DNA of 64,000 nt from an uncultured Treponema sp. Lineage in GTDB: Bacteria; Spirochaetota; Spirochaetia; Treponematales; Treponemataceae. Below the pieces are notes generated by a model. It was not told the origin of the DNA and ran no database searches. It saw only the letters and a program-made list of their open reading frames with translations. The translations under genes and the position numbers were made by a program. The stretch is taken from contig CAMNDY010000003.1 of the NCBI GenBank assembly GCA_946535985.1, positions 1-64,000 of the forward strand. The letters run 5' to 3'. Each line of letters begins with the position of its first letter. The first letter of the stretch is position 1. Positions 1 to 64,000 of the stretch are shown one piece after another.

Positions 1-255
1 GAATCTGTTCTTATGCAGCATCCTGCTGTTGTTGAATGTGCTGTTACTGCAGCTCCGGACCCTGTTCGTGGTCAGGTAGTAAAGGCAACAATTGTTCTTG
101 CAAAAGGCTACACACCAAGTGATGAGCTTGTAAAAGACATTCAAAACTTTGTAAAGAAAACAACAGCACCTTATAAATATCCTCGTATCGTAGACTTTAA
201 GGATAGTCTTCCAAAGACAATTTCCGGAAAGATTATGCGAAAGGACATTAAGTAG
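1..255 (+). CDS. C-terminal end of AMP-forming acyl-CoA synthetase (partial, begins before window)
   Basis: Translation ...[23 protein letters not shown]...[27 protein letters not shown] matches the C-terminal lid domain of AMP-dependent acyl-CoA synthetases (SGKIMRK lysine motif). Confidence 0.9.
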
Positions 256-376
256 AGATTGTCGGGTCAAGCCCGACAATGACAATGTTTCGTCATATTC
301 GGGTTCAAGCCCGACAATGACAGTGTTTCATCATCTTCGGTATTGTGTCATCCTCGGGCTTGACCCGGGGATCTCT
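254..376. repeat. Cluster of three 'CGGGTCAAGCCCG'-type palindromic repeats (family C)
   Basis: gagattgtcgggtcaagcccgacaatgaca ... attcgggttcaagcccgacaatgaca ... tgtcatcctcgggcttgacccggggatctc; outer copies inverted; lies between convergent genes. Confidence 0.85.
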
Positions 377-1978
377 TTATTTTAAATACTCATACATATA
401 CCCAAAAGGATCTTCTACCATACCACAGCTATCGCCAAGTTCCATTAAAAGGCCGCCGCTTTCGTAAGAATCTTTCCATTCAGGAAGTGGATTTCCTTTT
501 GTGTCATTTCCGTTAGGGTTACCGTATTTTACAAAATTGAGCCAGTAGCTGCTCATAATTTCTTCAAGTTCATAATCACGGTCATTGTAATTTTTGCTGC
601 GGGGTACATTTTTGTAGGCATAAATTACTTCGCCAAAATGATTTGTTCCAATTTCTCCATTTTCGCGCGAAAAATAATATTCATAAACTGGACGTCTCTG
701 CGAAACTAGTGTTTTGGTCCAGCAGTCGTGAGGATAGGTAAAACATACAGCAGAAAAAGCATCTACATAAAGTTTTTTAAGCTGCTTGTTTTTCTTACTG
801 CCATATTTTTGTAAAAAATCATCTGTGTGATTTTTGAAACTTGGCTCTAACAAAGCATGAATATTATTTTTATTAACCTTTGTAAAAAATGCAAATCCAA
901 AACCTTCACGCTTATTAAAGCCGTTTAATAGGGCCTGCTCATGATTAAGACCTTTTGCATATATTTCATATGGAGTTTCCGGCAAAGCATAGCCGTCTAC
1001 GGTCATTGAATTATTTGCATATTTTGTTTTTATAAGTTTAGAGGCGGGAAGGGATCTTAACTGTAAAATATCGGAACATTTAAATTCTTTTTTAATATTT
1101 TCTCCCATCTCCAAAGCTTCTTCCATAGTCCGGAATGTATGAGGAGGATTTTTTTGAATTACACTGGAGCTTTCGCCAATTGCCCTTACAAAATATCCTT
1201 TTGTAAGAGGAGAAGCACACAAAGCATTTACAGAAGAAGAACCTGCCGATTCTCCCGCGATTGTTACGTTTGAAGGGTCTCCATCAAAAGCAGCAATATT
1301 ATTGTGAACCCATTCAAGCGCCTTTATCTGGTCTAAAAGCCCGTAGTTGCCGGTACTTCCATGTTCAGACTCTAAAGCCAGTTCTTTATCTGCAAAATAT
1401 CCAAAAATCCCGGTTCTGTAGGCTATATTTACTACAATAATTCCGTTTTTAGAAAGATTTTCACCGTCATAGTTCTGATGCCAGCTTTGACCGCTCATCA
1501 AAGATCCGCCGTGTACATAAACCAGAACAGGCCATCCGCCTTGAGGGGCTTTTTTTGCAGGCTTCCATACATTCAAATAAAGACAATCTTCGCTCATTGG
1601 GCCTTTATAAGTTCTGTCATTTTTTGAATGTGTATAAAGATTCATAAGAAAATTAAAAAATCTGCCATTTTCTTTTTGCATTGCCATTGGAGCAAAGTGA
1701 TCTGCTTCTAAAACGCCATTCCAGGGAATAACAGCCTGGGGCTCTTTCCAGCGCAATTCGCCAAGAGGAGGGGCCGCAAAGGGGATTCCTGCATAAATTT
1801 CTACAGTGCCTTCTTTGTTATAAATACCTCTGACGTCACCGCCTGTAACAGTGATAATGTCTGTACGCAGCTGAGCTTTGAGACCTGTGGGGTTTGTTTT
1901 TTCTTCTGTTGTTGCGCAGGATGAAAATAATAATGCAAAAAATAAAACAGAAATATAAAGAGTTTTAAGCTTCTTCAC
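377..1978 (-). CDS. Type B carboxylesterase, probable lipoprotein
   Basis: Lipobox-like LLFSSC, GESAGS nucleophile elbow, EDCLYLNVWKP motif. Confidence 0.9.
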   Translation of the reverse strand: MKKLKTLYISVLFFALLFSSCATTEEKTNPTGLKAQLRTDIITVTGGDVRGIYNKEGTVEIYAGIPFAAPPLGELRWKEPQAVIPWNGVLEADHFAPMAMQKENGRFFNFLMNLYTHSKNDRTYKGPMSEDCLYLNVWKPAKKAPQGGWPVLVYVHGGSLMSGQSWHQNYDGENLSKNGIIVVNIAYRTGIFGYFADKELALESEHGSTGNYGLLDQIKALEWVHNNIAAFDGDPSNVTIAGESAGSSSVNALCASPLTKGYFVRAIGESSSVIQKNPPHTFRTMEEALEMGENIKKEFKCSDILQLRSLPASKLIKTKYANNSMTVDGYALPETPYEIYAKGLNHEQALLNGFNKREGFGFAFFTKVNKNNIHALLEPSFKNHTDDFLQKYGSKKNKQLKKLYVDAFSAVCFTYPHDCWTKTLVSQRRPVYEYYFSRENGEIGTNHFGEVIYAYKNVPRSKNYNDRDYELEEIMSSYWLNFVKYGNPNGNDTKGNPLPEWKDSYESGGLLMELGDSCGMVEDPFGYMYEYLK

Positions 1979-1979
1979 T

Positions 1980-3860
1980 CTAAACCTTAAATAATCCTAC
2001 CTGTTCTTCGATTATATCTACCGAAGCTGTATTGTGAGTAGCAGAATCTTTTACTTCCTGAACAGATTCCTTTAGATGCATTGTTGCAATTACACCATCC
2101 TGTACAGCTTTTAAAGTAGATTCCGAAGCAGTTACTACAGTGCGCATGAATTCACGTACCTGAGTAGCATCTTCGGCCTGTGTCTGGGCAAGATCATTTA
2201 CCGCATGAACGGCATCTACTACAGTTACTGTTGCCTGTTGAGTTTCGGCAGCACCAATTTTCTGTTCTTCCATTGCAGCAGAAATTTCTTCTACAAAGTT
2301 TGCAGTTTCTTCAACCTTTTTAGAAATATTTGCAAACGCTTCTCCCGCAGAGTTGATTGTTTCTACACCGTTATCGATTGTAACAATCATATCCTGAATG
2401 TGTTCCTGAATATTTCTTGCACTCTTAGCCGATGATTCTGCAAGGTTACGAACTTCTTCGGCAACAACAGCAAATCCGGCACCAAAATCTCCGGCGTGGG
2501 CAGCTTCGATTGCGGCGTTCATAGAAAGCAGGTTAGTCTGACTTGCAAGATTTTTGATGATATTAACAAATTCCTGTACTTCGGAAGAAGACTTTTGAAT
2601 TTCCTGCATGGTTTTAATGGCATTTTCAATGGATTCACGTCCTTCCTGACTTTTAAGAGTAAGAATTTCGGCAGATCCTCTTGCTTTTTCTGCGGTATCG
2701 GCAACGGAACCAATATTTGCAGTCATTTCCGTTACAGAAGAAGAAATTGTAGCAACAGAATTTGACTGTTCTGCAAGATGTTCCCTTATATTGCGTATAC
2801 TTTTTGCAAGTCTTGAAATATTTTTATCGGCTTCCAATACAAGATTATTCTGTTCGCTTGAATTGTTATTGATTTTTTCAAGCATAGTGCTAAAGTCTTC
2901 AATTGCATTTGATGAATTAAATACAGAAGCATTAATGATTTTTGATGTATAAGAAACACTTTCTGTAGAATCAATAAGTCCTTTAATCATTATAGAAAGC
3001 TTATCAATCATCTGGTTAATAGAAGTTGTAAGAACACCAAAATCATCAAGAATTGTAATATCAATACGATGTTTAAGGTCTCCTTCTTTAGCAATTTCTT
3101 CCATAACTTCAGAAGCATGTCTCATTCGCTTTGTAAGTCCAAAAATGATTACAAGGAAAGGATATCCGGCCAGGATTATCGAAAGCACAAAACAAAGAAC
3201 ACCTTTTTTCATCCACATACTTTCATCAGGGAACTGGAAAGAACCATAAAGGGTACAAAGCATATTTACAGAAACAAATACAAGGGTAACAAAGAAGGTC
3301 ATTGTAAGGATGCTTGTAAGGGTCATGGAACGATATTTTTTAAGGTTTGCTACCGACTGGATTTTTAAAAGGGAACGTGGCTTTGCCAGAATGGAATCAA
3401 GACCATTTACTGTAGACATGCAGGAAATACCGCCAAAAGCAACTGCCTGGGCAACAATTAAAACTGCACGTACAAGGATATATTCTGCGCGTCCTGCGTG
3501 AATACCATCCCAAACCATATATACCTGGCCTACAAAAAAGCCTATAAAATTAGCACTGATTGTCAAAATATTGAGTTTTCTGTAGGTATCAAGACACTTT
3601 TTAGTTTCGTCTTCGGTTGGAGTATAATCTTCTGTTTTGATTTTTTTAAGAATCTGATCAAAAGGTCTGCAGAAAAACCAGGCAATAATAAGTACAACTA
3701 CAAGCAGAAAAACAGATACTGCCATGTTGATTGCAAATCCACCAATAAACATCTCTTCCGGAGTATTATAAATAAAATCCAGTGCAAAAAAACGAAGGAA
3801 GAGTACACTAATCTCCGTGGCTACACTTAATAAAATAGCATATGATAAAAATACTGTCAT
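1980..3860 (-). CDS. Methyl-accepting chemotaxis protein with N-terminal transmembrane segments and HAMP
   Basis: MCP hairpin tip (NLASQTNLLSMNAAIEAAHAGDFGAGFAVVAEEVRNLAESSAKSARNI), multiple N-terminal TM helices. Confidence 0.93.
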   Translation of the reverse strand: MTVFLSYAILLSVATEISVLFLRFFALDFIYNTPEEMFIGGFAINMAVSVFLLVVVLIIAWFFCRPFDQILKKIKTEDYTPTEDETKKCLDTYRKLNILTISANFIGFFVGQVYMVWDGIHAGRAEYILVRAVLIVAQAVAFGGISCMSTVNGLDSILAKPRSLLKIQSVANLKKYRSMTLTSILTMTFFVTLVFVSVNMLCTLYGSFQFPDESMWMKKGVLCFVLSIILAGYPFLVIIFGLTKRMRHASEVMEEIAKEGDLKHRIDITILDDFGVLTTSINQMIDKLSIMIKGLIDSTESVSYTSKIINASVFNSSNAIEDFSTMLEKINNNSSEQNNLVLEADKNISRLAKSIRNIREHLAEQSNSVATISSSVTEMTANIGSVADTAEKARGSAEILTLKSQEGRESIENAIKTMQEIQKSSSEVQEFVNIIKNLASQTNLLSMNAAIEAAHAGDFGAGFAVVAEEVRNLAESSAKSARNIQEHIQDMIVTIDNGVETINSAGEAFANISKKVEETANFVEEISAAMEEQKIGAAETQQATVTVVDAVHAVNDLAQTQAEDATQVREFMRTVVTASESTLKAVQDGVIATMHLKESVQEVKDSATHNTASVDIIEEQVGLFKV

Positions 3861-3932
3861 AATATTATAATTATATAATGAAAATATGATTCTGTCGAAT
3901 TAAAAAATAAATCTCTAAAAAATAAAAAGATT

Positions 3933-4094
3933 CTAAAAAATAATATGCGCGAGGGAGAGGACTGGTTTTCAAAAACCTTCTACAGTGCGGCCGCGAGAGC
4001 GGCCATGTATATAATTACAGGGGCACTGTAGCGGTAGGCGGCTAGCCGCCGGTTTTGAAAATCAGTACTCGACCGGGAGCATATTATTTTTTAG
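3933..4094. repeat. Structured palindromic intergenic element, family A copy 1
   Basis: Outer arms ctaaaaaataatatgc / gcatattattttttag; inner ggcggctagccgcc and gcggccgcgagagcggcc hairpins; shares core with 27359-27500. Confidence 0.8.
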
Positions 4095-4213
4095 CACCAG
4101 ATTTCATTTTTTTTATAAATCTATTCTTATATATTATTAAGCTGTTTATTGTAAAAATCCCGATATTTTGATATATTATTTAACACATTTTGACAGTTTT
4201 TTAGGGGAAACAA

Positions 4214-6523
4214 ATGAACAGAAGACTTATTACTGCTGCTTTGCCATATGTTAATAATATTCCACATTTAGGAAATATAATTCAGTCGCTTTCGGGGGAT
4301 GTTTTTGCACGCTTTTGTCGCAGCAGAGGCTACGATACTCTTTATGTCTGCGGTGTAGATGAATACGGAACTGCTACAGAAACTAAGGCTCTTGAAGAAA
4401 AAAAGGATCCTCGTTCTCTTTGTAATCATTATTATCAGGAACATACAAAGATTTATAAATGGTTCAATATCAACTTTGATAAATTCGGCCGTACTTCAAA
4501 CCCTCAGTGTACAGAAATTACACAGGGACTTTTTAACGACCTTGATAAAGCTGGTTTTATTAAAGAGCATGTAAACAAGCAGCTTTATTGTCCTCACTGT
4601 AATATGTTCTTAGCAGACCGTTATGTAGACGGAACCTGTCCAAAGTGTGGTTACGAAAAGGCAAGGGGAGACCAGTGCGACAAGTGCGGAAGCCTTCTTG
4701 ACCCTATTGAACTTAAAGAACCTAAATGTCATACCTGTGGTTCAACTCCGGAAGTTCGCGAAACAAAGCATCTTTACATTGACCTTCCTGCCATGAGCGG
4801 TAAACTCAACGAATGGATGGATAAGGCAAGTGTTGAAGGCCGCTGGTCAGACAATGCTATCAATATGTCAAAAGCCTGGATCCGCGATGGACTTCAGGAA
4901 CGCGCTATTACCCGTGACCTTAAATGGGGAATTCCGGTTCCAAAGGAAGGCTACGAAAATAAAGTATTCTACGTATGGTTCAACGCCCCAATAGGCTATA
5001 TTTCTATTACAAAACAGCTGGCAGACGAACTTGAAAAATCAGGCCGTGGAACTTTTGACTGGAAGAGCTGGTGGATTCCTTCTGAGTCCGAAGAAGCAAA
5101 GGGTAAGCCAAAGGTAGATCTTTTCCAGTTTATCGGTAAAGACAATATTCCTTTCCACACTGTAATTTTCCCTTGTACACTGCTGGGCTCTCCTCACGAA
5201 TGGACAAAGCTTCATCACATGTCTTCTACAGAATTCTTAAACTACGAAGACGGAAAATTCTCTAAGAGTCTTGGAATCGGAGTATTCGGTTCAGACGCAA
5301 TAGAAACAGGAATTCCTGCCGACGCCTGGCGTTTCTACATTTTCTATAACCGCCCGGAAAAACAGGACTACCAGTTTACCTGGAAAGACTTTATGGAAAA
5401 GCTCAACGGTGAACTTATCGGTAACCTTGGAAACCTTGTAAACCGCACACTCTTATTTGTAAATAAATACTACGAAGGAAAAATCCCTGATGCTCCTGTA
5501 GATGAAGAACTCTGGACAAAAGTCCGCGAACTTGAAAAGAAGGCTACAGATTATCTTGAATGGGCAGAGCTTAAGGATGCCTTCCACACAATGTTTGAAA
5601 TTTCTGATATCTGTAATAAAAAGTTCCAGGCAACAGAACCTTGGAAGGCACGTACAGAAAATCCTGCTCTTGCAGAAAGCCTTATTCATAACCTCTGCTA
5701 TGTAATCAAAGATCTTATGATTATGATGAATCCATACATGCCTGAATATACTCAGAAAATCATTAGCTACTTTGGTAAGTCGATCGAAGAAAAGAAGGTT
5801 GGTACAGAAACAAAGCCTGGTCTTAACTGGAATGATCTTGGAGTAACAGAAGGCCTTTCAACAGTAGGTCCAACAGAAGTATTCTTCAAACCTCTTGACC
5901 AGAAATCAATGCTTGCCTTCCGCGAAAAGTTCAGCGGTAAACAGCAGAAAGAAGAAGCTAAGGCTGCCAAAAAACAGGAAAAGAAAGCTCATGCAGAACT
6001 TAAAGCTCTTCCTCTGGACCAGCAGGCTGCTTTCTTCAATGCAAACATTGAACTTAAGGTTGCAAAAATTGTTGATGTAAAACCAAATCCGGAAGGCGAA
6101 AAGCTTTATATCGAAACTCTTGATGATGGTAGCGGCACTCCACGCACAATTCAGTCGGGCTTACGCATGTATCTTAAAGAAGAAGAGCTTTTGGGCAAAC
6201 ATGTAATAATAGCCGCAAACCTTGCTCCTCGTACAATGCGCGGAATCGAAAGCCGTGGTATGCTTCTTGCCGGAGACTACAAGGATGAAAACGGAAAAGA
6301 ATGTGTAGAAGTTCTTGACGCAGGATGGGCTGAGCCGGGAACTCCTGTAATTCTTGAATGTGCAGATCCTGCAGCTGCTAAAAAGCAGGAAATCAACATT
6401 AACGAATTCTTCAGTGTTCAGATTAAAGCTGTTGATGGAAAAGTTCAGATTGCAGGAAAGAATTTACTTGCAAATGGCAGAGAAGTCGTTACAATTAAAG
6501 CATTAAATAGTGATATAGGATAA
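4214..6523 (+). CDS. metG: Methionyl-tRNA synthetase with C-terminal tRNA-binding domain
   Basis: TAALPYVNNIPHLGNI, FSKSLGIG (KMSKS-like) and C-terminal OB-fold tRNA-binding domain (VDVKPNPEGEKLYIETLDDG). Confidence 0.97.
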   Translation: MNRRLITAALPYVNNIPHLGNIIQSLSGDVFARFCRSRGYDTLYVCGVDEYGTATETKALEEKKDPRSLCNHYYQEHTKIYKWFNINFDKFGRTSNPQCTEITQGLFNDLDKAGFIKEHVNKQLYCPHCNMFLADRYVDGTCPKCGYEKARGDQCDKCGSLLDPIELKEPKCHTCGSTPEVRETKHLYIDLPAMSGKLNEWMDKASVEGRWSDNAINMSKAWIRDGLQERAITRDLKWGIPVPKEGYENKVFYVWFNAPIGYISITKQLADELEKSGRGTFDWKSWWIPSESEEAKGKPKVDLFQFIGKDNIPFHTVIFPCTLLGSPHEWTKLHHMSSTEFLNYEDGKFSKSLGIGVFGSDAIETGIPADAWRFYIFYNRPEKQDYQFTWKDFMEKLNGELIGNLGNLVNRTLLFVNKYYEGKIPDAPVDEELWTKVRELEKKATDYLEWAELKDAFHTMFEISDICNKKFQATEPWKARTENPALAESLIHNLCYVIKDLMIMMNPYMPEYTQKIISYFGKSIEEKKVGTETKPGLNWNDLGVTEGLSTVGPTEVFFKPLDQKSMLAFREKFSGKQQKEEAKAAKKQEKKAHAELKALPLDQQAAFFNANIELKVAKIVDVKPNPEGEKLYIETLDDGSGTPRTIQSGLRMYLKEEELLGKHVIIAANLAPRTMRGIESRGMLLAGDYKDENGKECVEVLDAGWAEPGTPVILECADPAAAKKQEININEFFSVQIKAVDGKVQIAGKNLLANGREVVTIKALNSDIG

Positions 6524-7890
6524 TGACAAGAGAAATATTAAACGCAGTAAATATTAGTCTCGATGGTTATAGTGTACTTATATCACTCATTATTGCTATT
6601 TCTATTTTATCTATAAAACAAATAGACACTTCTACAAGATGGTTCGCATTTACAAATGTTGCAGCAATTGTCTTTGGACTTTCGGACCTTGTAATGTGGG
6701 TTAGTGAAGGTACCGATGTTACATGGAAGCTTATTGTTTTACCTATATCATCCTGGGTATTTTACGTTTCGGGTATCTTTCTCTTTCTCTTTTATATCCG
6801 TTATGTCTATGATTATTATTGTAACTTTGAAAAGCTCAATAAAAAGTGGTGGTACTTCTGTGTAATAATGGTTTCTTTGTATCTGATTGGTGTATGTATC
6901 TCTCCATTTACAAGTTTCTTTTACACAATCGACGAATTTAATGTTTATCACCGCGGTAAGTTTTTCCCGATTTCTGTTGGTATTGAACTTTTACTTTATT
7001 TTGAAGTTTTATTCCTTGTACTTAAATTCCGTAAAAAGATTACAAATATGGAAAATATCGGTTTTGCATCCTTTATTTTCTGTCCATTTATTACTCAGAT
7101 AATTCAGATTGCTAATTACGGTATTGCCCTTAACAGTCTTGGTCTTACAATTTCCTTCTTCATTATTTATATAAATGTAAACAACCAGATTAAGACAAAG
7201 CTTCATAAAACAGAAAAAGAATTAAAGGTTATTGATAATAAGAAAACTGATTTGTTAAGCAATACAATATATAATCTTGCAAATCTGATTGAATTCAGCG
7301 AAATGGGAAGCCAGCATGTAAAGCGTGTTACTTTATACTCAAGAGCTCTTGCCAATGCATGCAAAAAAAATGGACTTTACGAGAATATCATTGATGAAAA
7401 TTTTATAAGAAACATAGAAAAAACTTCTTCGGTTCATGATATTGGAAATTCTGCAGTTCCTCGTTCTATTTTATCAAAGCCTTCTAAAGTTACACCGGAA
7501 GAATTCGAAATTATTAAAAATCACACTCTGGTTGGCAGCGATATTGTAAATCAGATTTTAGCAATAGGGCATGAACGTGATTTTATTAAAATGACAGCAG
7601 ATATTTGTAAATATCATCATGAACGCTGGGATGGAAAGGGCTATCCCGAAAAACTTAAAGGTAAGGAAATTCCTTTGTGTGCAAGAATTGTCAGTCTTGT
7701 CGATGCGTTTGATGCACTTACAACAACCCGCTGCTATAAAAAGGCTGTCTCTTTTGACGAAGCCTTTAGGGTAATTGATAATGAAAGTGGTAAGCAGTTT
7801 GATCCTGAACTTGTTATGGAATTCTTAAAATTAAAAAGGCAGATTAAAGCAATTTTAAATACATATTCCGACACTTCTTATGAGGAATAA
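6523..7890 (+). CDS. HD-GYP domain protein with N-terminal 7TM-like sensor region
   Basis: VHDIGNSAVP, YHHERWDGKGYPEKLKG, VSLVDAFDALTTTRCYKKA motifs; hydrophobic N-terminus. Confidence 0.9.
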   Translation: MTREILNAVNISLDGYSVLISLIIAISILSIKQIDTSTRWFAFTNVAAIVFGLSDLVMWVSEGTDVTWKLIVLPISSWVFYVSGIFLFLFYIRYVYDYYCNFEKLNKKWWYFCVIMVSLYLIGVCISPFTSFFYTIDEFNVYHRGKFFPISVGIELLLYFEVLFLVLKFRKKITNMENIGFASFIFCPFITQIIQIANYGIALNSLGLTISFFIIYINVNNQIKTKLHKTEKELKVIDNKKTDLLSNTIYNLANLIEFSEMGSQHVKRVTLYSRALANACKKNGLYENIIDENFIRNIEKTSSVHDIGNSAVPRSILSKPSKVTPEEFEIIKNHTLVGSDIVNQILAIGHERDFIKMTADICKYHHERWDGKGYPEKLKGKEIPLCARIVSLVDAFDALTTTRCYKKAVSFDEAFRVIDNESGKQFDPELVMEFLKLKRQIKAILNTYSDTSYEE

Positions 7891-7893
7891 TTA

Positions 7894-9042
7894 ATGTTCA
7901 AAGTACAAGTAAAAAAAATAGACTCAAGCATACATACAAATGATGGAAGTTTTTTGCAAACTCCATTCTGGTGCGAATTTAAAGCACGTCATGGCTGGAC
8001 TTACAGACGTTTTGCCTTAAATATTGAATACGAAGATGCCCAAAAAGATTTTGAAGTTTCTGTTTTAAATCGTGATTTTGCAAAGGGTAAGTTTTCTATT
8101 GCCTATATTCCTTTATTTCCAAAGCTTCCTTTTGATACAAAGCAAGTTAATGCAAATGATCAGACAATTGAGTTTGCAGCTTTTTTGCATGATATAGCAA
8201 TTGCATTAAAAGAATTTTTGCCTTCAAATACAATTGCAATTCGCTTTGATCCGGATGTAAGCTTCGATGATTTAATGGAATGTTATGCCTATAATAAGGG
8301 CTTAAAAATTGTAAGCTTTGCCGACAAGCTTGGACTACGCAAAAACCGGGTAGATATTCAGCCTCCTGATACAACGCTTGTAGATTTGACCAGAAGCACA
8401 GATGAAATACTGGAAGGCATGCATTCCAAGTGGCGTTACAATATTCGTTTGAGCGCAAAAAAGGGCGTTGTAATTCACAAATATGATGGAAAAAGTCTTA
8501 ACTTGTTAGAAAAAATAGACAAATTCTACGAACTTACAAAAGAAACCAATGCCCGCGATGGAAATTCAAGCCACGCAAAAGAATATTATTTAGATTTAAT
8601 TCGTTCAAGTGCTCAAGAAATTGCAGAAGGAAAAGATGTTCCCCAGATTAATCTTTATATTGCAGAACACGAAGGCGATGAAATTGCGGCAATTATGACT
8701 TTATTCAGTCATGATGAGGCTGTTTATCTTTATGGAGCCAGCAGCAATCATAAACGTAATCTTATGCCGAATCATCTTTTGCAATGGACAGCCATGCAGG
8801 ATGCAAAAGCCTACGGTTCAAAATATTACGACATGTACGGAATGCCACCGGAAGGTCAGGACGAAAATCATCCCATGCACGGACTTTATATGTTCAAGGC
8901 AAACTTTGGTGGCCGCATAATTCACAGGCTTGGCAGCTGGGATATGCCTTTAAGACCATTTTATTACAAACTTTACAGCATGGCCGAAGGAGCCAGAGCC
9001 TTTTGGTTTAAAAAGATTGTGAAGAAGCTGCACGGTAGATAA
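7894..9042 (+). CDS. FemAB/FemX-like aminoacyltransferase (peptidoglycan bridge formation family)
   Basis: PFWCEFKARHGW, SKWRYNIRLSAKKGV, VYLYGASSNHKRNLMPNHLLQWTAMQDAKAYGSKYYDMYG typical of the FemAB family. Confidence 0.85.
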   Translation: MFKVQVKKIDSSIHTNDGSFLQTPFWCEFKARHGWTYRRFALNIEYEDAQKDFEVSVLNRDFAKGKFSIAYIPLFPKLPFDTKQVNANDQTIEFAAFLHDIAIALKEFLPSNTIAIRFDPDVSFDDLMECYAYNKGLKIVSFADKLGLRKNRVDIQPPDTTLVDLTRSTDEILEGMHSKWRYNIRLSAKKGVVIHKYDGKSLNLLEKIDKFYELTKETNARDGNSSHAKEYYLDLIRSSAQEIAEGKDVPQINLYIAEHEGDEIAAIMTLFSHDEAVYLYGASSNHKRNLMPNHLLQWTAMQDAKAYGSKYYDMYGMPPEGQDENHPMHGLYMFKANFGGRIIHRLGSWDMPLRPFYYKLYSMAEGARAFWFKKIVKKLHGR

Positions 9043-10207
9043 TTTCGCAGTAACCTTTTTCCCGTTCCTGTTTTGCAGCTTTATTTTCTATTTGAGAAAG
9101 GAATAAAATGTTTTCGTCCTGAGAAAGTTTTTCAAGCTCTTCTTCCGTCTGCAGAGGGATTTTTTTATTTACAACATCCTTTAACTCTATTTTTTCAAGG
9201 CCAGTTGTAACTGCTTTAAAGATATATTCATAAAAGTTCATTCCTGCCGAAGCAGCATAGGTTGTTGTCATTCCGCTGAGCCGGGGATTTATTTCGATTA
9301 TATACCATTTTTCATTGCTAAAAATCAAATCTACCTGGGCATAGCCGTCGAGTTTCAGGCATTGAGCAAGTCGTAATAATTCTTTTTTTAATTCATCGAG
9401 TTTATATTCCGGTGCTCTTACAGGACCTGTTTTCTGGCATAATTTGGGGCTTGTAATTCCATATTGATTTACACTTAGAGTAAAGGGCGGCATTATCGTG
9501 TAATTTCCATTTGAACCGTATATTTCTGCACCAAACTGCTGACCCTGTAAGAATTTTTCTATGAGACGGTTAGAGTTATTTTTTTTGGAGTTGAGGTAGC
9601 CGTAGGCCTCGCTGTAAGAGTTTACAACTGTCATTCCATAAGAGCTTAGCCCGACTGGATTTTTTATAATCAGCGGATATTCCATTTCTTTAAGCTGACG
9701 GTAAACGCTTTCTTTATAAACATTATCGCAAACTTCTGCCTGATTTCCTGCGCAGAAGAACAAATCGTGGTCGACAAAAAGGCCCGGAGCGTGATTAAAG
9801 CCATTTGCTTGAAAAAAAGCCGCAGTTCTGTATTTATCAAAGCATAAAAGGGCAGTTTCTTTACTGTGGCAGATTGTTTTTACACCGGCCTGGCGTAATT
9901 CATCAGCAATAAAAGAATCTTTTAGAGGAAGCCAGTCGTAAGGGGTAATCCAGAAAGAGGCGGCAATTGCAAGATCAGGCTTTAATTCAAGGATTTTTTT
10001 TGCAAATTCTTTTGTATCGTAGGTGTCAACAAGGATACAATTTGACGGCATGAACATTGCAGGCTTTTGTGAAAGGGCAAAAAATGTGTGTTCCTTATAA
10101 GAACTACTAAAATCCTGCCATAATTTATCAAAAGAAGGAAAGGTTTTATTAATAAAACTTTGCTCTTCGTAATAATTTGAGTTTGAACTGTAAAAAACTA
10201 TGCGCAT
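9008..10207 (-). CDS. ATP-grasp domain protein (carboxylate-amine/thiol ligase-like)
   Basis: YPLIIKNPVGLSSYGMTVV, LDGYAQVDLIFSNEKWYIIEINPRLSGMTT ATP-grasp motifs; overlaps the 3' end of the convergent FemAB gene by 35 bp. Confidence 0.85.
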   Translation of the reverse strand: MRIVFYSSNSNYYEEQSFINKTFPSFDKLWQDFSSSYKEHTFFALSQKPAMFMPSNCILVDTYDTKEFAKKILELKPDLAIAASFWITPYDWLPLKDSFIADELRQAGVKTICHSKETALLCFDKYRTAAFFQANGFNHAPGLFVDHDLFFCAGNQAEVCDNVYKESVYRQLKEMEYPLIIKNPVGLSSYGMTVVNSYSEAYGYLNSKKNNSNRLIEKFLQGQQFGAEIYGSNGNYTIMPPFTLSVNQYGITSPKLCQKTGPVRAPEYKLDELKKELLRLAQCLKLDGYAQVDLIFSNEKWYIIEINPRLSGMTTTYAASAGMNFYEYIFKAVTTGLEKIELKDVVNKKIPLQTEEELEKLSQDENILFLSQIENKAAKQEREKGYCEIIYRAASSQSF

Positions 10208-10210
10208 ACT

Positions 10211-11656
10211 TTATCCACAAACTGCCTGAACAGCTTTATTAAAATCATTTTCCTCTTCTTTTGTAAGAGCTTCTTTTGCATAAAGGGCCTGTTCAAAAAG
10301 AATGCCTGCAAGCTCTGCATCCGGATTTTTAAAAAGCGCAGTATATTCTGCAGGAGCAAGATTTTTTTCATATTCGATATCATGTTCCTGGCCCCAGTCA
10401 ATGAGTTTAACGAATACTTTTGTAAGCCTGTCTAATTCTGCCCGTTTTTCTTTTGATTTTTTTGATTTACTTAAAAGCTCTTCCATCTCGTCCATAAAAT
10501 ATCGTGAGTTTTCGCTCATAATAGGGCTATGCTTAAGATGAGGTCGGAATATATTTTTGAAGAAAGCCTTGAGGTTTACAAAAAATCTTTTAAACACACC
10601 TTTTAAGTCTGTATTACGCAAAAGGGACTGAAGACTTTTAGTAACGATTGGTTTTAAGAAAAACCATATTACAAATGCAGCCATAACAATTCCGCAGATA
10701 AGTGGGAAAAGGTCTGATCTTTGTTTAGAAGTATCGCTCATTGCCTCCTGAATTGCTCTTATTTCCTGCAGGCGTTTTTCATATTCAGAAGGCTCTGGTT
10801 CAGGTTCTACAGGAAGAGCCTCTGCAGTCTCCTTGCCTTTAAAGAGCCTTAAAAAATATAAAAGGTAATAAAGTTTTAATGGAGAATGATTTGAAGAAAG
10901 AAGGAGGCCCAGGCTAAAGCAGATTGCAAATATAATTACGCAGGTTCCAAATGTTTTGAATCTAAAATCAAAAACATTTGAAAATCCGTTGGAGGCAAAA
11001 GCTGCTTCGCGAACATAATAGGCATATAAAAAGAAATGAAGGCTTGCGCAAATAAAATATAGCAAAAACAAAAGGATTGTAAAAAGCGAAATTTTTGTTT
11101 CTGATGTAATACAAATACATGCAAACAAGGCAAGAATTCCGCCAAGAATTACAAATAAAGTTCTGTTTGACCGGTATCCTATTGCTGACTGCGAAAGGTG
11201 AATATTATAATCAAACAATTCTTTTTGAAGTGAAGAATCATTTTTTTCAATACATTGAACTTCAAAACAATCATGCTCAAAAAAGGGTATAAATACATTA
11301 TAATACAAAATTGTCTGAACCGCACTTGCCAGAAAAGTTAAAACAAAGCTTACCCATTGTCTTGTAAAAAAGAGGATAATTCCAATTAAAAGCATGTACA
11401 AAGAAAAGAATCTTATAAAGTTTGCAACTGAGGATTTTTGGTTAAAATAAACTGCAATAATTATAAACGATGAGATTTGTGTTATTAAAATTGCAATATA
11501 GGTATAAAAAACTAGAATTTCTTTATTGTTTGCAATAGTAAAATCGCGGATAAAGTTCAGGGCACAAAAAATAAAAGAACTGATTACTGCAAAAATTAAA
11601 AATCTTTCAAGGGCTTTGTGGAAGTATGTAAAAGTCATTTTTTCTTTCATTTGCAT
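10211..11656 (-). CDS. Multi-TM protein with C-terminal DUF4129-like region
   Basis: Several hydrophobic segments; C-terminal ...LAPAEYTALFKNPDAELAGILFEQALYAKEAL; co-directional with DUF58 and MoxR genes. Confidence 0.65.
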   Translation of the reverse strand: MQMKEKMTFTYFHKALERFLIFAVISSFIFCALNFIRDFTIANNKEILVFYTYIAILITQISSFIIIAVYFNQKSSVANFIRFFSLYMLLIGIILFFTRQWVSFVLTFLASAVQTILYYNVFIPFFEHDCFEVQCIEKNDSSLQKELFDYNIHLSQSAIGYRSNRTLFVILGGILALFACICITSETKISLFTILLFLLYFICASLHFFLYAYYVREAAFASNGFSNVFDFRFKTFGTCVIIFAICFSLGLLLSSNHSPLKLYYLLYFLRLFKGKETAEALPVEPEPEPSEYEKRLQEIRAIQEAMSDTSKQRSDLFPLICGIVMAAFVIWFFLKPIVTKSLQSLLRNTDLKGVFKRFFVNLKAFFKNIFRPHLKHSPIMSENSRYFMDEMEELLSKSKKSKEKRAELDRLTKVFVKLIDWGQEHDIEYEKNLAPAEYTALFKNPDAELAGILFEQALYAKEALTKEEENDFNKAVQAVCG

Positions 11657-12729
11657 ACCTCCTTCATAATTCCAAGAGATTTTGTTGTAATGCCGTATTG
11701 TTTTGCTGCAATTTTATCGTTGTACAAATCTACTTCTTCCGGGCCAATTATAAAAAGCAGAGTTCCGCTTGATAATTCCTGTTTTAGTTTTGTCATAGGA
11801 TCATATTCAAGCTTACCGTCTTCCATTTGAATCAGAGCCAGAATATCTAAAATACATTCTGCCTGATTTTGTCCGGGTTTTATAAAAGGAAAGCCCGAAC
11901 CATAAGCCGCAAATCCGCAGCGTTGTTTAAGACGGGAGGCAATATTAATTATACTTGCTGCAATTTCAATTGCTTTTTCGCCTTTTTCGTGACGCAGATG
12001 CAGAGGATAATCATCTTTTGCAAGATTTAAGAAAACAAAAAAAGGCGCGTCAAAGGTGTTTTCGTATTCATTTGTAAAAAGTCCACCGAACTTTGCACTT
12101 GCCCGCCAGTTTATTCTTTTAAGTTCGTCTCCATCTTTGTATTCACGTATAGCGCGGCGCATTGTTATATCTTCGTATATAGGATTATTAATTTTTATAT
12201 TGCCTTGAGGAAGGCCCGGAATAGGGATTGTTTTTAACTGAATGCGGGCAGGACGTACAAGAATTCGCTGGGTACATTCAATTTCTTTAATAACTTCAAA
12301 AAGTCCCAGGGGATCTGTTGTTTTAATAAGAAGTGGACCTGCAGTATAAAGCCCCCTGTTCATGGCATTTACTTCATAAAAAAAGGATTTTTGCTCATGA
12401 GCGCCCAGCTTAAAAAGTCTTTCATTTTTCTTATCAAATACGTGCAGAAAGGGAACATTATCTAAAACATAGCAAAGCAAAGCCGGAAAACGTGATTTAT
12501 TTTTTATTGTAAAAGATATTGTAAGCTTTTCAAATGAAACTGTTTTTATTTCTTTTACAGCCCTTTCTGCACTAAGTTGCTTATCTAACTGACTTGCCCA
12601 CAAATAGCTTAAAGCAAAAATCAGGATTACACTTATTGCAATTGCCTGAATAAATTTGTAGGGCAAAAAGAGAATTGCGAAAAGTGCAATATTGAAAGTT
12701 GTCCTTATTTGCGATGCAGGCTTAATCAT
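11647..12729 (-). CDS. DUF58 domain protein
   Basis: REYKDGDELKRINWRASAKFGGLFTNEYE motif; next to MoxR ATPase. Confidence 0.9.
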   Translation of the reverse strand: MIKPASQIRTTFNIALFAILFLPYKFIQAIAISVILIFALSYLWASQLDKQLSAERAVKEIKTVSFEKLTISFTIKNKSRFPALLCYVLDNVPFLHVFDKKNERLFKLGAHEQKSFFYEVNAMNRGLYTAGPLLIKTTDPLGLFEVIKEIECTQRILVRPARIQLKTIPIPGLPQGNIKINNPIYEDITMRRAIREYKDGDELKRINWRASAKFGGLFTNEYENTFDAPFFVFLNLAKDDYPLHLRHEKGEKAIEIAASIINIASRLKQRCGFAAYGSGFPFIKPGQNQAECILDILALIQMEDGKLEYDPMTKLKQELSSGTLLFIIGPEEVDLYNDKIAAKQYGITTKSLGIMKEVCK

Positions 12730-12746
12730 ATTTACTCTAATTCGTT

Positions 12747-13700
12747 TTATACATGAGCTTTAAAGTCTGGAATTGGGATAGTTTCCAATAACTCATTGAT
12801 TATTGTCTGGGCAGTAAGTCCTTTTATAATTGCGTCACCTTTAAGAATAAGGCGTTTAAGGAAAACCGGTAAAGCAAGAAGTTTTACATCTTCCGGTGTT
12901 ACATAATTTCGTCCATTTACTGCTGCATAACTTTGGGCGGCCTTATAAAGAGCAATTGAACCACGAGGAGAAATACCTGCTGCAAGATTTTCATTTTTAC
13001 GGGTAGCATCAACAAGGTTCAAAAGATATTCCATAACAGCTTCGTCTACATGTACTGTTAATGCTTCTTCCATACATTTAAGGATTTCTTCTTTTGAAGT
13101 AACTGCTTCAAGTTCTTCAACAGGATGCACTAAAGTACGCTGGGCCGTAATAATCTGCATTTCATCGTTTTTATTAGGATAACCTATAGAAAGACACATC
13201 ATAAAACGGTCTTTTTGTGCTTCAGGCAGAGGGAAGGTACCTTCTGATTCAACAGGATTTTCGGTAGCAATTACAAAGAAGGGTTTATCAAGCTCGTGTT
13301 TTTTACCGTCGGCACTAACTTGACCTTCGGCCATTGCCTCTAAAAGTGCAGACTGAGTACGCGGTGTTGCACGGTTTAATTCATCTACAAGAACAATACT
13401 GGACATTATTGGTCCTGGACGGAATTCAAATTCAGAAGAGGCTGGGAGCCATACAGAACTTCCGGTAACATCAGAAGGCATAAGGTCTGGAGTACACTGA
13501 ATACGGCTAAAAGCCAGCCCGCTTGATTTTGCAATTGCTTTTGCTAAAACGGTTTTTCCTGTTCCGGGAACATCTTCCAGAAGAACATGTCCACCGGCAA
13601 AGATGCCAGAGAGGATCATATCAAGGATTTTTTCATCGCCTTTAAATACTTTTTTTACAGAATTTTTTATTTTATCACTAACTTCTTTTATAATACTCAT
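12747..13700 (-). CDS. MoxR-family AAA+ ATPase
   Basis: HVLLEDVPGTGKTVLAKAIA Walker A, DELNRATPRTQSALLEAMAEGQV, ATENPVESEGTFPLPEAQKDRF. Confidence 0.97.
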   Translation of the reverse strand: MSIIKEVSDKIKNSVKKVFKGDEKILDMILSGIFAGGHVLLEDVPGTGKTVLAKAIAKSSGLAFSRIQCTPDLMPSDVTGSSVWLPASSEFEFRPGPIMSSIVLVDELNRATPRTQSALLEAMAEGQVSADGKKHELDKPFFVIATENPVESEGTFPLPEAQKDRFMMCLSIGYPNKNDEMQIITAQRTLVHPVEELEAVTSKEEILKCMEEALTVHVDEAVMEYLLNLVDATRKNENLAAGISPRGSIALYKAAQSYAAVNGRNYVTPEDVKLLALPVFLKRLILKGDAIIKGLTAQTIINELLETIPIPDFKAHV

Positions 13701-13753
13701 ATAATTAATTTATCATAATAAAGAATGTAAATCAATTTTAATAATACTTATAT

Positions 13754-13849
13754 ATATAAAAAAAAGCTCACGCGAGATTTTGCCTTTTGCTCCGCTAGAG
13801 GAAGAGGACTCTCCACAAAAGGCAAAATCTCGCTCCGCATTTTTTATAT
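13754..13849. repeat. Structured palindromic intergenic element, family B copy 1
   Basis: Perfect 18-bp stem gcgagattttgccttttg (13772-13789) / caaaaggcaaaatctcgc (13816-13833); loop shared with 51257-51352. Confidence 0.85.
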
Positions 13850-13905
13850 CTTTATAATAATTCATCAAGATTGAATTATATTTATAAAATGAGTATTATA
13901 AATCC

Positions 13906-14130
13906 ATGACCAAAGACGATATCTATTTTTATACACAGGCTAAAAAAGAGCTGGAATTTAAATATCACGACACCACATACATTCTAAACTACGACAAAAC
14001 TCCCGACGGCAAAGATATCATAATTTTTGGCCCCATCTACGAAACAAAAAAATACACCTCCTACGGCGACCTCATGAACAACGCCCGCGTGGAGAACCAT
14101 TATTTTAAAGAGTTCATAGAATCCTTATAA
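13906..14130 (+). CDS. Small conserved-looking hypothetical protein (74 aa)
   Basis: ATG-initiated intact ORF, plausible composition, no recognised domain. Confidence 0.5.
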   Translation: MTKDDIYFYTQAKKELEFKYHDTTYILNYDKTPDGKDIIIFGPIYETKKYTSYGDLMNNARVENHYFKEFIESL

Positions 14131-14317
14131 GAAATAATAAATATAAAAATGATGAAATTACGGTTATTATTGATTGCATTAAAAAAATATATGCTGCGGA
14201 GTGGAAAATTGGGGGTGGCTGCATCTGAACTTTTTGGCGCTTAGCCACAAAAGAAAGTTGAGGATCCTAGAATTCACTCATCTTTTATAATTTCCTGATT
14301 TCTGATATTATGATTCT

Positions 14318-15244
14318 ATGAACATGGAAGCATTTATATTAGGTTGTGGGGGTATGATGCCTCTGCCATATCGTCATCTTACTTCTGTACTTTTACGCCG
14401 CGAAGGAGACCTTTTTCTTTTTGACTGCGGTGAAGGTACCCAGGTAAGCCTTAGAAGACTAAACCTTAAGTGGAAAAAAATCGATGCCATTTTTATATCT
14501 CACACCCATGCAGACCATGTTACAGGCCTTCCGGGAATCCTTATGCTTAATGCCCAGGTAGACCGTACCGAACCTTTATATATCTACGGGCCTCCAAAAA
14601 TCAAAGAATATGTAGAAACAAGCCGCCGAGTGCTTGATATGTATATAAATTATCCGATTGTAGTAAAAGAAATTGAAGCACCTTGTGTCGTACATTCTGG
14701 AAAGGATTTTTATATAAGAGCATTCCCGCTTGACCATACAAAAATCTGTGTTGGTTATACTCTCGAAGAACTGGACCGTCCAGGGGAGTTTAATCCGGAA
14801 AAGGCACGTGAACTTGGAGTCCCTGTAGGGCCACTCTGGGCTCAGCTGCAGCAGGGCTTTGAGGTAAAAGCTGCAGACGGAAGTATTGTAAAACCGGAAC
14901 AGGTTCTTGGCCAGAAAAGAAGCGGACGTAAATTCAGTTTTGTAACAGATACTCTTTATAAAATTTCAATTGCAAACGAAGTTCGTGGTTCCGATTTACT
15001 CGTTTGTGAAGGAATGTTCGAAAATGAACTTATAGATCAGGCAAAAGAAAAAAAGCATATGACAGCTTCTCAAGCCGCAACAATTGCCCGTGATGCCGAG
15101 GTTCGCCGTATGTGCATGATTCATTATAGTCCGCGTTATACAGACCGGGAACTTGATAAACTTTTACAAGAGGCAAAAGAAGTCTGGCCAAAAGCAGAAC
15201 TTAGCCGCGACAGAATGAATATTGAAATTCCTTATGTTGATTAA
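14318..15244 (+). CDS. rnz: Ribonuclease Z
   Basis: HTHADHVTGLPGIL metallo-beta-lactamase motif, FVTDT, HMTASQAATIARDAEVRRMCMIHYSPRYTD. Confidence 0.95.
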   Translation: MNMEAFILGCGGMMPLPYRHLTSVLLRREGDLFLFDCGEGTQVSLRRLNLKWKKIDAIFISHTHADHVTGLPGILMLNAQVDRTEPLYIYGPPKIKEYVETSRRVLDMYINYPIVVKEIEAPCVVHSGKDFYIRAFPLDHTKICVGYTLEELDRPGEFNPEKARELGVPVGPLWAQLQQGFEVKAADGSIVKPEQVLGQKRSGRKFSFVTDTLYKISIANEVRGSDLLVCEGMFENELIDQAKEKKHMTASQAATIARDAEVRRMCMIHYSPRYTDRELDKLLQEAKEVWPKAELSRDRMNIEIPYVD

Positions 15245-15983
15245 ACGGGATGATGATTTGATAGAAGTTGAAAACTTTTGCAAAGAATATAAATCACACT
15301 CAAAGACTTTATTCAAGGTTCAAGATGTTTCTTTTACAATAGAAAAGGGCAGTATAACAGGATTAGTTGGACCTAACGGTTCTGGTAAATCAACAGTAAT
15401 AAAAGCAATCTGCGGTTTTCATTATCCAGGTTCTGGTCATATTTTTATATCAGACAATGAAAATAATCGTGCAGATATTTCCCTTCAAAATCACAAGGCA
15501 ATGGAACTTTGCGGATATGTCCCGGAAATTACAAAGCTTCCGCCGGACATTAAGGTTATTGATTTTTTAACTTACGCAGCAAAATGCCATAATCTTTCAA
15601 AAGAAAGTACAAAAGAAAGAATCAAAAAGCTTTGTAATGACTTTCAGTTGTCTGATTTAATAAACAACTTAATAAAAAATCTATCAAAAGGGCAGCAGCA
15701 GAGAGTATCATTTGCACAAGCCCTTATACATAATCCGCCAAACCTTGTTCTTGATGAACCCATAAACGGTCTTGATCCTTCTCAAATTATTACATTCCGC
15801 AGTTACATAAAAGAACTAGGCAAAACAAAAGCCATCCTAATTTCTACTCACATTTTAAGCGAAGTAAATAACCTTTGCGCTAAGGCTTTTATAATGCATC
15901 AGGGCCAACTCCACCAGGTTCAAAACCTTGCAAACATTGAAAAGGAATATTTACAACTTACAAGTGCGGAGGAAAGAAAATGA
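15222..15983 (+). CDS. ABC transporter ATP-binding protein (GldA-like); TTG start at 15258 is plausible
   Basis: GLVGPNGSGKST Walker A, LSKGQQQRVSFAQALIHNPPNLVLDEPINGLDP signature/Walker B. Confidence 0.93.
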   Translation: MKFLMLIKRDDDLIEVENFCKEYKSHSKTLFKVQDVSFTIEKGSITGLVGPNGSGKSTVIKAICGFHYPGSGHIFISDNENNRADISLQNHKAMELCGYVPEITKLPPDIKVIDFLTYAAKCHNLSKESTKERIKKLCNDFQLSDLINNLIKNLSKGQQQRVSFAQALIHNPPNLVLDEPINGLDPSQIITFRSYIKELGKTKAILISTHILSEVNNLCAKAFIMHQGQLHQVQNLANIEKEYLQLTSAEERK

Positions 15984-18169
15984 CGCTTTTTTCCGCAATC
16001 CTTTTTTCTGTATTTACAAGCGCAATGTTTTTTATTAAAGGCCAGTTTTTTGCAGGCTCTGGAACAACAGATCTTTTAACTTATTTTCAAAGCGTTCCCT
16101 ACATCTGCATTATTATAATTCCATGTCTTTGTTATAAAACTTCAATTTCTGTTTACGATGATTTTATTCCCCAAAGCAGGCTTAAAAAAATATGGAAGGC
16201 CTTTATCAAAGCCTTTATTCCTTATGCAGTAATTATATTTATGATGCTGCCAGTCTGTCTTTTAATAATTCTTTTTGGCAGCACAGACCCAGGGCAGATT
16301 TTTACAAGCTTTATATGTCTTCTTTTTTACGGTGCCTGTCTTATAAGCCTTTGCCTTTTTATTAATGAACTCATTCCAAACAGCATTGCCGCTTTTACTG
16401 TAAGTGCAATCATTCTTGCTGTATTTAATTCAATCCATAATATCACGCTTTACGTAAACACACCGGCTTTTATAACAGCAATTTGTAAAGAACTAAGTTT
16501 TGCCTGGCATTTTGATGCGGCTTCAAAAGGTATTTTTGACACTCGTGATATCCTATGGCTTTTACTATGGTCAGCCTTCTTTCTTTTCGCAGCATATTTT
16601 ACAGCAGAATTCCGCAGAGGCTTTAAACCCAACAAAAAACAAAATATCTTTTTTTCATTAATCCTATATATTTTTATTTTATCCCTTGCAATTTCTGCCA
16701 ATCTTTTTACCCGACTGGATTTTTCAAAAAACAAATCCTATTCAGTAAGTGCCTATACTAAAAACATAGTGCAGGACCTTGATGATACTTTAAACATCAC
16801 ATACTACCGTTCCGGCTCACTTTCTAAACTTTATCCCCAGATCCGCGACGTTACAGATTTTCTAAATTCATTTTCTATTCTTAATAAAGAGATTCACTTT
16901 ACAATTAAAGATCCCGACAAAGATTCTACAACAAAAAGCATGCTTGAAAATTACGGAGTAACAAGTCAGCAGCTTCAAAATACCGGCCTGAATTCAACAG
17001 AATTCATCAACGTATATTCTGCTGTAGTTTTAGAATATATGGGAAATGTTCAGCTTATTCCTTTTATAATGTCTTCGCAGACTCTTGAATATGATTTAGA
17101 TATCCGTCTTAAAAATCTTATTTCAAAAAAGAATATTGCTGTAAACATTATTGTTGGAAACGGCATGACTTTATCTGAAGATTACAGCTTTATAATTCCA
17201 TGGCTCAACTCTCAGGGCATTCTTGTAAATCCTCTTTTTATTGAAGATCCTTCTTTTGCCAATAACCTTGCATATACCACCGGTCCGCTTTTTGTAATAG
17301 GCGATGACAAAATCAATATCGAAAATGCAATTACAATAGAAAACTATATTCTTAATCAAAATCAAAATGCCATTTTTGCAGTAAGTCCTTATAGCGCCGC
17401 AATAGAAGATAACTGGAGCCTTACAGCGAATAAATGGTCAAACATTGTAGAAATGCTTGAGAACTGGGGTCTGCGTTTTACAGATAAAATTGCAGCAGAT
17501 ATTTCATGCGCAAGAATTACAATGTATTCTGATGATGACCATAAAGAAATATTAAATTATCCCCTCTGGCCAAGTCTTATGCCTCAGCAAAACTCTCCTT
17601 TGGGAATGACACTTTTCTGGCCTGTATGCCTAGAGCTTTCTCAAAATGCAAGACCATATTTAGTAACCTCATCCCTAGGCTATAACTACCAGACAGATAA
17701 AGCCAGTCCTTCAAAACTTTTAGAAACAAATCCTTTCTTAGTAAAAGTTGATGATGCTGTAAATCATGAGCGGGGCAGTCAGATAATAGGAGCACAAATT
17801 ACAGGACCACTCACAGGCTTATTTAATTACGGGTCATGCCAGTCTTCGAACATCATAGTTATTCCGGACCAATACTTTTTAAACACAACAATGACAGGTT
17901 ATATTGGCGGAGACTTTGGCGATTACAGAAACTTTGAATTTCTTTCTAACTGCATTTTGAACCTGAATGGAGAAGGCGAGCTTGCAAAACTTCAGTCAAA
18001 AACAAAAAGAGATACAAGTCTTTATAAAATAAATGATTTTACACAGCTTTTGCATCTGATGTATCTTGTATATGCTTTCTGCTTTGTAATAATTCCGATT
18101 ATTTACGTAGTTGCTTTTATTACTACCAGAATAATCCGCAATAAAAGGAGGATAAATATAAATGATTAA
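15980..18169 (+). CDS. ABC-2 permease fused to GldG-like auxiliary domain
   Basis: N-terminal TM bundle followed by FSKNKSYSVSAYTKNIVQDLDDTLNITYYRSGSLSKLYPQIRDVTDFLNSF, typical of GldG/ABC_transp_aux. Confidence 0.82.
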   Translation: MTLFSAILFSVFTSAMFFIKGQFFAGSGTTDLLTYFQSVPYICIIIIPCLCYKTSISVYDDFIPQSRLKKIWKAFIKAFIPYAVIIFMMLPVCLLIILFGSTDPGQIFTSFICLLFYGACLISLCLFINELIPNSIAAFTVSAIILAVFNSIHNITLYVNTPAFITAICKELSFAWHFDAASKGIFDTRDILWLLLWSAFFLFAAYFTAEFRRGFKPNKKQNIFFSLILYIFILSLAISANLFTRLDFSKNKSYSVSAYTKNIVQDLDDTLNITYYRSGSLSKLYPQIRDVTDFLNSFSILNKEIHFTIKDPDKDSTTKSMLENYGVTSQQLQNTGLNSTEFINVYSAVVLEYMGNVQLIPFIMSSQTLEYDLDIRLKNLISKKNIAVNIIVGNGMTLSEDYSFIIPWLNSQGILVNPLFIEDPSFANNLAYTTGPLFVIGDDKINIENAITIENYILNQNQNAIFAVSPYSAAIEDNWSLTANKWSNIVEMLENWGLRFTDKIAADISCARITMYSDDDHKEILNYPLWPSLMPQQNSPLGMTLFWPVCLELSQNARPYLVTSSLGYNYQTDKASPSKLLETNPFLVKVDDAVNHERGSQIIGAQITGPLTGLFNYGSCQSSNIIVIPDQYFLNTTMTGYIGGDFGDYRNFEFLSNCILNLNGEGELAKLQSKTKRDTSLYKINDFTQLLHLMYLVYAFCFVIIPIIYVVAFITTRIIRNKRRININD

Positions 18170-19130
18170 TCCTTCTAAAAAAACAATGAAGATAACTTAT
18201 GGTCTGGCAGGCCTGCTTACTTTAATATTCATTCTTACAATCACAGTTTTTTCTCCGGCAAGCACAGTAAATAAAAAAAGATATAGCATTCAACTGCAGT
18301 TTATTCACGAAGCAGATATTTCGAACATAGATATCATAACTATTCAACATGGCGATTCTGCAATTATCTTAAGCAGAAGCGATAACATGTGGCTTTTAGC
18401 AAATCAAAATGATGTAAATGACAAAATCCCGGCTGATGTTCAAAAGTTAAAATCCTTTTTTATTTTACTTGCCTCAAAACACGCAATGGCAAAAGCCGGA
18501 AATACAGCAGACAAAGACAATTCCTACGGACTGGACACAGAGGAAAGCACCACAATAACTCTTTATAAAAACGGCCTGGCTTATCAGAGCTTAAACTTTG
18601 GTGCCCTTAATTTTTCACAGACACAAAGATATTTTACAAGTACAGAATTAAAATCTGTATTTCTGGCAGGGCAAGAGTTTGACGCCTTTCTTAAAACTTC
18701 GGTTACCGCCTGGGCCGATCCTTATATAATTTCAACACAATTACTGAATGATGTTTTTTCCATGGGGCTTGCACAAACCGCTGATTTTTATGATTATAAA
18801 AAAAATCAGAATACAACTTTAACATCATCCGACAAGGAAGAAAATAAATCAATTCAAAAACTCTTTGATTTGCGTCACGGAGGATTTGCTTTGGACTTAC
18901 AAAATCAGAGCGCGAACGACCAGCAGAATAAAGTCTTAGCTGTCAAAATCCAGATGGGCGACAAATCTCAAATAAATCTGGACATTTCTGAACATCCGAC
19001 AATTGAAAACGAATATATAGTTTTTACAACTTTTAATTCCCAGCGGCTTGAAAAAAGCTTTTCATACAAAACACAAATAAGCGCCTGGACCTACAGTAAA
19101 ATCAGTGAAATGATGTTGAATACAAAATGA
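18162..19130 (+). CDS. DUF4340-like protein associated with Gld-type ABC exporter
   Basis: N-terminal TM, DSAIILSRSDNMWLLANQNDVNDKIPADVQKLKSFFILLAS, overlapping start with the upstream gene. Confidence 0.7.
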   Translation: MINPSKKTMKITYGLAGLLTLIFILTITVFSPASTVNKKRYSIQLQFIHEADISNIDIITIQHGDSAIILSRSDNMWLLANQNDVNDKIPADVQKLKSFFILLASKHAMAKAGNTADKDNSYGLDTEESTTITLYKNGLAYQSLNFGALNFSQTQRYFTSTELKSVFLAGQEFDAFLKTSVTAWADPYIISTQLLNDVFSMGLAQTADFYDYKKNQNTTLTSSDKEENKSIQKLFDLRHGGFALDLQNQSANDQQNKVLAVKIQMGDKSQINLDISEHPTIENEYIVFTTFNSQRLEKSFSYKTQISAWTYSKISEMMLNTK

Positions 19131-19741
19131 ATGAGCACGCTGTTCCAGATAAGCCCTGTCTTTTTATATAAAATCCTTAAAACTACATGAGCAAGGGCCG
19201 CATTTATAAGGCTAAGCGGTCCCATATATAAATGCGCAAAAGCAAATACTAAAAGTCCAAGGCCTTCTGTTATAAAAAAGGTCCCACGTCCATCAGGCAG
19301 CTTTGTATAACTTAAAAGCCTTTTTAATGCATCTGTAAAATAGTATCTGTAAATAATTTCTTCATAAACGGCTCCAAATAAAAAGGTTAAAAAGCAAAAG
19401 ATGCCTTGCAGGGCAGTTTGGGGTAAAAGGCTTTTTGAAGGAAGGGCAGTGGTTCCACCTGTTCTGCTGCTTATAAATTTAATTATCAATGCCGTACAAA
19501 TTAAAATTGCAAGACAAAGCATAGAAGGATAAAAAAATCTTTTAGGTCTGCAAAAAGTTTTTCTAGTAAAAAAATATAAAACTATACAAAATATGAATAA
19601 ACCTGCTTGTGCCCATGGAAAAGTCCAGGTAAAAAGCTCAGAAATATCAGTAATTCTTGGGGTAAAAAAGGGAGGAATAATTATAAAAGCACAGATTAGA
19701 GTAAATATAAGGATTTCAAAAAATATATAAAGTCGCTTCAT
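19091..19741 (-). CDS. CPBP-family intramembrane metalloprotease
   Basis: GAVYEEIIYRYYF and ...AFAHLYMGPLSLINA...SVLIHFVFNI motifs; overlaps convergent DUF4340 gene by 40 bp. Confidence 0.88.
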   Translation of the reverse strand: MKRLYIFFEILIFTLICAFIIIPPFFTPRITDISELFTWTFPWAQAGLFIFCIVLYFFTRKTFCRPKRFFYPSMLCLAILICTALIIKFISSRTGGTTALPSKSLLPQTALQGIFCFLTFLFGAVYEEIIYRYYFTDALKRLLSYTKLPDGRGTFFITEGLGLLVFAFAHLYMGPLSLINAALAHVVLRILYKKTGLIWNSVLIHFVFNIISLILL

Positions 19742-19803
19742 TTTTGATTTTTTTTTTATGATTTATGTGTTATAATAGTAGTATATATTTAAAAGAGGAT
19801 TTT

Positions 19804-21057
19804 GTGTACACTCTTATTGGTATTATAATAGCATTATCAATTCTTCTCGCGCTTGCAGGATTGTATTCTGTTTTCAAGCAGCGCATAGAGTTTTATATAA
19901 CAGGCTTAGATCAAAAGTTTTCTTTTTCAGATTTGAATCTTTTATGGAAGGTGTCCCAGCTTTGCGATCTTGATTATCCTAAGGCTCTTTTCTGGTCAAT
20001 GCCTTCGCTTACAAAATGCATGTCGCATATAACATCGCAGGCTGCCTCAAACGGAACAGAAAATGATCCTGCAACCCAGGCGCTCATTACAAAATTATTT
20101 GCTTACCGTACAAAGCTGCAAAATCAGACTGATGACAAAAAGGGTATTGATTCAACAATGTACCTTGACCGCAACCAGAAACTCAGAATTATTTTACCTG
20201 GCAAGGGAGTTTTTTCTTCAAAAATCCTTAATAACGGTAAAGAGCTTATAATTGCAGTTCCACGCCAGAAAGAGATGATTCCATTTACAGCCGAAGAATG
20301 GGTAGGAAAATTTATAAGCGTATATCTATGGCGCAAAGGTGATGCACGCTATGTTTTTGATTCTACAGTAACCGGCAGTGGACTTTTTGTTGGAGAATCA
20401 TCTATTTCTATACGTCATTCAAACAATCTTATTCGTACTCAAAAACGTAAGGCTGTACGCGCAAAATGTGAAATTAAGGCAAACCTCTATATCATAACTT
20501 CCGAAAAAATCGACTACAACGCCGTAGAAACTCAAAACGGTTACAAATGTCTTATTGAAGATATTTCGGAAGCAGGAGCTCTTATCCGCATTGGTGGTAA
20601 AGGCGCTTCTAACGTTCAGATTAAACTTCAATTTAATATTCAGAATATGCTCATTGTTATGTTTGGAGTTGTTCGTACTGTTGAATACAATGAAACTACT
20701 AATCAGTCCCTGCTTCATTTTGAATGTATTCATCTTGATCAGACAATGAAAAATGAAGTTTTGGGTTATGTTTACAATATGCTTCCGGAACGCGAAAAAG
20801 AAGTATATGATGCTCTTAAGCTTACAGATACCGATGAAGTAGAAGCAGGTGACGAAAATCTTGAAAATGCAGAGGCTGGACAAAATGCCGATTCAATTGT
20901 TACCAATGACGTTCAAAATGCTTTAAATAATGCAACAGATACAGGCACAAAGGAAGAACTTAAGGAGGAGACTAAAGTTAATCTTCCTGATATGCCCAAT
21001 AATATATCAGAGCCGGTAAAAGAACAGATCAGTCCTGATATAAATATAAGTGAATAA
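19804..21057 (+). CDS. PilZ-domain protein (GTG start at 19804 preferred over 19765)
   Basis: RTQKRKAVRAKCEIKANL...CLIEDISEAGALIRIGG PilZ-like motif; RBS-like agagga before gtgtacactc. Confidence 0.75.
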   Translation: MYTLIGIIIALSILLALAGLYSVFKQRIEFYITGLDQKFSFSDLNLLWKVSQLCDLDYPKALFWSMPSLTKCMSHITSQAASNGTENDPATQALITKLFAYRTKLQNQTDDKKGIDSTMYLDRNQKLRIILPGKGVFSSKILNNGKELIIAVPRQKEMIPFTAEEWVGKFISVYLWRKGDARYVFDSTVTGSGLFVGESSISIRHSNNLIRTQKRKAVRAKCEIKANLYIITSEKIDYNAVETQNGYKCLIEDISEAGALIRIGGKGASNVQIKLQFNIQNMLIVMFGVVRTVEYNETTNQSLLHFECIHLDQTMKNEVLGYVYNMLPEREKEVYDALKLTDTDEVEAGDENLENAEAGQNADSIVTNDVQNALNNATDTGTKEELKEETKVNLPDMPNNISEPVKEQISPDINISE

Positions 21058-21066
21058 AGGATTTTT

Positions 21067-22200
21067 ATGAAAAAAATAATATCATTCTTTTTGCTAAGTT
21101 CAATTTTACTCGCTAATGTTTCTGGTCAGGAATATAAAAAGAAATTTATTAAGGGAAATATCACTGACAAAACTGTAGCTGTAAGAGAAGCTTCCGGCCA
21201 GGAAGGCATTTGGCTTTCGCAAAAGGCAATTGATTTTGTTTTGGAAAATAATGACATAATCGGAACCGACAGAGATATGGACGGTCTTGCAGTAGCAGCA
21301 GTTCTTTCTTTGCCAAATGATTATGTTTATGGACTTTCAGAAACAGAAAAAACAAAGGTTTTAGAAAAGTTTATTAATCTTTTTGAAAAGTTTTCAAGAA
21401 GTAATACTGTTCAAATTGCAGTTCAATCAAAGGTGCTTTCACTTAAAGACAACATCAACACAAGCCCTTTTACCGAAGTTTTAAACAAGTTTTTGCAAAG
21501 TTCAACAGTTCTTTCATCTGATTCAAGTCTTTTGAAATCAGTCATCAACTCCTTAGGTTTTATAGGCAACAACATCTCTTTTTCAATTTTATATAACAAT
21601 CTTAATGATAAAAGGTATTCGGCATATTATCCTGAAATTGAAGAGACTATTAAAAAGCTCATTCCGGTTTCTATGAACGAAGTTCTTCAGATTATTCATA
21701 GTCACGATGCCGCAAATACCCAACGTATTTTTAATTTAGTAAAAGATGCAGAAATATCTACAACAAATCTGTGTGAAATTTCAGAGAATATCTTAAATGA
21801 TTCTCCGATTATTTCTTTAAAATTCGATGCCCTTGTTATTTTGAATTCTCATAAATGGACAAGAGCATCAAACAGTGTACTTACATTCTTTGCTTCTGCC
21901 CAAAATGATTTCCAGAATGAGCTCATTACAGAAGAACAGTTTGTAAGTCTCATTGAATCTCTTGTAAATATTTCTCCTTTGGATGCTGTTAACCCGCTTA
22001 TAAAATACTTAGGCGAATTGAACCAGCAGCTTGAGTACAACAATAGTGTTGCTCAGAATGTTGTGCTTGCTGTTATCAATTCTTTAGGTGCTATTGGCGA
22101 TAAACAGGCATTTGATTCACTTCTTTCGGTAACGTATCTTAATTACCCAGAACCGGTTTTGTCTGCAGCCCGCCAGGCCCTTGCAGGCTTAAGATGGTAA
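21067..22200 (+). CDS. Secreted HEAT-repeat-like protein
   Basis: N-terminal signal peptide (FFLLSSILLANVSGQ); repeated helical pairs; C-terminal NSLGAIGDKQAFDSLLSVTYLNYPEPVLSAARQAL. Confidence 0.6.
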   Translation: MKKIISFFLLSSILLANVSGQEYKKKFIKGNITDKTVAVREASGQEGIWLSQKAIDFVLENNDIIGTDRDMDGLAVAAVLSLPNDYVYGLSETEKTKVLEKFINLFEKFSRSNTVQIAVQSKVLSLKDNINTSPFTEVLNKFLQSSTVLSSDSSLLKSVINSLGFIGNNISFSILYNNLNDKRYSAYYPEIEETIKKLIPVSMNEVLQIIHSHDAANTQRIFNLVKDAEISTTNLCEISENILNDSPIISLKFDALVILNSHKWTRASNSVLTFFASAQNDFQNELITEEQFVSLIESLVNISPLDAVNPLIKYLGELNQQLEYNNSVAQNVVLAVINSLGAIGDKQAFDSLLSVTYLNYPEPVLSAARQALAGLRW

Positions 22201-23426
22201 AGAGGTATTCGAATAATTCAGTTTTTTTAGCAGCTTTAATCTGTATTTTATTTTTTTATTCTGGTCTCATAAAATTGCAAGACAGGAATAAATATTTTTC
22301 ATTAATTCCCAGTGGTCAGGTGAACTATTTACACGGACAGATGATTTCTTCACCGGCTAAAACTTCGAATGGTAAGTATTATTCTGCAAAGCTTAAGGTC
22401 TGGAACTGTGGAAATGATAAGATAAAGTCCTCTGCAAGCGGAAATGTAAAAGTTTATATTCCATGTGAGATTGCGGAGGTTTATTTTCCGGGTAAACTAT
22501 ATTCTGCAGCTAGGGGAGCTTTTTTTGAGGCAGGGGGCTTATATTCATTAAAAGGTCATTTTTCTGGGGATGGACAAAGCTTTTATGTAGAGTCCAGTTT
22601 AAGTTCAAGCTTTCCCAAAACTTTTTACGGACGGCTTGATTACTTTCGGGCCTTATGCCGCCTGCAATTTAAAAGGCTCATGTATTCCTGGGGTAATGCC
22701 GGAGGACTCTTGTTAGCCTTGCTTTGTGGTGCAAAAGAGTATACATCTTCAGATATTTCCTCAGGTTTTAAGAAGGCAGGATTGTCTCATATTCTTGCAC
22801 TTTCAGGTATGCATCTTTCTATGTTCTCTGGTATTGCACTTTTTGCAGGTAAGAAAATCGGAAGAAAGAGGCTTTCTTTTATTATAAGGATTTTCGCATT
22901 GATTTTGTTTGTATGGTTTGCAGGATTTTCTCCATCCTTGCTTCGTGCCTTTATATGCAGTCTTCTTACAATTATTGCGGCTCTTGCAAATGTAAAAAAG
23001 CCTGATATGCTTTTGATTTTAGCATTCAGTTTTTTGTGTCAGACAATCATTTCGCCCGCTGATATTTATAATGTTGGATTTATACTTTCCTATACAGCAT
23101 TGGCAGGGATTTTGCTTACAAACAAATTTTTCCGCAGTATTTATAATCGCTTTTTACCAGGATATTTTTCGGCTTCACTTGGATCTTCTACCGGAGCACA
23201 AATTTTTACAGCGCCGATATCTTTAAAAATGTTTGGAAGCTTCGCACCCATAGGAATTATTGCAACCTCTGTAGTTTCTCCAATTGTAACAATTTTTATT
23301 TATTCAGGACTTTTATTTATTATTATAAGTCTAATTATTCCGCCGCTTGCAATACCTAGTGGAATTTTTATAAATTTAGAGTATACTATAATCAAGTTTT
23401 TAATTTCATTTTTTTCAAGCTTTTGA
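22194..23426 (+). CDS. ComEC/Rec2-family competence membrane protein, lacking a C-terminal MBL domain
   Basis: GLSHILALSGMHLSMFSGIALF, FAGFSPSLLRAFICSLLTIIA typical of the Competence domain. Confidence 0.85.
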   Translation: MVKRYSNNSVFLAALICILFFYSGLIKLQDRNKYFSLIPSGQVNYLHGQMISSPAKTSNGKYYSAKLKVWNCGNDKIKSSASGNVKVYIPCEIAEVYFPGKLYSAARGAFFEAGGLYSLKGHFSGDGQSFYVESSLSSSFPKTFYGRLDYFRALCRLQFKRLMYSWGNAGGLLLALLCGAKEYTSSDISSGFKKAGLSHILALSGMHLSMFSGIALFAGKKIGRKRLSFIIRIFALILFVWFAGFSPSLLRAFICSLLTIIAALANVKKPDMLLILAFSFLCQTIISPADIYNVGFILSYTALAGILLTNKFFRSIYNRFLPGYFSASLGSSTGAQIFTAPISLKMFGSFAPIGIIATSVVSPIVTIFIYSGLLFIIISLIIPPLAIPSGIFINLEYTIIKFLISFFSSF

Positions 23427-23451
23427 TTATAAAAATGCTCAGGAGAAATAA

Positions 23452-24321
23452 TTGACACATCCCGATTACAATTCAGCTGCAGAATTAAAAGGAGTTCTCG
23501 AAGCAAACGGATTTTCAATGCAAAAAAAGTTTGGTCAGAATTTTTTAATAAATCAGCAGGCCAGAAATAAACTGATTGATGCGTTAGACGTTAGTGAAGG
23601 CACAAAGGTTTGGGAAGTAGGGCCGGGCCTTGGAGCAATGACAAGCGGACTTCTGGAAAAAGGTGCCGATCTTACTGTATTTGAAATTGACCGGGGTTTT
23701 ATTTCTCTTATTTCGCAATACTTTGAATCATACAGCCAGAAAGGTTCTTTTAGAATTGTAGAAGGTGATGTTCTTAAAAACTGGTATGGCCAGACTAAAG
23801 ACGGAAGCCAGCTTCCTCAGCGTTTTTTTGGAAATCTTCCTTACAATATTGCAGCTTCTATTGTTGCAGATACAATTGAAGCCGGAATCCGCTTTGAAAA
23901 ATGTGTTTTTACAGTACAAAAAGAAGTTGCTGTACGTATGGCCGCAAAAGCAGGGGATGCTGATTATTCATCGCTTTCTGTTTTATGTAACTGGGCTTAT
24001 GATGTAAAAAATCTTATTGATTTATCAGGTTCAAACTTCTGGCCAAAACCAAATGTAGATTCAAGAGCGGTTATTTTTACAAAAAAAGAAGATTTTCCCC
24101 GCTGCCAGAATCCTAAGTTATTTATAAAAATGCAGAGGGCACTCTTCAGTTCAAGACGAAAAACTGTCAGAAACAATCTTCAGGGATTTTTAAATAATAA
24201 CGAAAAAACTATGCTATGCCTTGAAAAAGCAGGAATTGACCCGATGCGCAGGGCAGAGGTTTTGACAATTGAAGAGATGCTTAAACTTTCTGATGTAATA
24301 AATGCAGAGGCAAACAAATGA
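23452..24321 (+). CDS. rsmA: 16S rRNA (adenine1518/1519-N6)-dimethyltransferase (TTG start)
   Basis: KKFGQNFLINQQARNKL, VWEVGPGLGAMTSGLLEKG, FFGNLPYNIAA. Confidence 0.96.
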   Translation: MTHPDYNSAAELKGVLEANGFSMQKKFGQNFLINQQARNKLIDALDVSEGTKVWEVGPGLGAMTSGLLEKGADLTVFEIDRGFISLISQYFESYSQKGSFRIVEGDVLKNWYGQTKDGSQLPQRFFGNLPYNIAASIVADTIEAGIRFEKCVFTVQKEVAVRMAAKAGDADYSSLSVLCNWAYDVKNLIDLSGSNFWPKPNVDSRAVIFTKKEDFPRCQNPKLFIKMQRALFSSRRKTVRNNLQGFLNNNEKTMLCLEKAGIDPMRRAEVLTIEEMLKLSDVINAEANK

Positions 24322-25022
24322 GTAATATTAAAGAAAACCTGGATATAATAAATCAAAAAATTCTTGACGCAGAAAAAAAATCAGGCCGAAAGCAGGGGTC
24401 TGTAAAACTAATGGCTGTAAGTAAGTTTCATCCCCTCGAGGCAGTAATAGAAGCTATAAATGCAGGGCAGACTTTATTTGGAGAAAACCGTGTTCAGGAA
24501 GCATATTCAAAGTTTAAGCCAGTTTTTGAAGAGTATTCCCAAATAGAACTACACATGATTGGCCAGCTTCAAACAAATAAAGTAAAGCATGCGGTTGAAA
24601 TTTCTTCTTGTATTGAATCTGTAGACAGAATTGACCTTATAAAAGAGATAGAAAAACAATGTTCCAAGCTCAATAAATCAATAAAAATCCTTTTTGAGTA
24701 TCATACAGGAGAAGAATCTAAATCAGGCTTTACAAATGATGATGAATTATATAAGGCTCTTGATATGTTTAAGAATAAGAATTTTCCTCATGTAATTCCT
24801 TATGGCTTTATGACAATGGCTCCCTTTACCAATGACAAAGAACTTGTAAGAAAATCCTTTATAACCTTAAGGCTTCTTGCAGAAAAAATCAAAAATCAAT
24901 ATCCTATGTTTGAAATGCCGGAACTTTCTATGGGAATGTCCGGAGATTTTGAAATTGCAATTGAAGAAGGTTCTACACTTGTTCGTGTTGGAACTGCAAT
25001 TTTTGGAGAACGCGTTTACTGA
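24318..25022 (+). CDS. YggS/PROSC-family PLP-binding protein
   Basis: VKLMAVSKFHPLEAV, FGENRVQEAYSKF, LSMGMSGDFEIAIEEGSTLVRVGTAIFGER. Confidence 0.95.
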   Translation: MSNIKENLDIINQKILDAEKKSGRKQGSVKLMAVSKFHPLEAVIEAINAGQTLFGENRVQEAYSKFKPVFEEYSQIELHMIGQLQTNKVKHAVEISSCIESVDRIDLIKEIEKQCSKLNKSIKILFEYHTGEESKSGFTNDDELYKALDMFKNKNFPHVIPYGFMTMAPFTNDKELVRKSFITLRLLAEKIKNQYPMFEMPELSMGMSGDFEIAIEEGSTLVRVGTAIFGERVY

Positions 25023-25024
25023 TA

Positions 25025-25510
25025 ATGAAAAATAAAAGGATTTTTGCAGCATTTATCATTTTTCTCTTTTTTGCAGTAGAAAATTGCTTTTGCCAGACTA
25101 ATACAAGTCCAGAACCTTATTCCGATGATGAGTTCCCTCAATTTATGCTGGATCTCAGACGTTTTGAAATAATAACCCTGGGGTCCATGCCTTTTATTAC
25201 ACTTAATTCTTCTATTGTTTATAACGGCTATAAGTTTGCTACCGGAAAAAGCGACACATTTAATCCTTTGGCAACTGCAGATTATTCTCAGGATGAAATG
25301 GAGAATATCATAATCACTTCTCTTTGTATTAGTGCAGGTATTGGACTTACCGATTATATTGTAAACCTTGTAAAAAGAAGCAGAATAAATCGAAGACTCA
25401 GGCAGCAGGATTCAAATATCAGTATTGAAGAAAATCCAGATGCAGTAAGAATTCCTCTTCCTTCAAAAGATAGTTCCGATATTACTGAAAGTCAAAGTGA
25501 GGCAGAATAA
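25025..25510 (+). CDS. Conserved-looking secreted/membrane hypothetical protein
   Basis: Signal peptide, one further TM; overlaps the next start by ATG/TAA-type coupling. Confidence 0.6.
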   Translation: MKNKRIFAAFIIFLFFAVENCFCQTNTSPEPYSDDEFPQFMLDLRRFEIITLGSMPFITLNSSIVYNGYKFATGKSDTFNPLATADYSQDEMENIIITSLCISAGIGLTDYIVNLVKRSRINRRLRQQDSNISIEENPDAVRIPLPSKDSSDITESQSEAE

Positions 25511-26475
25511 TGCCTTATTTTTCTACAAAAGTCCCGGATGATTATAATAAAGCAGAACGTCTCGATAAATTTATTGCCTCCCTGCCAAACGGAATGAACC
25601 GTTCTAAATTAAAAAGTGGTGTTACCGAGATTCTTATTAACGGCAAAAAATCAAAGCTTTCTTCAAAAGTAAATGCAAATGACCTTATAGATATTGAATG
25701 GGAAGATAATATCCCCGAAAATATTGAACCCGAGAATATTCCTCTTGATATTATTTATGAGGACGAAAATGTTACTGTTATAAATAAAGAACAGGGCATG
25801 GTAACTCATCCAGCCTGCGGTAACTGGAACGGTACTCTTGTAAATGCTTTGCTTTATCATTGGGGGCGGGAAGCTGTAAAACAAATAAAAGAGGGAAGCC
25901 AGCAAAAAATTTTAGAGTTCCGCCGTCCCGGGATTGTTCACCGTCTTGATAAAGAAACTTCTGGTATTATTATTACTGCAAAAAATAGAGAAACAGAGGA
26001 GTTTCTTTCTGAACAGTTTAGAAAAAAGACTCTTCGCAAAGAATATATTTTAATTGTAAAAGGTCGTCCACCACAGGTTGCAGGAGATATCCGCACTTAC
26101 ATTATAAGAGATCCTAAAGACCGTAAGCGTTTTAAGGCTGTAGATGATACGAGTCAGGGTAAATATGCAAGGACAATTTATCACTGTATTGCAAGTTATG
26201 GAAATTATACTCTTGTGCGGGTTCGCCTTAAGACAGGACGTACACATCAGATTCGTGTTCATATGAAATATCTGGGATGTCCTATTGTAGGAGATCCTGT
26301 ATATAATAAGGTAGATCCAATTTTTCCGAATGCCACACTTATGCTACATTCAAAGCTTTTGGAAATTATGATCCCCGGAGAAGATAAAGCCCGTACCTTT
26401 ATTGCAAAAACTCCCCAGCGCTTTATTGATTTACAAAAAAAACTCAGATCCATGTATAATAAAAAAGAGTTTTAA
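25510..26475 (+). CDS. RluA-family 23S rRNA pseudouridine synthase (RluD-like)
   Basis: S4-like N-terminus, RPGIVHRLDKETSGIIITAKN, LKTGRTHQIRVHMKYLGCPIVGDPVY. Confidence 0.95.
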   Translation: MPYFSTKVPDDYNKAERLDKFIASLPNGMNRSKLKSGVTEILINGKKSKLSSKVNANDLIDIEWEDNIPENIEPENIPLDIIYEDENVTVINKEQGMVTHPACGNWNGTLVNALLYHWGREAVKQIKEGSQQKILEFRRPGIVHRLDKETSGIIITAKNRETEEFLSEQFRKKTLRKEYILIVKGRPPQVAGDIRTYIIRDPKDRKRFKAVDDTSQGKYARTIYHCIASYGNYTLVRVRLKTGRTHQIRVHMKYLGCPIVGDPVYNKVDPIFPNATLMLHSKLLEIMIPGEDKARTFIAKTPQRFIDLQKKLRSMYNKKEF

Positions 26476-26477
26476 AT

Positions 26478-27248
26478 ATGGCAGAAGAGATTACAGTTAT
26501 ACATGAAGCAAGTCCTCAAAAACCATATTTGATTATTGATAAAGCTGCAGGCCTTCCTTCGGCTCCATTAAATGAAAACGATACAAATAATGCCTTTTAC
26601 CAGGCCGCAAAACTTTATCCCCTGCTTCTGAAGGTTCAGGGAAAAAAGGCGGTTGAACACGGTTTATTACATCGCCTTGATACTGCCACCAGTGGACTTA
26701 TGATAATTGCTGCCACACAAGAATGCTATGATTTTTTGCAGGAAGAACAAAAGCAGAGGAGAATTATAAAAACCTATACAGCAGAGTGTAATTTGCAAGC
26801 TGCATTCCCAGATCAAAATATCGCGGTCCCAGAGCAAAAGATCGCGGTCCCTGAGCTCGTCGAAGGGGACTCTTTTATCATCCAATCCTATTTCCGTGCA
26901 TACGGCCCTGGAAGAAAAGAAGTTCGCCCTGTAACATCTTCTTCAAATAAAGCCGCACTTCAAAAAGTTGAAAAACAGGTTTTATATACAACAGAAGTTT
27001 TAATTAAAGAAATTAATCATGAAAGAAATACAGCTTTAGTTGAATGTACAATTACAAAGGGCTACAGACATCAAATCCGCTGTCATCTGGCCTGGTACGG
27101 GCTGCCTATAATAAATGATATTGTTTACAATCCACTGGCTAAAAATAAAAAAGACACAGAAGAAATGCATTTCTGTGCTACTAAAATTCAATTTGAATAC
27201 CCGGAAGGAGACTTGAACTCCTATGTCCGTAAGAACACTTGGACCTGA
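26478..27248 (+). CDS. Second RluA-family pseudouridine synthase with internal palindromic insertion and 3' end antisense to tRNA-Leu
   Basis: HGLLHRLDTATSGLMIIAATQE, TKGYRHQIRCHLAWYGLPIINDIVY; internal PDQNIAVPEQKIAVPELVEGDS; terminal GDLNSYVRKNTWT encoded by antisense tRNA. Confidence 0.88.
   Translation: MAEEITVIHEASPQKPYLIIDKAAGLPSAPLNENDTNNAFYQAAKLYPLLLKVQGKKAVEHGLLHRLDTATSGLMIIAATQECYDFLQEEQKQRRIIKTYTAECNLQAAFPDQNIAVPEQKIAVPELVEGDSFIIQSYFRAYGPGRKEVRPVTSSSNKAALQKVEKQVLYTTEVLIKEINHERNTALVECTITKGYRHQIRCHLAWYGLPIINDIVYNPLAKNKKDTEEMHFCATKIQFEYPEGDLNSYVRKNTWT
26814..26878. repeat. Intragenic palindromic element (family D) with 21-bp tandem duplication
   Basis: caaaatatcgcggtcccagag / caaaagatcgcggtccctgag followed by ctcgtcgaaggggac. 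Confidence 0.75.
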
Positions 27249-27281
27249 ACCAAGCGCGTCTACCAATTCCGCCACCCGGGC
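27198..27281 (-). tRNA. tRNA-Leu (CAG anticodon)
   Basis: Reverse complement gcccgggtggcggaattggtagacgcgcttggttcaggtccaagtgttcttacggacataggagttcaagtctccttccgggta; acceptor stem, CAG anticodon loop, long variable arm, TpsiC arm; CCA not encoded. Confidence 0.95.
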
Positions 27282-27358
27282 AATTAAGTTAAATAAGTAT
27301 ATCAAAAATATGAGTTTAAGTCAAACAGAGTGTATTTTATAGGCTTTCCTATAGAAAC

Positions 27359-27500
27359 AATAGCTTCCAGCCGAATTCCGTCTTGAAAAACCGGTGGCTA
27401 GCCACCTAAACGCTGAATTGCCTTGGAACTATATACGTTGCCGCCTGGGCGGCAGCAATTCAGAGTTTTTTTTCAATCCGTAATTCGGCTTCCCGCTATT
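27359..27500. repeat. Structured palindromic intergenic element, family A copy 2
   Basis: aatagc..agccgaatt..ttgaaaaaccggtggctagccacctaaacgctgaattgccttggaactatatacgttgccgcctgggcggcagcaattcag..aattcggct..gctatt; same internal order as the reverse complement of 3933-4094. Confidence 0.8.
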
Positions 27501-27554
27501 TTTTTGATTGGATTTCTAAGTAAATTGACTTATATGATATTTTTGATTTATTTA

Positions 27555-27908
27555 TTATAAACAGCTGTAAAGCCCGATAACAAGTGCGATGAGGATGGCT
27601 ATTACTAGGATGTAGAGCCAGATGGGGAGGCTGCCGTCGTAGGATTTGGTAGATGAGGAGGATCTTAGGCCTAGAAGGTTTCTGGTGCCGAAAGAGCTTT
27701 TTTTTCTGTTGGAAGGGGTAACGGCGTAACCGCAGGCGGGACAACCGTGGGTGAATTCTTCGGTTCGGCCGACTTTTCCGCATTTTGGACAGCGTACAGA
27801 GGCAAAAAATTTACCGCAGTACTGGCATACTTTATCATTCTGGTGAACTTCTTTACCGCAGAATTCGCAAAAAAATTTGGCTCTTTTTGACCTGTTAATT
27901 CTCTTCAT
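27555..27908 (-). CDS. Small zinc-ribbon protein with C-terminal TM helix
   Basis: FCEFCGKEVHQNDKVCQYCGKFFASVRCPKCGKVGRTEEFTHGCPACGY and WLYILVIAILIALVIGLYSCL. Confidence 0.8.
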   Translation of the reverse strand: MKRINRSKRAKFFCEFCGKEVHQNDKVCQYCGKFFASVRCPKCGKVGRTEEFTHGCPACGYAVTPSNRKKSSFGTRNLLGLRSSSSTKSYDGSLPIWLYILVIAILIALVIGLYSCL

Positions 27909-28659
27909 AAATATCTTTTATTTCCACAATAACAAAGGTATTAGAGGGAGCAAGGCTCATTATATTTTTTATAATTACCCGGGCTGTTCTTACTTTTATG
28001 CTGTCAAAAAATGAAAAGCTTTCAATAAGCATTTCTTCTTTTACACTTGATAAGTCTGCTTCATCAAAGAAAGAACAGGAAAGCGTCTTGCCGTTATAAT
28101 CAAAATATTTACCGCTGATGAACTTTTGTGTTGAAGGGTGTGTGAACATAAAGTGACCGGTATTTGTCACGGCTGTTTCTTGTGATGAAGTTTGGGTATT
28201 TTCGACAAGAGGAACTTCTTCTTTCGGCCCTTCGACAGGCTGTCGTTCGCTTCGCGAACTTACCAAGTTTTCTTCGAAAACTTGCGGACCAATCTCATCT
28301 TGTGGTTCCTGAGCTTGTGGAAGGACCATCTTACCAAACTCATCAAACTCAGAAAAACAACCTGTCACGCCTAAAACTCTTGCTTTTTCTTGGTCTTCGT
28401 CAGAAACAGGGGTAGGCTCATAAAGATATATCTCTACATCATCACCACCAATTCCGCTTTTTACAAACTGAACAAGAGTTTTCCAATGACGTGGATATTC
28501 AGAAGAACTAACGACAATTAAATCGGGTCTTATTTCTTCAATATTGTCTAAAGCTTTTAAAAGCCACTTATAAATAATGGTATCATAATTTGCATTTTTG
28601 AGAATTTCATCCAGAGTAGTGTAAACTTTTTCATCTTCAGAAATAATCAGAGCTTTCAT
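27895..28659 (-). CDS. Receiver-like domain protein with C-terminal domain, carrying an intragenic palindromic element in its linker
   Basis: MKALIISEDEKVYTTLDEILKNANYDTIIY resembles a response-regulator receiver start; linker VFEENLVSSRSERQPVEGPKEE. Confidence 0.65.
   Translation of the reverse strand: MKALIISEDEKVYTTLDEILKNANYDTIIYKWLLKALDNIEEIRPDLIVVSSSEYPRHWKTLVQFVKSGIGGDDVEIYLYEPTPVSDEDQEKARVLGVTGCFSEFDEFGKMVLPQAQEPQDEIGPQVFEENLVSSRSERQPVEGPKEEVPLVENTQTSSQETAVTNTGHFMFTHPSTQKFISGKYFDYNGKTLSCSFFDEADLSSVKEEMLIESFSFFDSIKVRTARVIIKNIMSLAPSNTFVIVEIKDIYEEN
28226..28327. repeat. Intragenic palindromic element (family D) within CDS 27895-28659
   Basis: ggcccttcgacaggctgtcgttcgcttcgcgaacttaccaagttttcttcgaaaacttgcggacc ... 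ggttcctgagcttgtggaaggacc; nested hairpins gttcgcttcgcgaac and caagttttcttcgaaaacttg. Confidence 0.75.
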
Positions 28660-28680
28660 ACAATAACCTTATTTTATAAA

Positions 28681-29658
28681 TTACTCAGTTCCAAGATTTA
28701 CAACATTGTAATCATAAATTGTCCAGATTCCTTCGCGCTGACGAACCTTGTAGGTATAACGTTTCTTTTCGCTGAAGTTAGGATATTTGAACCATTCAAT
28801 TACAACAACAGAACCTTCAGTAGGAGAGTAGGTTGTTTTTTCAATCTGGAAGCGTTCCGGAACTGCAATAATATCATTTTCAATTCTAGACTGCATCAAG
28901 TCTGCTTTATAAGATTCAATCATTCTTGCTCTTTCTTGAGCAGAAACAGAAATGTATTTTTTGCTTAAAGCAGAGTTTCGTTTTAAAAGAGATTCAACAT
29001 CCATGTAAAGGAAGTACTGATCCCAAAGGGATTTTTGTCTTGCAATGATAGTCTGTTCAACAACTTTATCAGGACCAATTTCCTGAGGCTTTAAGATTTC
29101 ATTTGAATTATCTTTTACAGGAACATAAGTTGAAGAAGCAGCAGAAGCAGAAGGTCTGATTTCCAAAGTCAGGCGGTTAGAAATAAGCTTGATATATTTT
29201 GATTTATAAAGTTCCGGATAAAAACTCATTTCAAGATAATAAACAGAAGGCTCATCAACTTTAATATAATCCTTTACGTTTTCAATGAATGAATACTCTT
29301 CGCCACCTTCAAGTGCAATTTCGCGGAAGTATACAGTTCTGTTTGTAGTACGTTTTTCAATAACAGAATCTGTTGGTTCAAGGGCACTGTTCTTTACAGT
29401 ATAAGCATAAAAGTCCAGGCTAAAGGCTCTGTCATCTGCAAGCTTAAAACGTAGGGTTTCTGTGCCATTATTTTTAATTGTAATATGAACATCTATAGGG
29501 TTTTCATCGTTCATTCCAGGATAATAAATTGATCTGTTATAATACTTGATTGAAACAGATGCCTGTGAATAATCAGGCTGTTTAGCTTCCTGGCCAAATA
29601 AAGACTGTCCAAAAAGACAAAGAATTGATATAATAACTGAAAGTTTACGGATTTTCAA
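28681..29658 (-). CDS. Secreted conserved-looking hypothetical protein (TTG start at 29658 preferred)
   Basis: RBS-like aggagaa upstream of ttgaaaatccg; signal peptide KIRKLSVIISILCLFGQSLFGQ; the longer ORF start (29730) would overlap mfd. Confidence 0.7.
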   Translation of the reverse strand: MKIRKLSVIISILCLFGQSLFGQEAKQPDYSQASVSIKYYNRSIYYPGMNDENPIDVHITIKNNGTETLRFKLADDRAFSLDFYAYTVKNSALEPTDSVIEKRTTNRTVYFREIALEGGEEYSFIENVKDYIKVDEPSVYYLEMSFYPELYKSKYIKLISNRLTLEIRPSASAASSTYVPVKDNSNEILKPQEIGPDKVVEQTIIARQKSLWDQYFLYMDVESLLKRNSALSKKYISVSAQERARMIESYKADLMQSRIENDIIAVPERFQIEKTTYSPTEGSVVVIEWFKYPNFSEKKRYTYKVRQREGIWTIYDYNVVNLGTE

Positions 29659-29714
29659 AGTATTCTCCTGTAAAAAGTTTTTATCTATTATATAATTATT
29701 TTCGGTATTTTTAA

Positions 29715-32700
29715 ATGAAATCATTATCATCTTCTGTTAATAATTTTCTCCATAACTGGAAGGATTTTTCTGCTGCTGCAGACAAAATAACATCCTCTGA
29801 TGTACAATTTCCTCTTCAAATTTCCGGAACTCACGGAAGTCTTTTTACATATTTTTTAAGTGAACTTAGCACTACTGCAAAATTCAAAACCCTGCAAGCA
29901 ATTCAATACAGTAATTCAAGTAAAAAATCTGGTGAATATAAAAGTTTTTCTCAGGATTACCTTATTGTAGTTCCGGGCGAATTTGAAATGAATAACCTTA
30001 CTCAGGATATAAAAACAATCTTTCCCGAAGCAGAAGTTTTTCTTTTTCCAAGTTGGGGAACAATTCCATATAGGCCTGCAGCTCCTGGTTCTTTAGTTTT
30101 TGGTCAGCGAGCAGGATTCCTTTCGAAGCTTTTAGAAAAGCAGACCTTTACTACAAACATAAGTCCCCGCATTTTTATAATCACACAGCGATCTTTTATG
30201 AGCGCCTTACCGCCACCAGAATACACAAGAGGGTTTTCCTTTTCGCTTAAAAAAGGTGATTTAATTGATACTGTTAAGATTGCTCAAAAACTTACAGAAA
30301 TCGGTTATATAAGAGTTTCAAGAGTAAATGTAAGAGGTGAGTTCAGTCTGCGTGGAGAAGTTCTTGATATCTTTCTTCCGCTTGAAGAAAATCCGGTACG
30401 AATTGTTTTTGATTTTGATACAATTGAATCTCTCAAAGAGTTTGAAACCGATTCCCAGATAACACTTAAAAGTAGGGAAAAAATCACAATTTGTCCTACA
30501 AAAGAAGTTTTATGGACAGAAGAGCTTGTAGAAAAATTAAGAGCTAAACTAAAAGAATATCAGGAAACTGCAATTTCTCCAGATTCCAACAGCCAGCATA
30601 TACATCTGCCTTTTACAGAACATGCCCTGCAGTATCAGGAAATGATGCTGGATGAACTTGCTGTAAAAAAAGAAACAGAAGGCGAGGAGTTTTATTACAG
30701 TCTTTTATGGGACAGGCCTTATTCAATTCTTGATTATATTGCTGATAATACTTTTGTCCTTTTTTATGATTATGACAGAATTTTAAATGCAGAACTTGCA
30801 ATAAACCGTGAATTTTCAGGCATGTACCGCAAGACAAAAGAGGATTTACCGGTTTTACCGCCTGACATGATGCTTTATGAGCTCAAATTTTTACTAGAAA
30901 AAGTCTCAAATAGTCTATATTTTAAGACAGTTATAGACGAAAATGAGAATCCGGACTCTTTAATTACATTAAAAACAGAACCTTCTCGCAGTTTCTTTGG
31001 AAATTTAAACTACATGAAGGAAGAACTTACAAATCTTCAGAACGATGGCTGGAATATCACAATTTTTACCGACAACGATAATCAGCAGCTTCGTATTCAT
31101 GAAATATTCAAGGACTGGACAGATATCGAGCCGGACGGGATTCGTAAACCAGTTCAACTTATTCCAAAAGCAATTTCAGCCGGCTTTAATATCCCTGAAA
31201 TTAAACTTCTTATTATTCAGGAAAACGAGATCTTTGGACGCCGTAAGTATGTTGCAAAATCAGTAAATAAAGCTAAATCTCAGGTTATCGATACCTTTGT
31301 TGAGCTTAATCCGGGAGATTACATAGTTCACGTAAACTGGGGAATCGGGCTTTTTCATGGAATTGAGCGTGTAAAATCTCTTGGAAACGAAAGGGATTAT
31401 ATAAAGCTTGAATACGCAGATCAGGAGTTTGCCTTTGTTCCAATTGAGCAGGTAAACCTTGTTCAACGTTATATCGGCAATGAAGGAGAAAAACCTCGTC
31501 TAGACCGCATAGGAAGCAAATCCTGGGAAAACAGAAAGAGCAAAGTCCAGAAAGCTGTAGAGGATCTTGCACAAAAGCTCATAGATTTATATTCAAGAAG
31601 AAAGGCAAGTGTAGGGTACGCTTTTCCAAAAGAAAAGGAGTGGCAGTCTGCTTTTGAAGCAGCTTTTCCTTATGAAGATACTCCAGACCAGATAACAGTT
31701 ACCGAAGAAGTTAAAGCCGATATGGAAAAGCCTGTTCCAATGGACCGTCTTGTTTGCGGAGACGTTGGTTATGGTAAAACAGAAATTGCCATGCGTGCCG
31801 CATTTAAAGCAGTTATGGGTGGTAAACAGGTTGCATTCCTGGCACCAACAACAATTCTTGCAGAACAGCATTATGAAACTTTAATTGAACGCTTTAAGAA
31901 TTTCCCTGTAAAAATTGCCCGTTTAAGCCGCTTTGTGCCTGCTGCCGAACAAAAGAAAACTCTTTTTAAGCTTTCTATGGGCGAACTTGATATACTTGTA
32001 GGAACCCACAGAATAATCCAGAAAGACGTTCATTTTAAAAATCTTGGCCTGATGATCATTGATGAAGAGCAGCGTTTTGGCGTAAAGGACAAGGAACGCC
32101 TTAAGGAAATGAAAAACAATGTAGACTGTCTTACAATGTCTGCAACACCAATTCCACGAACCCTTCACATGAGTCTTTTAAAAATCCGAGACATGAGTCT
32201 TTTAACAACTCCGCCACAAAACCGCCAGCCAATTGAAACTGTTATAGACGAATTTAGTGATGACAGAGTTGCAGCAGCCATAAGACAGGAAATGGACCGC
32301 GGTGGACAGGTTTTCTTTTTGCATAACCGTGTTGAATCTTTGCTGGAGATCCGCCAGAGAATTGAACGAATTGTTCCTGAATGCCTTGTTGATATTGCCC
32401 ATGGCCAGATGACCAGCCAGGAACTTGATGATATTTTCCATCGCTTTAAGATGGGTGGTTTTCATGTTCTTATTGCAACTACGATCATCGAAAACGGAAT
32501 TGATATTCCAAACGTAAATACAATCATTATTGACCGTGCAGATATGTATGGAGTTTCACAGTTATATCAGCTTCGTGGCCGTGTTGGACGCAGTGACCGA
32601 AAAGCCTACGCATATTTATTATATCCAAAAGATAAAGCTCTTAGCGAAGTTGCAATGAAACGACTCCAGGTTATCAGTGATTTTACAGAACTTGGAAGTG

Positions 32701-33302
32701 GCTTTAAAATTGCCATGAAAGATATGGAAATAAGAGGCGCGGGTAACCTGCTTGGAAAAGACCAGTCGGGGGATGTATACGCAGTCGGCTTTGATTTATA
32801 TATGCGCTTACTCAATGAAGCCGTTAATCGTCTTACAGCTCAAAAAGATTATAAACCCGAAAGCGAAGTTCTTATGGAACTTGAATATACAGGATATATT
32901 CCAGACACTTATGTAACTGTACCTCAAATTAAAATGGAGATATACAAGAAGATTGCATCAATTACAACAGATGCAGAATTTGAAGCAATTGTAAATGAAT
33001 TATCTGATCGTTTTGGACCAATTCCTGATGAAGTTTCAAGTCTGCTGGCTTTAGCAGAAATAAGAATTATCTGCGGCAAGCTTTCAATAAAATCTATAAG
33101 AGAAAAACAAGGAGAGGTAAAGGTTGAATTTGGCAATACCTCAAATTTCTCAATTGATAAATTGATGAAGCTTATTAAAGATAATCCTGGAACTATACAT
33201 TTAAACCCAACAATGCCAAATGTGATGTTTATAAAACTTGGTAAAATCGGCTTAAAAGAAAAATCTGAATTTATACGAGAAAAACTAAGCCAGTTGGCCT
33301 AA
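29715..33302 (+). CDS. mfd: Transcription-repair coupling factor
   Basis: VCGDVGYGKTEIAMRAAFKAVMGGKQVAFLAPTTILAEQH, DEEQRFGVKDKERLK, TIIIDRADMYGVSQLYQLRGRVGRSDRKAYAYLLY. Confidence 0.97.
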   Translation: MKSLSSSVNNFLHNWKDFSAAADKITSSDVQFPLQISGTHGSLFTYFLSELSTTAKFKTLQAIQYSNSSKKSGEYKSFSQDYLIVVPGEFEMNNLTQDIKTIFPEAEVFLFPSWGTIPYRPAAPGSLVFGQRAGFLSKLLEKQTFTTNISPRIFIITQRSFMSALPPPEYTRGFSFSLKKGDLIDTVKIAQKLTEIGYIRVSRVNVRGEFSLRGEVLDIFLPLEENPVRIVFDFDTIESLKEFETDSQITLKSREKITICPTKEVLWTEELVEKLRAKLKEYQETAISPDSNSQHIHLPFTEHALQYQEMMLDELAVKKETEGEEFYYSLLWDRPYSILDYIADNTFVLFYDYDRILNAELAINREFSGMYRKTKEDLPVLPPDMMLYELKFLLEKVSNSLYFKTVIDENENPDSLITLKTEPSRSFFGNLNYMKEELTNLQNDGWNITIFTDNDNQQLRIHEIFKDWTDIEPDGIRKPVQLIPKAISAGFNIPEIKLLIIQENEIFGRRKYVAKSVNKAKSQVIDTFVELNPGDYIVHVNWGIGLFHGIERVKSLGNERDYIKLEYADQEFAFVPIEQVNLVQRYIGNEGEKPRLDRIGSKSWENRKSKVQKAVEDLAQKLIDLYSRRKASVGYAFPKEKEWQSAFEAAFPYEDTPDQITVTEEVKADMEKPVPMDRLVCGDVGYGKTEIAMRAAFKAVMGGKQVAFLAPTTILAEQHYETLIERFKNFPVKIARLSRFVPAAEQKKTLFKLSMGELDILVGTHRIIQKDVHFKNLGLMIIDEEQRFGVKDKERLKEMKNNVDCLTMSATPIPRTLHMSLLKIRDMSLLTTPPQNRQPIETVIDEFSDDRVAAAIRQEMDRGGQVFFLHNRVESLLEIRQRIERIVPECLVDIAHGQMTSQELDDIFHRFKMGGFHVLIATTIIENGIDIPNVNTIIIDRADMYGVSQLYQLRGRVGRSDRKAYAYLLYPKDKALSEVAMKRLQVISDFTELGSGFKIAMKDMEIRGAGNLLGKDQSGDVYAVGFDLYMRLLNEAVNRLTAQKDYKPESEVLMELEYTGYIPDTYVTVPQIKMEIYKKIASITTDAEFEAIVNELSDRFGPIPDEVSSLLALAEIRIICGKLSIKSIREKQGEVKVEFGNTSNFSIDKLMKLIKDNPGTIHLNPTMPNVMFIKLGKIGLKEKSEFIREKLSQLA

Positions 33303-33417
33303 AAAAGCAGCTCAAGTCGCCTAAATGCCCATTTTTCTATATTATATTACTACTCATAACGCATATTCTGTCTACCTGAACAAGCATATTATGCCCTTTT
33401 ACTAGAATCGGAGAGCG

Positions 33418-35676
33418 CTAAAATATCTTATACACCTTATTCTTCCCACCAAGATAGTTATTCGAAACACCATCATCTTCATACAATTCAAATGGTTCAC
33501 AAGTGCCGTTATTATCAGGGAATCTAAGGGCTTTTATGGAGTTATTTTCATTTACAGGAATTACACAGCCTTCTTTTACAAATAAAGGAATCTTATCAAT
33601 TGGAGCATCACAGTCTAGCCATTTACCGCCATTGTATTTCTGACCAGTCCACCAGTCGTACCAGGCGCAATCTACAGGTAAGTAAACTCTACGGATTTTT
33701 GGGGTATTTATGGCTGAACCCTGTTTATCATAATACATAGGTTTTATTACAGGGCAAACCATAATAGAAGGCCCGAACATAAACTGATCACTTATTTCTA
33801 CCGTTTTAGAATCATTAAATTGGGTAAAAAGAGGTCTTATAAACTGTTCATCATCCTTCCACACTTTACCTGCAACAGAATAAATATATGGCATGAGCGT
33901 ATAACGAAGCTTAATAAAATCGGTTATTGCATTATAAAATACATGAGATTCATCATCAAAAGCCCATGGCTCTCTACGGCAGTCGGTACCATGTGCACGG
34001 AACATTGGTAAAAAAGCACCTAACTGCAGCCATCGTGTATATAACTCACGGTAAGAAGGATTTTCTACAGTATTATCATAATCTCCGTTCCAATACCAGT
34101 TTATGCCCTTTTTAACAAAAAATCCGCCGATGTCAAAAGTCCAGTATGGAATACCTGAAAGACTAAAATGAAGTGCTGCTAATAGCTGATTTTGTAAAGT
34201 TTCCCATGACGCACTTGTATCTCCGCTCCACAAGGTTACTCCATATTTTTGACTTCCTAAAACTCCGCTTCTTGTAAGTATAAGCATTCTTCGTTCCGGA
34301 AAATCACTCTTCTGGCCTTCATACATGCCTTTTGCGTGATAGTATCCATAAGCATTTGACTTTTCTAACGGCATTATATCCTGAGCATTTTGTAAGTATT
34401 CTGCAAATTGGAGCTCTTCTGGTGGAATTTCGTAGTGGTTCCATTCAGGAGTACTAGGTTCACTTGAGTCACACCACCAGCTTTCAACACCAAAATTGGA
34501 TAACCCTTCCCTAGCCTGTTTCCAGTACAGTTCCCTCGCCTTTTTATCAAACGAATTACAGATATTTACACCTGGTAATAAACAGTTATTTTCAAGCATT
34601 TCCTTGTAATTCTGACATTTTTCGTCCATGCTTGGCCAGATTGATATCATAAAATGAACGTTATTCTTTGCTAGCGTTTGGATCATTATATCTGGAGTTG
34701 GAAAACGAGATTTATCAAAAGATTTCTGCCCCCACATACCGTCTTCCCAGCTTAGCCAGTCAAGAACTATACAGCTTAAAGATATATCTCTTTTTTTGAA
34801 TTCAGCAGCTACATTTAATATCTCTTCTTGAGTTTCATAACGCTCCTGAGACTGTACATATCCAAAAGCCCATTTAGGAGGAATGAGCGCTTTACCAGTA
34901 ATTTGACGAGTACATTTTACAATATCAGATTTTTGCAAAGGCGCAATAAAATAATAATCAAGATAATAATCTGCTGTAGTATAAAAATACGTAGAATCAG
35001 TATCACAAAAAATTGAAGGACTTTGAGTAGAAAATAAAACAGAATATCCTTTACTTGAAACAAATGATGGAATAGCAATTTTTTTATTTGCCTGATTCAA
35101 ATATTGTTTTGTATGACGCAAGTCCCATTTTCCATGTTCACACTGCCCTAATCCAAAAATCTTTTCATCAGCATCAAGCAGAAAATCTAACCTTGTTCTA
35201 TAAAGTGTTTTATCAAAAGTTTTATCTGCTGAAAGAATCTGTTTTTTTACACCGTCGGCAGTTTTGATTTCCTGGGTTTCAATTTTTCCTGCACTTATAA
35301 AAGAATCAAACTTTTCCACATGATGACTATTGTGTGGTTTTTCTGAAAAAAGAAGTGTCTGGACTCCACTGTCTTCCTTTTGAAAAAAACTTACAGAGCT
35401 TGTTTCCGGATCAATTTTGCAAATTAAGTGTTTTGTGCATACAGAATAAAAGTTGTCTGATTTTATAAATGTATATTCTGGTTTTGTTGCAGGGGTTAAA
35501 AATTCTTCAGTCTGATGAATATCAAAGCTTTTTTCTGCAGTAAATGAAACGCGGATAATATCATTATTGAATACTAATACCCTTAAAATCCCAAGTTCAG
35601 AAGTAAAATAAATACAGTTTTGTTCCTGTGTACAACTGATAATCTTTGAGTCTTTTGGTTTTATTGGGGTAATCAT
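33418..35676 (-). CDS. Glycoside hydrolase family 31 (alpha-glucosidase/alpha-xylosidase-like)
   Basis: LSCIVLDWLSWEDGMWGQKSFDKSRFP, WWCDSSEPSTPEW, FWTFDIGGFF-like GIPYWTFDIGGFF, FRAHGTDCRREPW. Confidence 0.93.
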   Translation of the reverse strand: MITPIKPKDSKIISCTQEQNCIYFTSELGILRVLVFNNDIIRVSFTAEKSFDIHQTEEFLTPATKPEYTFIKSDNFYSVCTKHLICKIDPETSSVSFFQKEDSGVQTLLFSEKPHNSHHVEKFDSFISAGKIETQEIKTADGVKKQILSADKTFDKTLYRTRLDFLLDADEKIFGLGQCEHGKWDLRHTKQYLNQANKKIAIPSFVSSKGYSVLFSTQSPSIFCDTDSTYFYTTADYYLDYYFIAPLQKSDIVKCTRQITGKALIPPKWAFGYVQSQERYETQEEILNVAAEFKKRDISLSCIVLDWLSWEDGMWGQKSFDKSRFPTPDIMIQTLAKNNVHFMISIWPSMDEKCQNYKEMLENNCLLPGVNICNSFDKKARELYWKQAREGLSNFGVESWWCDSSEPSTPEWNHYEIPPEELQFAEYLQNAQDIMPLEKSNAYGYYHAKGMYEGQKSDFPERRMLILTRSGVLGSQKYGVTLWSGDTSASWETLQNQLLAALHFSLSGIPYWTFDIGGFFVKKGINWYWNGDYDNTVENPSYRELYTRWLQLGAFLPMFRAHGTDCRREPWAFDDESHVFYNAITDFIKLRYTLMPYIYSVAGKVWKDDEQFIRPLFTQFNDSKTVEISDQFMFGPSIMVCPVIKPMYYDKQGSAINTPKIRRVYLPVDCAWYDWWTGQKYNGGKWLDCDAPIDKIPLFVKEGCVIPVNENNSIKALRFPDNNGTCEPFELYEDDGVSNNYLGGKNKVYKIF

Positions 35677-35687
35677 ATTATCCTCTT

Positions 35688-36959
35688 TTACAGCATTCCA
35701 GAGATTTGCTCACCGGTAACAGGTCTTGAAAAATAGAATCCCTGCTGAATATCACAGCCTACAGATTTTAAGAATTCACTTTGTTGGGAAGTTTCAACAC
35801 CTTCACAAAGCGTAGTAATATCAAGCTGGTGAGTCATATTGATAATGTTAGAAATAATAACTCTTTCTTTTTTATGAAGTTCTTCTGACTGTAAAAAGCA
35901 TTTATCCATTTTGATAATATCAATAGGAAGCTCGCTCAAAAGATATAAAGAAGAATAGCCGGAACCAAAATCATCCATTGAAACTTTAAAACCTAGTTCA
36001 TGGAAAGTGCGGATAAAGTTCATGGCTTTTGCAGTATCGGCCATGCACACTGTTTCTGTAATTTCAAACTCAATATACTTGGGTGGAATTTTAAATTCAT
36101 TCAAAAGGCTTTTTACATAATTTATTATATCAAGCTTTTTAAAATGCTGACGCGATACATTTATAGAAATTGGTACAACCTTTAAGCCCTGCTGCAATCT
36201 TTGCGAAATGAATTTAAATACTTCCCTGTACATAAAATAATCTACAGCAATTATCTGCCCGCTTCGTTCAATAATTGGGATAAACTGGTCTGGTTGAATT
36301 ATCGTTCCATCCGGCTTTTTCCAGCGAACAAGAGCCTCTGCCCCACTCACCTTACCTGTTGTTGAATCTATCTTTGGCTGATAGTATGCAACAAGTTCTC
36401 CATTTGAAATTGCAGAATCTATTGTCGAAAGAATTTCTATTTCGTGATTAATCTGCGAAGACATTTCTTCTCTAAAAATTACAACAGAATCTTCGGTGTT
36501 ATTTTCGCGGGCAATTTTACGGGCCAGGTTACAGTTTGAAATTACAGTTTCGGCATCGATATTGGAATTGTCTTTTGTAATAAAATAAACTCCGGTACAG
36601 ATTCTAAGACGATTGCATTTATATTTACTTCGAAGCTCATTTTCTATAAGCATGTTTCTGGTAATAATCTGATTATGCAAAATATCTTCATCGTGAATAT
36701 CATATAAGCCGACAGTTACCATATTGTCAGAAACAACACGAGACCCATATAAAAAATTATTTTTATTGCTGCTGAGTAATTTAGCATAATCTGCAAGAAG
36801 ATCGTTTCCTGTTTTATAACTGTATGTATCATTAAAATATTTGAAATGTTTTATATCACTATAATCAATTAAAATTATTTTATCATCAAGATTGTCAATA
36901 AGAGACTGGAGTTTTGGGACAAATTCCTCATAGCTGTCTAGGCCGGTAAGCGTATCCAT
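35688..36959 (-). CDS. EAL-domain cyclic-di-GMP phosphodiesterase with degenerate GGDEF domain
   Basis: GAEALVRWKKPDGTIIQPDQFIPIIERSGQI, FEITETV, DDFGSGYSSLYLLSELPIDIIKMDKCFL; GGDEF signature absent (RVVSDNMVTVG). Confidence 0.92.
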   Translation of the reverse strand: MDTLTGLDSYEEFVPKLQSLIDNLDDKIILIDYSDIKHFKYFNDTYSYKTGNDLLADYAKLLSSNKNNFLYGSRVVSDNMVTVGLYDIHDEDILHNQIITRNMLIENELRSKYKCNRLRICTGVYFITKDNSNIDAETVISNCNLARKIARENNTEDSVVIFREEMSSQINHEIEILSTIDSAISNGELVAYYQPKIDSTTGKVSGAEALVRWKKPDGTIIQPDQFIPIIERSGQIIAVDYFMYREVFKFISQRLQQGLKVVPISINVSRQHFKKLDIINYVKSLLNEFKIPPKYIEFEITETVCMADTAKAMNFIRTFHELGFKVSMDDFGSGYSSLYLLSELPIDIIKMDKCFLQSEELHKKERVIISNIINMTHQLDITTLCEGVETSQQSEFLKSVGCDIQQGFYFSRPVTGEQISGML

Positions 36960-37033
36960 TAAATACCTCTAACTTTTTTATTTATAAGATAATTATATAT
37001 TAGAAAAGTAAATTTTACAAACAAAAAAGTTTA

Positions 37034-38353
37034 CTAATACAAATCCTTTTTTCGGTAATTAATGCTCATTAAAAGGCCCATGCAGGTCATTACAGTAAGT
37101 AAGGAAGAACCACCATAAGATAAGAATAGCAAAGGAATTCCGGTAATAGGCATTATGCCCATAACCATGCCTGTGTTGATGAAAAAGTGGAAGGTTATCA
37201 TTCCAAATACTCCTGAAGCAATATAAGTTCCGTAGCGGTTTGGACAATGTCTTATAATCATCAGGATGCGGATAAAGATTGCAAAATATAAAAGGAAAAC
37301 AATACAACCGCCAAAAAATCCAAACTCTTCTGAAAGAATACTAAAAATAAAGTCTGTACTCTGCTGAGGTAAGAATCGGTAATGGCTTTGAGTTCCATTT
37401 AAAAATCCCTGTCCAAAAGGTCCACCAGCACCAATTGCAATTTTTGATTGAATGATATTCCAGCCGGAACCAAGAGGATCTTTATAAGGATTCATAAATA
37501 CAATAAGACGTTTAATCTGGTAATATTTTAAAACCTTAGAAAATGCAAGTGAACCAATAAGCGAAAATGCAAGAATAGAAAAACAATAAGAAATCCAGAT
37601 CATATAACGTGGAAAATGGAAATACTTTCGTAAGATGAGACTAACAGATGCAATAAAGGAAGCTGTAAAAATGAGTATGATTCGGAATTTTGGAGTTGTT
37701 AAAATTGAAATTACCGAATATGGATGAAGGGCAATTTCACTGTTCCAAACCGGAAGAATTGCAAAAACAATTGTAAGCATACCAAAGGATAAAACATAAA
37801 TAATGTATCGCAATGGAACATCTGCAACAAAACACATGAATAGGAAAATTGGAATATAAACACTTGCAGTTCCCATATCAGGCTGAATTAAAATCAGGCC
37901 CATAGGCAGCATCATAATTCCTGTTGCAATTAAAAATCGTTTTATAGGATTTTCGTTTCTACTGTTATCAAGATATCGGGCAAGGTACAAAATAAAAAAG
38001 ACTTTTCCAAACTCCGAAGGCTGAATACCAAACTCGCCTATTCCAATCCAGCTTCTGGCTCCATTTACAAGTCGTCCAAATAATCGTGTATAAATTAAAA
38101 CAAGAATAAGTGTCAGATAAAACCAGGGAGAAATGCTTTCGAGTCGGCGATAATCATAGATTGTCATTATAATTAAAAATACAAATCCTATGGCAGCCCA
38201 GATAATCTGTTTTTTATATTCATTGGTAACAGAAATACCTTCGGAGTTTATGCTGGAAGAATAAATGAACATTATGCCCATTGTAACAAGGATTGCAATT
38301 ACTAAAATTAAAAAATAATCAAACATCGACAAGACTTTATTTTTCATTTGCAA
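37034..38353 (-). CDS. rodA: Rod-shape-determining SEDS protein RodA
   Basis: RLVNGARSWIGIGEFGIQPSEFGKVFFILYLARYL, SILSEEFGFFGG, MPITGIPLLFLSYGGSSL. Confidence 0.95.
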   Translation of the reverse strand: MQMKNKVLSMFDYFLILVIAILVTMGIMFIYSSSINSEGISVTNEYKKQIIWAAIGFVFLIIMTIYDYRRLESISPWFYLTLILVLIYTRLFGRLVNGARSWIGIGEFGIQPSEFGKVFFILYLARYLDNSRNENPIKRFLIATGIMMLPMGLILIQPDMGTASVYIPIFLFMCFVADVPLRYIIYVLSFGMLTIVFAILPVWNSEIALHPYSVISILTTPKFRIILIFTASFIASVSLILRKYFHFPRYMIWISYCFSILAFSLIGSLAFSKVLKYYQIKRLIVFMNPYKDPLGSGWNIIQSKIAIGAGGPFGQGFLNGTQSHYRFLPQQSTDFIFSILSEEFGFFGGCIVFLLYFAIFIRILMIIRHCPNRYGTYIASGVFGMITFHFFINTGMVMGIMPITGIPLLFLSYGGSSLLTVMTCMGLLMSINYRKKDLY

Positions 38354-38358
38354 CCCTC

Positions 38359-40260
38359 CTACTCCATTCTTGTATGATTTGTATTTTGTTGATTTATTAA
38401 ATATTCAAAGCCAAGTTCATGAATAGATTCTTCAAAGCTTTGATTAGCAAAATATCCCTGGATAATTATGTTGGTACAATAAGGTGCCCACCATTCCCAT
38501 TTGTTGCAGGCCTCTACAATTGTAGCAACACAAATGCGGTCTTCAGGCGGTGCATCATAAGGAGCATAAGCAACAAGCCAGGAGTGCCAGCTCTGATCAT
38601 TTTTTCTGTTAGGATTACTGTAGGGTTCAACTTCGGCAGTACCGGTTTTACAGGCAATCTTTACAATTTTATTATTCATAGGATATTGAGGAGTACCGTC
38701 TGTTACTGTATAACGAAGAGCCTCCTGAATCTCTTTCCAGACAGATTTATCGATTGTAGATTCTGTAAGAACAGAAGGTTTAACTTCCCGAATGACTTCA
38801 TCAGAAACAGGGTCGCGCACTTCTTTTAATAAGTGTGGTTTGTAAATAACACCTTCGTTACTAACCATGGCAATCATATTTGCAAGCTGCAGCGGAGTTG
38901 CTTCCATGTAGCCCTGACCAATAGAACAAGACATTGTGTCTCCACCAACCCATTTCTCATGGTACTTTTTCTGTTTCCATTCTGCAGTTGGAACAAGACC
39001 CGATACCTGACTAGGCAAATCTATCTGGGTACTCTGACCAAAACCAAATTCTTTTGCATAAGAAGCAATTTTTTCAATACCAAGATAGTCTCGTCCAATT
39101 GTCCAGTAATAAACGTCGCAGGATTGTGCCATGGCATTCTTAAGATCCAGCCAACCGTGACCAGAATGCAGGTGACAATGGAAGGTTCGTCCACCATAAA
39201 GCATCTTACCTTTACATTCAATTGTTTTTGAAGACGGAAATGCCTTTTCCTGAAGCATTGCCGCACTCATGACAATCTTAAAAGTAGAAGCCGGCGGATA
39301 AGATATCTGAACAGCACGATTAATAAGAGGTTTTGAAGAATCATTTAAAAGCTTTGCATAAAGATTAGATGCGTCATCAGAAGTAAAAAGGTTTGAGTCA
39401 AAGTTTGGATATGAAACCATTGCAAGGATTTCACCCGTAGCAGGTTTTAGAACTACGCTTGCCCCTACTCTTTTTCCAAGAGAATCTTCTACAAGCTTTT
39501 GAACTCTTGAATCAATTGTAAGTACAAGCTTCTTGCCCATTTCAGGAGGCTCTACAATCGGTGTATCAGAAATAATTCTTCCGTGTACATCTACAGTTGC
39601 AAGTTCACGACCAGACTTACCTTGCAAAAGTTCATCATATTGTTTTTCAATTCCGGTTTTTCCTACAACACTAGTGTTTGTATAACCTTTGTTGTAAAGA
39701 ACAGTCATTTCGTCTTTATCAATATCACCTACGTAACCAATGATATGAGAAAGAGAAAGTGTTGTATAAGTATAATTTCTTACTGGTTTAGAAACCCATG
39801 AAACTCCGGGTAAATCATTTTTATTTTCTGCAATGTTTGAAATAATGCTGAAAGGTACATTTGTCCTTACCTGAATTGTTGAATAAGAACGACGCACATT
39901 TTTTGGGATTCTTGCATCTATCTGCGATTTTGAAATTCCAAGATAACCTGCAAGCTTTACCATTACAGTGTCATATTTTGAAGCAGGGATTTCTCCGGGA
40001 ATAACTTCAACAGCAAAAGAGTCGTTGTTTGTTACTAAAGCCATATCGGCATTACGGTCATAAATTTCTCCGCGGGAAGCCGGCAGTGTACTTATCTGAC
40101 TTGAAATTGTTTTTGACTGAATTTTGTATTCTTCACCGTTTGTAATCTGCATTGAAAAAAGACGAAAAACATAAATTATTAAAGCAAAACAGGTAATAAA
40201 AAAGAGGATTATAACTTTTCCATTTTTTGAAATGTTTTGCTGGCTGTTAATCATTATCAA
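38359..40260 (-). CDS. mrdA: Penicillin-binding protein 2
   Basis: YPPASTFKIVMSAAML (SxxK), SCSIGQGYMEATPLQLANMIA, CKTGTAEV (KTG). Confidence 0.95.
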   Translation of the reverse strand: MIMINSQQNISKNGKVIILFFITCFALIIYVFRLFSMQITNGEEYKIQSKTISSQISTLPASRGEIYDRNADMALVTNNDSFAVEVIPGEIPASKYDTVMVKLAGYLGISKSQIDARIPKNVRRSYSTIQVRTNVPFSIISNIAENKNDLPGVSWVSKPVRNYTYTTLSLSHIIGYVGDIDKDEMTVLYNKGYTNTSVVGKTGIEKQYDELLQGKSGRELATVDVHGRIISDTPIVEPPEMGKKLVLTIDSRVQKLVEDSLGKRVGASVVLKPATGEILAMVSYPNFDSNLFTSDDASNLYAKLLNDSSKPLINRAVQISYPPASTFKIVMSAAMLQEKAFPSSKTIECKGKMLYGGRTFHCHLHSGHGWLDLKNAMAQSCDVYYWTIGRDYLGIEKIASYAKEFGFGQSTQIDLPSQVSGLVPTAEWKQKKYHEKWVGGDTMSCSIGQGYMEATPLQLANMIAMVSNEGVIYKPHLLKEVRDPVSDEVIREVKPSVLTESTIDKSVWKEIQEALRYTVTDGTPQYPMNNKIVKIACKTGTAEVEPYSNPNRKNDQSWHSWLVAYAPYDAPPEDRICVATIVEACNKWEWWAPYCTNIIIQGYFANQSFEESIHELGFEYLINQQNTNHTRME

Positions 40261-40771
40261 TCATATCCTTAGTATCATGAATAGAAAGCTGAGGTTTAAA
40301 GAACGAGAGGAACTTAAATACCACAGGAGCCAGAATTATGTTTGCACAAAATTCAAATAAGAACTCGTAAGATATGATGCTGTAAACATTTAATGAAAGT
40401 TTTGGGAAAAATAAGGAAATTAAAAAGATTAAAAGTTTTTTTGTAAGGGTTGCAATTCCAACAGAAGCTATTGGAATTACTAAACCGGAAATGATGATTG
40501 TATTTGAGAACAAGCCAGTAATATAACCAATCAGTGTTCTAAAGACACAGTTGAAACCAAATGGAACGCCTGTTATAAAATCAAGGAAAAGTCCCGAAAT
40601 AAAACCTGAAACTTCTCCGTATAACTTGCCGTTTAAAAGTGAAAAATAAATACAGCATATAAGAACTAAATCAGGAACGACAAGTAAGAATGAAATATTT
40701 GACAGAATTGAAGATTCTATAATTGTTGCGGCAAATAAAAACAAAGTACTTATTAAAAGTGATCTTACCAT
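40247..40771 (-). CDS. mreD: Rod-shape-determining protein MreD
   Basis: Multi-TM protein, FISGLFLDFITGVPFGFNCVFRTLIGYITGL, position between mreC and mrdA. Confidence 0.88.
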   Translation of the reverse strand: MVRSLLISTLFLFAATIIESSILSNISFLLVVPDLVLICCIYFSLLNGKLYGEVSGFISGLFLDFITGVPFGFNCVFRTLIGYITGLFSNTIIISGLVIPIASVGIATLTKKLLIFLISLFFPKLSLNVYSIISYEFLFEFCANIILAPVVFKFLSFFKPQLSIHDTKDMIDND

Positions 40772-41640
40772 TATTCTACCACCTTTCTGTCATTCAGCTG
40801 CTTCTGGTTTACAACAATTACATTTTCGAGTCTTGAAAAATCGATGATTGGAATAAGCTCAATATTAAGTGAAGAGTTGTAATCAAGACTTATGATTTTT
40901 GAAATTGTACCAATAGGGATATCTTTAAGGTAATTGTCGTTTTCTCCGGAGGTAACAATTATGTCTCCGTAAGAAAGCTCGCTTGCAACATTTTTTCTGA
41001 TATATTGAAGTAAAAGCGGTTTATCCTGGCTGCCGGTTCCATTTACAAGTCCAAGGTCACGCTGGTTCTGGATTCTTGCAGAAACAATGTAGTTCAAGTT
41101 ATATACAGGCATTACCTGGCTAGTAAAAGTTCCAACCTGAACAACTTTTCCAACAAGCCCTCTGTTTCCATTCTGGAATGCAATTACCGGCATATTCTTT
41201 TTAATTCCGTTTACACTTCCTTTATCAATTGTAAGGTAGGTATAAACGTTATCAAAATCACGGGAGATAATTTGTGCCGGATAATTCTGTTCATCAAGCG
41301 AAACAGCAAAGTCCAGTTGTTCACGCAGGCGTTCATTTTCCTTACGGATATCGGCATTTGAACGCTGCATCTGTTCATAGTTTTCGAGCTTTATAACAAG
41401 ATCATTATAATCTTTTTTAAGTTGCCTTAATTCTTTTACTGCATTAAAGGTGTCGCCAATTCCATGAGTAACAAAATGAATGCCCTTTTCGACAGTTGAA
41501 ATGGCGGAAAATCCTATTTTTTTTAGATTAAGAACAAATCCACCACCGCTAAAATTCAAAACGATATTTGAGATTAGTAATAATCCAATCAGGAGGAATT
41601 CAGGAAATCTAAACTTAAAACCGTTCTGTTTTTTAGACAT
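40771..41640 (-). CDS. mreC: Rod-shape-determining protein MreC
   Basis: TM + coiled coil + beta domain (YLTIDKGSVNGIKKNMPVIAF, GLVGKVVQVG, YGDIIVTSGENDNYLKDIPIGTIS). Confidence 0.92.
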   Translation of the reverse strand: MSKKQNGFKFRFPEFLLIGLLLISNIVLNFSGGGFVLNLKKIGFSAISTVEKGIHFVTHGIGDTFNAVKELRQLKKDYNDLVIKLENYEQMQRSNADIRKENERLREQLDFAVSLDEQNYPAQIISRDFDNVYTYLTIDKGSVNGIKKNMPVIAFQNGNRGLVGKVVQVGTFTSQVMPVYNLNYIVSARIQNQRDLGLVNGTGSQDKPLLLQYIRKNVASELSYGDIIVTSGENDNYLKDIPIGTISKIISLDYNSSLNIELIPIIDFSRLENVIVVNQKQLNDRKVVE

Positions 41641-41682
41641 CTTAAGACCTTTTATTAAGTTGTATAGCTGCTGGAAACTATA

Positions 41683-42723
41683 CTATTCGTTAAGGCTGTC
41701 GTAAATAGAACGTTCAGAAGACATATTCTTAAAGAGACTGAATGCTTCACCGGCTCCAAGAGCAACACATTCAAGAGGCTTTTCAACAAGAATTACAGGT
41801 ACACCAGTTTCCTTAGAAATAAGACGAGGAAGCTCACGTAACATTGAACCACCACCAGTCATTACAATACCTCTTTCAATAATATCAGAAGCAAGCTCAG
41901 GAGGAGTTTCGCTAAGAACAATCTTTATTTCATCAACAATCTTATTTACAGGATCTTTAAGTGCTTCACGAACTTCTACACTATCAATTTCAAGGCGGCG
42001 TGGAAGACCGGTAATAGCGTCTGTTCCTTTGAGCTCCATTTTTTCAATAGTCTTTTCAGGAGCGGCATTACCAATCTGAATCTTAAGGCGTTCTGCAGCA
42101 GGCTGACCAATTATAAGGTTATGTACGCTACGGACATGCTTTACAATAGCTTCATCAAACTTATCTCCACCAATGCGGATAGAATGTGTAACAACCATGC
42201 CTCCAAGAGAAATAACGGAAACTTCTGTTGTACCACCACCAATATCGCAAACCATGTGTCCAGCCGGTTCATAAATAGGGATTTTTGCACCAATAGCTGC
42301 GGCTAAAGATTCAGGAATAACTTCTACTTCCTTGGCACCGGATTTAAGAGCTGCTTCAATAAGAGCACGGCGTTCAACATCAGTTACGCAAGATGGGATA
42401 CCAATTTTCATTCTGATAGATTTGAACATCTGATGGCGCGGGATAATTTTTTGAATGAAGTATTTTATCATTTTTTCTGTACTGTCAATGTCTGCAATAA
42501 CACCGTCAGCCAGAGGTCTGATTGCTATAATATTTCCAGGTGTACGGTCAAGCATGCGTTTAGCTTCTGAACCAACTGCTACAGTCTTCTTTGTACCGCG
42601 TTCTACGGCAATTACAGAAGGCTCATCAACAACCATACCTTTATCTTTTACATATATGAGGGTATTACAAGTACCAAGATCGATACCAATATCGGTAGAA
42701 AATTTGTCAAAAAATCCCATCAA
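41683..42723 (-). CDS. mreB: Rod-shape-determining actin-like protein MreB
   Basis: [66 protein letters not shown]. Confidence 0.97.
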
Positions 42724-42819
42724 AATCCTCCCATGATTTTTTGCGATTTAGTTTTTAATAATTAATCTATTATACAACTATTTCAATAAATAATAAAGAA
42801 TATTCTTATATTATTCGCT

Positions 42820-43776
42820 TTATTCAGATAATTTTTTTAATGCACCGGAGTGATTTGGCTGAATTTTACGCGCTTTCCTCCATTCTGCACGTGCTGCAAC
42901 AAGATTTTCCTGCTTTTCATAAATCAAACCAATACCATAATGTGCATCTGCAGAATTTTCATCTTTTGCCAAAACCGCATTAAACTGTTCCAGTGCATTT
43001 TGTAAATCATCTGTGTCTATATAAATATTTCCTAAAAGAAGCCTGCTTTTAAGAATTATTTCATCATTTGAGCTGTTGTTTATTATTCTAAAAAGATATT
43101 GGGATGCAGCACCTGTTTCGCCGGCTTTATAATACTGCTCTGCAATGCTAAGCAAAAGAAAATCAGATTCGCGGACAAGCAAGGCTTCTGTAAAAGCAGA
43201 AATACTTTCATAAGTCATACCAAGTGAGGCATAGCTTAATCCCAGGTATTCTGCAATATCATCGGCGTAGTAACCGTTTTCTCGTGCGAGGTTGAGATAT
43301 TTAATTGCCAGATCTGCATAATAATATGTTGTGATTGTATTTTTATAAAAGTAAGCTTTTCCCAGCATATATTGGAGTTGAGGTAACAAGGATTTACTTG
43401 CATCATACATTGCCAGACGCAGATTATTTATACTTTCATCAAGATATTCCTGAACCTTGTAGGTATCAATCTGGGAAACTGCAAGATAGAAACAAGCGTA
43501 GCCGTAATAAGTTAAAGCAGTATTATTGTAAGGCTTATCCTGCAGGAAAACTTTTCCCTGTTCATAAACACCTTCATAATCGCTTTTTTCCCAGCTTTGT
43601 TTTATGGTTTTTATGGTGATTTTATTTTTGTTATAAGATTGAAATAAAAAGATTCCAAGACTTGCAATTGCTGCTATAAAAAGAAGAATACCCGAAACGA
43701 TGATTGTGTTTCGAAGAATGTGATTTTTTCTTTTTGCAAAGGTTTTTATCTGTTCGTTCTTGGCTTTATTTTTCAT
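42820..43776 (-). CDS. TPR-repeat membrane protein (start at 43776; longer ORF runs into rnpB)
   Basis: MKNKAKNEQIKTFAKRKNHILRNTIIVSGILLFIAAI TM; TPR-like repeats (SADAHYGIGLIYEKQENLVAARAEWRKARKIQPNHSGALKKL). Confidence 0.82.
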   Translation of the reverse strand: MKNKAKNEQIKTFAKRKNHILRNTIIVSGILLFIAAIASLGIFLFQSYNKNKITIKTIKQSWEKSDYEGVYEQGKVFLQDKPYNNTALTYYGYACFYLAVSQIDTYKVQEYLDESINNLRLAMYDASKSLLPQLQYMLGKAYFYKNTITTYYYADLAIKYLNLARENGYYADDIAEYLGLSYASLGMTYESISAFTEALLVRESDFLLLSIAEQYYKAGETGAASQYLFRIINNSSNDEIILKSRLLLGNIYIDTDDLQNALEQFNAVLAKDENSADAHYGIGLIYEKQENLVAARAEWRKARKIQPNHSGALKKLSE

Positions 43777-43791
43777 TTTAATAAAATAAAC

Positions 43792-44188
43792 AAACGGGAC
43801 AATAAGCCGGGTTCTGTCTAAACAAATCACGAGGATTTATTTAATGACCATCTATCCGAACTTTGTATTACTACAAAGCTTTAGCAGCCTACCCGCAGTA
43901 TAAGCTCGGAATAACAAACTGCTGCTCGGCCTTGCTCCAAATGAGGTTTACCCGCATTATCTGTTACCAGATAACCGGTGGTTTCTTACACCACCTTTTC
44001 ACCCTTACCTTTTTCAAGGCGGTTTACTTTCTGTTGCACTTTCTGTCGTCTTACTGGGCTATGCAAGAAATTATGCAGCTGCCAGCAGACGCCCGGTTCT
44101 TATCCGGCATTTATTCCGAAGGAGCCCGGACTTTCACTCATAATTATATCTTATCATCAGGATATAACAACGCGGTCATATCCCGTTT
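43792..44188 (-). ncRNA. rnpB: RNase P RNA (bacterial type A-like)
   Basis: Minus strand has gagtgaaagtccgggctcc (P4 5' half region) and gacagaacccggcttat (3' end); P1 helix aaacggga (44188-44181) / tcccgttt near 43792. Confidence 0.93.
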
Positions 44189-44220
44189 GTTTACAGTATT
44201 TACAGTAAAAGAAAAAAGTT

Positions 44221-45156
44221 TTACTCTTCCTCTTCTTCCTGGCGTTCGTCATCATCTTCATCAGCGTCAGATGCATCTTCGTCAAGATCTTCGTCTTCAT
44301 TTTCAAGATCTTCATCGCCATCGTCGTAGAGTTTTTCTTCTCTTTCTTCTTCGTCGTAGCCCTCTTCATCATCAAAATCATCATCAAGGTCTGCAAGGCT
44401 ACCTGCATCATCCATACTGATAATTGGATCAAAGTCTTTTTCGTTTCCAGTATCTTCATAGAAAAGAATGCGGCTGCAGTATGGACAGAAGTTGATATTA
44501 TCTCCTTCGCGAACAATGTTTGCAAACTGAGCAGGAAGAATCATATTACAACCTGTACAAACACGATTGCGAACAGCTACGATACCTTCTGAATTGCGCT
44601 GAATGATTCTCTGGAACTTGAAGAGGATTTCCTGATCAAGGTCCGGAGTAATTTTATCTTCATCTTTTTTAAGAGAAGTGAGTTCTGAATCGTATTTCTG
44701 TAATTCTTTATTAAGGTTTTCTTTAGAAGCAGCAAGATCACTTTCCTGAGAATTAATCATTTCTTCATTAATCTTCAAAGTGTCTTTAATTTCTTCAAGA
44801 AGTTTTTCTTCTTTCTGGAGTTCTTTGCGAACTTCTGTTTCTTTTTCTGTAGCTTCTAAAATCTGTTTTTCCAAAGCTTCGTATTCACGGTGAGTCTGGA
44901 TATCATCCATTCCCTTTTCACCCTTTTCGCGTGACTTTACAGCTTCGTCTAAATCGAATTTCAACTGAGCCACTTTTGATTTTACTTCTTCATACTCGTT
45001 GTTCTTTTCGATGTATTCTTTCTTCATTCGGGCAAGAAGCTCTTCCTGTGAACCAAGCTGTTTTGGAGCTTCTTCCTTTTTCTTTTCCAATTCGTATTTC
45101 TTTACAAGGATTTTCTGTAATTTCTTTAATTTTTCAAATATGTCCTGTGTAGCCAT
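44221..45156 (-). CDS. Coiled-coil hairpin zinc-ribbon protein (DUF164/CdsZ-like) with hyperacidic C-terminal tail
   Basis: Long coiled coil, GIVAVRNRVCTGCNMILPAQFANIVREGDNINFCPYCSRILFY; tail rich in D/E. Confidence 0.88.
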   Translation of the reverse strand: MATQDIFEKLKKLQKILVKKYELEKKKEEAPKQLGSQEELLARMKKEYIEKNNEYEEVKSKVAQLKFDLDEAVKSREKGEKGMDDIQTHREYEALEKQILEATEKETEVRKELQKEEKLLEEIKDTLKINEEMINSQESDLAASKENLNKELQKYDSELTSLKKDEDKITPDLDQEILFKFQRIIQRNSEGIVAVRNRVCTGCNMILPAQFANIVREGDNINFCPYCSRILFYEDTGNEKDFDPIISMDDAGSLADLDDDFDDEEGYDEEEREEKLYDDGDEDLENEDEDLDEDASDADEDDDERQEEEEE

Positions 45157-45203
45157 TCGGTTTTCCCCTAATAAAATATCATAAAATTATATAAAAGATA
45201 GAT

Positions 45204-45286
45204 TATCGGGTCAAGCCCGATAATGACACTCTCTTTTGTCCTATAATGACACTCTCTTTTGTCCTATAATGACACTCTCTTTTTAC
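45204..45286. repeat. Family C palindrome plus 23-bp tandem direct repeat (3 copies)
   Basis: tcgggtcaagcccgataatgac then units 45218-45240, 45241-45263, 45264-45286 of cKataatgacactctcttttgtc. Confidence 0.85.
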
Positions 45287-47139
45287 TCCATGTAATCCCT
45301 GAGCCCGTTTGCACGTCTTGGGTGGCGGAGTCGGCGCAAAGCTTTTGCTTCAATCTGACGGATACGTTCACGGGTTACATCAAAGTAAAGACCAACCTCT
45401 TCGAGTGTAAGAGAATATCCGTCTTCAAGACCAAAGCGCATCTTAAGAACTTCCTGTTCACGTGGTGGTAAAGTTCCCAAAACTGTTCGCAGCTGCTCCT
45501 GAAGCAAGGTAAAGGCAGTTTGTGTTGCAGGATTTTCAACTTCCTTATCTTCAATGAAGTCTCCGAGCAATGAATCTTCTTCCTCACCAATTGGAGTTTC
45601 AAGAGAAATTGGTTCGCGTGCAACATTCTTAACCTGTTTAACACGGCTTAATGGCCAGCCAAGCTGCTGGGCAATTTCATCATCAGTTGGTTCACGGCCA
45701 AGCTTCTGCATAAGCTGGCGGCTTTCGCGAACAACCTTATTAATCTGTTCAATCATGTGAACCGGTACACGGATTGTTCTTGCCTGGTCAGAAATAGAAC
45801 GTGTAATTGCCTGACGAATCCACCAGGTTGCGTATGTAGAAAACTTAAAGCCCTTACGGTATTCAAATTTTTCTACGGCTTTGATAAGACCAATATTTCC
45901 TTCCTGAACAAGGTCAAAGAAATGAAGACCTCTGTTTGTATATTTCTTTGCAATGGAAACAACAAGACGAAGGTTTGCGTTGATAAGCTTATTCTTCGCC
46001 TTTTCCATCATTACACGGCCACTTTCGATTTCCTGGGCCATTTTAATGATATCTTCTACATTGTTTTCGTAATCGTATTCGAGCTTGTGAAGCTTTCTGT
46101 CAATTTTTTGAATCTGAGTGTAAATCTCGCGGATTTCATCGGCACTCATATTCAATTCTTCTTCGAGTTTTACAGCCTGTGAACGGATTGAGATTTTTTT
46201 ACCAAGACGACGAAGTTCAGAAGGATTAGAAATGCGCAATTCCTTCATCTTCTTTTCCTGTTTCTGATGGTATTCTTCAATTTTTATAGTAGCTTCGCGA
46301 TATTTTTGAGTAAACTTGTCGAGTTCTTCTGTCTGAATGTCAATTTTTTGAAGTTCAGGAATAATCTTTTTGCGAAGGGCCACAAGCTGATCATTATCAA
46401 AAATAGCGCTGGACTGCTCTGCTTCGAAAAGCTGCTTTTTAAGGGCAATATACTGCTTCATTTCCTGAAGAACAGGTTTTATGTGTTCACCATAAGCACT
46501 CTTAAGGCGGCGTTTATCGGCCATTTCTTCATTGAGTTCCTTGCGGGTCTTTCCAGGTTCGTGAATATCAATTCGAGTAAAGGCTTTAAGTGCAATGTTG
46601 TAGAATTCCGGAATCATAATTCCAGAGCCTTTGATTACATCTTTAATGATATTGTTTCCGTCTTCCATCTGTTTAGAAAGCTCAACTTCCTGGTCTGCAG
46701 TAAGAAGATTTTCTTTACCAATTTCTCTTAAATAAAGACGGATTGGATCATCTACGCTTGAATCCTTGTCGCTGTTTACAAGACGAGATTTCTGGCTGTC
46801 TAATTTTTCAAGGTTTTCAATTTCCTTAATTTCATCATTTGCGCCTTCTTCATCATCATCTTCCTGTTCAAGAATGATATCATCGTCATCATCTTCGGTT
46901 ACATCAATATCATCCTGTGCAGGCATATCAGGTTCATCAGAAATTAAATCGGGTTCTACAAGTTGTATATTTTTTTCATTAAGAAACTTAAGAACAGTTT
47001 CCATTTGTGGAGAGTTTACAAAATCCTGACCAAGAATATCTGTAGCCTCGTCCCAAGTTACAAAAGGTTTATCTTTTGCAAAATCCAGAAGTTTTTGTAC
47101 AGCAGGGTTAATGCTTGTTTCTTCCATTTGATTTTTCAC
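45283..47139 (-). CDS. rpoD: RNA polymerase primary sigma factor RpoD
   Basis: [59 protein letters not shown]; region 4 [27 protein letters not shown]...[18 protein letters not shown]. Confidence 0.98.
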
Positions 47140-48945
47140 CTACTTTGATAATAATTGAGCCTGTTTATCAAGCTCCATTTTTTGAGTAAGAAGATTGTTC
47201 ATTTGAATTCTGTCATCGTCTGTAACAATAACAAAGTCTCGGATTCTTTTTACCAAAGCTTCGCGCTGTTCATCAATCTTATTTCTTTTTATGAACTTTA
47301 TAGTATCCTGTATATAGGCTCCGCAGTTCGACTTTTGATAAACATTGTCTGACAAAGCATTCGTGATATATTGGGTTAAACCCGTTCCGTTACAACTTTC
47401 GATAATGTCAGGTATAGATAACGCTCCCTTTTGAAGACAATCTTCATAAATTCTGAATAACTTTCTGGCGTCGGGATTCTTAAAATCATCTTCATTAAGA
47501 CTGGAACGTAAGGTTTGGAATTGATCTAAATCGGCTGTTATGGCAATTAACCCACGCAATTCTGCATCAAGGTTTATCTGCTGCTTATTTTCCTGATTAT
47601 TATTTTGCCGGATTGTTATACGTTCTCGGGCTTGATTTCGATTTAAAAAGTCCCTTTTTACAGCCTCCGGTTTCAGATTAAACACCTGAGCTAATTGCTC
47701 AAGGCATGACTCCCTCTGAATATCTGACTGTAAACAGTCAATGTAGAGAAAAAATTCCAGTGCAGCCTTAGTTTTTCCCTCAGGCGTGTCAACAGGGTAT
47801 TTTTTCCCTACTTTATTCAAAAGATAGTCACTATCTAATATAGCGTTATTTACTTGTACCGTCAAGTTCTCTGCGCCATATTTAAGCATAATTTCGGCAG
47901 GATCCTTTCCACCTTTTAACTGAATTACTTTTACTGTTAAATCGTGTTCGCGGCAAAGTTTTATGGCTTTCCAGGTTGCTTCCTGCCCCGCTCCGTCCGA
48001 ATCAAAAGAAAGATAAACAGTTCCTCCGGCAACAAAGCCCGAAATCATTTTTATATGTTCTTCGGTTAAGGCTGTTCCTAAAGTAGCAACTGCATAATCC
48101 AGCCCGCACTGATGATATGCAATTACATCCATGTTTCCTTCGCAAAAGATAATTGATTTTTTCTGGCGGATTGTATTTTTGGCAAAATTAAAACCAAATA
48201 AGGTTTCGCGTTTTTTGAACTGAGGCAAGTCTCCCGAGTTCAAATATTTTCTTTGAGATTCATCTGCGGGAGGAATTACACGGCCGCCAAAAGCAACAAC
48301 CTGACCTTTGCGGTTAAAAATCGGGAACATTAAACGGTCTGAAAAAAAGGAATAATCAGGATAATTCTGACTGAAAAGACCCGATTTATTCAAAAAATCC
48401 TGGCTGAAATTTTTACCAAGCAGAAATTTCTTTAACCATTTGCGGTCTGCAGGGGCATATCCAAGTTTAAACTTTTGAATTGTTTCGGTTGTAAGACCGC
48501 GTTTTGTAATATATTCAAGGGCTTTTTTCCCCTGTTCAGTTTCCATTAAAAAGTAATGAAACATGCTTGCAGTTCTTTCATAAAGCTCTATGTTTTTTTC
48601 TACAGTATCATCACGTTTGTAATCGGAAGGAACTCCACCGTCTTTATAACGGATTGGAATACCTGCTTTTTTTGCCAGATTTTCTATAGCCTCAACATAA
48701 GAAAGCTTTTCCATTTCCATTACAAACTTGATTACATCACCCGAAGCATGGCAGCCAAAGCAGTGATAAAACTTCTTATCGGAATCTACATGAAAAGAAG
48801 GTGTTTTTTCTCCGTGGAAAGGACAGCAGCCCCAAAAATCATTCGGACCGCGAGACTTGAGCACAGTATAATCGCCCACTACCGAAACTATGTCGGTTGT
48901 ATTGCGAACTGCATCAATTGTTTCCTGTGCTATAAATCCTGCCAT
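47140..48945 (-). CDS. dnaG: DNA primase
   Basis: GCCPFHGEKTPSFHVDSDKKFYHCFGCHASGDVIKF zinc finger; FCEGNMDVIAYHQCG TOPRIM. Confidence 0.97.
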   Translation of the reverse strand: MAGFIAQETIDAVRNTTDIVSVVGDYTVLKSRGPNDFWGCCPFHGEKTPSFHVDSDKKFYHCFGCHASGDVIKFVMEMEKLSYVEAIENLAKKAGIPIRYKDGGVPSDYKRDDTVEKNIELYERTASMFHYFLMETEQGKKALEYITKRGLTTETIQKFKLGYAPADRKWLKKFLLGKNFSQDFLNKSGLFSQNYPDYSFFSDRLMFPIFNRKGQVVAFGGRVIPPADESQRKYLNSGDLPQFKKRETLFGFNFAKNTIRQKKSIIFCEGNMDVIAYHQCGLDYAVATLGTALTEEHIKMISGFVAGGTVYLSFDSDGAGQEATWKAIKLCREHDLTVKVIQLKGGKDPAEIMLKYGAENLTVQVNNAILDSDYLLNKVGKKYPVDTPEGKTKAALEFFLYIDCLQSDIQRESCLEQLAQVFNLKPEAVKRDFLNRNQARERITIRQNNNQENKQQINLDAELRGLIAITADLDQFQTLRSSLNEDDFKNPDARKLFRIYEDCLQKGALSIPDIIESCNGTGLTQYITNALSDNVYQKSNCGAYIQDTIKFIKRNKIDEQREALVKRIRDFVIVTDDDRIQMNNLLTQKMELDKQAQLLSK

Positions 48946-48963
48946 CCTCTTTTACCGCCTGAT

Positions 48964-50028
48964 TTACTTTTTGGTGCTTAAGTTATGACTTGCTTTATGC
49001 TCATCAAAAGTAGAAGTAAATACATGTCTTCCTGCCTGAGAATCTACAACCTGGAAAAAATAATAATTTGTCTTTGGAGGATTTGCAGCCGCACTCAAAG
49101 CAACAAGTCCCGGATTAGAGATTGGACCGGGTGTAAGGCCTGCCCATTTATATGTGTTATAGGGATTATCTATTTTTGTATCTTCAAGAAGAACTCTGTC
49201 AGGATGAGGTCGACCTTGAATTTCTGTTATGATGTATACAATTGTAGCACATGAGTACAAGCCTATGTTCTGTTTAAGGCGGTTTGTAAATACACTTGCT
49301 ATAAGAGGAGCTTCATCTGCAACACGATATTCACGCTCAACAATCGAAGCAAGAATTACAATATTATAAAGTTCCTGTGGAGTTTTTTCGGACAAGCCAT
49401 CGATTGCTTTGATTTTTTCGAAAAAAGTTTCAATCATAATTTCGGCAGCATCGCGGGCAGTCATTCCAAGTGTAAAAAAATATGTTTCGGGAAATAAAAA
49501 TCCTTCTGCACTTTCGCCTGCAATATTGTATTTATTCAAAAGCTCAGGAGAATAACATACAGCCTTAAAATCTTCCTGCTTACAGATATTATTATCTTCA
49601 AGGATTTTTCCAATCTGAGAAATTGTTTTTCCTTCCGGAATTGCAAGCTTTATATATTCCTGTTCTCCGGAGCATAAGGCATTTACAAGCTGGGCATAAT
49701 TCATCTGGTAATTCAAGTGATAAATTCCGCTTTTAAGAACAAAATCTTGTGGTACCGGCTGATCTTTAAAAACAATATTCAGGAGTTTTGGATATCTTAC
49801 AAAGTAATAAAAGAATTTTGCATTTTTAATGAGGCCTTTGTTCTGCAGTTCCTCTGCAATTGTAAAGGTAGAAGTGCCCATTGGAACTTCAAAACGAACG
49901 CTTTGATTTTGTAAATCGTCAGATACTTTTAACGGGGAAATTTGAGAATACAGATAATATCCCCCTGCTGCTATTACGAGAAGAATAAAAAACAGAAGGA
50001 TTAGAAAAACTTTGCCTTTTGTTTTCAT
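48964..50028 (-). CDS. mltG: Endolytic transglycosylase MltG (YceG-like)
   Basis: ILASIVEREYRVADEAPLIASVFTNRLK, YNTYKWAGLTPGPISNPGLVALSAAANP. Confidence 0.95.
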   Translation of the reverse strand: MKTKGKVFLILLFFILLVIAAGGYYLYSQISPLKVSDDLQNQSVRFEVPMGTSTFTIAEELQNKGLIKNAKFFYYFVRYPKLLNIVFKDQPVPQDFVLKSGIYHLNYQMNYAQLVNALCSGEQEYIKLAIPEGKTISQIGKILEDNNICKQEDFKAVCYSPELLNKYNIAGESAEGFLFPETYFFTLGMTARDAAEIMIETFFEKIKAIDGLSEKTPQELYNIVILASIVEREYRVADEAPLIASVFTNRLKQNIGLYSCATIVYIITEIQGRPHPDRVLLEDTKIDNPYNTYKWAGLTPGPISNPGLVALSAAANPPKTNYYFFQVVDSQAGRHVFTSTFDEHKASHNLSTKK

Positions 50029-50225
50029 GAATAGAATTTTTTTACCTCATCTAAAGATAACGATTGATAAACAGCAGCTTCCAGGGCCTGATAAAAATAT
50101 TCAAGACCTTCGGGTAAAGACTCCTGATTATCTCTTAAGAATTTAGCAAGACCTGCCACTTCTTTTGAAGTAAAATTATATGATAAAGTGAATTTTTTTT
50201 CATCTGGTTGGCGCATTGGAATCAT
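50025..50225 (-). CDS. Small hypothetical protein (66 aa) translationally coupled to neighbours
   Basis: Overlaps the upstream MBL gene stop and downstream mltG start by 4 bp each. Confidence 0.65.
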   Translation of the reverse strand: MIPMRQPDEKKFTLSYNFTSKEVAGLAKFLRDNQESLPEGLEYFYQALEAAVYQSLSLDEVKKFYS

Positions 50226-51157
50226 AATTCAATTTCCATGTCCTCTTTTGCAAGGTCAATATAAATGTCTTTGTGTGCAATATATTGAGCATACCATCTT
50301 GCAGCCTGAAGAATTGAATCAAGCTTTTTGTCATCATAAGTAGGCTCATGATGGAAAAGATAGAGATTTTTAATATTCCAGTGAACGGCAAAATCAACTG
50401 CATAACAGAAGGCAGAATGACCCCAGTTCTGCTTGCGGTAAGCTTCTTCGGTTGTATACTGAGAATCTATTACAAGACAGTCGGCATTGCGGAAAACCTG
50501 CTCGTGCATTGGAGAAATATCAAAGTCATTTGAATTAAGTTCTACGTCTGTAGCAAAAACAAACTTTTTATTTCCTTCGGTAACTGCATAGCTGTAAGAA
50601 GTTCCCGGATGCGACATTGGACAGCATACAATCTGGGTATTTCCGATATTTATAGGGCTGCCCGGAATCAAATTCATAAAGTTCATCTTTTTAGTAAGGG
50701 CACCAAAAGGAACAGGATAATATGGTTGATTCATCTGATCTACAAGATATTGTTTTGCTTTTTCATCGGTTGAATATACATTAAACTCGCTGTTTGGATT
50801 ATAAGCAGCATCAAAAAAAGGAAGACCCTGAATATGATCCCAATGAAAATGTGTAAAGAAAAGATTATAGATATTGTCTTTTGGAAGATTGCCCGATTTA
50901 CCAAGAACGCGGATACCGGTTCCTGCATCAAAGATAAGTTCATTGCCAAGGGATTTTACTTCTACACAGGTAGTATTTCCGCCTGTTGTACCAAAAATCC
51001 AGGAAGGAAGGGATGAAACAAATTTAGCACGCGCTTCTTCATTCTTTAAATCATCCACCGTGATTCTTTGAACAGCTGCCATTATTTTTGACTGGATTTG
51101 CTGAGGCGTAAGCGGCGTAGGTAATGACCCTCTAACTCCCCAAAAATGAATAAGCAC
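50222..51157 (-). CDS. MBL-fold metallo-hydrolase
   Basis: FFTHFHWDHIQGLPFF, GTTGGNTTCVEV, FATDVELNSNDFD. Confidence 0.9.
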   Translation of the reverse strand: MLIHFWGVRGSLPTPLTPQQIQSKIMAAVQRITVDDLKNEEARAKFVSSLPSWIFGTTGGNTTCVEVKSLGNELIFDAGTGIRVLGKSGNLPKDNIYNLFFTHFHWDHIQGLPFFDAAYNPNSEFNVYSTDEKAKQYLVDQMNQPYYPVPFGALTKKMNFMNLIPGSPINIGNTQIVCCPMSHPGTSYSYAVTEGNKKFVFATDVELNSNDFDISPMHEQVFRNADCLVIDSQYTTEEAYRKQNWGHSAFCYAVDFAVHWNIKNLYLFHHEPTYDDKKLDSILQAARWYAQYIAHKDIYIDLAKEDMEIEL

Positions 51158-51256
51158 TTTATCCCCTCTTTCGTTTAGTTAATTATTATTATTGTAAATT
51201 AAAGGGGTGAATTTGTCAAATTGTAAAATATAAAAGTAATAAAAAAACAGATTCAG

Positions 51257-51352
51257 TATTAAAAATTGCGGAGCGAGATTTCTGATTTTGCGGAACGTCC
51301 TCTTCGTTTAGTGGAGCAAAATCAGAAATCTTGCGGAAGCGATTTTTATATT
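51257..51352. repeat. Structured palindromic intergenic element, family B copy 2
   Basis: agatttctgattttgc / gcaaaatcagaaatct stem; loop ggaacgtcctcttcgtttagtgga shared with the reverse complement of 13754-13849. Confidence 0.85.
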
Positions 51353-51430
51353 AAAATGCATTTTTTTTAATATTTTTAGAATTGCATACTTGACTAAGTT
51401 TCTGATTTTCAATAATATATAATAACTCTT

Positions 51431-51503
51431 GCTGCTTTAGCTCAGTTGGTAGAGCACGTGATTTGTAATCTCGGGGTCGTGGGTCCAAGTCCTACAAGCA
51501 GCT
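51431..51503 (+). tRNA. tRNA-Thr (TGT anticodon)
   Basis: gctgctttagctcagttggtagagcacgtgatttgtaatctcggggtcgtgggtccaagtcctacaagcagct; GCTGCTT/AAGCAGC acceptor. Confidence 0.96.
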
Positions 51504-51508
51504 TTTAA

Positions 51509-51590
51509 GGGGAGTTCGCATAGCGGCAATTGCAAGGGACTGTAAATCCCTCGGCTCACGCCTCCAGAGGTTCGAGTCCTCTACTCCCCA
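51509..51590 (+). tRNA. tRNA-Tyr (GTA anticodon)
   Basis: ggggagttcgcatagcggcaattgcaagggactgtaaatccctcggctcacgcctccagaggttcgagtcctctactcccca; GGGGAGT/ACTCCCC acceptor, long variable arm. Confidence 0.96.
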
Positions 51591-51597
51591 GTAAAAT

Positions 51598-51623
51598 GAC
51601 TGCCTTGTGCAGTCTTTTTTTTT
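51598..51623 (+). terminator. Rho-independent terminator after tRNA-Thr/tRNA-Tyr
   Basis: gactgc-cttgt-gcagtc followed by nine T. Confidence 0.88.
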
Positions 51624-51625
51624 GC

Positions 51626-53185
51626 CTATTTCAAGATACTTTCAAAAAAGGGTAGATACTCATTAAGAATGACATTTTTCCAAAGATAATTTTTATGAAC
51701 ATAAAGTGCAGCCGCTTTTATCATTTCGTCGATTTTCTGCGGATTGTATAATTTAAGAGCAATTACTTCGCTAAGCTTTGCAATCAGATTTTCATGTGTA
51801 TTATTCTGGTATAAAAATCCAGTTTTGTAATTTACAATTTTATTCAAACCGCCGGTTGCATTTGCCACAGGTAAAGTTCCATATATCTGCGAAATAAAAT
51901 CTTCAAGCCCGCAGGGTTCAAAAAAGCTTGGAAGAACAATAAAGTCGCCGATTGCATTTACAAGACGGGCAGCTTTCTGGTTATAGCCATTTAAGAAAAT
52001 TACTTTTCCTTCAAAGCGTGAACAAAGATTTATAAGTTCCTTTTCTAAAGAAATTTCACCTTGCCCTGCAATCACAAATTTTACGCTTTCGTAGTTATTC
52101 AAAATTGCGGGAATTGCTTTAATTAAAACAGAAATCCCCTTCTGGTTTGTAATGCGTCCGTGGTAAGAAATAAAAATCTGCCTGTCTTTTTCCTGGGGGC
52201 GGATATTAATTTTTCCGTAGGATTTCACACCTTCAATCTGCGAATACTGAATCTGTTCTACACAATAATCACGACACTTAAACTTTCCCTCTAAGTCGCC
52301 TGTCTCGGGATTAAACTCAAAAGGCAGATGGGATTCTTTCATGTCAGAAGGATTATAGCGTTCATAATCAATTCCGTTGGTAATACCTTTTATGTTTGTA
52401 TAGCGGTTAAAGAAAATCGGGCTAAGACCTTCTGTTTCGTCAATGTTAAAAGGATCTATAAGTTCTTTTGCGTAATGTTCAGAAACAGTTGTAATATGAG
52501 CTCCTGCATTTGCTGCAAGAAGGAATGGTTCAACTTTAAAATCATTTAGGGCGCCTGCTAACTCTGCTTCCGGTAATCCTGTATACCAGGCTGCTTCTCC
52601 AATACTTGAAAAATTATGATGATATGCAGGACCTGCATTATGAATTGTTACAACAAAGGCTGTCTTCTCAAAAACTGCTTCTTTTTTTGCAAAGCAAGGA
52701 ACAAGCGAACAGGAAGCATCCTGGCAGTGAATAATATCGGGAAGCCCGGCAGAATTCACTTTGTTGCCATAGGCACTCACAGCCTTGCAAAAAAGCGTAT
52801 CCATAAAAGGTGTGTCTTTATGTCCAAAGCCTTTTACAAAATCGGGGTTCTTTTCCTGTTCGGCTGCGGTATAGGTATAAATGGCTTCTTTTTCTTCAAA
52901 GCAGGCGTGATGAACAAATATCACATCAAAATTTCCCTGGTTACAGACAGCTTTTTTATAAGTTACACTCTCCTCTTTTGCACACATTGGAATATTAAGA
53001 GCAGCAACTTCTGTAGTTTTGTGATTTTTAATAAGCTCAAGCGAAGTACATTTGAAATATGGAATGAATAAAGTTACAGAATGTCCGGCTAAAGCAAGTT
53101 CTTTACAAAGAGAAAAAGAAACGTTTTTTACTCCACCGGCTTCGGCAATACCGGCACATTCCATACTTACAATCCAGAATTTCAT
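51626..53185 (-). CDS. Glycogen/starch synthase-like GT5 glycosyltransferase
   Basis: MKFWIVSMECAGIAEAGGVKNVSFSLCKELALAGHSVTLFIPYF; ISYHGRITNQKGISVLIKAI; LPSFFEPCGLEDFISQIYGTLPVANATGGL. Confidence 0.88.
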   Translation of the reverse strand: MKFWIVSMECAGIAEAGGVKNVSFSLCKELALAGHSVTLFIPYFKCTSLELIKNHKTTEVAALNIPMCAKEESVTYKKAVCNQGNFDVIFVHHACFEEKEAIYTYTAAEQEKNPDFVKGFGHKDTPFMDTLFCKAVSAYGNKVNSAGLPDIIHCQDASCSLVPCFAKKEAVFEKTAFVVTIHNAGPAYHHNFSSIGEAAWYTGLPEAELAGALNDFKVEPFLLAANAGAHITTVSEHYAKELIDPFNIDETEGLSPIFFNRYTNIKGITNGIDYERYNPSDMKESHLPFEFNPETGDLEGKFKCRDYCVEQIQYSQIEGVKSYGKINIRPQEKDRQIFISYHGRITNQKGISVLIKAIPAILNNYESVKFVIAGQGEISLEKELINLCSRFEGKVIFLNGYNQKAARLVNAIGDFIVLPSFFEPCGLEDFISQIYGTLPVANATGGLNKIVNYKTGFLYQNNTHENLIAKLSEVIALKLYNPQKIDEMIKAAALYVHKNYLWKNVILNEYLPFFESILK

Positions 53186-53757
53186 AATGAATTTGCCTCA
53201 CTTGAATTGTATGAATAGTCTGTAATGGCAAGAACGTTTATGTCAAAATCGGGATACTCTTTGTAAAAAGCAAGGGCACTAACAAGCTCAGAGATGGTCA
53301 GGCTTTGAGGAGAAAAAAATGGATCCTGATTAAATTTTATAAGGATATAATCTGCAGCACGTTGTGCCAGGTAGGAAGCAACTCCATCAAGATAGCTTTC
53401 AAAATCATCCTGATTAGAAATTTTATTGTCATTTAAAAGATCGGCAATGAGCTCTGCTTCGTATGAAAGTGATATTTGAAAAGTAAAAGTATAATCGCCT
53501 GTATAACGCTTTCCTGTTATAGTTTTAGAACCGTTATATGGCTTATATTCAAACTTTTGAATCTGGGCATTTGTAGGAATTAAAAATTCCTTGTGCCAGG
53601 AGAATTTTCCCGGAATTACAAGATTTTTACTTACTCCACCTGTTTTTGATTGCACAATACCAATGCTTCCGGGTTTAACTTTTATTTGAGTCCATCCTAA
53701 AAAAAATACAAATCCACCAAAAACTAAGAGTATTAAAAAACATATAAAGTTCTTCAT
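53182..53757 (-). CDS. Membrane-anchored hypothetical protein with SPFH-like N-terminal features
   Basis: N-terminal TM then KVKPGSIGIVQSKTGGVSKNLVIPGKFSWHKEFLIPTNAQIQKF. Confidence 0.55.
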   Translation of the reverse strand: MKNFICFLILLVFGGFVFFLGWTQIKVKPGSIGIVQSKTGGVSKNLVIPGKFSWHKEFLIPTNAQIQKFEYKPYNGSKTITGKRYTGDYTFTFQISLSYEAELIADLLNDNKISNQDDFESYLDGVASYLAQRAADYILIKFNQDPFFSPQSLTISELVSALAFYKEYPDFDINVLAITDYSYNSSEANSL

Positions 53758-53830
53758 CAGAAAATCCCGAAAATTAAATCTCTTTGCAATAAAAATTAAA
53801 TTACAGTAATATTATAACAACAGGAACTTT

Positions 53831-54229
53831 ATGACACAAGAGAAAGAATCTCAAGGCTCTCAAGAAAATCAGAAAATCTCAAAAAAGAAGCGAATTTTTC
53901 CTTATGCAATTTTGGGAAAGCTTACAAGAAATTCGATAATTCTTGATTTTTTAATCTGCCTGCTTTTATTTTCTCTTTATCTCATCGGAAACTTTCAGTA
54001 TTTTACAGACAGGACTCAGCTTAGGATTCTTTTAGTTTTAAGTATTACAGCTGCAGCCTTATGCATCCTTTCTTTTTTGGGAATTGTCGTTGAAGTTGTT
54101 TTTGTTTTTATGAAAGGCCGTAAGAGCTCTGCCTTTTTTTCGATTTTGCTATATATTTTTACGCTGATTATCGGAGGCGGATTAATAGGATTTTCTACAG
54201 TTATAAGACGAATTGCAGTTGGTATTTAG
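53831..54229 (+). CDS. Small multi-TM hypothetical protein
   Basis: Three hydrophobic segments; co-directional with pcnB-like gene. Confidence 0.6.
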   Translation: MTQEKESQGSQENQKISKKKRIFPYAILGKLTRNSIILDFLICLLLFSLYLIGNFQYFTDRTQLRILLVLSITAAALCILSFLGIVVEVVFVFMKGRKSSAFFSILLYIFTLIIGGGLIGFSTVIRRIAVGI

Positions 54230-54235
54230 TAAGTT

Positions 54236-55597
54236 ATGAAGATAAGAATTGATAAAGTTTTGAAAGATTTTAATTCTCATTTTGAAGACGCAGGCTTTAA
54301 GGCATATCTTGTCGGCGGTGCTGTTCGCGATATTTTTCTTCATAAAAAACCACATGATTATGATGTTGCAACAAATTCTACTCCCCAGGATGTCATGAAG
54401 CTTTTTAAGGTTGTTATTCCAACCGGCTTTGAACATGGCACAGTTACAGTTCATTTTAGGGGGCTCGAAATTGAAGTTACAACCTTCAGAACCGAAAGCG
54501 GATATTCAGACGGAAGACATCCGGACTCAGTAAATTACGCAGCAACAATTGAAGAAGACCTTGCCCGCCGTGATTTTACAATAAATGCAATTGCTGCCGA
54601 TTTGAAAAACGGAAAGATAGTTGATCCTTTTGGCGGCAGAAGAGATATTAAAAAAAAGATAATCCGCACAGTTGGAAAAGCTCATGACCGCTTTATGGAA
54701 GACGGATTACGGCCTGTAAGATGTGTGCGTTTTGCATGTAAGTTGGGATTTAGTATAGAAAAGTGCACATATTCAGAATTATTCGATAGTGATGTACAGA
54801 ATAAAATCAGGTTCATTTCTATTGAGCGCTTCCGCGATGAGTTTGATAAAATCCTTGCCTGCCCAAAACCTTCGCTAGGATTAAAGCTTTTAGAAGAAAG
54901 CGGAATGCTTGCAATATTTATTCCGGAGTTTCTTGCGGGGCGTGGATGCATTCAGTCTGACCAGCGAGGCTTTCACGATTTTGATGTATTGGATCATCTT
55001 TTTTATGCCTGCGACGGTGCACCTCTTGAAAAAGCAAATGTTCGCCTTGCAGCCCTCTTTCATGATATTGGAAAGCCAGCTGCTAAAAAGATTATAGACG
55101 AAAACATCACATTTTATAATCACGAAAAAATTGGTGCCCAGCTTACAAAGCAGATTCTTACAAGGCTAAAATATCCTAATGCAGTAATTGATGATGTCTG
55201 CCATTTAATAGAGGAACATATGTTTAATTACGAATCAAACTGGACAGTTCCTGCAGTAAGACGTTTTATAATCCGCGTTGGACAAGAGCATCTTGAAGAT
55301 CTTTTTGATTTGCGTCTGGCCGATATGTACGGAATGCATAACCTGCCTGTTGAATATAAATACAGCGCCGCTATAAATCTTTTGGTTGAATTAAAAGACC
55401 GCATAGCTTTAGAGCTTGAAAAAAATAATGCCATGAGTCTTAAGGATCTTGCAATAAACGGCCGTGATTTAATTGATGCAGGCTTTGAACCTGGTAAAAA
55501 ACTTGGTATTATCCTCAATCATCTTTTAGATTGCGTAATTGAAGATCCGGGGATGAATACGAAGGAAAAGCTTTTGGAAGTGGCAAAGAACTATTAA
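54236..55597 (+). CDS. CCA tRNA nucleotidyltransferase / poly(A) polymerase family with HD domain
   Basis: AYLVGGAVRDIFLHKKPHDYDVATNSTPQDV, RRDFTINAIAADLKNGKIVDPFGGRRDI, HDIGKPAAKK. Confidence 0.95.
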   Translation: MKIRIDKVLKDFNSHFEDAGFKAYLVGGAVRDIFLHKKPHDYDVATNSTPQDVMKLFKVVIPTGFEHGTVTVHFRGLEIEVTTFRTESGYSDGRHPDSVNYAATIEEDLARRDFTINAIAADLKNGKIVDPFGGRRDIKKKIIRTVGKAHDRFMEDGLRPVRCVRFACKLGFSIEKCTYSELFDSDVQNKIRFISIERFRDEFDKILACPKPSLGLKLLEESGMLAIFIPEFLAGRGCIQSDQRGFHDFDVLDHLFYACDGAPLEKANVRLAALFHDIGKPAAKKIIDENITFYNHEKIGAQLTKQILTRLKYPNAVIDDVCHLIEEHMFNYESNWTVPAVRRFIIRVGQEHLEDLFDLRLADMYGMHNLPVEYKYSAAINLLVELKDRIALELEKNNAMSLKDLAINGRDLIDAGFEPGKKLGIILNHLLDCVIEDPGMNTKEKLLEVAKNY

Positions 55598-55601
55598 CCT
55601 T

Positions 55602-55675
55602 CTGTCATTGTCGGGCTTGACCCGACAATCTCATTAAAAAAAAAGATTCCCGGGTCAAGCCCGGGAATGACATAA
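55602..55675. repeat. Pair of inverted family C palindromes between convergent genes
   Basis: gtcattgtcgggcttgacccgacaatct ... agattcccgggtcaagcccgggaatgac; possible bidirectional terminator. Confidence 0.85.
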
Positions 55676-55679
55676 TCAT

Positions 55680-56780
55680 CTATATGAGCATATTCATAAC
55701 AGTACGCACTTCATTAAGTGTCTGAATACCAATCTCTCTGGCACGGTTAGCTCCGTCTAACAAAACCTTGCGGATATATTCAGGATCTTTTTCAAGACGG
55801 GCACGTTCTTCGCGTAAAGGTCTTAGTTTTTCGTTTAAGGCTACTGTAAGCTCATTCTTAAGGGCACCACCACCACCGTCTCCAATGCGGGCTGCAATTG
55901 CAGTTGGTTCTTCACCGGTACAAAGAGAAATGAGCATAAGAAGATTTGAAACTTCAGGACGATTTACAGGATCATAGGTAATATTGCGGTCCTGGTCGGT
56001 CTTAGCCTTTTTAATGAGCTTTGCAGTTTCGTCTTCTGTAGCGCTTAGCATAATTGCATTTCCGCGGCTCTTAGACATCTTCTGACTTCCATCCAATCCA
56101 AGAATCATTGGAGTTTTAGAAAGCAATGCCTGAGGCTCAGGGAATACAGGTTCTTTACCCATATCGGTACAGAACTTTTTGTTAAAGCGGCTGGCGATTG
56201 TACGGGTCATTTCAAGGTGTGGAAGCTGGTCTTTTCCTACAGGAACAATATTACCTTTGCAGAAAAGAATATCGCAGGCCTGATGTACAGGGTATGTATA
56301 CATTCCGGCATTTACGTTTTTAAGACCGGCAGATTCAATTTCTTCTTTTACAGTCGGATTGCGCGAAAGTTCGGCATTAGAAACAAGAGTGAGGAAAGGA
56401 ATCATAAGCTGGTTACATTCAGGAACATAGCTGTGAGGGTAAATGATTACATCCTGTTTGCTTGGGTCAATTCCTGCAGCAAGATAATCAATTACAAGTT
56501 GCTTTGTGTTCTGACTTATTTTATCAAAGGCATCGTGATCGGTAAGAACCTGGTAATCTGCAATAAGAATCATAGTAGGAACACCCATATTTGCCAGGCG
56601 CACACGATTCTGCAAAGAACCAAAATAGTGTCCGATATGCAAAAGTCCTGTTGGACGGTCTCCTGTAAGAACACGATATTTCTGCGGATTTTTAATAAGA
56701 TCCTCTTCGATTTTTTTACTGCGTTCCAGCGCAGCCTCAAAGCTTTTGTTTATGTCTGTATATTGAATTTCGTCTGCCAT
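55680..56780 (-). CDS. trpS: Tryptophanyl-tRNA synthetase
   Basis: VLTGDRPTGLLHIGHYFGSLQNRV, GLDGSQKMSKSRGNAI (KMSKS). Confidence 0.97.
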   Translation of the reverse strand: MADEIQYTDINKSFEAALERSKKIEEDLIKNPQKYRVLTGDRPTGLLHIGHYFGSLQNRVRLANMGVPTMILIADYQVLTDHDAFDKISQNTKQLVIDYLAAGIDPSKQDVIIYPHSYVPECNQLMIPFLTLVSNAELSRNPTVKEEIESAGLKNVNAGMYTYPVHQACDILFCKGNIVPVGKDQLPHLEMTRTIASRFNKKFCTDMGKEPVFPEPQALLSKTPMILGLDGSQKMSKSRGNAIMLSATEDETAKLIKKAKTDQDRNITYDPVNRPEVSNLLMLISLCTGEEPTAIAARIGDGGGGALKNELTVALNEKLRPLREERARLEKDPEYIRKVLLDGANRAREIGIQTLNEVRTVMNMLI

Positions 56781-56934
56781 AATTTCCTCTGTTTTTTAAA
56801 GTTGGTTTATTATAATAATTATAGGGTACGGTGTCAAAAGGGGGAATTGAAATATAAAATCCTGATTATTTTGTATATATATTGAATCAAAATCATACTT
56901 ATAATAAAATATTTTTAATGTTACAAATAAAAAT

Positions 56935-57292
56935 AGTATCGTTTTTATAGATGAAGGAAATCCTTTTGTAAATTCAAAAGATTTCGCAAAAGCAGCAAAA
57001 GAAAGTTCAAATTATTATATAAGCGGCAACAAATATCAGCAGACAAAACGACTTTACAGCAGCTTTTATAAGCTTTATGAAAAAAAATACTACAAGAATT
57101 ATAAAACCAGATTTTGTTATTGTTGAAGATTCAAAAGCTGGATATCAATTCTTTAATCATATATGTAATCAATTTAGTATTCCTTGTACTTCTGCATCCA
57201 GTAAATCAAAAATCTATAGCGAAATATTAAAAACTTCATTTGATGCATATTCAAGAAAAGACAATGTAATAATCCAAATTTACTATAGTTGA
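56935..57292 (+). pseudogene. Frameshifted, truncated remnant of an AAA/ATPase-type hypothetical protein
   Basis: One frame reads IDEGNPFVNSKDFAKAAKESSNYYISGNKYQQTKRLYSSFYKLYEKKYYKN..; the next frame continues IIKPDFVIVEDSKAGYQFFNHICNQFSIPCTSASSKSKIYSEILKTSF; no intact start or C-terminus. Confidence 0.6.
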
Positions 57293-57357
57293 GTATTAAT
57301 CTATAATTGATTAAAATATAGATGAATTATTTTTTTGAAACTTAGGAAATTTAAAAG

Positions 57358-60099
57358 ATGTTGTATACAATAATAATTGCTCCTATTGAAATGATTGTAG
57401 AATGGGTATTTCTTTTTATTTATAATCGTTTTACTTCATTAAATGTTATCTTTTCTGTTCTAGGTGTAAGTTTAATTATAAATTTTTTAGCATTACCCCT
57501 ATACAATATTGCTGACAAACTACAGGAAAAGGAAAGAAATATCTCAAGATTACTTGAACCTAGAGTTAAACGTATAAAAAAAGCATTTAAGGGAGATGAA
57601 CAATTCATGATGATAAATGAGTATTATCGTCAAAACAATTATCATCCACTTTATGTTTTAAGAAGTTCACTTTCAATATTAATTGAAATACCATTCTTTA
57701 TTGCTGCATATCACTTTTTAAGTCATTGTGAATATTTAACAGGAAACAGCTGGTTGTTTTTCAAAGACTTAGGTAATCCGGATGAACTTATAAAATTTTC
57801 ATTAGGAAATAAGGTGATTATAATCAGCATTCTTCCAATAATTATGACTTTAATCAATTTTGTTTCAGGAGCTATTTATTGTAAAGATGCTCCTTTGAGA
57901 GAAAAACTTCAACTTTATGGGGTTGCAATTCTTTTTCTTATTTTACTTTATAAATCACCAAGTGGCCTTGTAATCTATTGGATTCTTAACAATATTTTTT
58001 CTCTTTTTAAAAATATTGTAATGAAAGCTAAACATCCAAAGAAAATACTTCATTATATCCTTACAGCTTGTTTTTTTGTTTTTTCGATAATGTTTTGCAT
58101 CTTTAAATCAAATACAAGTTTTAATAAAAAACTATTTTTGTTCATCTTCTCATTTGTTTTTGCAATTCTTCCATATATATGTAATTTACTCAAAAAATCA
58201 AAATTTTATAATGAAAATATTTCGAAGATAAAAGAAACTGATAATAAACAAAATTTTATTCTTTTTATAACTTCAGCCCTAAGTTTATGGATGTTATGTG
58301 GATTTCTATTACCGGCAAGTGTAATTTCTTCATCTCCTATTGAATTCTCATATATTGGATTAACTTCATCTCCTGTTTCATATATTCATTCTTCAACAGC
58401 ATTGTTTTTTGGACTTTTTGTTTTCTGGCCATTTATTATTTACAAAATGTTTGGAAATAATGTAAAAAATTATTTACCGATAATTCTTTTTACTTTATGT
58501 ATCTGCGCTCTTTTTAATGCCTATATTTTTAAAGCAAGTTATGTTTCTCTTGATACTTTCTTCCAGATTGAGTCTCCTGCTGCAAATCTTAAACTTCCAT
58601 TATATAAATCACTTTTATCTTTATTAATTTTTGTTTTCATCTTTATAATTCTTATTTTATTAAAGATGAAAAATAAACTTTCAATTGCATCTACAATTAT
58701 ATTTGCTGTTTTTATTGTTGAGTTTGGATTTGGAATATATAAATCTTCTTTAATTAGGAAGGAATTCAATTACTATACAACAATGCATGTTTCAGATTCT
58801 GAAAATACAGAAATTCAACCTGTATATCATCTTTCAAAAACAAAAAAAAATGTAGTTATTCTCTTTTTGGATAGAGCTATTGGTTCTTTTCCAAAATATA
58901 TTTTTGAACAATTTCCTGATATAAAACAAGAATTAACCGGCTTTGTTTATTATCCTAATACTCTTTCATCTGGAGGAAATACTATTAATGGAATACCACC
59001 TCTGATGGGAGGTTATGAATATACATCATATGAAAATTATATAAATGACGATAAGCTTCTTGTAGATAAACATAATCAGGCACTTCTTGTTATGCCAAGA
59101 ATATTTTCAGATGCAGGATATGAAGTTACATTTACAGACCCATCTATGGCAAATTACGTTTGGGAAGGAGACTATACCCCATTCGAAGAATATCCAAAGA
59201 TTAATGTTTCTAAACAAATTGGTAAATATAGCAAAAATTACTTTAATGAAAAGAAGAACACAATTATAAAAGATCCTGATCAATATACAAAGAAACATAT
59301 CAATGATTTTTCTATTCTTCAGATACTTTTACCATTAGCAAGACTTCCTTTTTATAATACAACATTAAATAAAGCTGAAAATAATACAGATTTTTATAAT
59401 AATTTTTCTTCTCTTTATTATTTACCAGAGCTTGTTGATTTTGATTCAGATTCAAATACTCTTTCTATTATTGAAAATGAATTACCACATAGACCTGTTT
59501 TATTAAAAGCACCAGAATATGAAATAACTTTAAATAAAAATGAAGAATATAATGTTAATGATGTTTATAAAGCAACAAATATTCTTGATTTAAAAGATTA
59601 TAACGTTAATATTGCATCCTTTATGCAAGTTAAAAAGTTCATAAGATATTTAAAAGACAATAATGTATACGATAATACAAGAATTATTTTAGTTTCGGAT
59701 CACGGATATTTTCACAGTTATAAAGATTTTGCAAATTTTGATGATCCTATTGTTCCCTCACAATTTAATTGTCTTTTAATGTATAAGGATTTTAATTCTA
59801 ATGAACCGTTAAAAACTGATAATACCTTTATGACAAATGCAGATACTTTATTTCTTGCTAAACAGGATCTTGATATTTCATCAGTCAATCCTTTTACTAA
59901 TAAAGAATTTAAACAGGAAAAAGATTATGTAATCTGCTGTCCGGTTCAAAGCTATGAAAATAATACATTATCAGGTAATCAATATAACCCTAATTATATG
60001 AGAAATAAGACAAAGTTTGACTATTCAAAGCTTAAATGCTGGAAAGTCCATGATGATATTTTTAATCCTGATAATTGGGAACCATACCATTTTGAATAG
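57358..60099 (+). CDS. YidC/Oxa1-like membrane domain fused to EptA/LtaS-like phosphotransferase (sulfatase fold) domain
   Basis: N-term: LPLYNIADKLQEKERNISRLLEPRVKRIKKAFKGDEQFMMINEYYRQNNYHPLYVLRSSLSILIEIPFFIAAYHFL; C-term: NVVILFLDRAIGSF (D505), SSGGNTINGIPPLMGG (candidate nucleophile T542), RIILVSDHGYFHS (D781/H782). Confidence 0.82.
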   Translation: MLYTIIIAPIEMIVEWVFLFIYNRFTSLNVIFSVLGVSLIINFLALPLYNIADKLQEKERNISRLLEPRVKRIKKAFKGDEQFMMINEYYRQNNYHPLYVLRSSLSILIEIPFFIAAYHFLSHCEYLTGNSWLFFKDLGNPDELIKFSLGNKVIIISILPIIMTLINFVSGAIYCKDAPLREKLQLYGVAILFLILLYKSPSGLVIYWILNNIFSLFKNIVMKAKHPKKILHYILTACFFVFSIMFCIFKSNTSFNKKLFLFIFSFVFAILPYICNLLKKSKFYNENISKIKETDNKQNFILFITSALSLWMLCGFLLPASVISSSPIEFSYIGLTSSPVSYIHSSTALFFGLFVFWPFIIYKMFGNNVKNYLPIILFTLCICALFNAYIFKASYVSLDTFFQIESPAANLKLPLYKSLLSLLIFVFIFIILILLKMKNKLSIASTIIFAVFIVEFGFGIYKSSLIRKEFNYYTTMHVSDSENTEIQPVYHLSKTKKNVVILFLDRAIGSFPKYIFEQFPDIKQELTGFVYYPNTLSSGGNTINGIPPLMGGYEYTSYENYINDDKLLVDKHNQALLVMPRIFSDAGYEVTFTDPSMANYVWEGDYTPFEEYPKINVSKQIGKYSKNYFNEKKNTIIKDPDQYTKKHINDFSILQILLPLARLPFYNTTLNKAENNTDFYNNFSSLYYLPELVDFDSDSNTLSIIENELPHRPVLLKAPEYEITLNKNEEYNVNDVYKATNILDLKDYNVNIASFMQVKKFIRYLKDNNVYDNTRIILVSDHGYFHSYKDFANFDDPIVPSQFNCLLMYKDFNSNEPLKTDNTFMTNADTLFLAKQDLDISSVNPFTNKEFKQEKDYVICCPVQSYENNTLSGNQYNPNYMRNKTKFDYSKLKCWKVHDDIFNPDNWEPYHFE

Positions 60100-60108
60100 G
60101 AGCTGTTG

Positions 60109-61320
60109 ATGAATACTTTTTTATATATTGATCCAGGTACAGGCAGTATGCTTTTTTCTCTTTTTATTGGAATTGCAACTGCTGCTGTTTTTGGAATTAA
60201 AAAGCTTTTTATTAAACTAAAATTTTCACTATCAAGCGGCAAAAGAGACACTGCAGCAGATAAAGAAGTTTTACCTTATGTAATTTTTTCTGATCATAAA
60301 AGATACTGGAATGTTTTTTCTTCAATTTGCGATGAATTTGAAAAATTAAAAATCCCTTTAACTTATTATACCTGCAGCAGTGATGATCCTGTTCTTTCGC
60401 AAAACTATGAATATGTAAAAGGTGAATTCATTGGCGAAGGAAACAAACCTTTTGTAAAACTTAATTTTCTTAAAGCTGATAAAGTCATTTCTACAACACC
60501 TGGTCTTGATGTATATCAATGGAAACGTTCTAAGAATGTTAACAAATATATACATATTCCTCATAGTATAGATGATTTATCTAATTATAAGATGTTTGGT
60601 CTTGATCATTATGATGTAGTACTTGCAAGTGGTCAAAATCAGATTGACTTTATAAACAAAATTGAAGCTTTGAGAAATATAAATAAAAAAGAAATGCATA
60701 TTGTTGGTTCTACTTATATGGACGGACTTCTTGCAAAGAAAAATGGTTTGAGTGATACCAAAAAAACAAATAAACTTACAGTTTTGGTAGCACCAAGTTG
60801 GGGTAAAAATTCTATTCTTTGCAAATTTGGTGAAAAATTTCTTACTGCATTAACCAAAACAGATTTTGAAATTATAGTGCGTCCACATCCTCAATCGAAA
60901 ACTGCAGATAAAGAAGTTCTTGATTCTTTAATGAAAAAGTTTCCTGACATTGACTGGAATTTTGATAATGACAACTTTTCTATAATGAATAAATCTGATG
61001 TTCTTATTTCGGATTTTAGCAGCATTATATTTGATTATTCTTTTATCTTTGAGCGCCCTGTAATTTATGCAGATACTGATTTTGATACTTCAACTTTTGA
61101 TGCAGATTGGGTAGATGAAACTTTATGGGCACAAAAAGTATTACCAAAAATTGGTTTACAACTTAAAGAAAAGGATTTTGATACTATTTCGGATATTATA
61201 AAGGATTTAATCCAGAACAAAACCTTATCTGAAGATAGAAACAACATAATTAATGAATGCTGGTGTTATAAAGGAGAGGCAACAAAAAGAATTATGGATT
61301 ATTTATTAAATAAACAATAA
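60109..61320 (+). CDS. TagF/TagB-like CDP-glycerol glycerophosphotransferase with N-terminal DPGTGS membrane segment
   Basis: MNTFLYIDPGTGSMLFSLFIGIATAAVFGIKKLF; glycerophosphotransferase-like VLVAPSWGKNSIL, EIIVRPHPQS, DVLISDFSSIIFDYSFIFERPVIYADTD. Confidence 0.82.
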   Translation: MNTFLYIDPGTGSMLFSLFIGIATAAVFGIKKLFIKLKFSLSSGKRDTAADKEVLPYVIFSDHKRYWNVFSSICDEFEKLKIPLTYYTCSSDDPVLSQNYEYVKGEFIGEGNKPFVKLNFLKADKVISTTPGLDVYQWKRSKNVNKYIHIPHSIDDLSNYKMFGLDHYDVVLASGQNQIDFINKIEALRNINKKEMHIVGSTYMDGLLAKKNGLSDTKKTNKLTVLVAPSWGKNSILCKFGEKFLTALTKTDFEIIVRPHPQSKTADKEVLDSLMKKFPDIDWNFDNDNFSIMNKSDVLISDFSSIIFDYSFIFERPVIYADTDFDTSTFDADWVDETLWAQKVLPKIGLQLKEKDFDTISDIIKDLIQNKTLSEDRNNIINECWCYKGEATKRIMDYLLNKQ

Positions 61321-61390
61321 TTGAATTTTGTATCTGTTTGCAAACTTCTTTGTTTAAATGTAAAATAGTATATAAAAGAGGAATAGGATA

Positions 61391-62476
61391 ATGATAAATT
61401 TTACTGTTGGTCCAGTTCAAATGGATGAAGAAACTAGAAAGATGGGAATGGATCAGATTCCATATTTCAGAACACCAGAATTTTCCCAAACCATGAAAGA
61501 AAACGAAAAACTGCTCTGCAAGTTTTTTGATGCACCACAAGATTCACGTGTAATTTTCATGACCGGCTCTGGAACTTCAAGTATGGAAGGTGGAATCATG
61601 AACTTCTTTACCACTTCAGACAAATTACTTGTTGTTAATGGTGGAAGTTTTGGCCACAGATTTGTTGAACTTTGTGAAATTCATGAAATTCCTTTTTCAG
61701 AAATTAAACTTGATTACGGAAAACCTTTAACAAAAGAAATACTTTCAAAATATGAAAAGGCCGGATATACCGGAATGGTATTACAGCTTTGCGAAACTTC
61801 AACAGGTGTTCTTTATGATATGAATCTTGTTGGTGATTTTTGTCAACGCAACAATTGTTTTCTTTTTGTAGATGCAGTCAGCGGTTTCTTAGCAGACAAA
61901 ATATCAATGAAAGAAATGCATATAAATGCTGCAATTACAGGAAGCCAAAAAGCGCTTGCACTTCCCCCTTCCATGAGTTTCACTGTTATGGACACAGAAG
62001 CTCAAAAACGTTGTTATGCTAATAAAGTAAAAAGCATGTATTTTAATTATGCAGATTACCTTAAAAATGGCGAACGTGGACAAACACCGTTTACTCCGGC
62101 AGTAGGAACACTTTTAATGCTTAATGAAAAATTAAAACGCATTGAAGCAAAGGGTGGCATTGAAGAAATGAATAAAGCTGCTGCTGAACGAGCTGAATAT
62201 TTTAGAAATAGAATTAAACACCTTCCTTTTAAACTGTTTACAGAAGAAGGAAGTACATCAAATTGTGTTACAGCACTTATGCCAACTACAGCTGGTGTAA
62301 ATGCTCATAAAATCTTTGAGATTATAAAAGATGAATATGGAATCTGGATTTGTCCAAACGGCGGAGACATGGCAGACAAAGTTTTCCGTGTAGGACATAT
62401 TGGTTCAATTTCAAAAGACGAAATAGATAAACTTGTTCAGGTTTTTGATGATCTGGCAAAACGCAAATTAATATAA
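61391..62476 (+). CDS. Class V PLP-dependent aminotransferase (AEP-pyruvate / alanine-glyoxylate transaminase-like)
   Basis: FTVGPVQMDEETRKMG, FMTGSGTSSMEGGIMNF, FVDAVSGFLADKISM, TGSQKALALPPSMSF (Schiff-base Lys). Confidence 0.88.
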   Translation: MINFTVGPVQMDEETRKMGMDQIPYFRTPEFSQTMKENEKLLCKFFDAPQDSRVIFMTGSGTSSMEGGIMNFFTTSDKLLVVNGGSFGHRFVELCEIHEIPFSEIKLDYGKPLTKEILSKYEKAGYTGMVLQLCETSTGVLYDMNLVGDFCQRNNCFLFVDAVSGFLADKISMKEMHINAAITGSQKALALPPSMSFTVMDTEAQKRCYANKVKSMYFNYADYLKNGERGQTPFTPAVGTLLMLNEKLKRIEAKGGIEEMNKAAAERAEYFRNRIKHLPFKLFTEEGSTSNCVTALMPTTAGVNAHKIFEIIKDEYGIWICPNGGDMADKVFRVGHIGSISKDEIDKLVQVFDDLAKRKLI

Positions 62477-62489
62477 TCGAGGTAATATT

Positions 62490-62954
62490 ATGATAGCAGG
62501 AAAAACAGTTGTATATACAAGCGGAACATTTGATATGCTTCATGCAAACCATATTAAAATGATTGAATATGCACGCTCTCTTGGAGATATTCTTATTGTT
62601 GGTGTAAATACAGATGAACTTGTAGAAAGCTATAAGTCTACTCCAATAATTCCTTTTGATGAACGTATTGCTCTGGTTAAAGCTCTAAAATATCCTGATA
62701 TAGTAATACCACAACATTCTCTGGATCATGCAGATAAAGTAAAAAAATTAAACTTTGATGTTTTTGTTGTTGGAGATGACTGGGCCGGTAAATATGACTA
62801 CCTTAAAGAACTTGGAGTTGATGTTGTATACTTCCCTTATGGAGCCGGTGTGAGTTCAACAAACCTTAAACAACGCATATACGAAAATTATGAACAAATG
62901 AAAAAGAAAGCTGATAATCATTTTTCTAATGATACAGATGTTAGAAAGAAATAA
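62490..62954 (+). CDS. TagD-like cytidylyltransferase (CTP:alcohol/phosphonate phosphate cytidylyltransferase family)
   Basis: VVYTSGTFDMLHANHIKMIEYARSLGD (HxxH nucleotidyltransferase motif), GDDWAGKYDYLKELGVDVVYFPYGAGVSSTNLKQRI. Confidence 0.85.
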   Translation: MIAGKTVVYTSGTFDMLHANHIKMIEYARSLGDILIVGVNTDELVESYKSTPIIPFDERIALVKALKYPDIVIPQHSLDHADKVKKLNFDVFVVGDDWAGKYDYLKELGVDVVYFPYGAGVSSTNLKQRIYENYEQMKKKADNHFSNDTDVRKK

Positions 62955-62964
62955 ATAATACTTT

Positions 62965-64000
62965 ATGAAAAAATATTATTTTATATTTATTGTTTTTATA
63001 TTATGTATTTTTAAATCCTCAGCACAAGAATTACTCAAAAGTGTTGAAGAAGATTATTATGATTTTTTAAGTCTTCAGGGACTTTCTGAACGCCCTACAT
63101 TAACATATAGAACTCTTAGTGATTCAGTATGGAATATTTCTGAAAACTCAATTCATTTATGGAATCAAAATAATCTTGGCAGAACTAAAGTTTTATGGCA
63201 AAAAGACACACCTGTTTCAAATATATTCACAAATGGAATTATACAAGGGGTTAAATATAAAATAATATCTCCAAACTGGTATAACAGTTATAATACAGCA
63301 GCACCATATGGTCAGAATGATGGAGCAATATGGCAAGGCCGTGGATACAATACATATTTAACAGGAGGTATCTTTGCTGAATTTTATGGATTATCAATTA
63401 CATTAAAACCTCAAATAATTTTTATACAAAACTTGTCTTTTGATTATACAAAACCAAATTATTCTGGAGATTTATACAAAGATAAAGCAAATCTATATGG
63501 AGATTATAGTTTAGGTTGTATTGATGCACCACAACGTTTTGGGAACAAACCGCTTTTTAATTTTGATTTAAGTGATACTGAAATAAGATACTCATGGCAT
63601 ACTATTACTTTAGGATTTGGAAATCAAAATATATGGATTGGTCCTGCACAAGATAATCCAATTATTCATTCAAATACAGCAGCTGGCTATCCTCACCTTG
63701 ATTTTGGTATTCGTAGACAAAAAATTCAAATTAATAATGTTGATTTAGGAGATATAGAATTTCGTTATTGGGCAGGAAAAACATCTGAATCAAACTTCTT
63801 TGATAATGATGACTCAAATAATGATACTTTAATAACAGGACTCGCTGTTGCATATGAAATACCTTTTATTAAAGGACTAAGTATTGGTCTTAATAGAACA
63901 ATGTTAACTAAATGGAATAATAAATCTGCATATTCTTTTTTTACACTTCTAATTCCGTTTATGAAGAAAAAAGCTGGTTATGATGAGAGTGATCAAAGAG
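62965..64000 (+). CDS. Wzi-like capsule assembly outer-membrane protein (partial, runs off window)
   Basis: Open frame from ATG 62965 to window end; signal peptide IVFILCIFKSSAQ; NDGAIWQGRGYNTYLTGGIFAEFYGLSITLKPQIIF as in Wzi-family proteins. Confidence 0.72.
   Translation, partial: MKKYYFIFIVFILCIFKSSAQELLKSVEEDYYDFLSLQGLSERPTLTYRTLSDSVWNISENSIHLWNQNNLGRTKVLWQKDTPVSNIFTNGIIQGVKYKIISPNWYNSYNTAAPYGQNDGAIWQGRGYNTYLTGGIFAEFYGLSITLKPQIIFIQNLSFDYTKPNYSGDLYKDKANLYGDYSLGCIDAPQRFGNKPLFNFDLSDTEIRYSWHTITLGFGNQNIWIGPAQDNPIIHSNTAAGYPHLDFGIRRQKIQINNVDLGDIEFRYWAGKTSESNFFDNDDSNNDTLITGLAVAYEIPFIKGLSIGLNRTMLTKWNNKSAYSFFTLLIPFMKKKAGYDESDQR

Follow-up and report, generated by a model that had tools for sequence, protein, structure and literature searches.

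A YidC-fold fusion in Treponema

A single polypeptide of 913 aa encoded by an uncultured Treponema joins a true YidC/Oxa1 core to a catalytic domain of the LtaS/EptA/PbgA type, and this architecture is much commoner than one sequence could show. Both halves come from known superfamilies, and there is a sizeable chance that the YidC fold has taken on a new function here. The protein is proposed to be a polytopic cytoplasmic-membrane phospho-group transferase for a surface glycan or glycolipid, with a four-step cycle set out below, a reading to which about even probability is given. Searches of the open literature returned nothing relevant on a YidC-sulfatase architecture.

The window is the whole stretch analysed, the first 64,000 nucleotides of contig CAMNDY010000003.1, from a Treponema-group genome of 2.78 Mb in 148 contigs and 86% complete. 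The fusion gene occupies 57358..60099 on the + strand (as do all features given below), which agrees with the open reading frame of the initial annotation; it starts with ATG, and AGGAAA, resembling a ribosome-binding site, can be read 8 nt before the start codon (57344..57349). Close homologues include those of T. bryantii and T. ruminis. Besides the fusion, the source genome has a single 60KD_IMP gene, the separate housekeeping yidC (626 aa), on another contig (G000:C7).

Reality and spread of the fusion

A non-redundant set of 144 full-length fusions was aligned; most are from spirochaetes, with a patchy presence in Lachnospiraceae and in one other phylum. Of 118 genomes of the genus, 88 have the fusion, often in several copies that are sometimes in tandem, and it extends to further families of the Treponema order, class and phylum. 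Farther afield it occurs in about 10 of 200 genomes in the family of a Lachnospiraceae MAG, in 3 of 399 in the phylum of that MAG, and in 2 of 189 in the phylum to which a MAG with the label Myxococcales belongs; many of the fusion-bearing genomes are metagenome assemblies, of which single records could be misbinned. The fusion was nevertheless found repeatedly and independently with the same neighbours, which favours a spread that is real, patchy and probably horizontal.

An assembly or gene-calling artefact that joined yidC to a sulfatase gene might be suspected for a window taken from a fragmented and incomplete genome. The probability of this is practically nil, as the reading is refuted by the homologues: the 144 fusions come from independent genomes, among them the finished chromosome of Treponema ruminis (CP031518), and the housekeeping yidC is a separate gene.

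The YidC-fold domain

The N-terminal domain is a true YidC/Oxa1 core, as had been recognised from the sequence at the outset. Residues 32-223 (57451..58026) match Pfam 60KD_IMP with 80.6 bits against a cut-off of 35 (E 1.7e-22), and phmmer aligns the fusion with B. halodurans YidC2 (3wo7) at E 1.5e-9. The TIGR03592 score of 87.7 bits barely exceeds its cut-off of 84.3, and automatic labels such as 'membrane protein insertase YidC' can give a wrong idea of the fusion family. When residues 1-242 were modelled alone (AlphaFold, pLDDT 83), the model matched B. halodurans YidC (3wo6/3wo7) with TM 0.70 and rmsd 3.5; E. coli YidC was also matched, and there was no other confident fold match. The five-helix core, the cytoplasmic hairpin and the PSGLVxYW segment are shared with YidC/Oxa1/Alb3 insertases (TIGR03592, PF02096; 3wo6), whereas the groove Arg/Lys is changed to N/S/T and the terminal QQ to KN, the transferase half stands where insertases have a C-terminal tail, and the fusion sits in surface-glycan loci and on a branch apart from housekeeping YidC.

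The YidC core is the best-conserved region across the 144 fusions, with a mean majority frequency of 0.67 compared to 0.48 in the catalytic part, 0.41 in the membrane helices and 0.30 in the linker; columns conserved at 95% or above number 45 of 196 in the core and 30 of 424 in the catalytic part. A functional core is implied by its being the most conserved region of the protein. The conservation carries its own signature, which sets the fusion apart from the housekeeping YidC that these genomes also encode and consists of the groove residue, K218-N219, Y49 and N211. The groove residue of the window protein is N42 (57481..57483), aligned with R366 of E. coli YidC; the fusions have N in 55 cases, S in 45 and T in 44, and K/R in none, whereas 13 of the 15 housekeeping YidC have K/R and the remaining two could not be properly aligned. 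The K218-N219 pair (58009..58014) replaces the canonical QQ, with K in 144/144 and N in 141/144 fusions against Q in 14/15 and 13/15 housekeeping proteins at the same columns. The type of head group encoded nearby showed no clear relation to which of N, S or T is in the groove. A quick tree of 48 fusion domains and 13 housekeeping YidC separates the two sets by a single branch with SH-aLRT of 100, a value to be read with a long-branch warning.

The initial annotation suggested that the domain could serve as a glycan/lipid-phosphate channel or scaffold instead of a protein insertase. An insertase of the ordinary kind is indeed unlikely, and the absence of the groove cation in 144/144 fusions is consistent with the suggested role, although loss of this charge alone does not abolish insertion by E. 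coli YidC. The positive residue has been described as strictly conserved in YidC; however, the R366A/N variants still insert proteins if an aromatic or hydrophilic residue stands at neighbouring position 517 (PMC8920935). W208 of the fusion aligns with that position, so that the groove change is compatible with insertase activity. The lost charge was thus dropped as proof of lost insertase function; it marks the fusions out as a branch of their own and is weak evidence against insertase activity. Such tolerance of neutral groove residues, together with an intact fold that includes the cytoplasmic helical hairpin and PSGLVxYW, would suit a dedicated insertase that serves only a private client, such as the product of the downstream gene or the helices of the enzyme itself. 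This reading is considered unlikely, as the cation is missing throughout, a housekeeping YidC is usually also present (16 of 17 genomes checked), and elsewhere EptA, LtaS and TagF-type proteins do without a private insertase.

Membrane topology and the catalytic half

Seven further helices are predicted from AlphaFold secondary structure over residues 227-477 (58036..58788), the last five of which equal the helix number of EptA and LtaS; OpgB aligned weakly to part of this membrane region. The predicted topology, in which five YidC helices ending in the cytoplasm are followed by these seven, would leave the catalytic domain on the outer side of the membrane, the arrangement of LtaS and EptA, and the charges of the predicted cytoplasmic loops, which are rich in Lys, broadly agree with it. 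A model of the whole protein, built with 26 homologues, has a mean pLDDT of 85.6 that is mostly above 90 in the catalytic part.

The catalytic half is an LtaS/EptA/PbgA-type domain of the sulfatase/alkaline-phosphatase superfamily. Pfam Sulfatase covers residues 497-786 (58846..59715) with 35 bits against a cut-off of 25, the predicted domain extending to about residue 913, and PbgA, MCR-1, EptA, YejM and LtaS are among the best Foldseek matches of the whole model. D505, T542, H711, D781, H782, K810 and D811 do not vary among the 144 fusions. D505 (58870..58872) and D781-H782 (59698..59703) are predicted metal ligands, H711 (59488..59490) is a predicted substrate or metal contact, and T542 (58981..58983) is the predicted nucleophile, which hhalign places on the second Thr of the SCGTAT motif of E. 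coli EptA. This Thr is the EptA nucleophile, equivalent to T285 of MCR-1. Both the nucleophile and the metal-ligand positions had been proposed beforehand, and are upheld by the alignment and by the invariance.

The further proposal of an EptA/MCR-like phosphotransferase stands for the LtaS/EptA superfamily but not for EptA/MCR specifically. Fold, catalytic residues and an alignable nucleophile motif are shared with these phosphoethanolamine transferases; however, the two cysteines that flank the nucleophile (SCGTxTAxSVPC) are replaced, with S538 and P548 at those columns, and the overall profile match is low (E 0.0016, probability 16%). The missing cysteines rule out filing the protein under EptA/MCR, and PbgA and LtaS match about equally well, with the weak match to OpgB in addition. 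The phosphoglycerol transferases LtaS, OpgB and GacH act on surface polymers. They have in common with the fusion a set of helices followed by an outside alkaline-phosphatase-superfamily domain (the outside placement being predicted for the fusion), with an acidic ligand, a Thr nucleophile and an Asp-His pair, whereas the fusion has twelve core helices compared to about five in these proteins, an N-terminal YidC core, and weak sequence similarity beyond the motifs. PbgA is a regulator of LPS synthesis that has no YidC domain. PbgA/YejM is the top single Foldseek match of the fusion model (6xlp), and the fusion differs from it in keeping all catalytic residues as well as in its YidC domain.

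The same searches bear on a hydrolytic role, in which a phosphodiesterase, phosphonate monoester hydrolase or sulfatase would trim surface groups with no transfer. Phosphonate monoester hydrolases and sulfatases also appear among the fold matches of the whole model, and the profile matches of the catalytic half reach both sulfatases and LtaS/MCR-1; yet the nucleophile is a Thr rather than the Cys/Ser of sulfatases, the membrane-embedded arrangement is that of transferases, and the operons are biosynthetic, which leaves hydrolysis quite improbable.

The partner gene and head-group chemistry

The gene that begins 6 nt downstream of the fusion (60106..61320) encodes a Glyphos_transf protein (TagB/TagF-like, Pfam 56.6 bits), here called GLYPH, with the N-terminal hydrophobic segment FLYIDPGTGSMLFS. 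For 106 of 129 fusions a member of the GLYPH cluster is found no more than eight genes away, and for 54 it is the next gene downstream. Across the 118 genomes, 84 have both, 4 the fusion only, 1 GLYPH only and 29 neither (Fisher p 4e-22, with phylogeny not corrected). The start segment LYIDPGTGSMLFS is kept across phyla (window 60106-61320; L193:2614-3873; L144, L147 and others), and is possibly a docking or membrane-insertion signal for a YidC-type protein.

GLYPH would be a possible client for the dedicated insertase introduced above, as its segment FLYIDPGTGSMLFS resembles an N-out YidC substrate, its co-occurrence with the fusion is near-perfect, and its N-terminal segment is kept even in Lachnospiraceae; to be set against this are the 4 of 88 fusion-bearing genomes with no GLYPH match. 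The strong linkage is also what a structural or regulatory scaffold would produce, in which the YidC domain moves nothing and docks the transferase to its partner or to the glycan assembly machinery, and for which the altered groove chemistry is also suitable. The conserved polar residues T164, N167, N211, N212 and S215, which from the YidC fold are likely to line the groove, exceed the needs of a mere anchor, and a scaffold is thought about as improbable as a private insertase.

The remaining genes of the window locus form an operon with the fusion and GLYPH, which bears out the co-orientation with glycan-phosphate genes described initially. A class-V aminotransferase (61391..62476), PhnW/AEP-transaminase-like in its profile matches and below equivalog cut-offs, is followed by a TagD-like cytidylyltransferase (62490..62954; CTP_transf_like), which falls below the glycerol-3-phosphate cytidylyltransferase cut-off, and by a Wzi-type capsule assembly protein (62965..64000, running past the window end to contig position 64683; L142:966-2684, Pfam Caps_assemb_Wzi 54.4 bits). 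Beyond it the operon holds a GNAT-type protein, LicD genes, a Wzx-type protein and a second Glyphos_transf. With two more downstream (L142 10521-14275), the Wzi-type or similar outer-membrane proteins around the locus suggest a capsule-like polymer.

Many other fusions lie near head-group genes, which were named partly by Pfam and in several cases by eye from the sequence: PepM with a cytidylyltransferase, NTP_transf_3 with aminotransferase V (PntC-AEPT-like), LicC-like, LicC-LicA-like and Ppd. Some of the neighbouring cytidylyl- or nucleotidyltransferases are themselves fused to PEP mutase, aminotransferases or choline kinase. Heptose-type GHMP/SIS/NTP genes, LicD, MBOAT, sugar transferases and Wzi also occur as neighbours. 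A further frequent neighbour, represented by L139 (616 aa) and about 16 similar ORFs, is a nucleotidyltransferase fused to a protein of the class I/II aminotransferase fold; it could be an enzyme of the phosphoserine- or phosphothreonine-decarboxylase type that makes a CDP-amino-alcohol.

These head-group activation genes are like those of the PntC/AEPT phosphonate tailoring loci, including that of Treponema denticola (PMC6697681), the main text of which has no mention of a sulfatase or insertase gene. The PhnW-like gene would suggest an AEP-phosphonate role for the window locus; however, no PEP mutase (PF13714) was detected in the source genome, an absence that is not certain at 86% completeness. 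This role was rejected, and the head group of the window locus is therefore not expected to be AEP made by the usual route.

Proposed mechanism

Domain composition, conservation, a topology consistent with an outside catalytic domain, and linkage to GLYPH and head-group genes are the computed support for the proposed transferase. In a first step, neighbouring cytoplasmic enzymes would make a CDP- or CMP-activated head group that differs between loci. Membrane-anchored GLYPH would then load the head group onto a lipid or glycolipid in the inner leaflet; the linkage data suggest that GLYPH supplies it from the CDP/CMP donor inside. In the third step, the YidC-fold domain, having kept a polar groove and lost the insertase cation, would bind the lipid and/or the partner while the phospho-head group crosses the membrane. 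Finally, the outside catalytic domain, carried by 5 + 7 membrane helices, would take the phospho-group onto T542, with the metal held by D505/D781/H782, and pass it to the surface polymer. For the fourth step, superfamily chemistry points to phospho-group transfer through T542 on the outside as the most likely reaction; steps 2 and 3 are put forward with low certainty. Known TagF-type enzymes polymerise on lipid-linked acceptors and are not known to make phospholipid donors, so that step 2 and step 4 could each be a decoration independent of the other.

As to the third step, the YidC domain probably handles a lipid or a partner rather than performing general protein insertion. E. coli YidC scrambles lipids in vitro (PMC10491306), and a YidC fold through which lipid head groups can pass would be the economical candidate for joining the two sides of the membrane; lipid scrambling is common to all tested insertases, and on its own does not single out this role. 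The broadest version of the proposal is that a bacterial branch of Oxa1/YidC has turned from protein insertion to carrying phospho-head-group lipids across the membrane, with a covalent link to the enzyme that consumes these lipids and a dedicated loader on the cytoplasmic side, as a spirochaete surface-decoration system with interchangeable head groups. This is tentative and somewhat improbable, and yet less so than either the private insertase or the scaffold. If true, it would identify machinery responsible for the surface glycans that Treponema modifies with phosphate and phosphonate, and the YidC fold would have gained a new use. Lipid scrambling by insertases has only recently been shown in vitro, and the fusion makes its biological role in bacteria directly testable, as it has a conserved YidC core from which the insertase hallmark is gone and which is tied to a superfamily that consumes membrane phospholipid donors.

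Variant and divided forms

Split or truncated genes aside, the neighbourhood survey turned up no intact copy that lacked one of the halves. Partial matches over residues 250-908 only, which had the appearance of copies without a YidC domain, proved to be complete fusions when the ORFs were read, and the ORFs with only one of the halves were cut off by contig ends, belonged to split pairs or, in two cases, were truncated copies. Three loci have the fusion split into two adjacent ORFs (L078 13644-16454, L152 12708-15413 and L136 from 9991 onward), at domain borders or within the YidC part, by frameshift, by decay or as a true two-gene form.

A 787-aa fusion from Lachnospiraceae (L193:4414-6777) combines the conserved YidC core with a different sulfatase half, of a type that is otherwise stand-alone, and has the partner gene nearby upstream, as in a module swap. 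Its retention of both the core and GLYPH with a catalytic half of another type hints that the two belong together. A Lachnospiraceae MAG encodes three nearby membrane proteins of a sulfatase-like, stand-alone kind (L192:2412-4067, 4111-5829 and 6915-8579), each about 550-570 aa long, which are distant relatives of the C-terminal half of the fusion and have no YidC domain.
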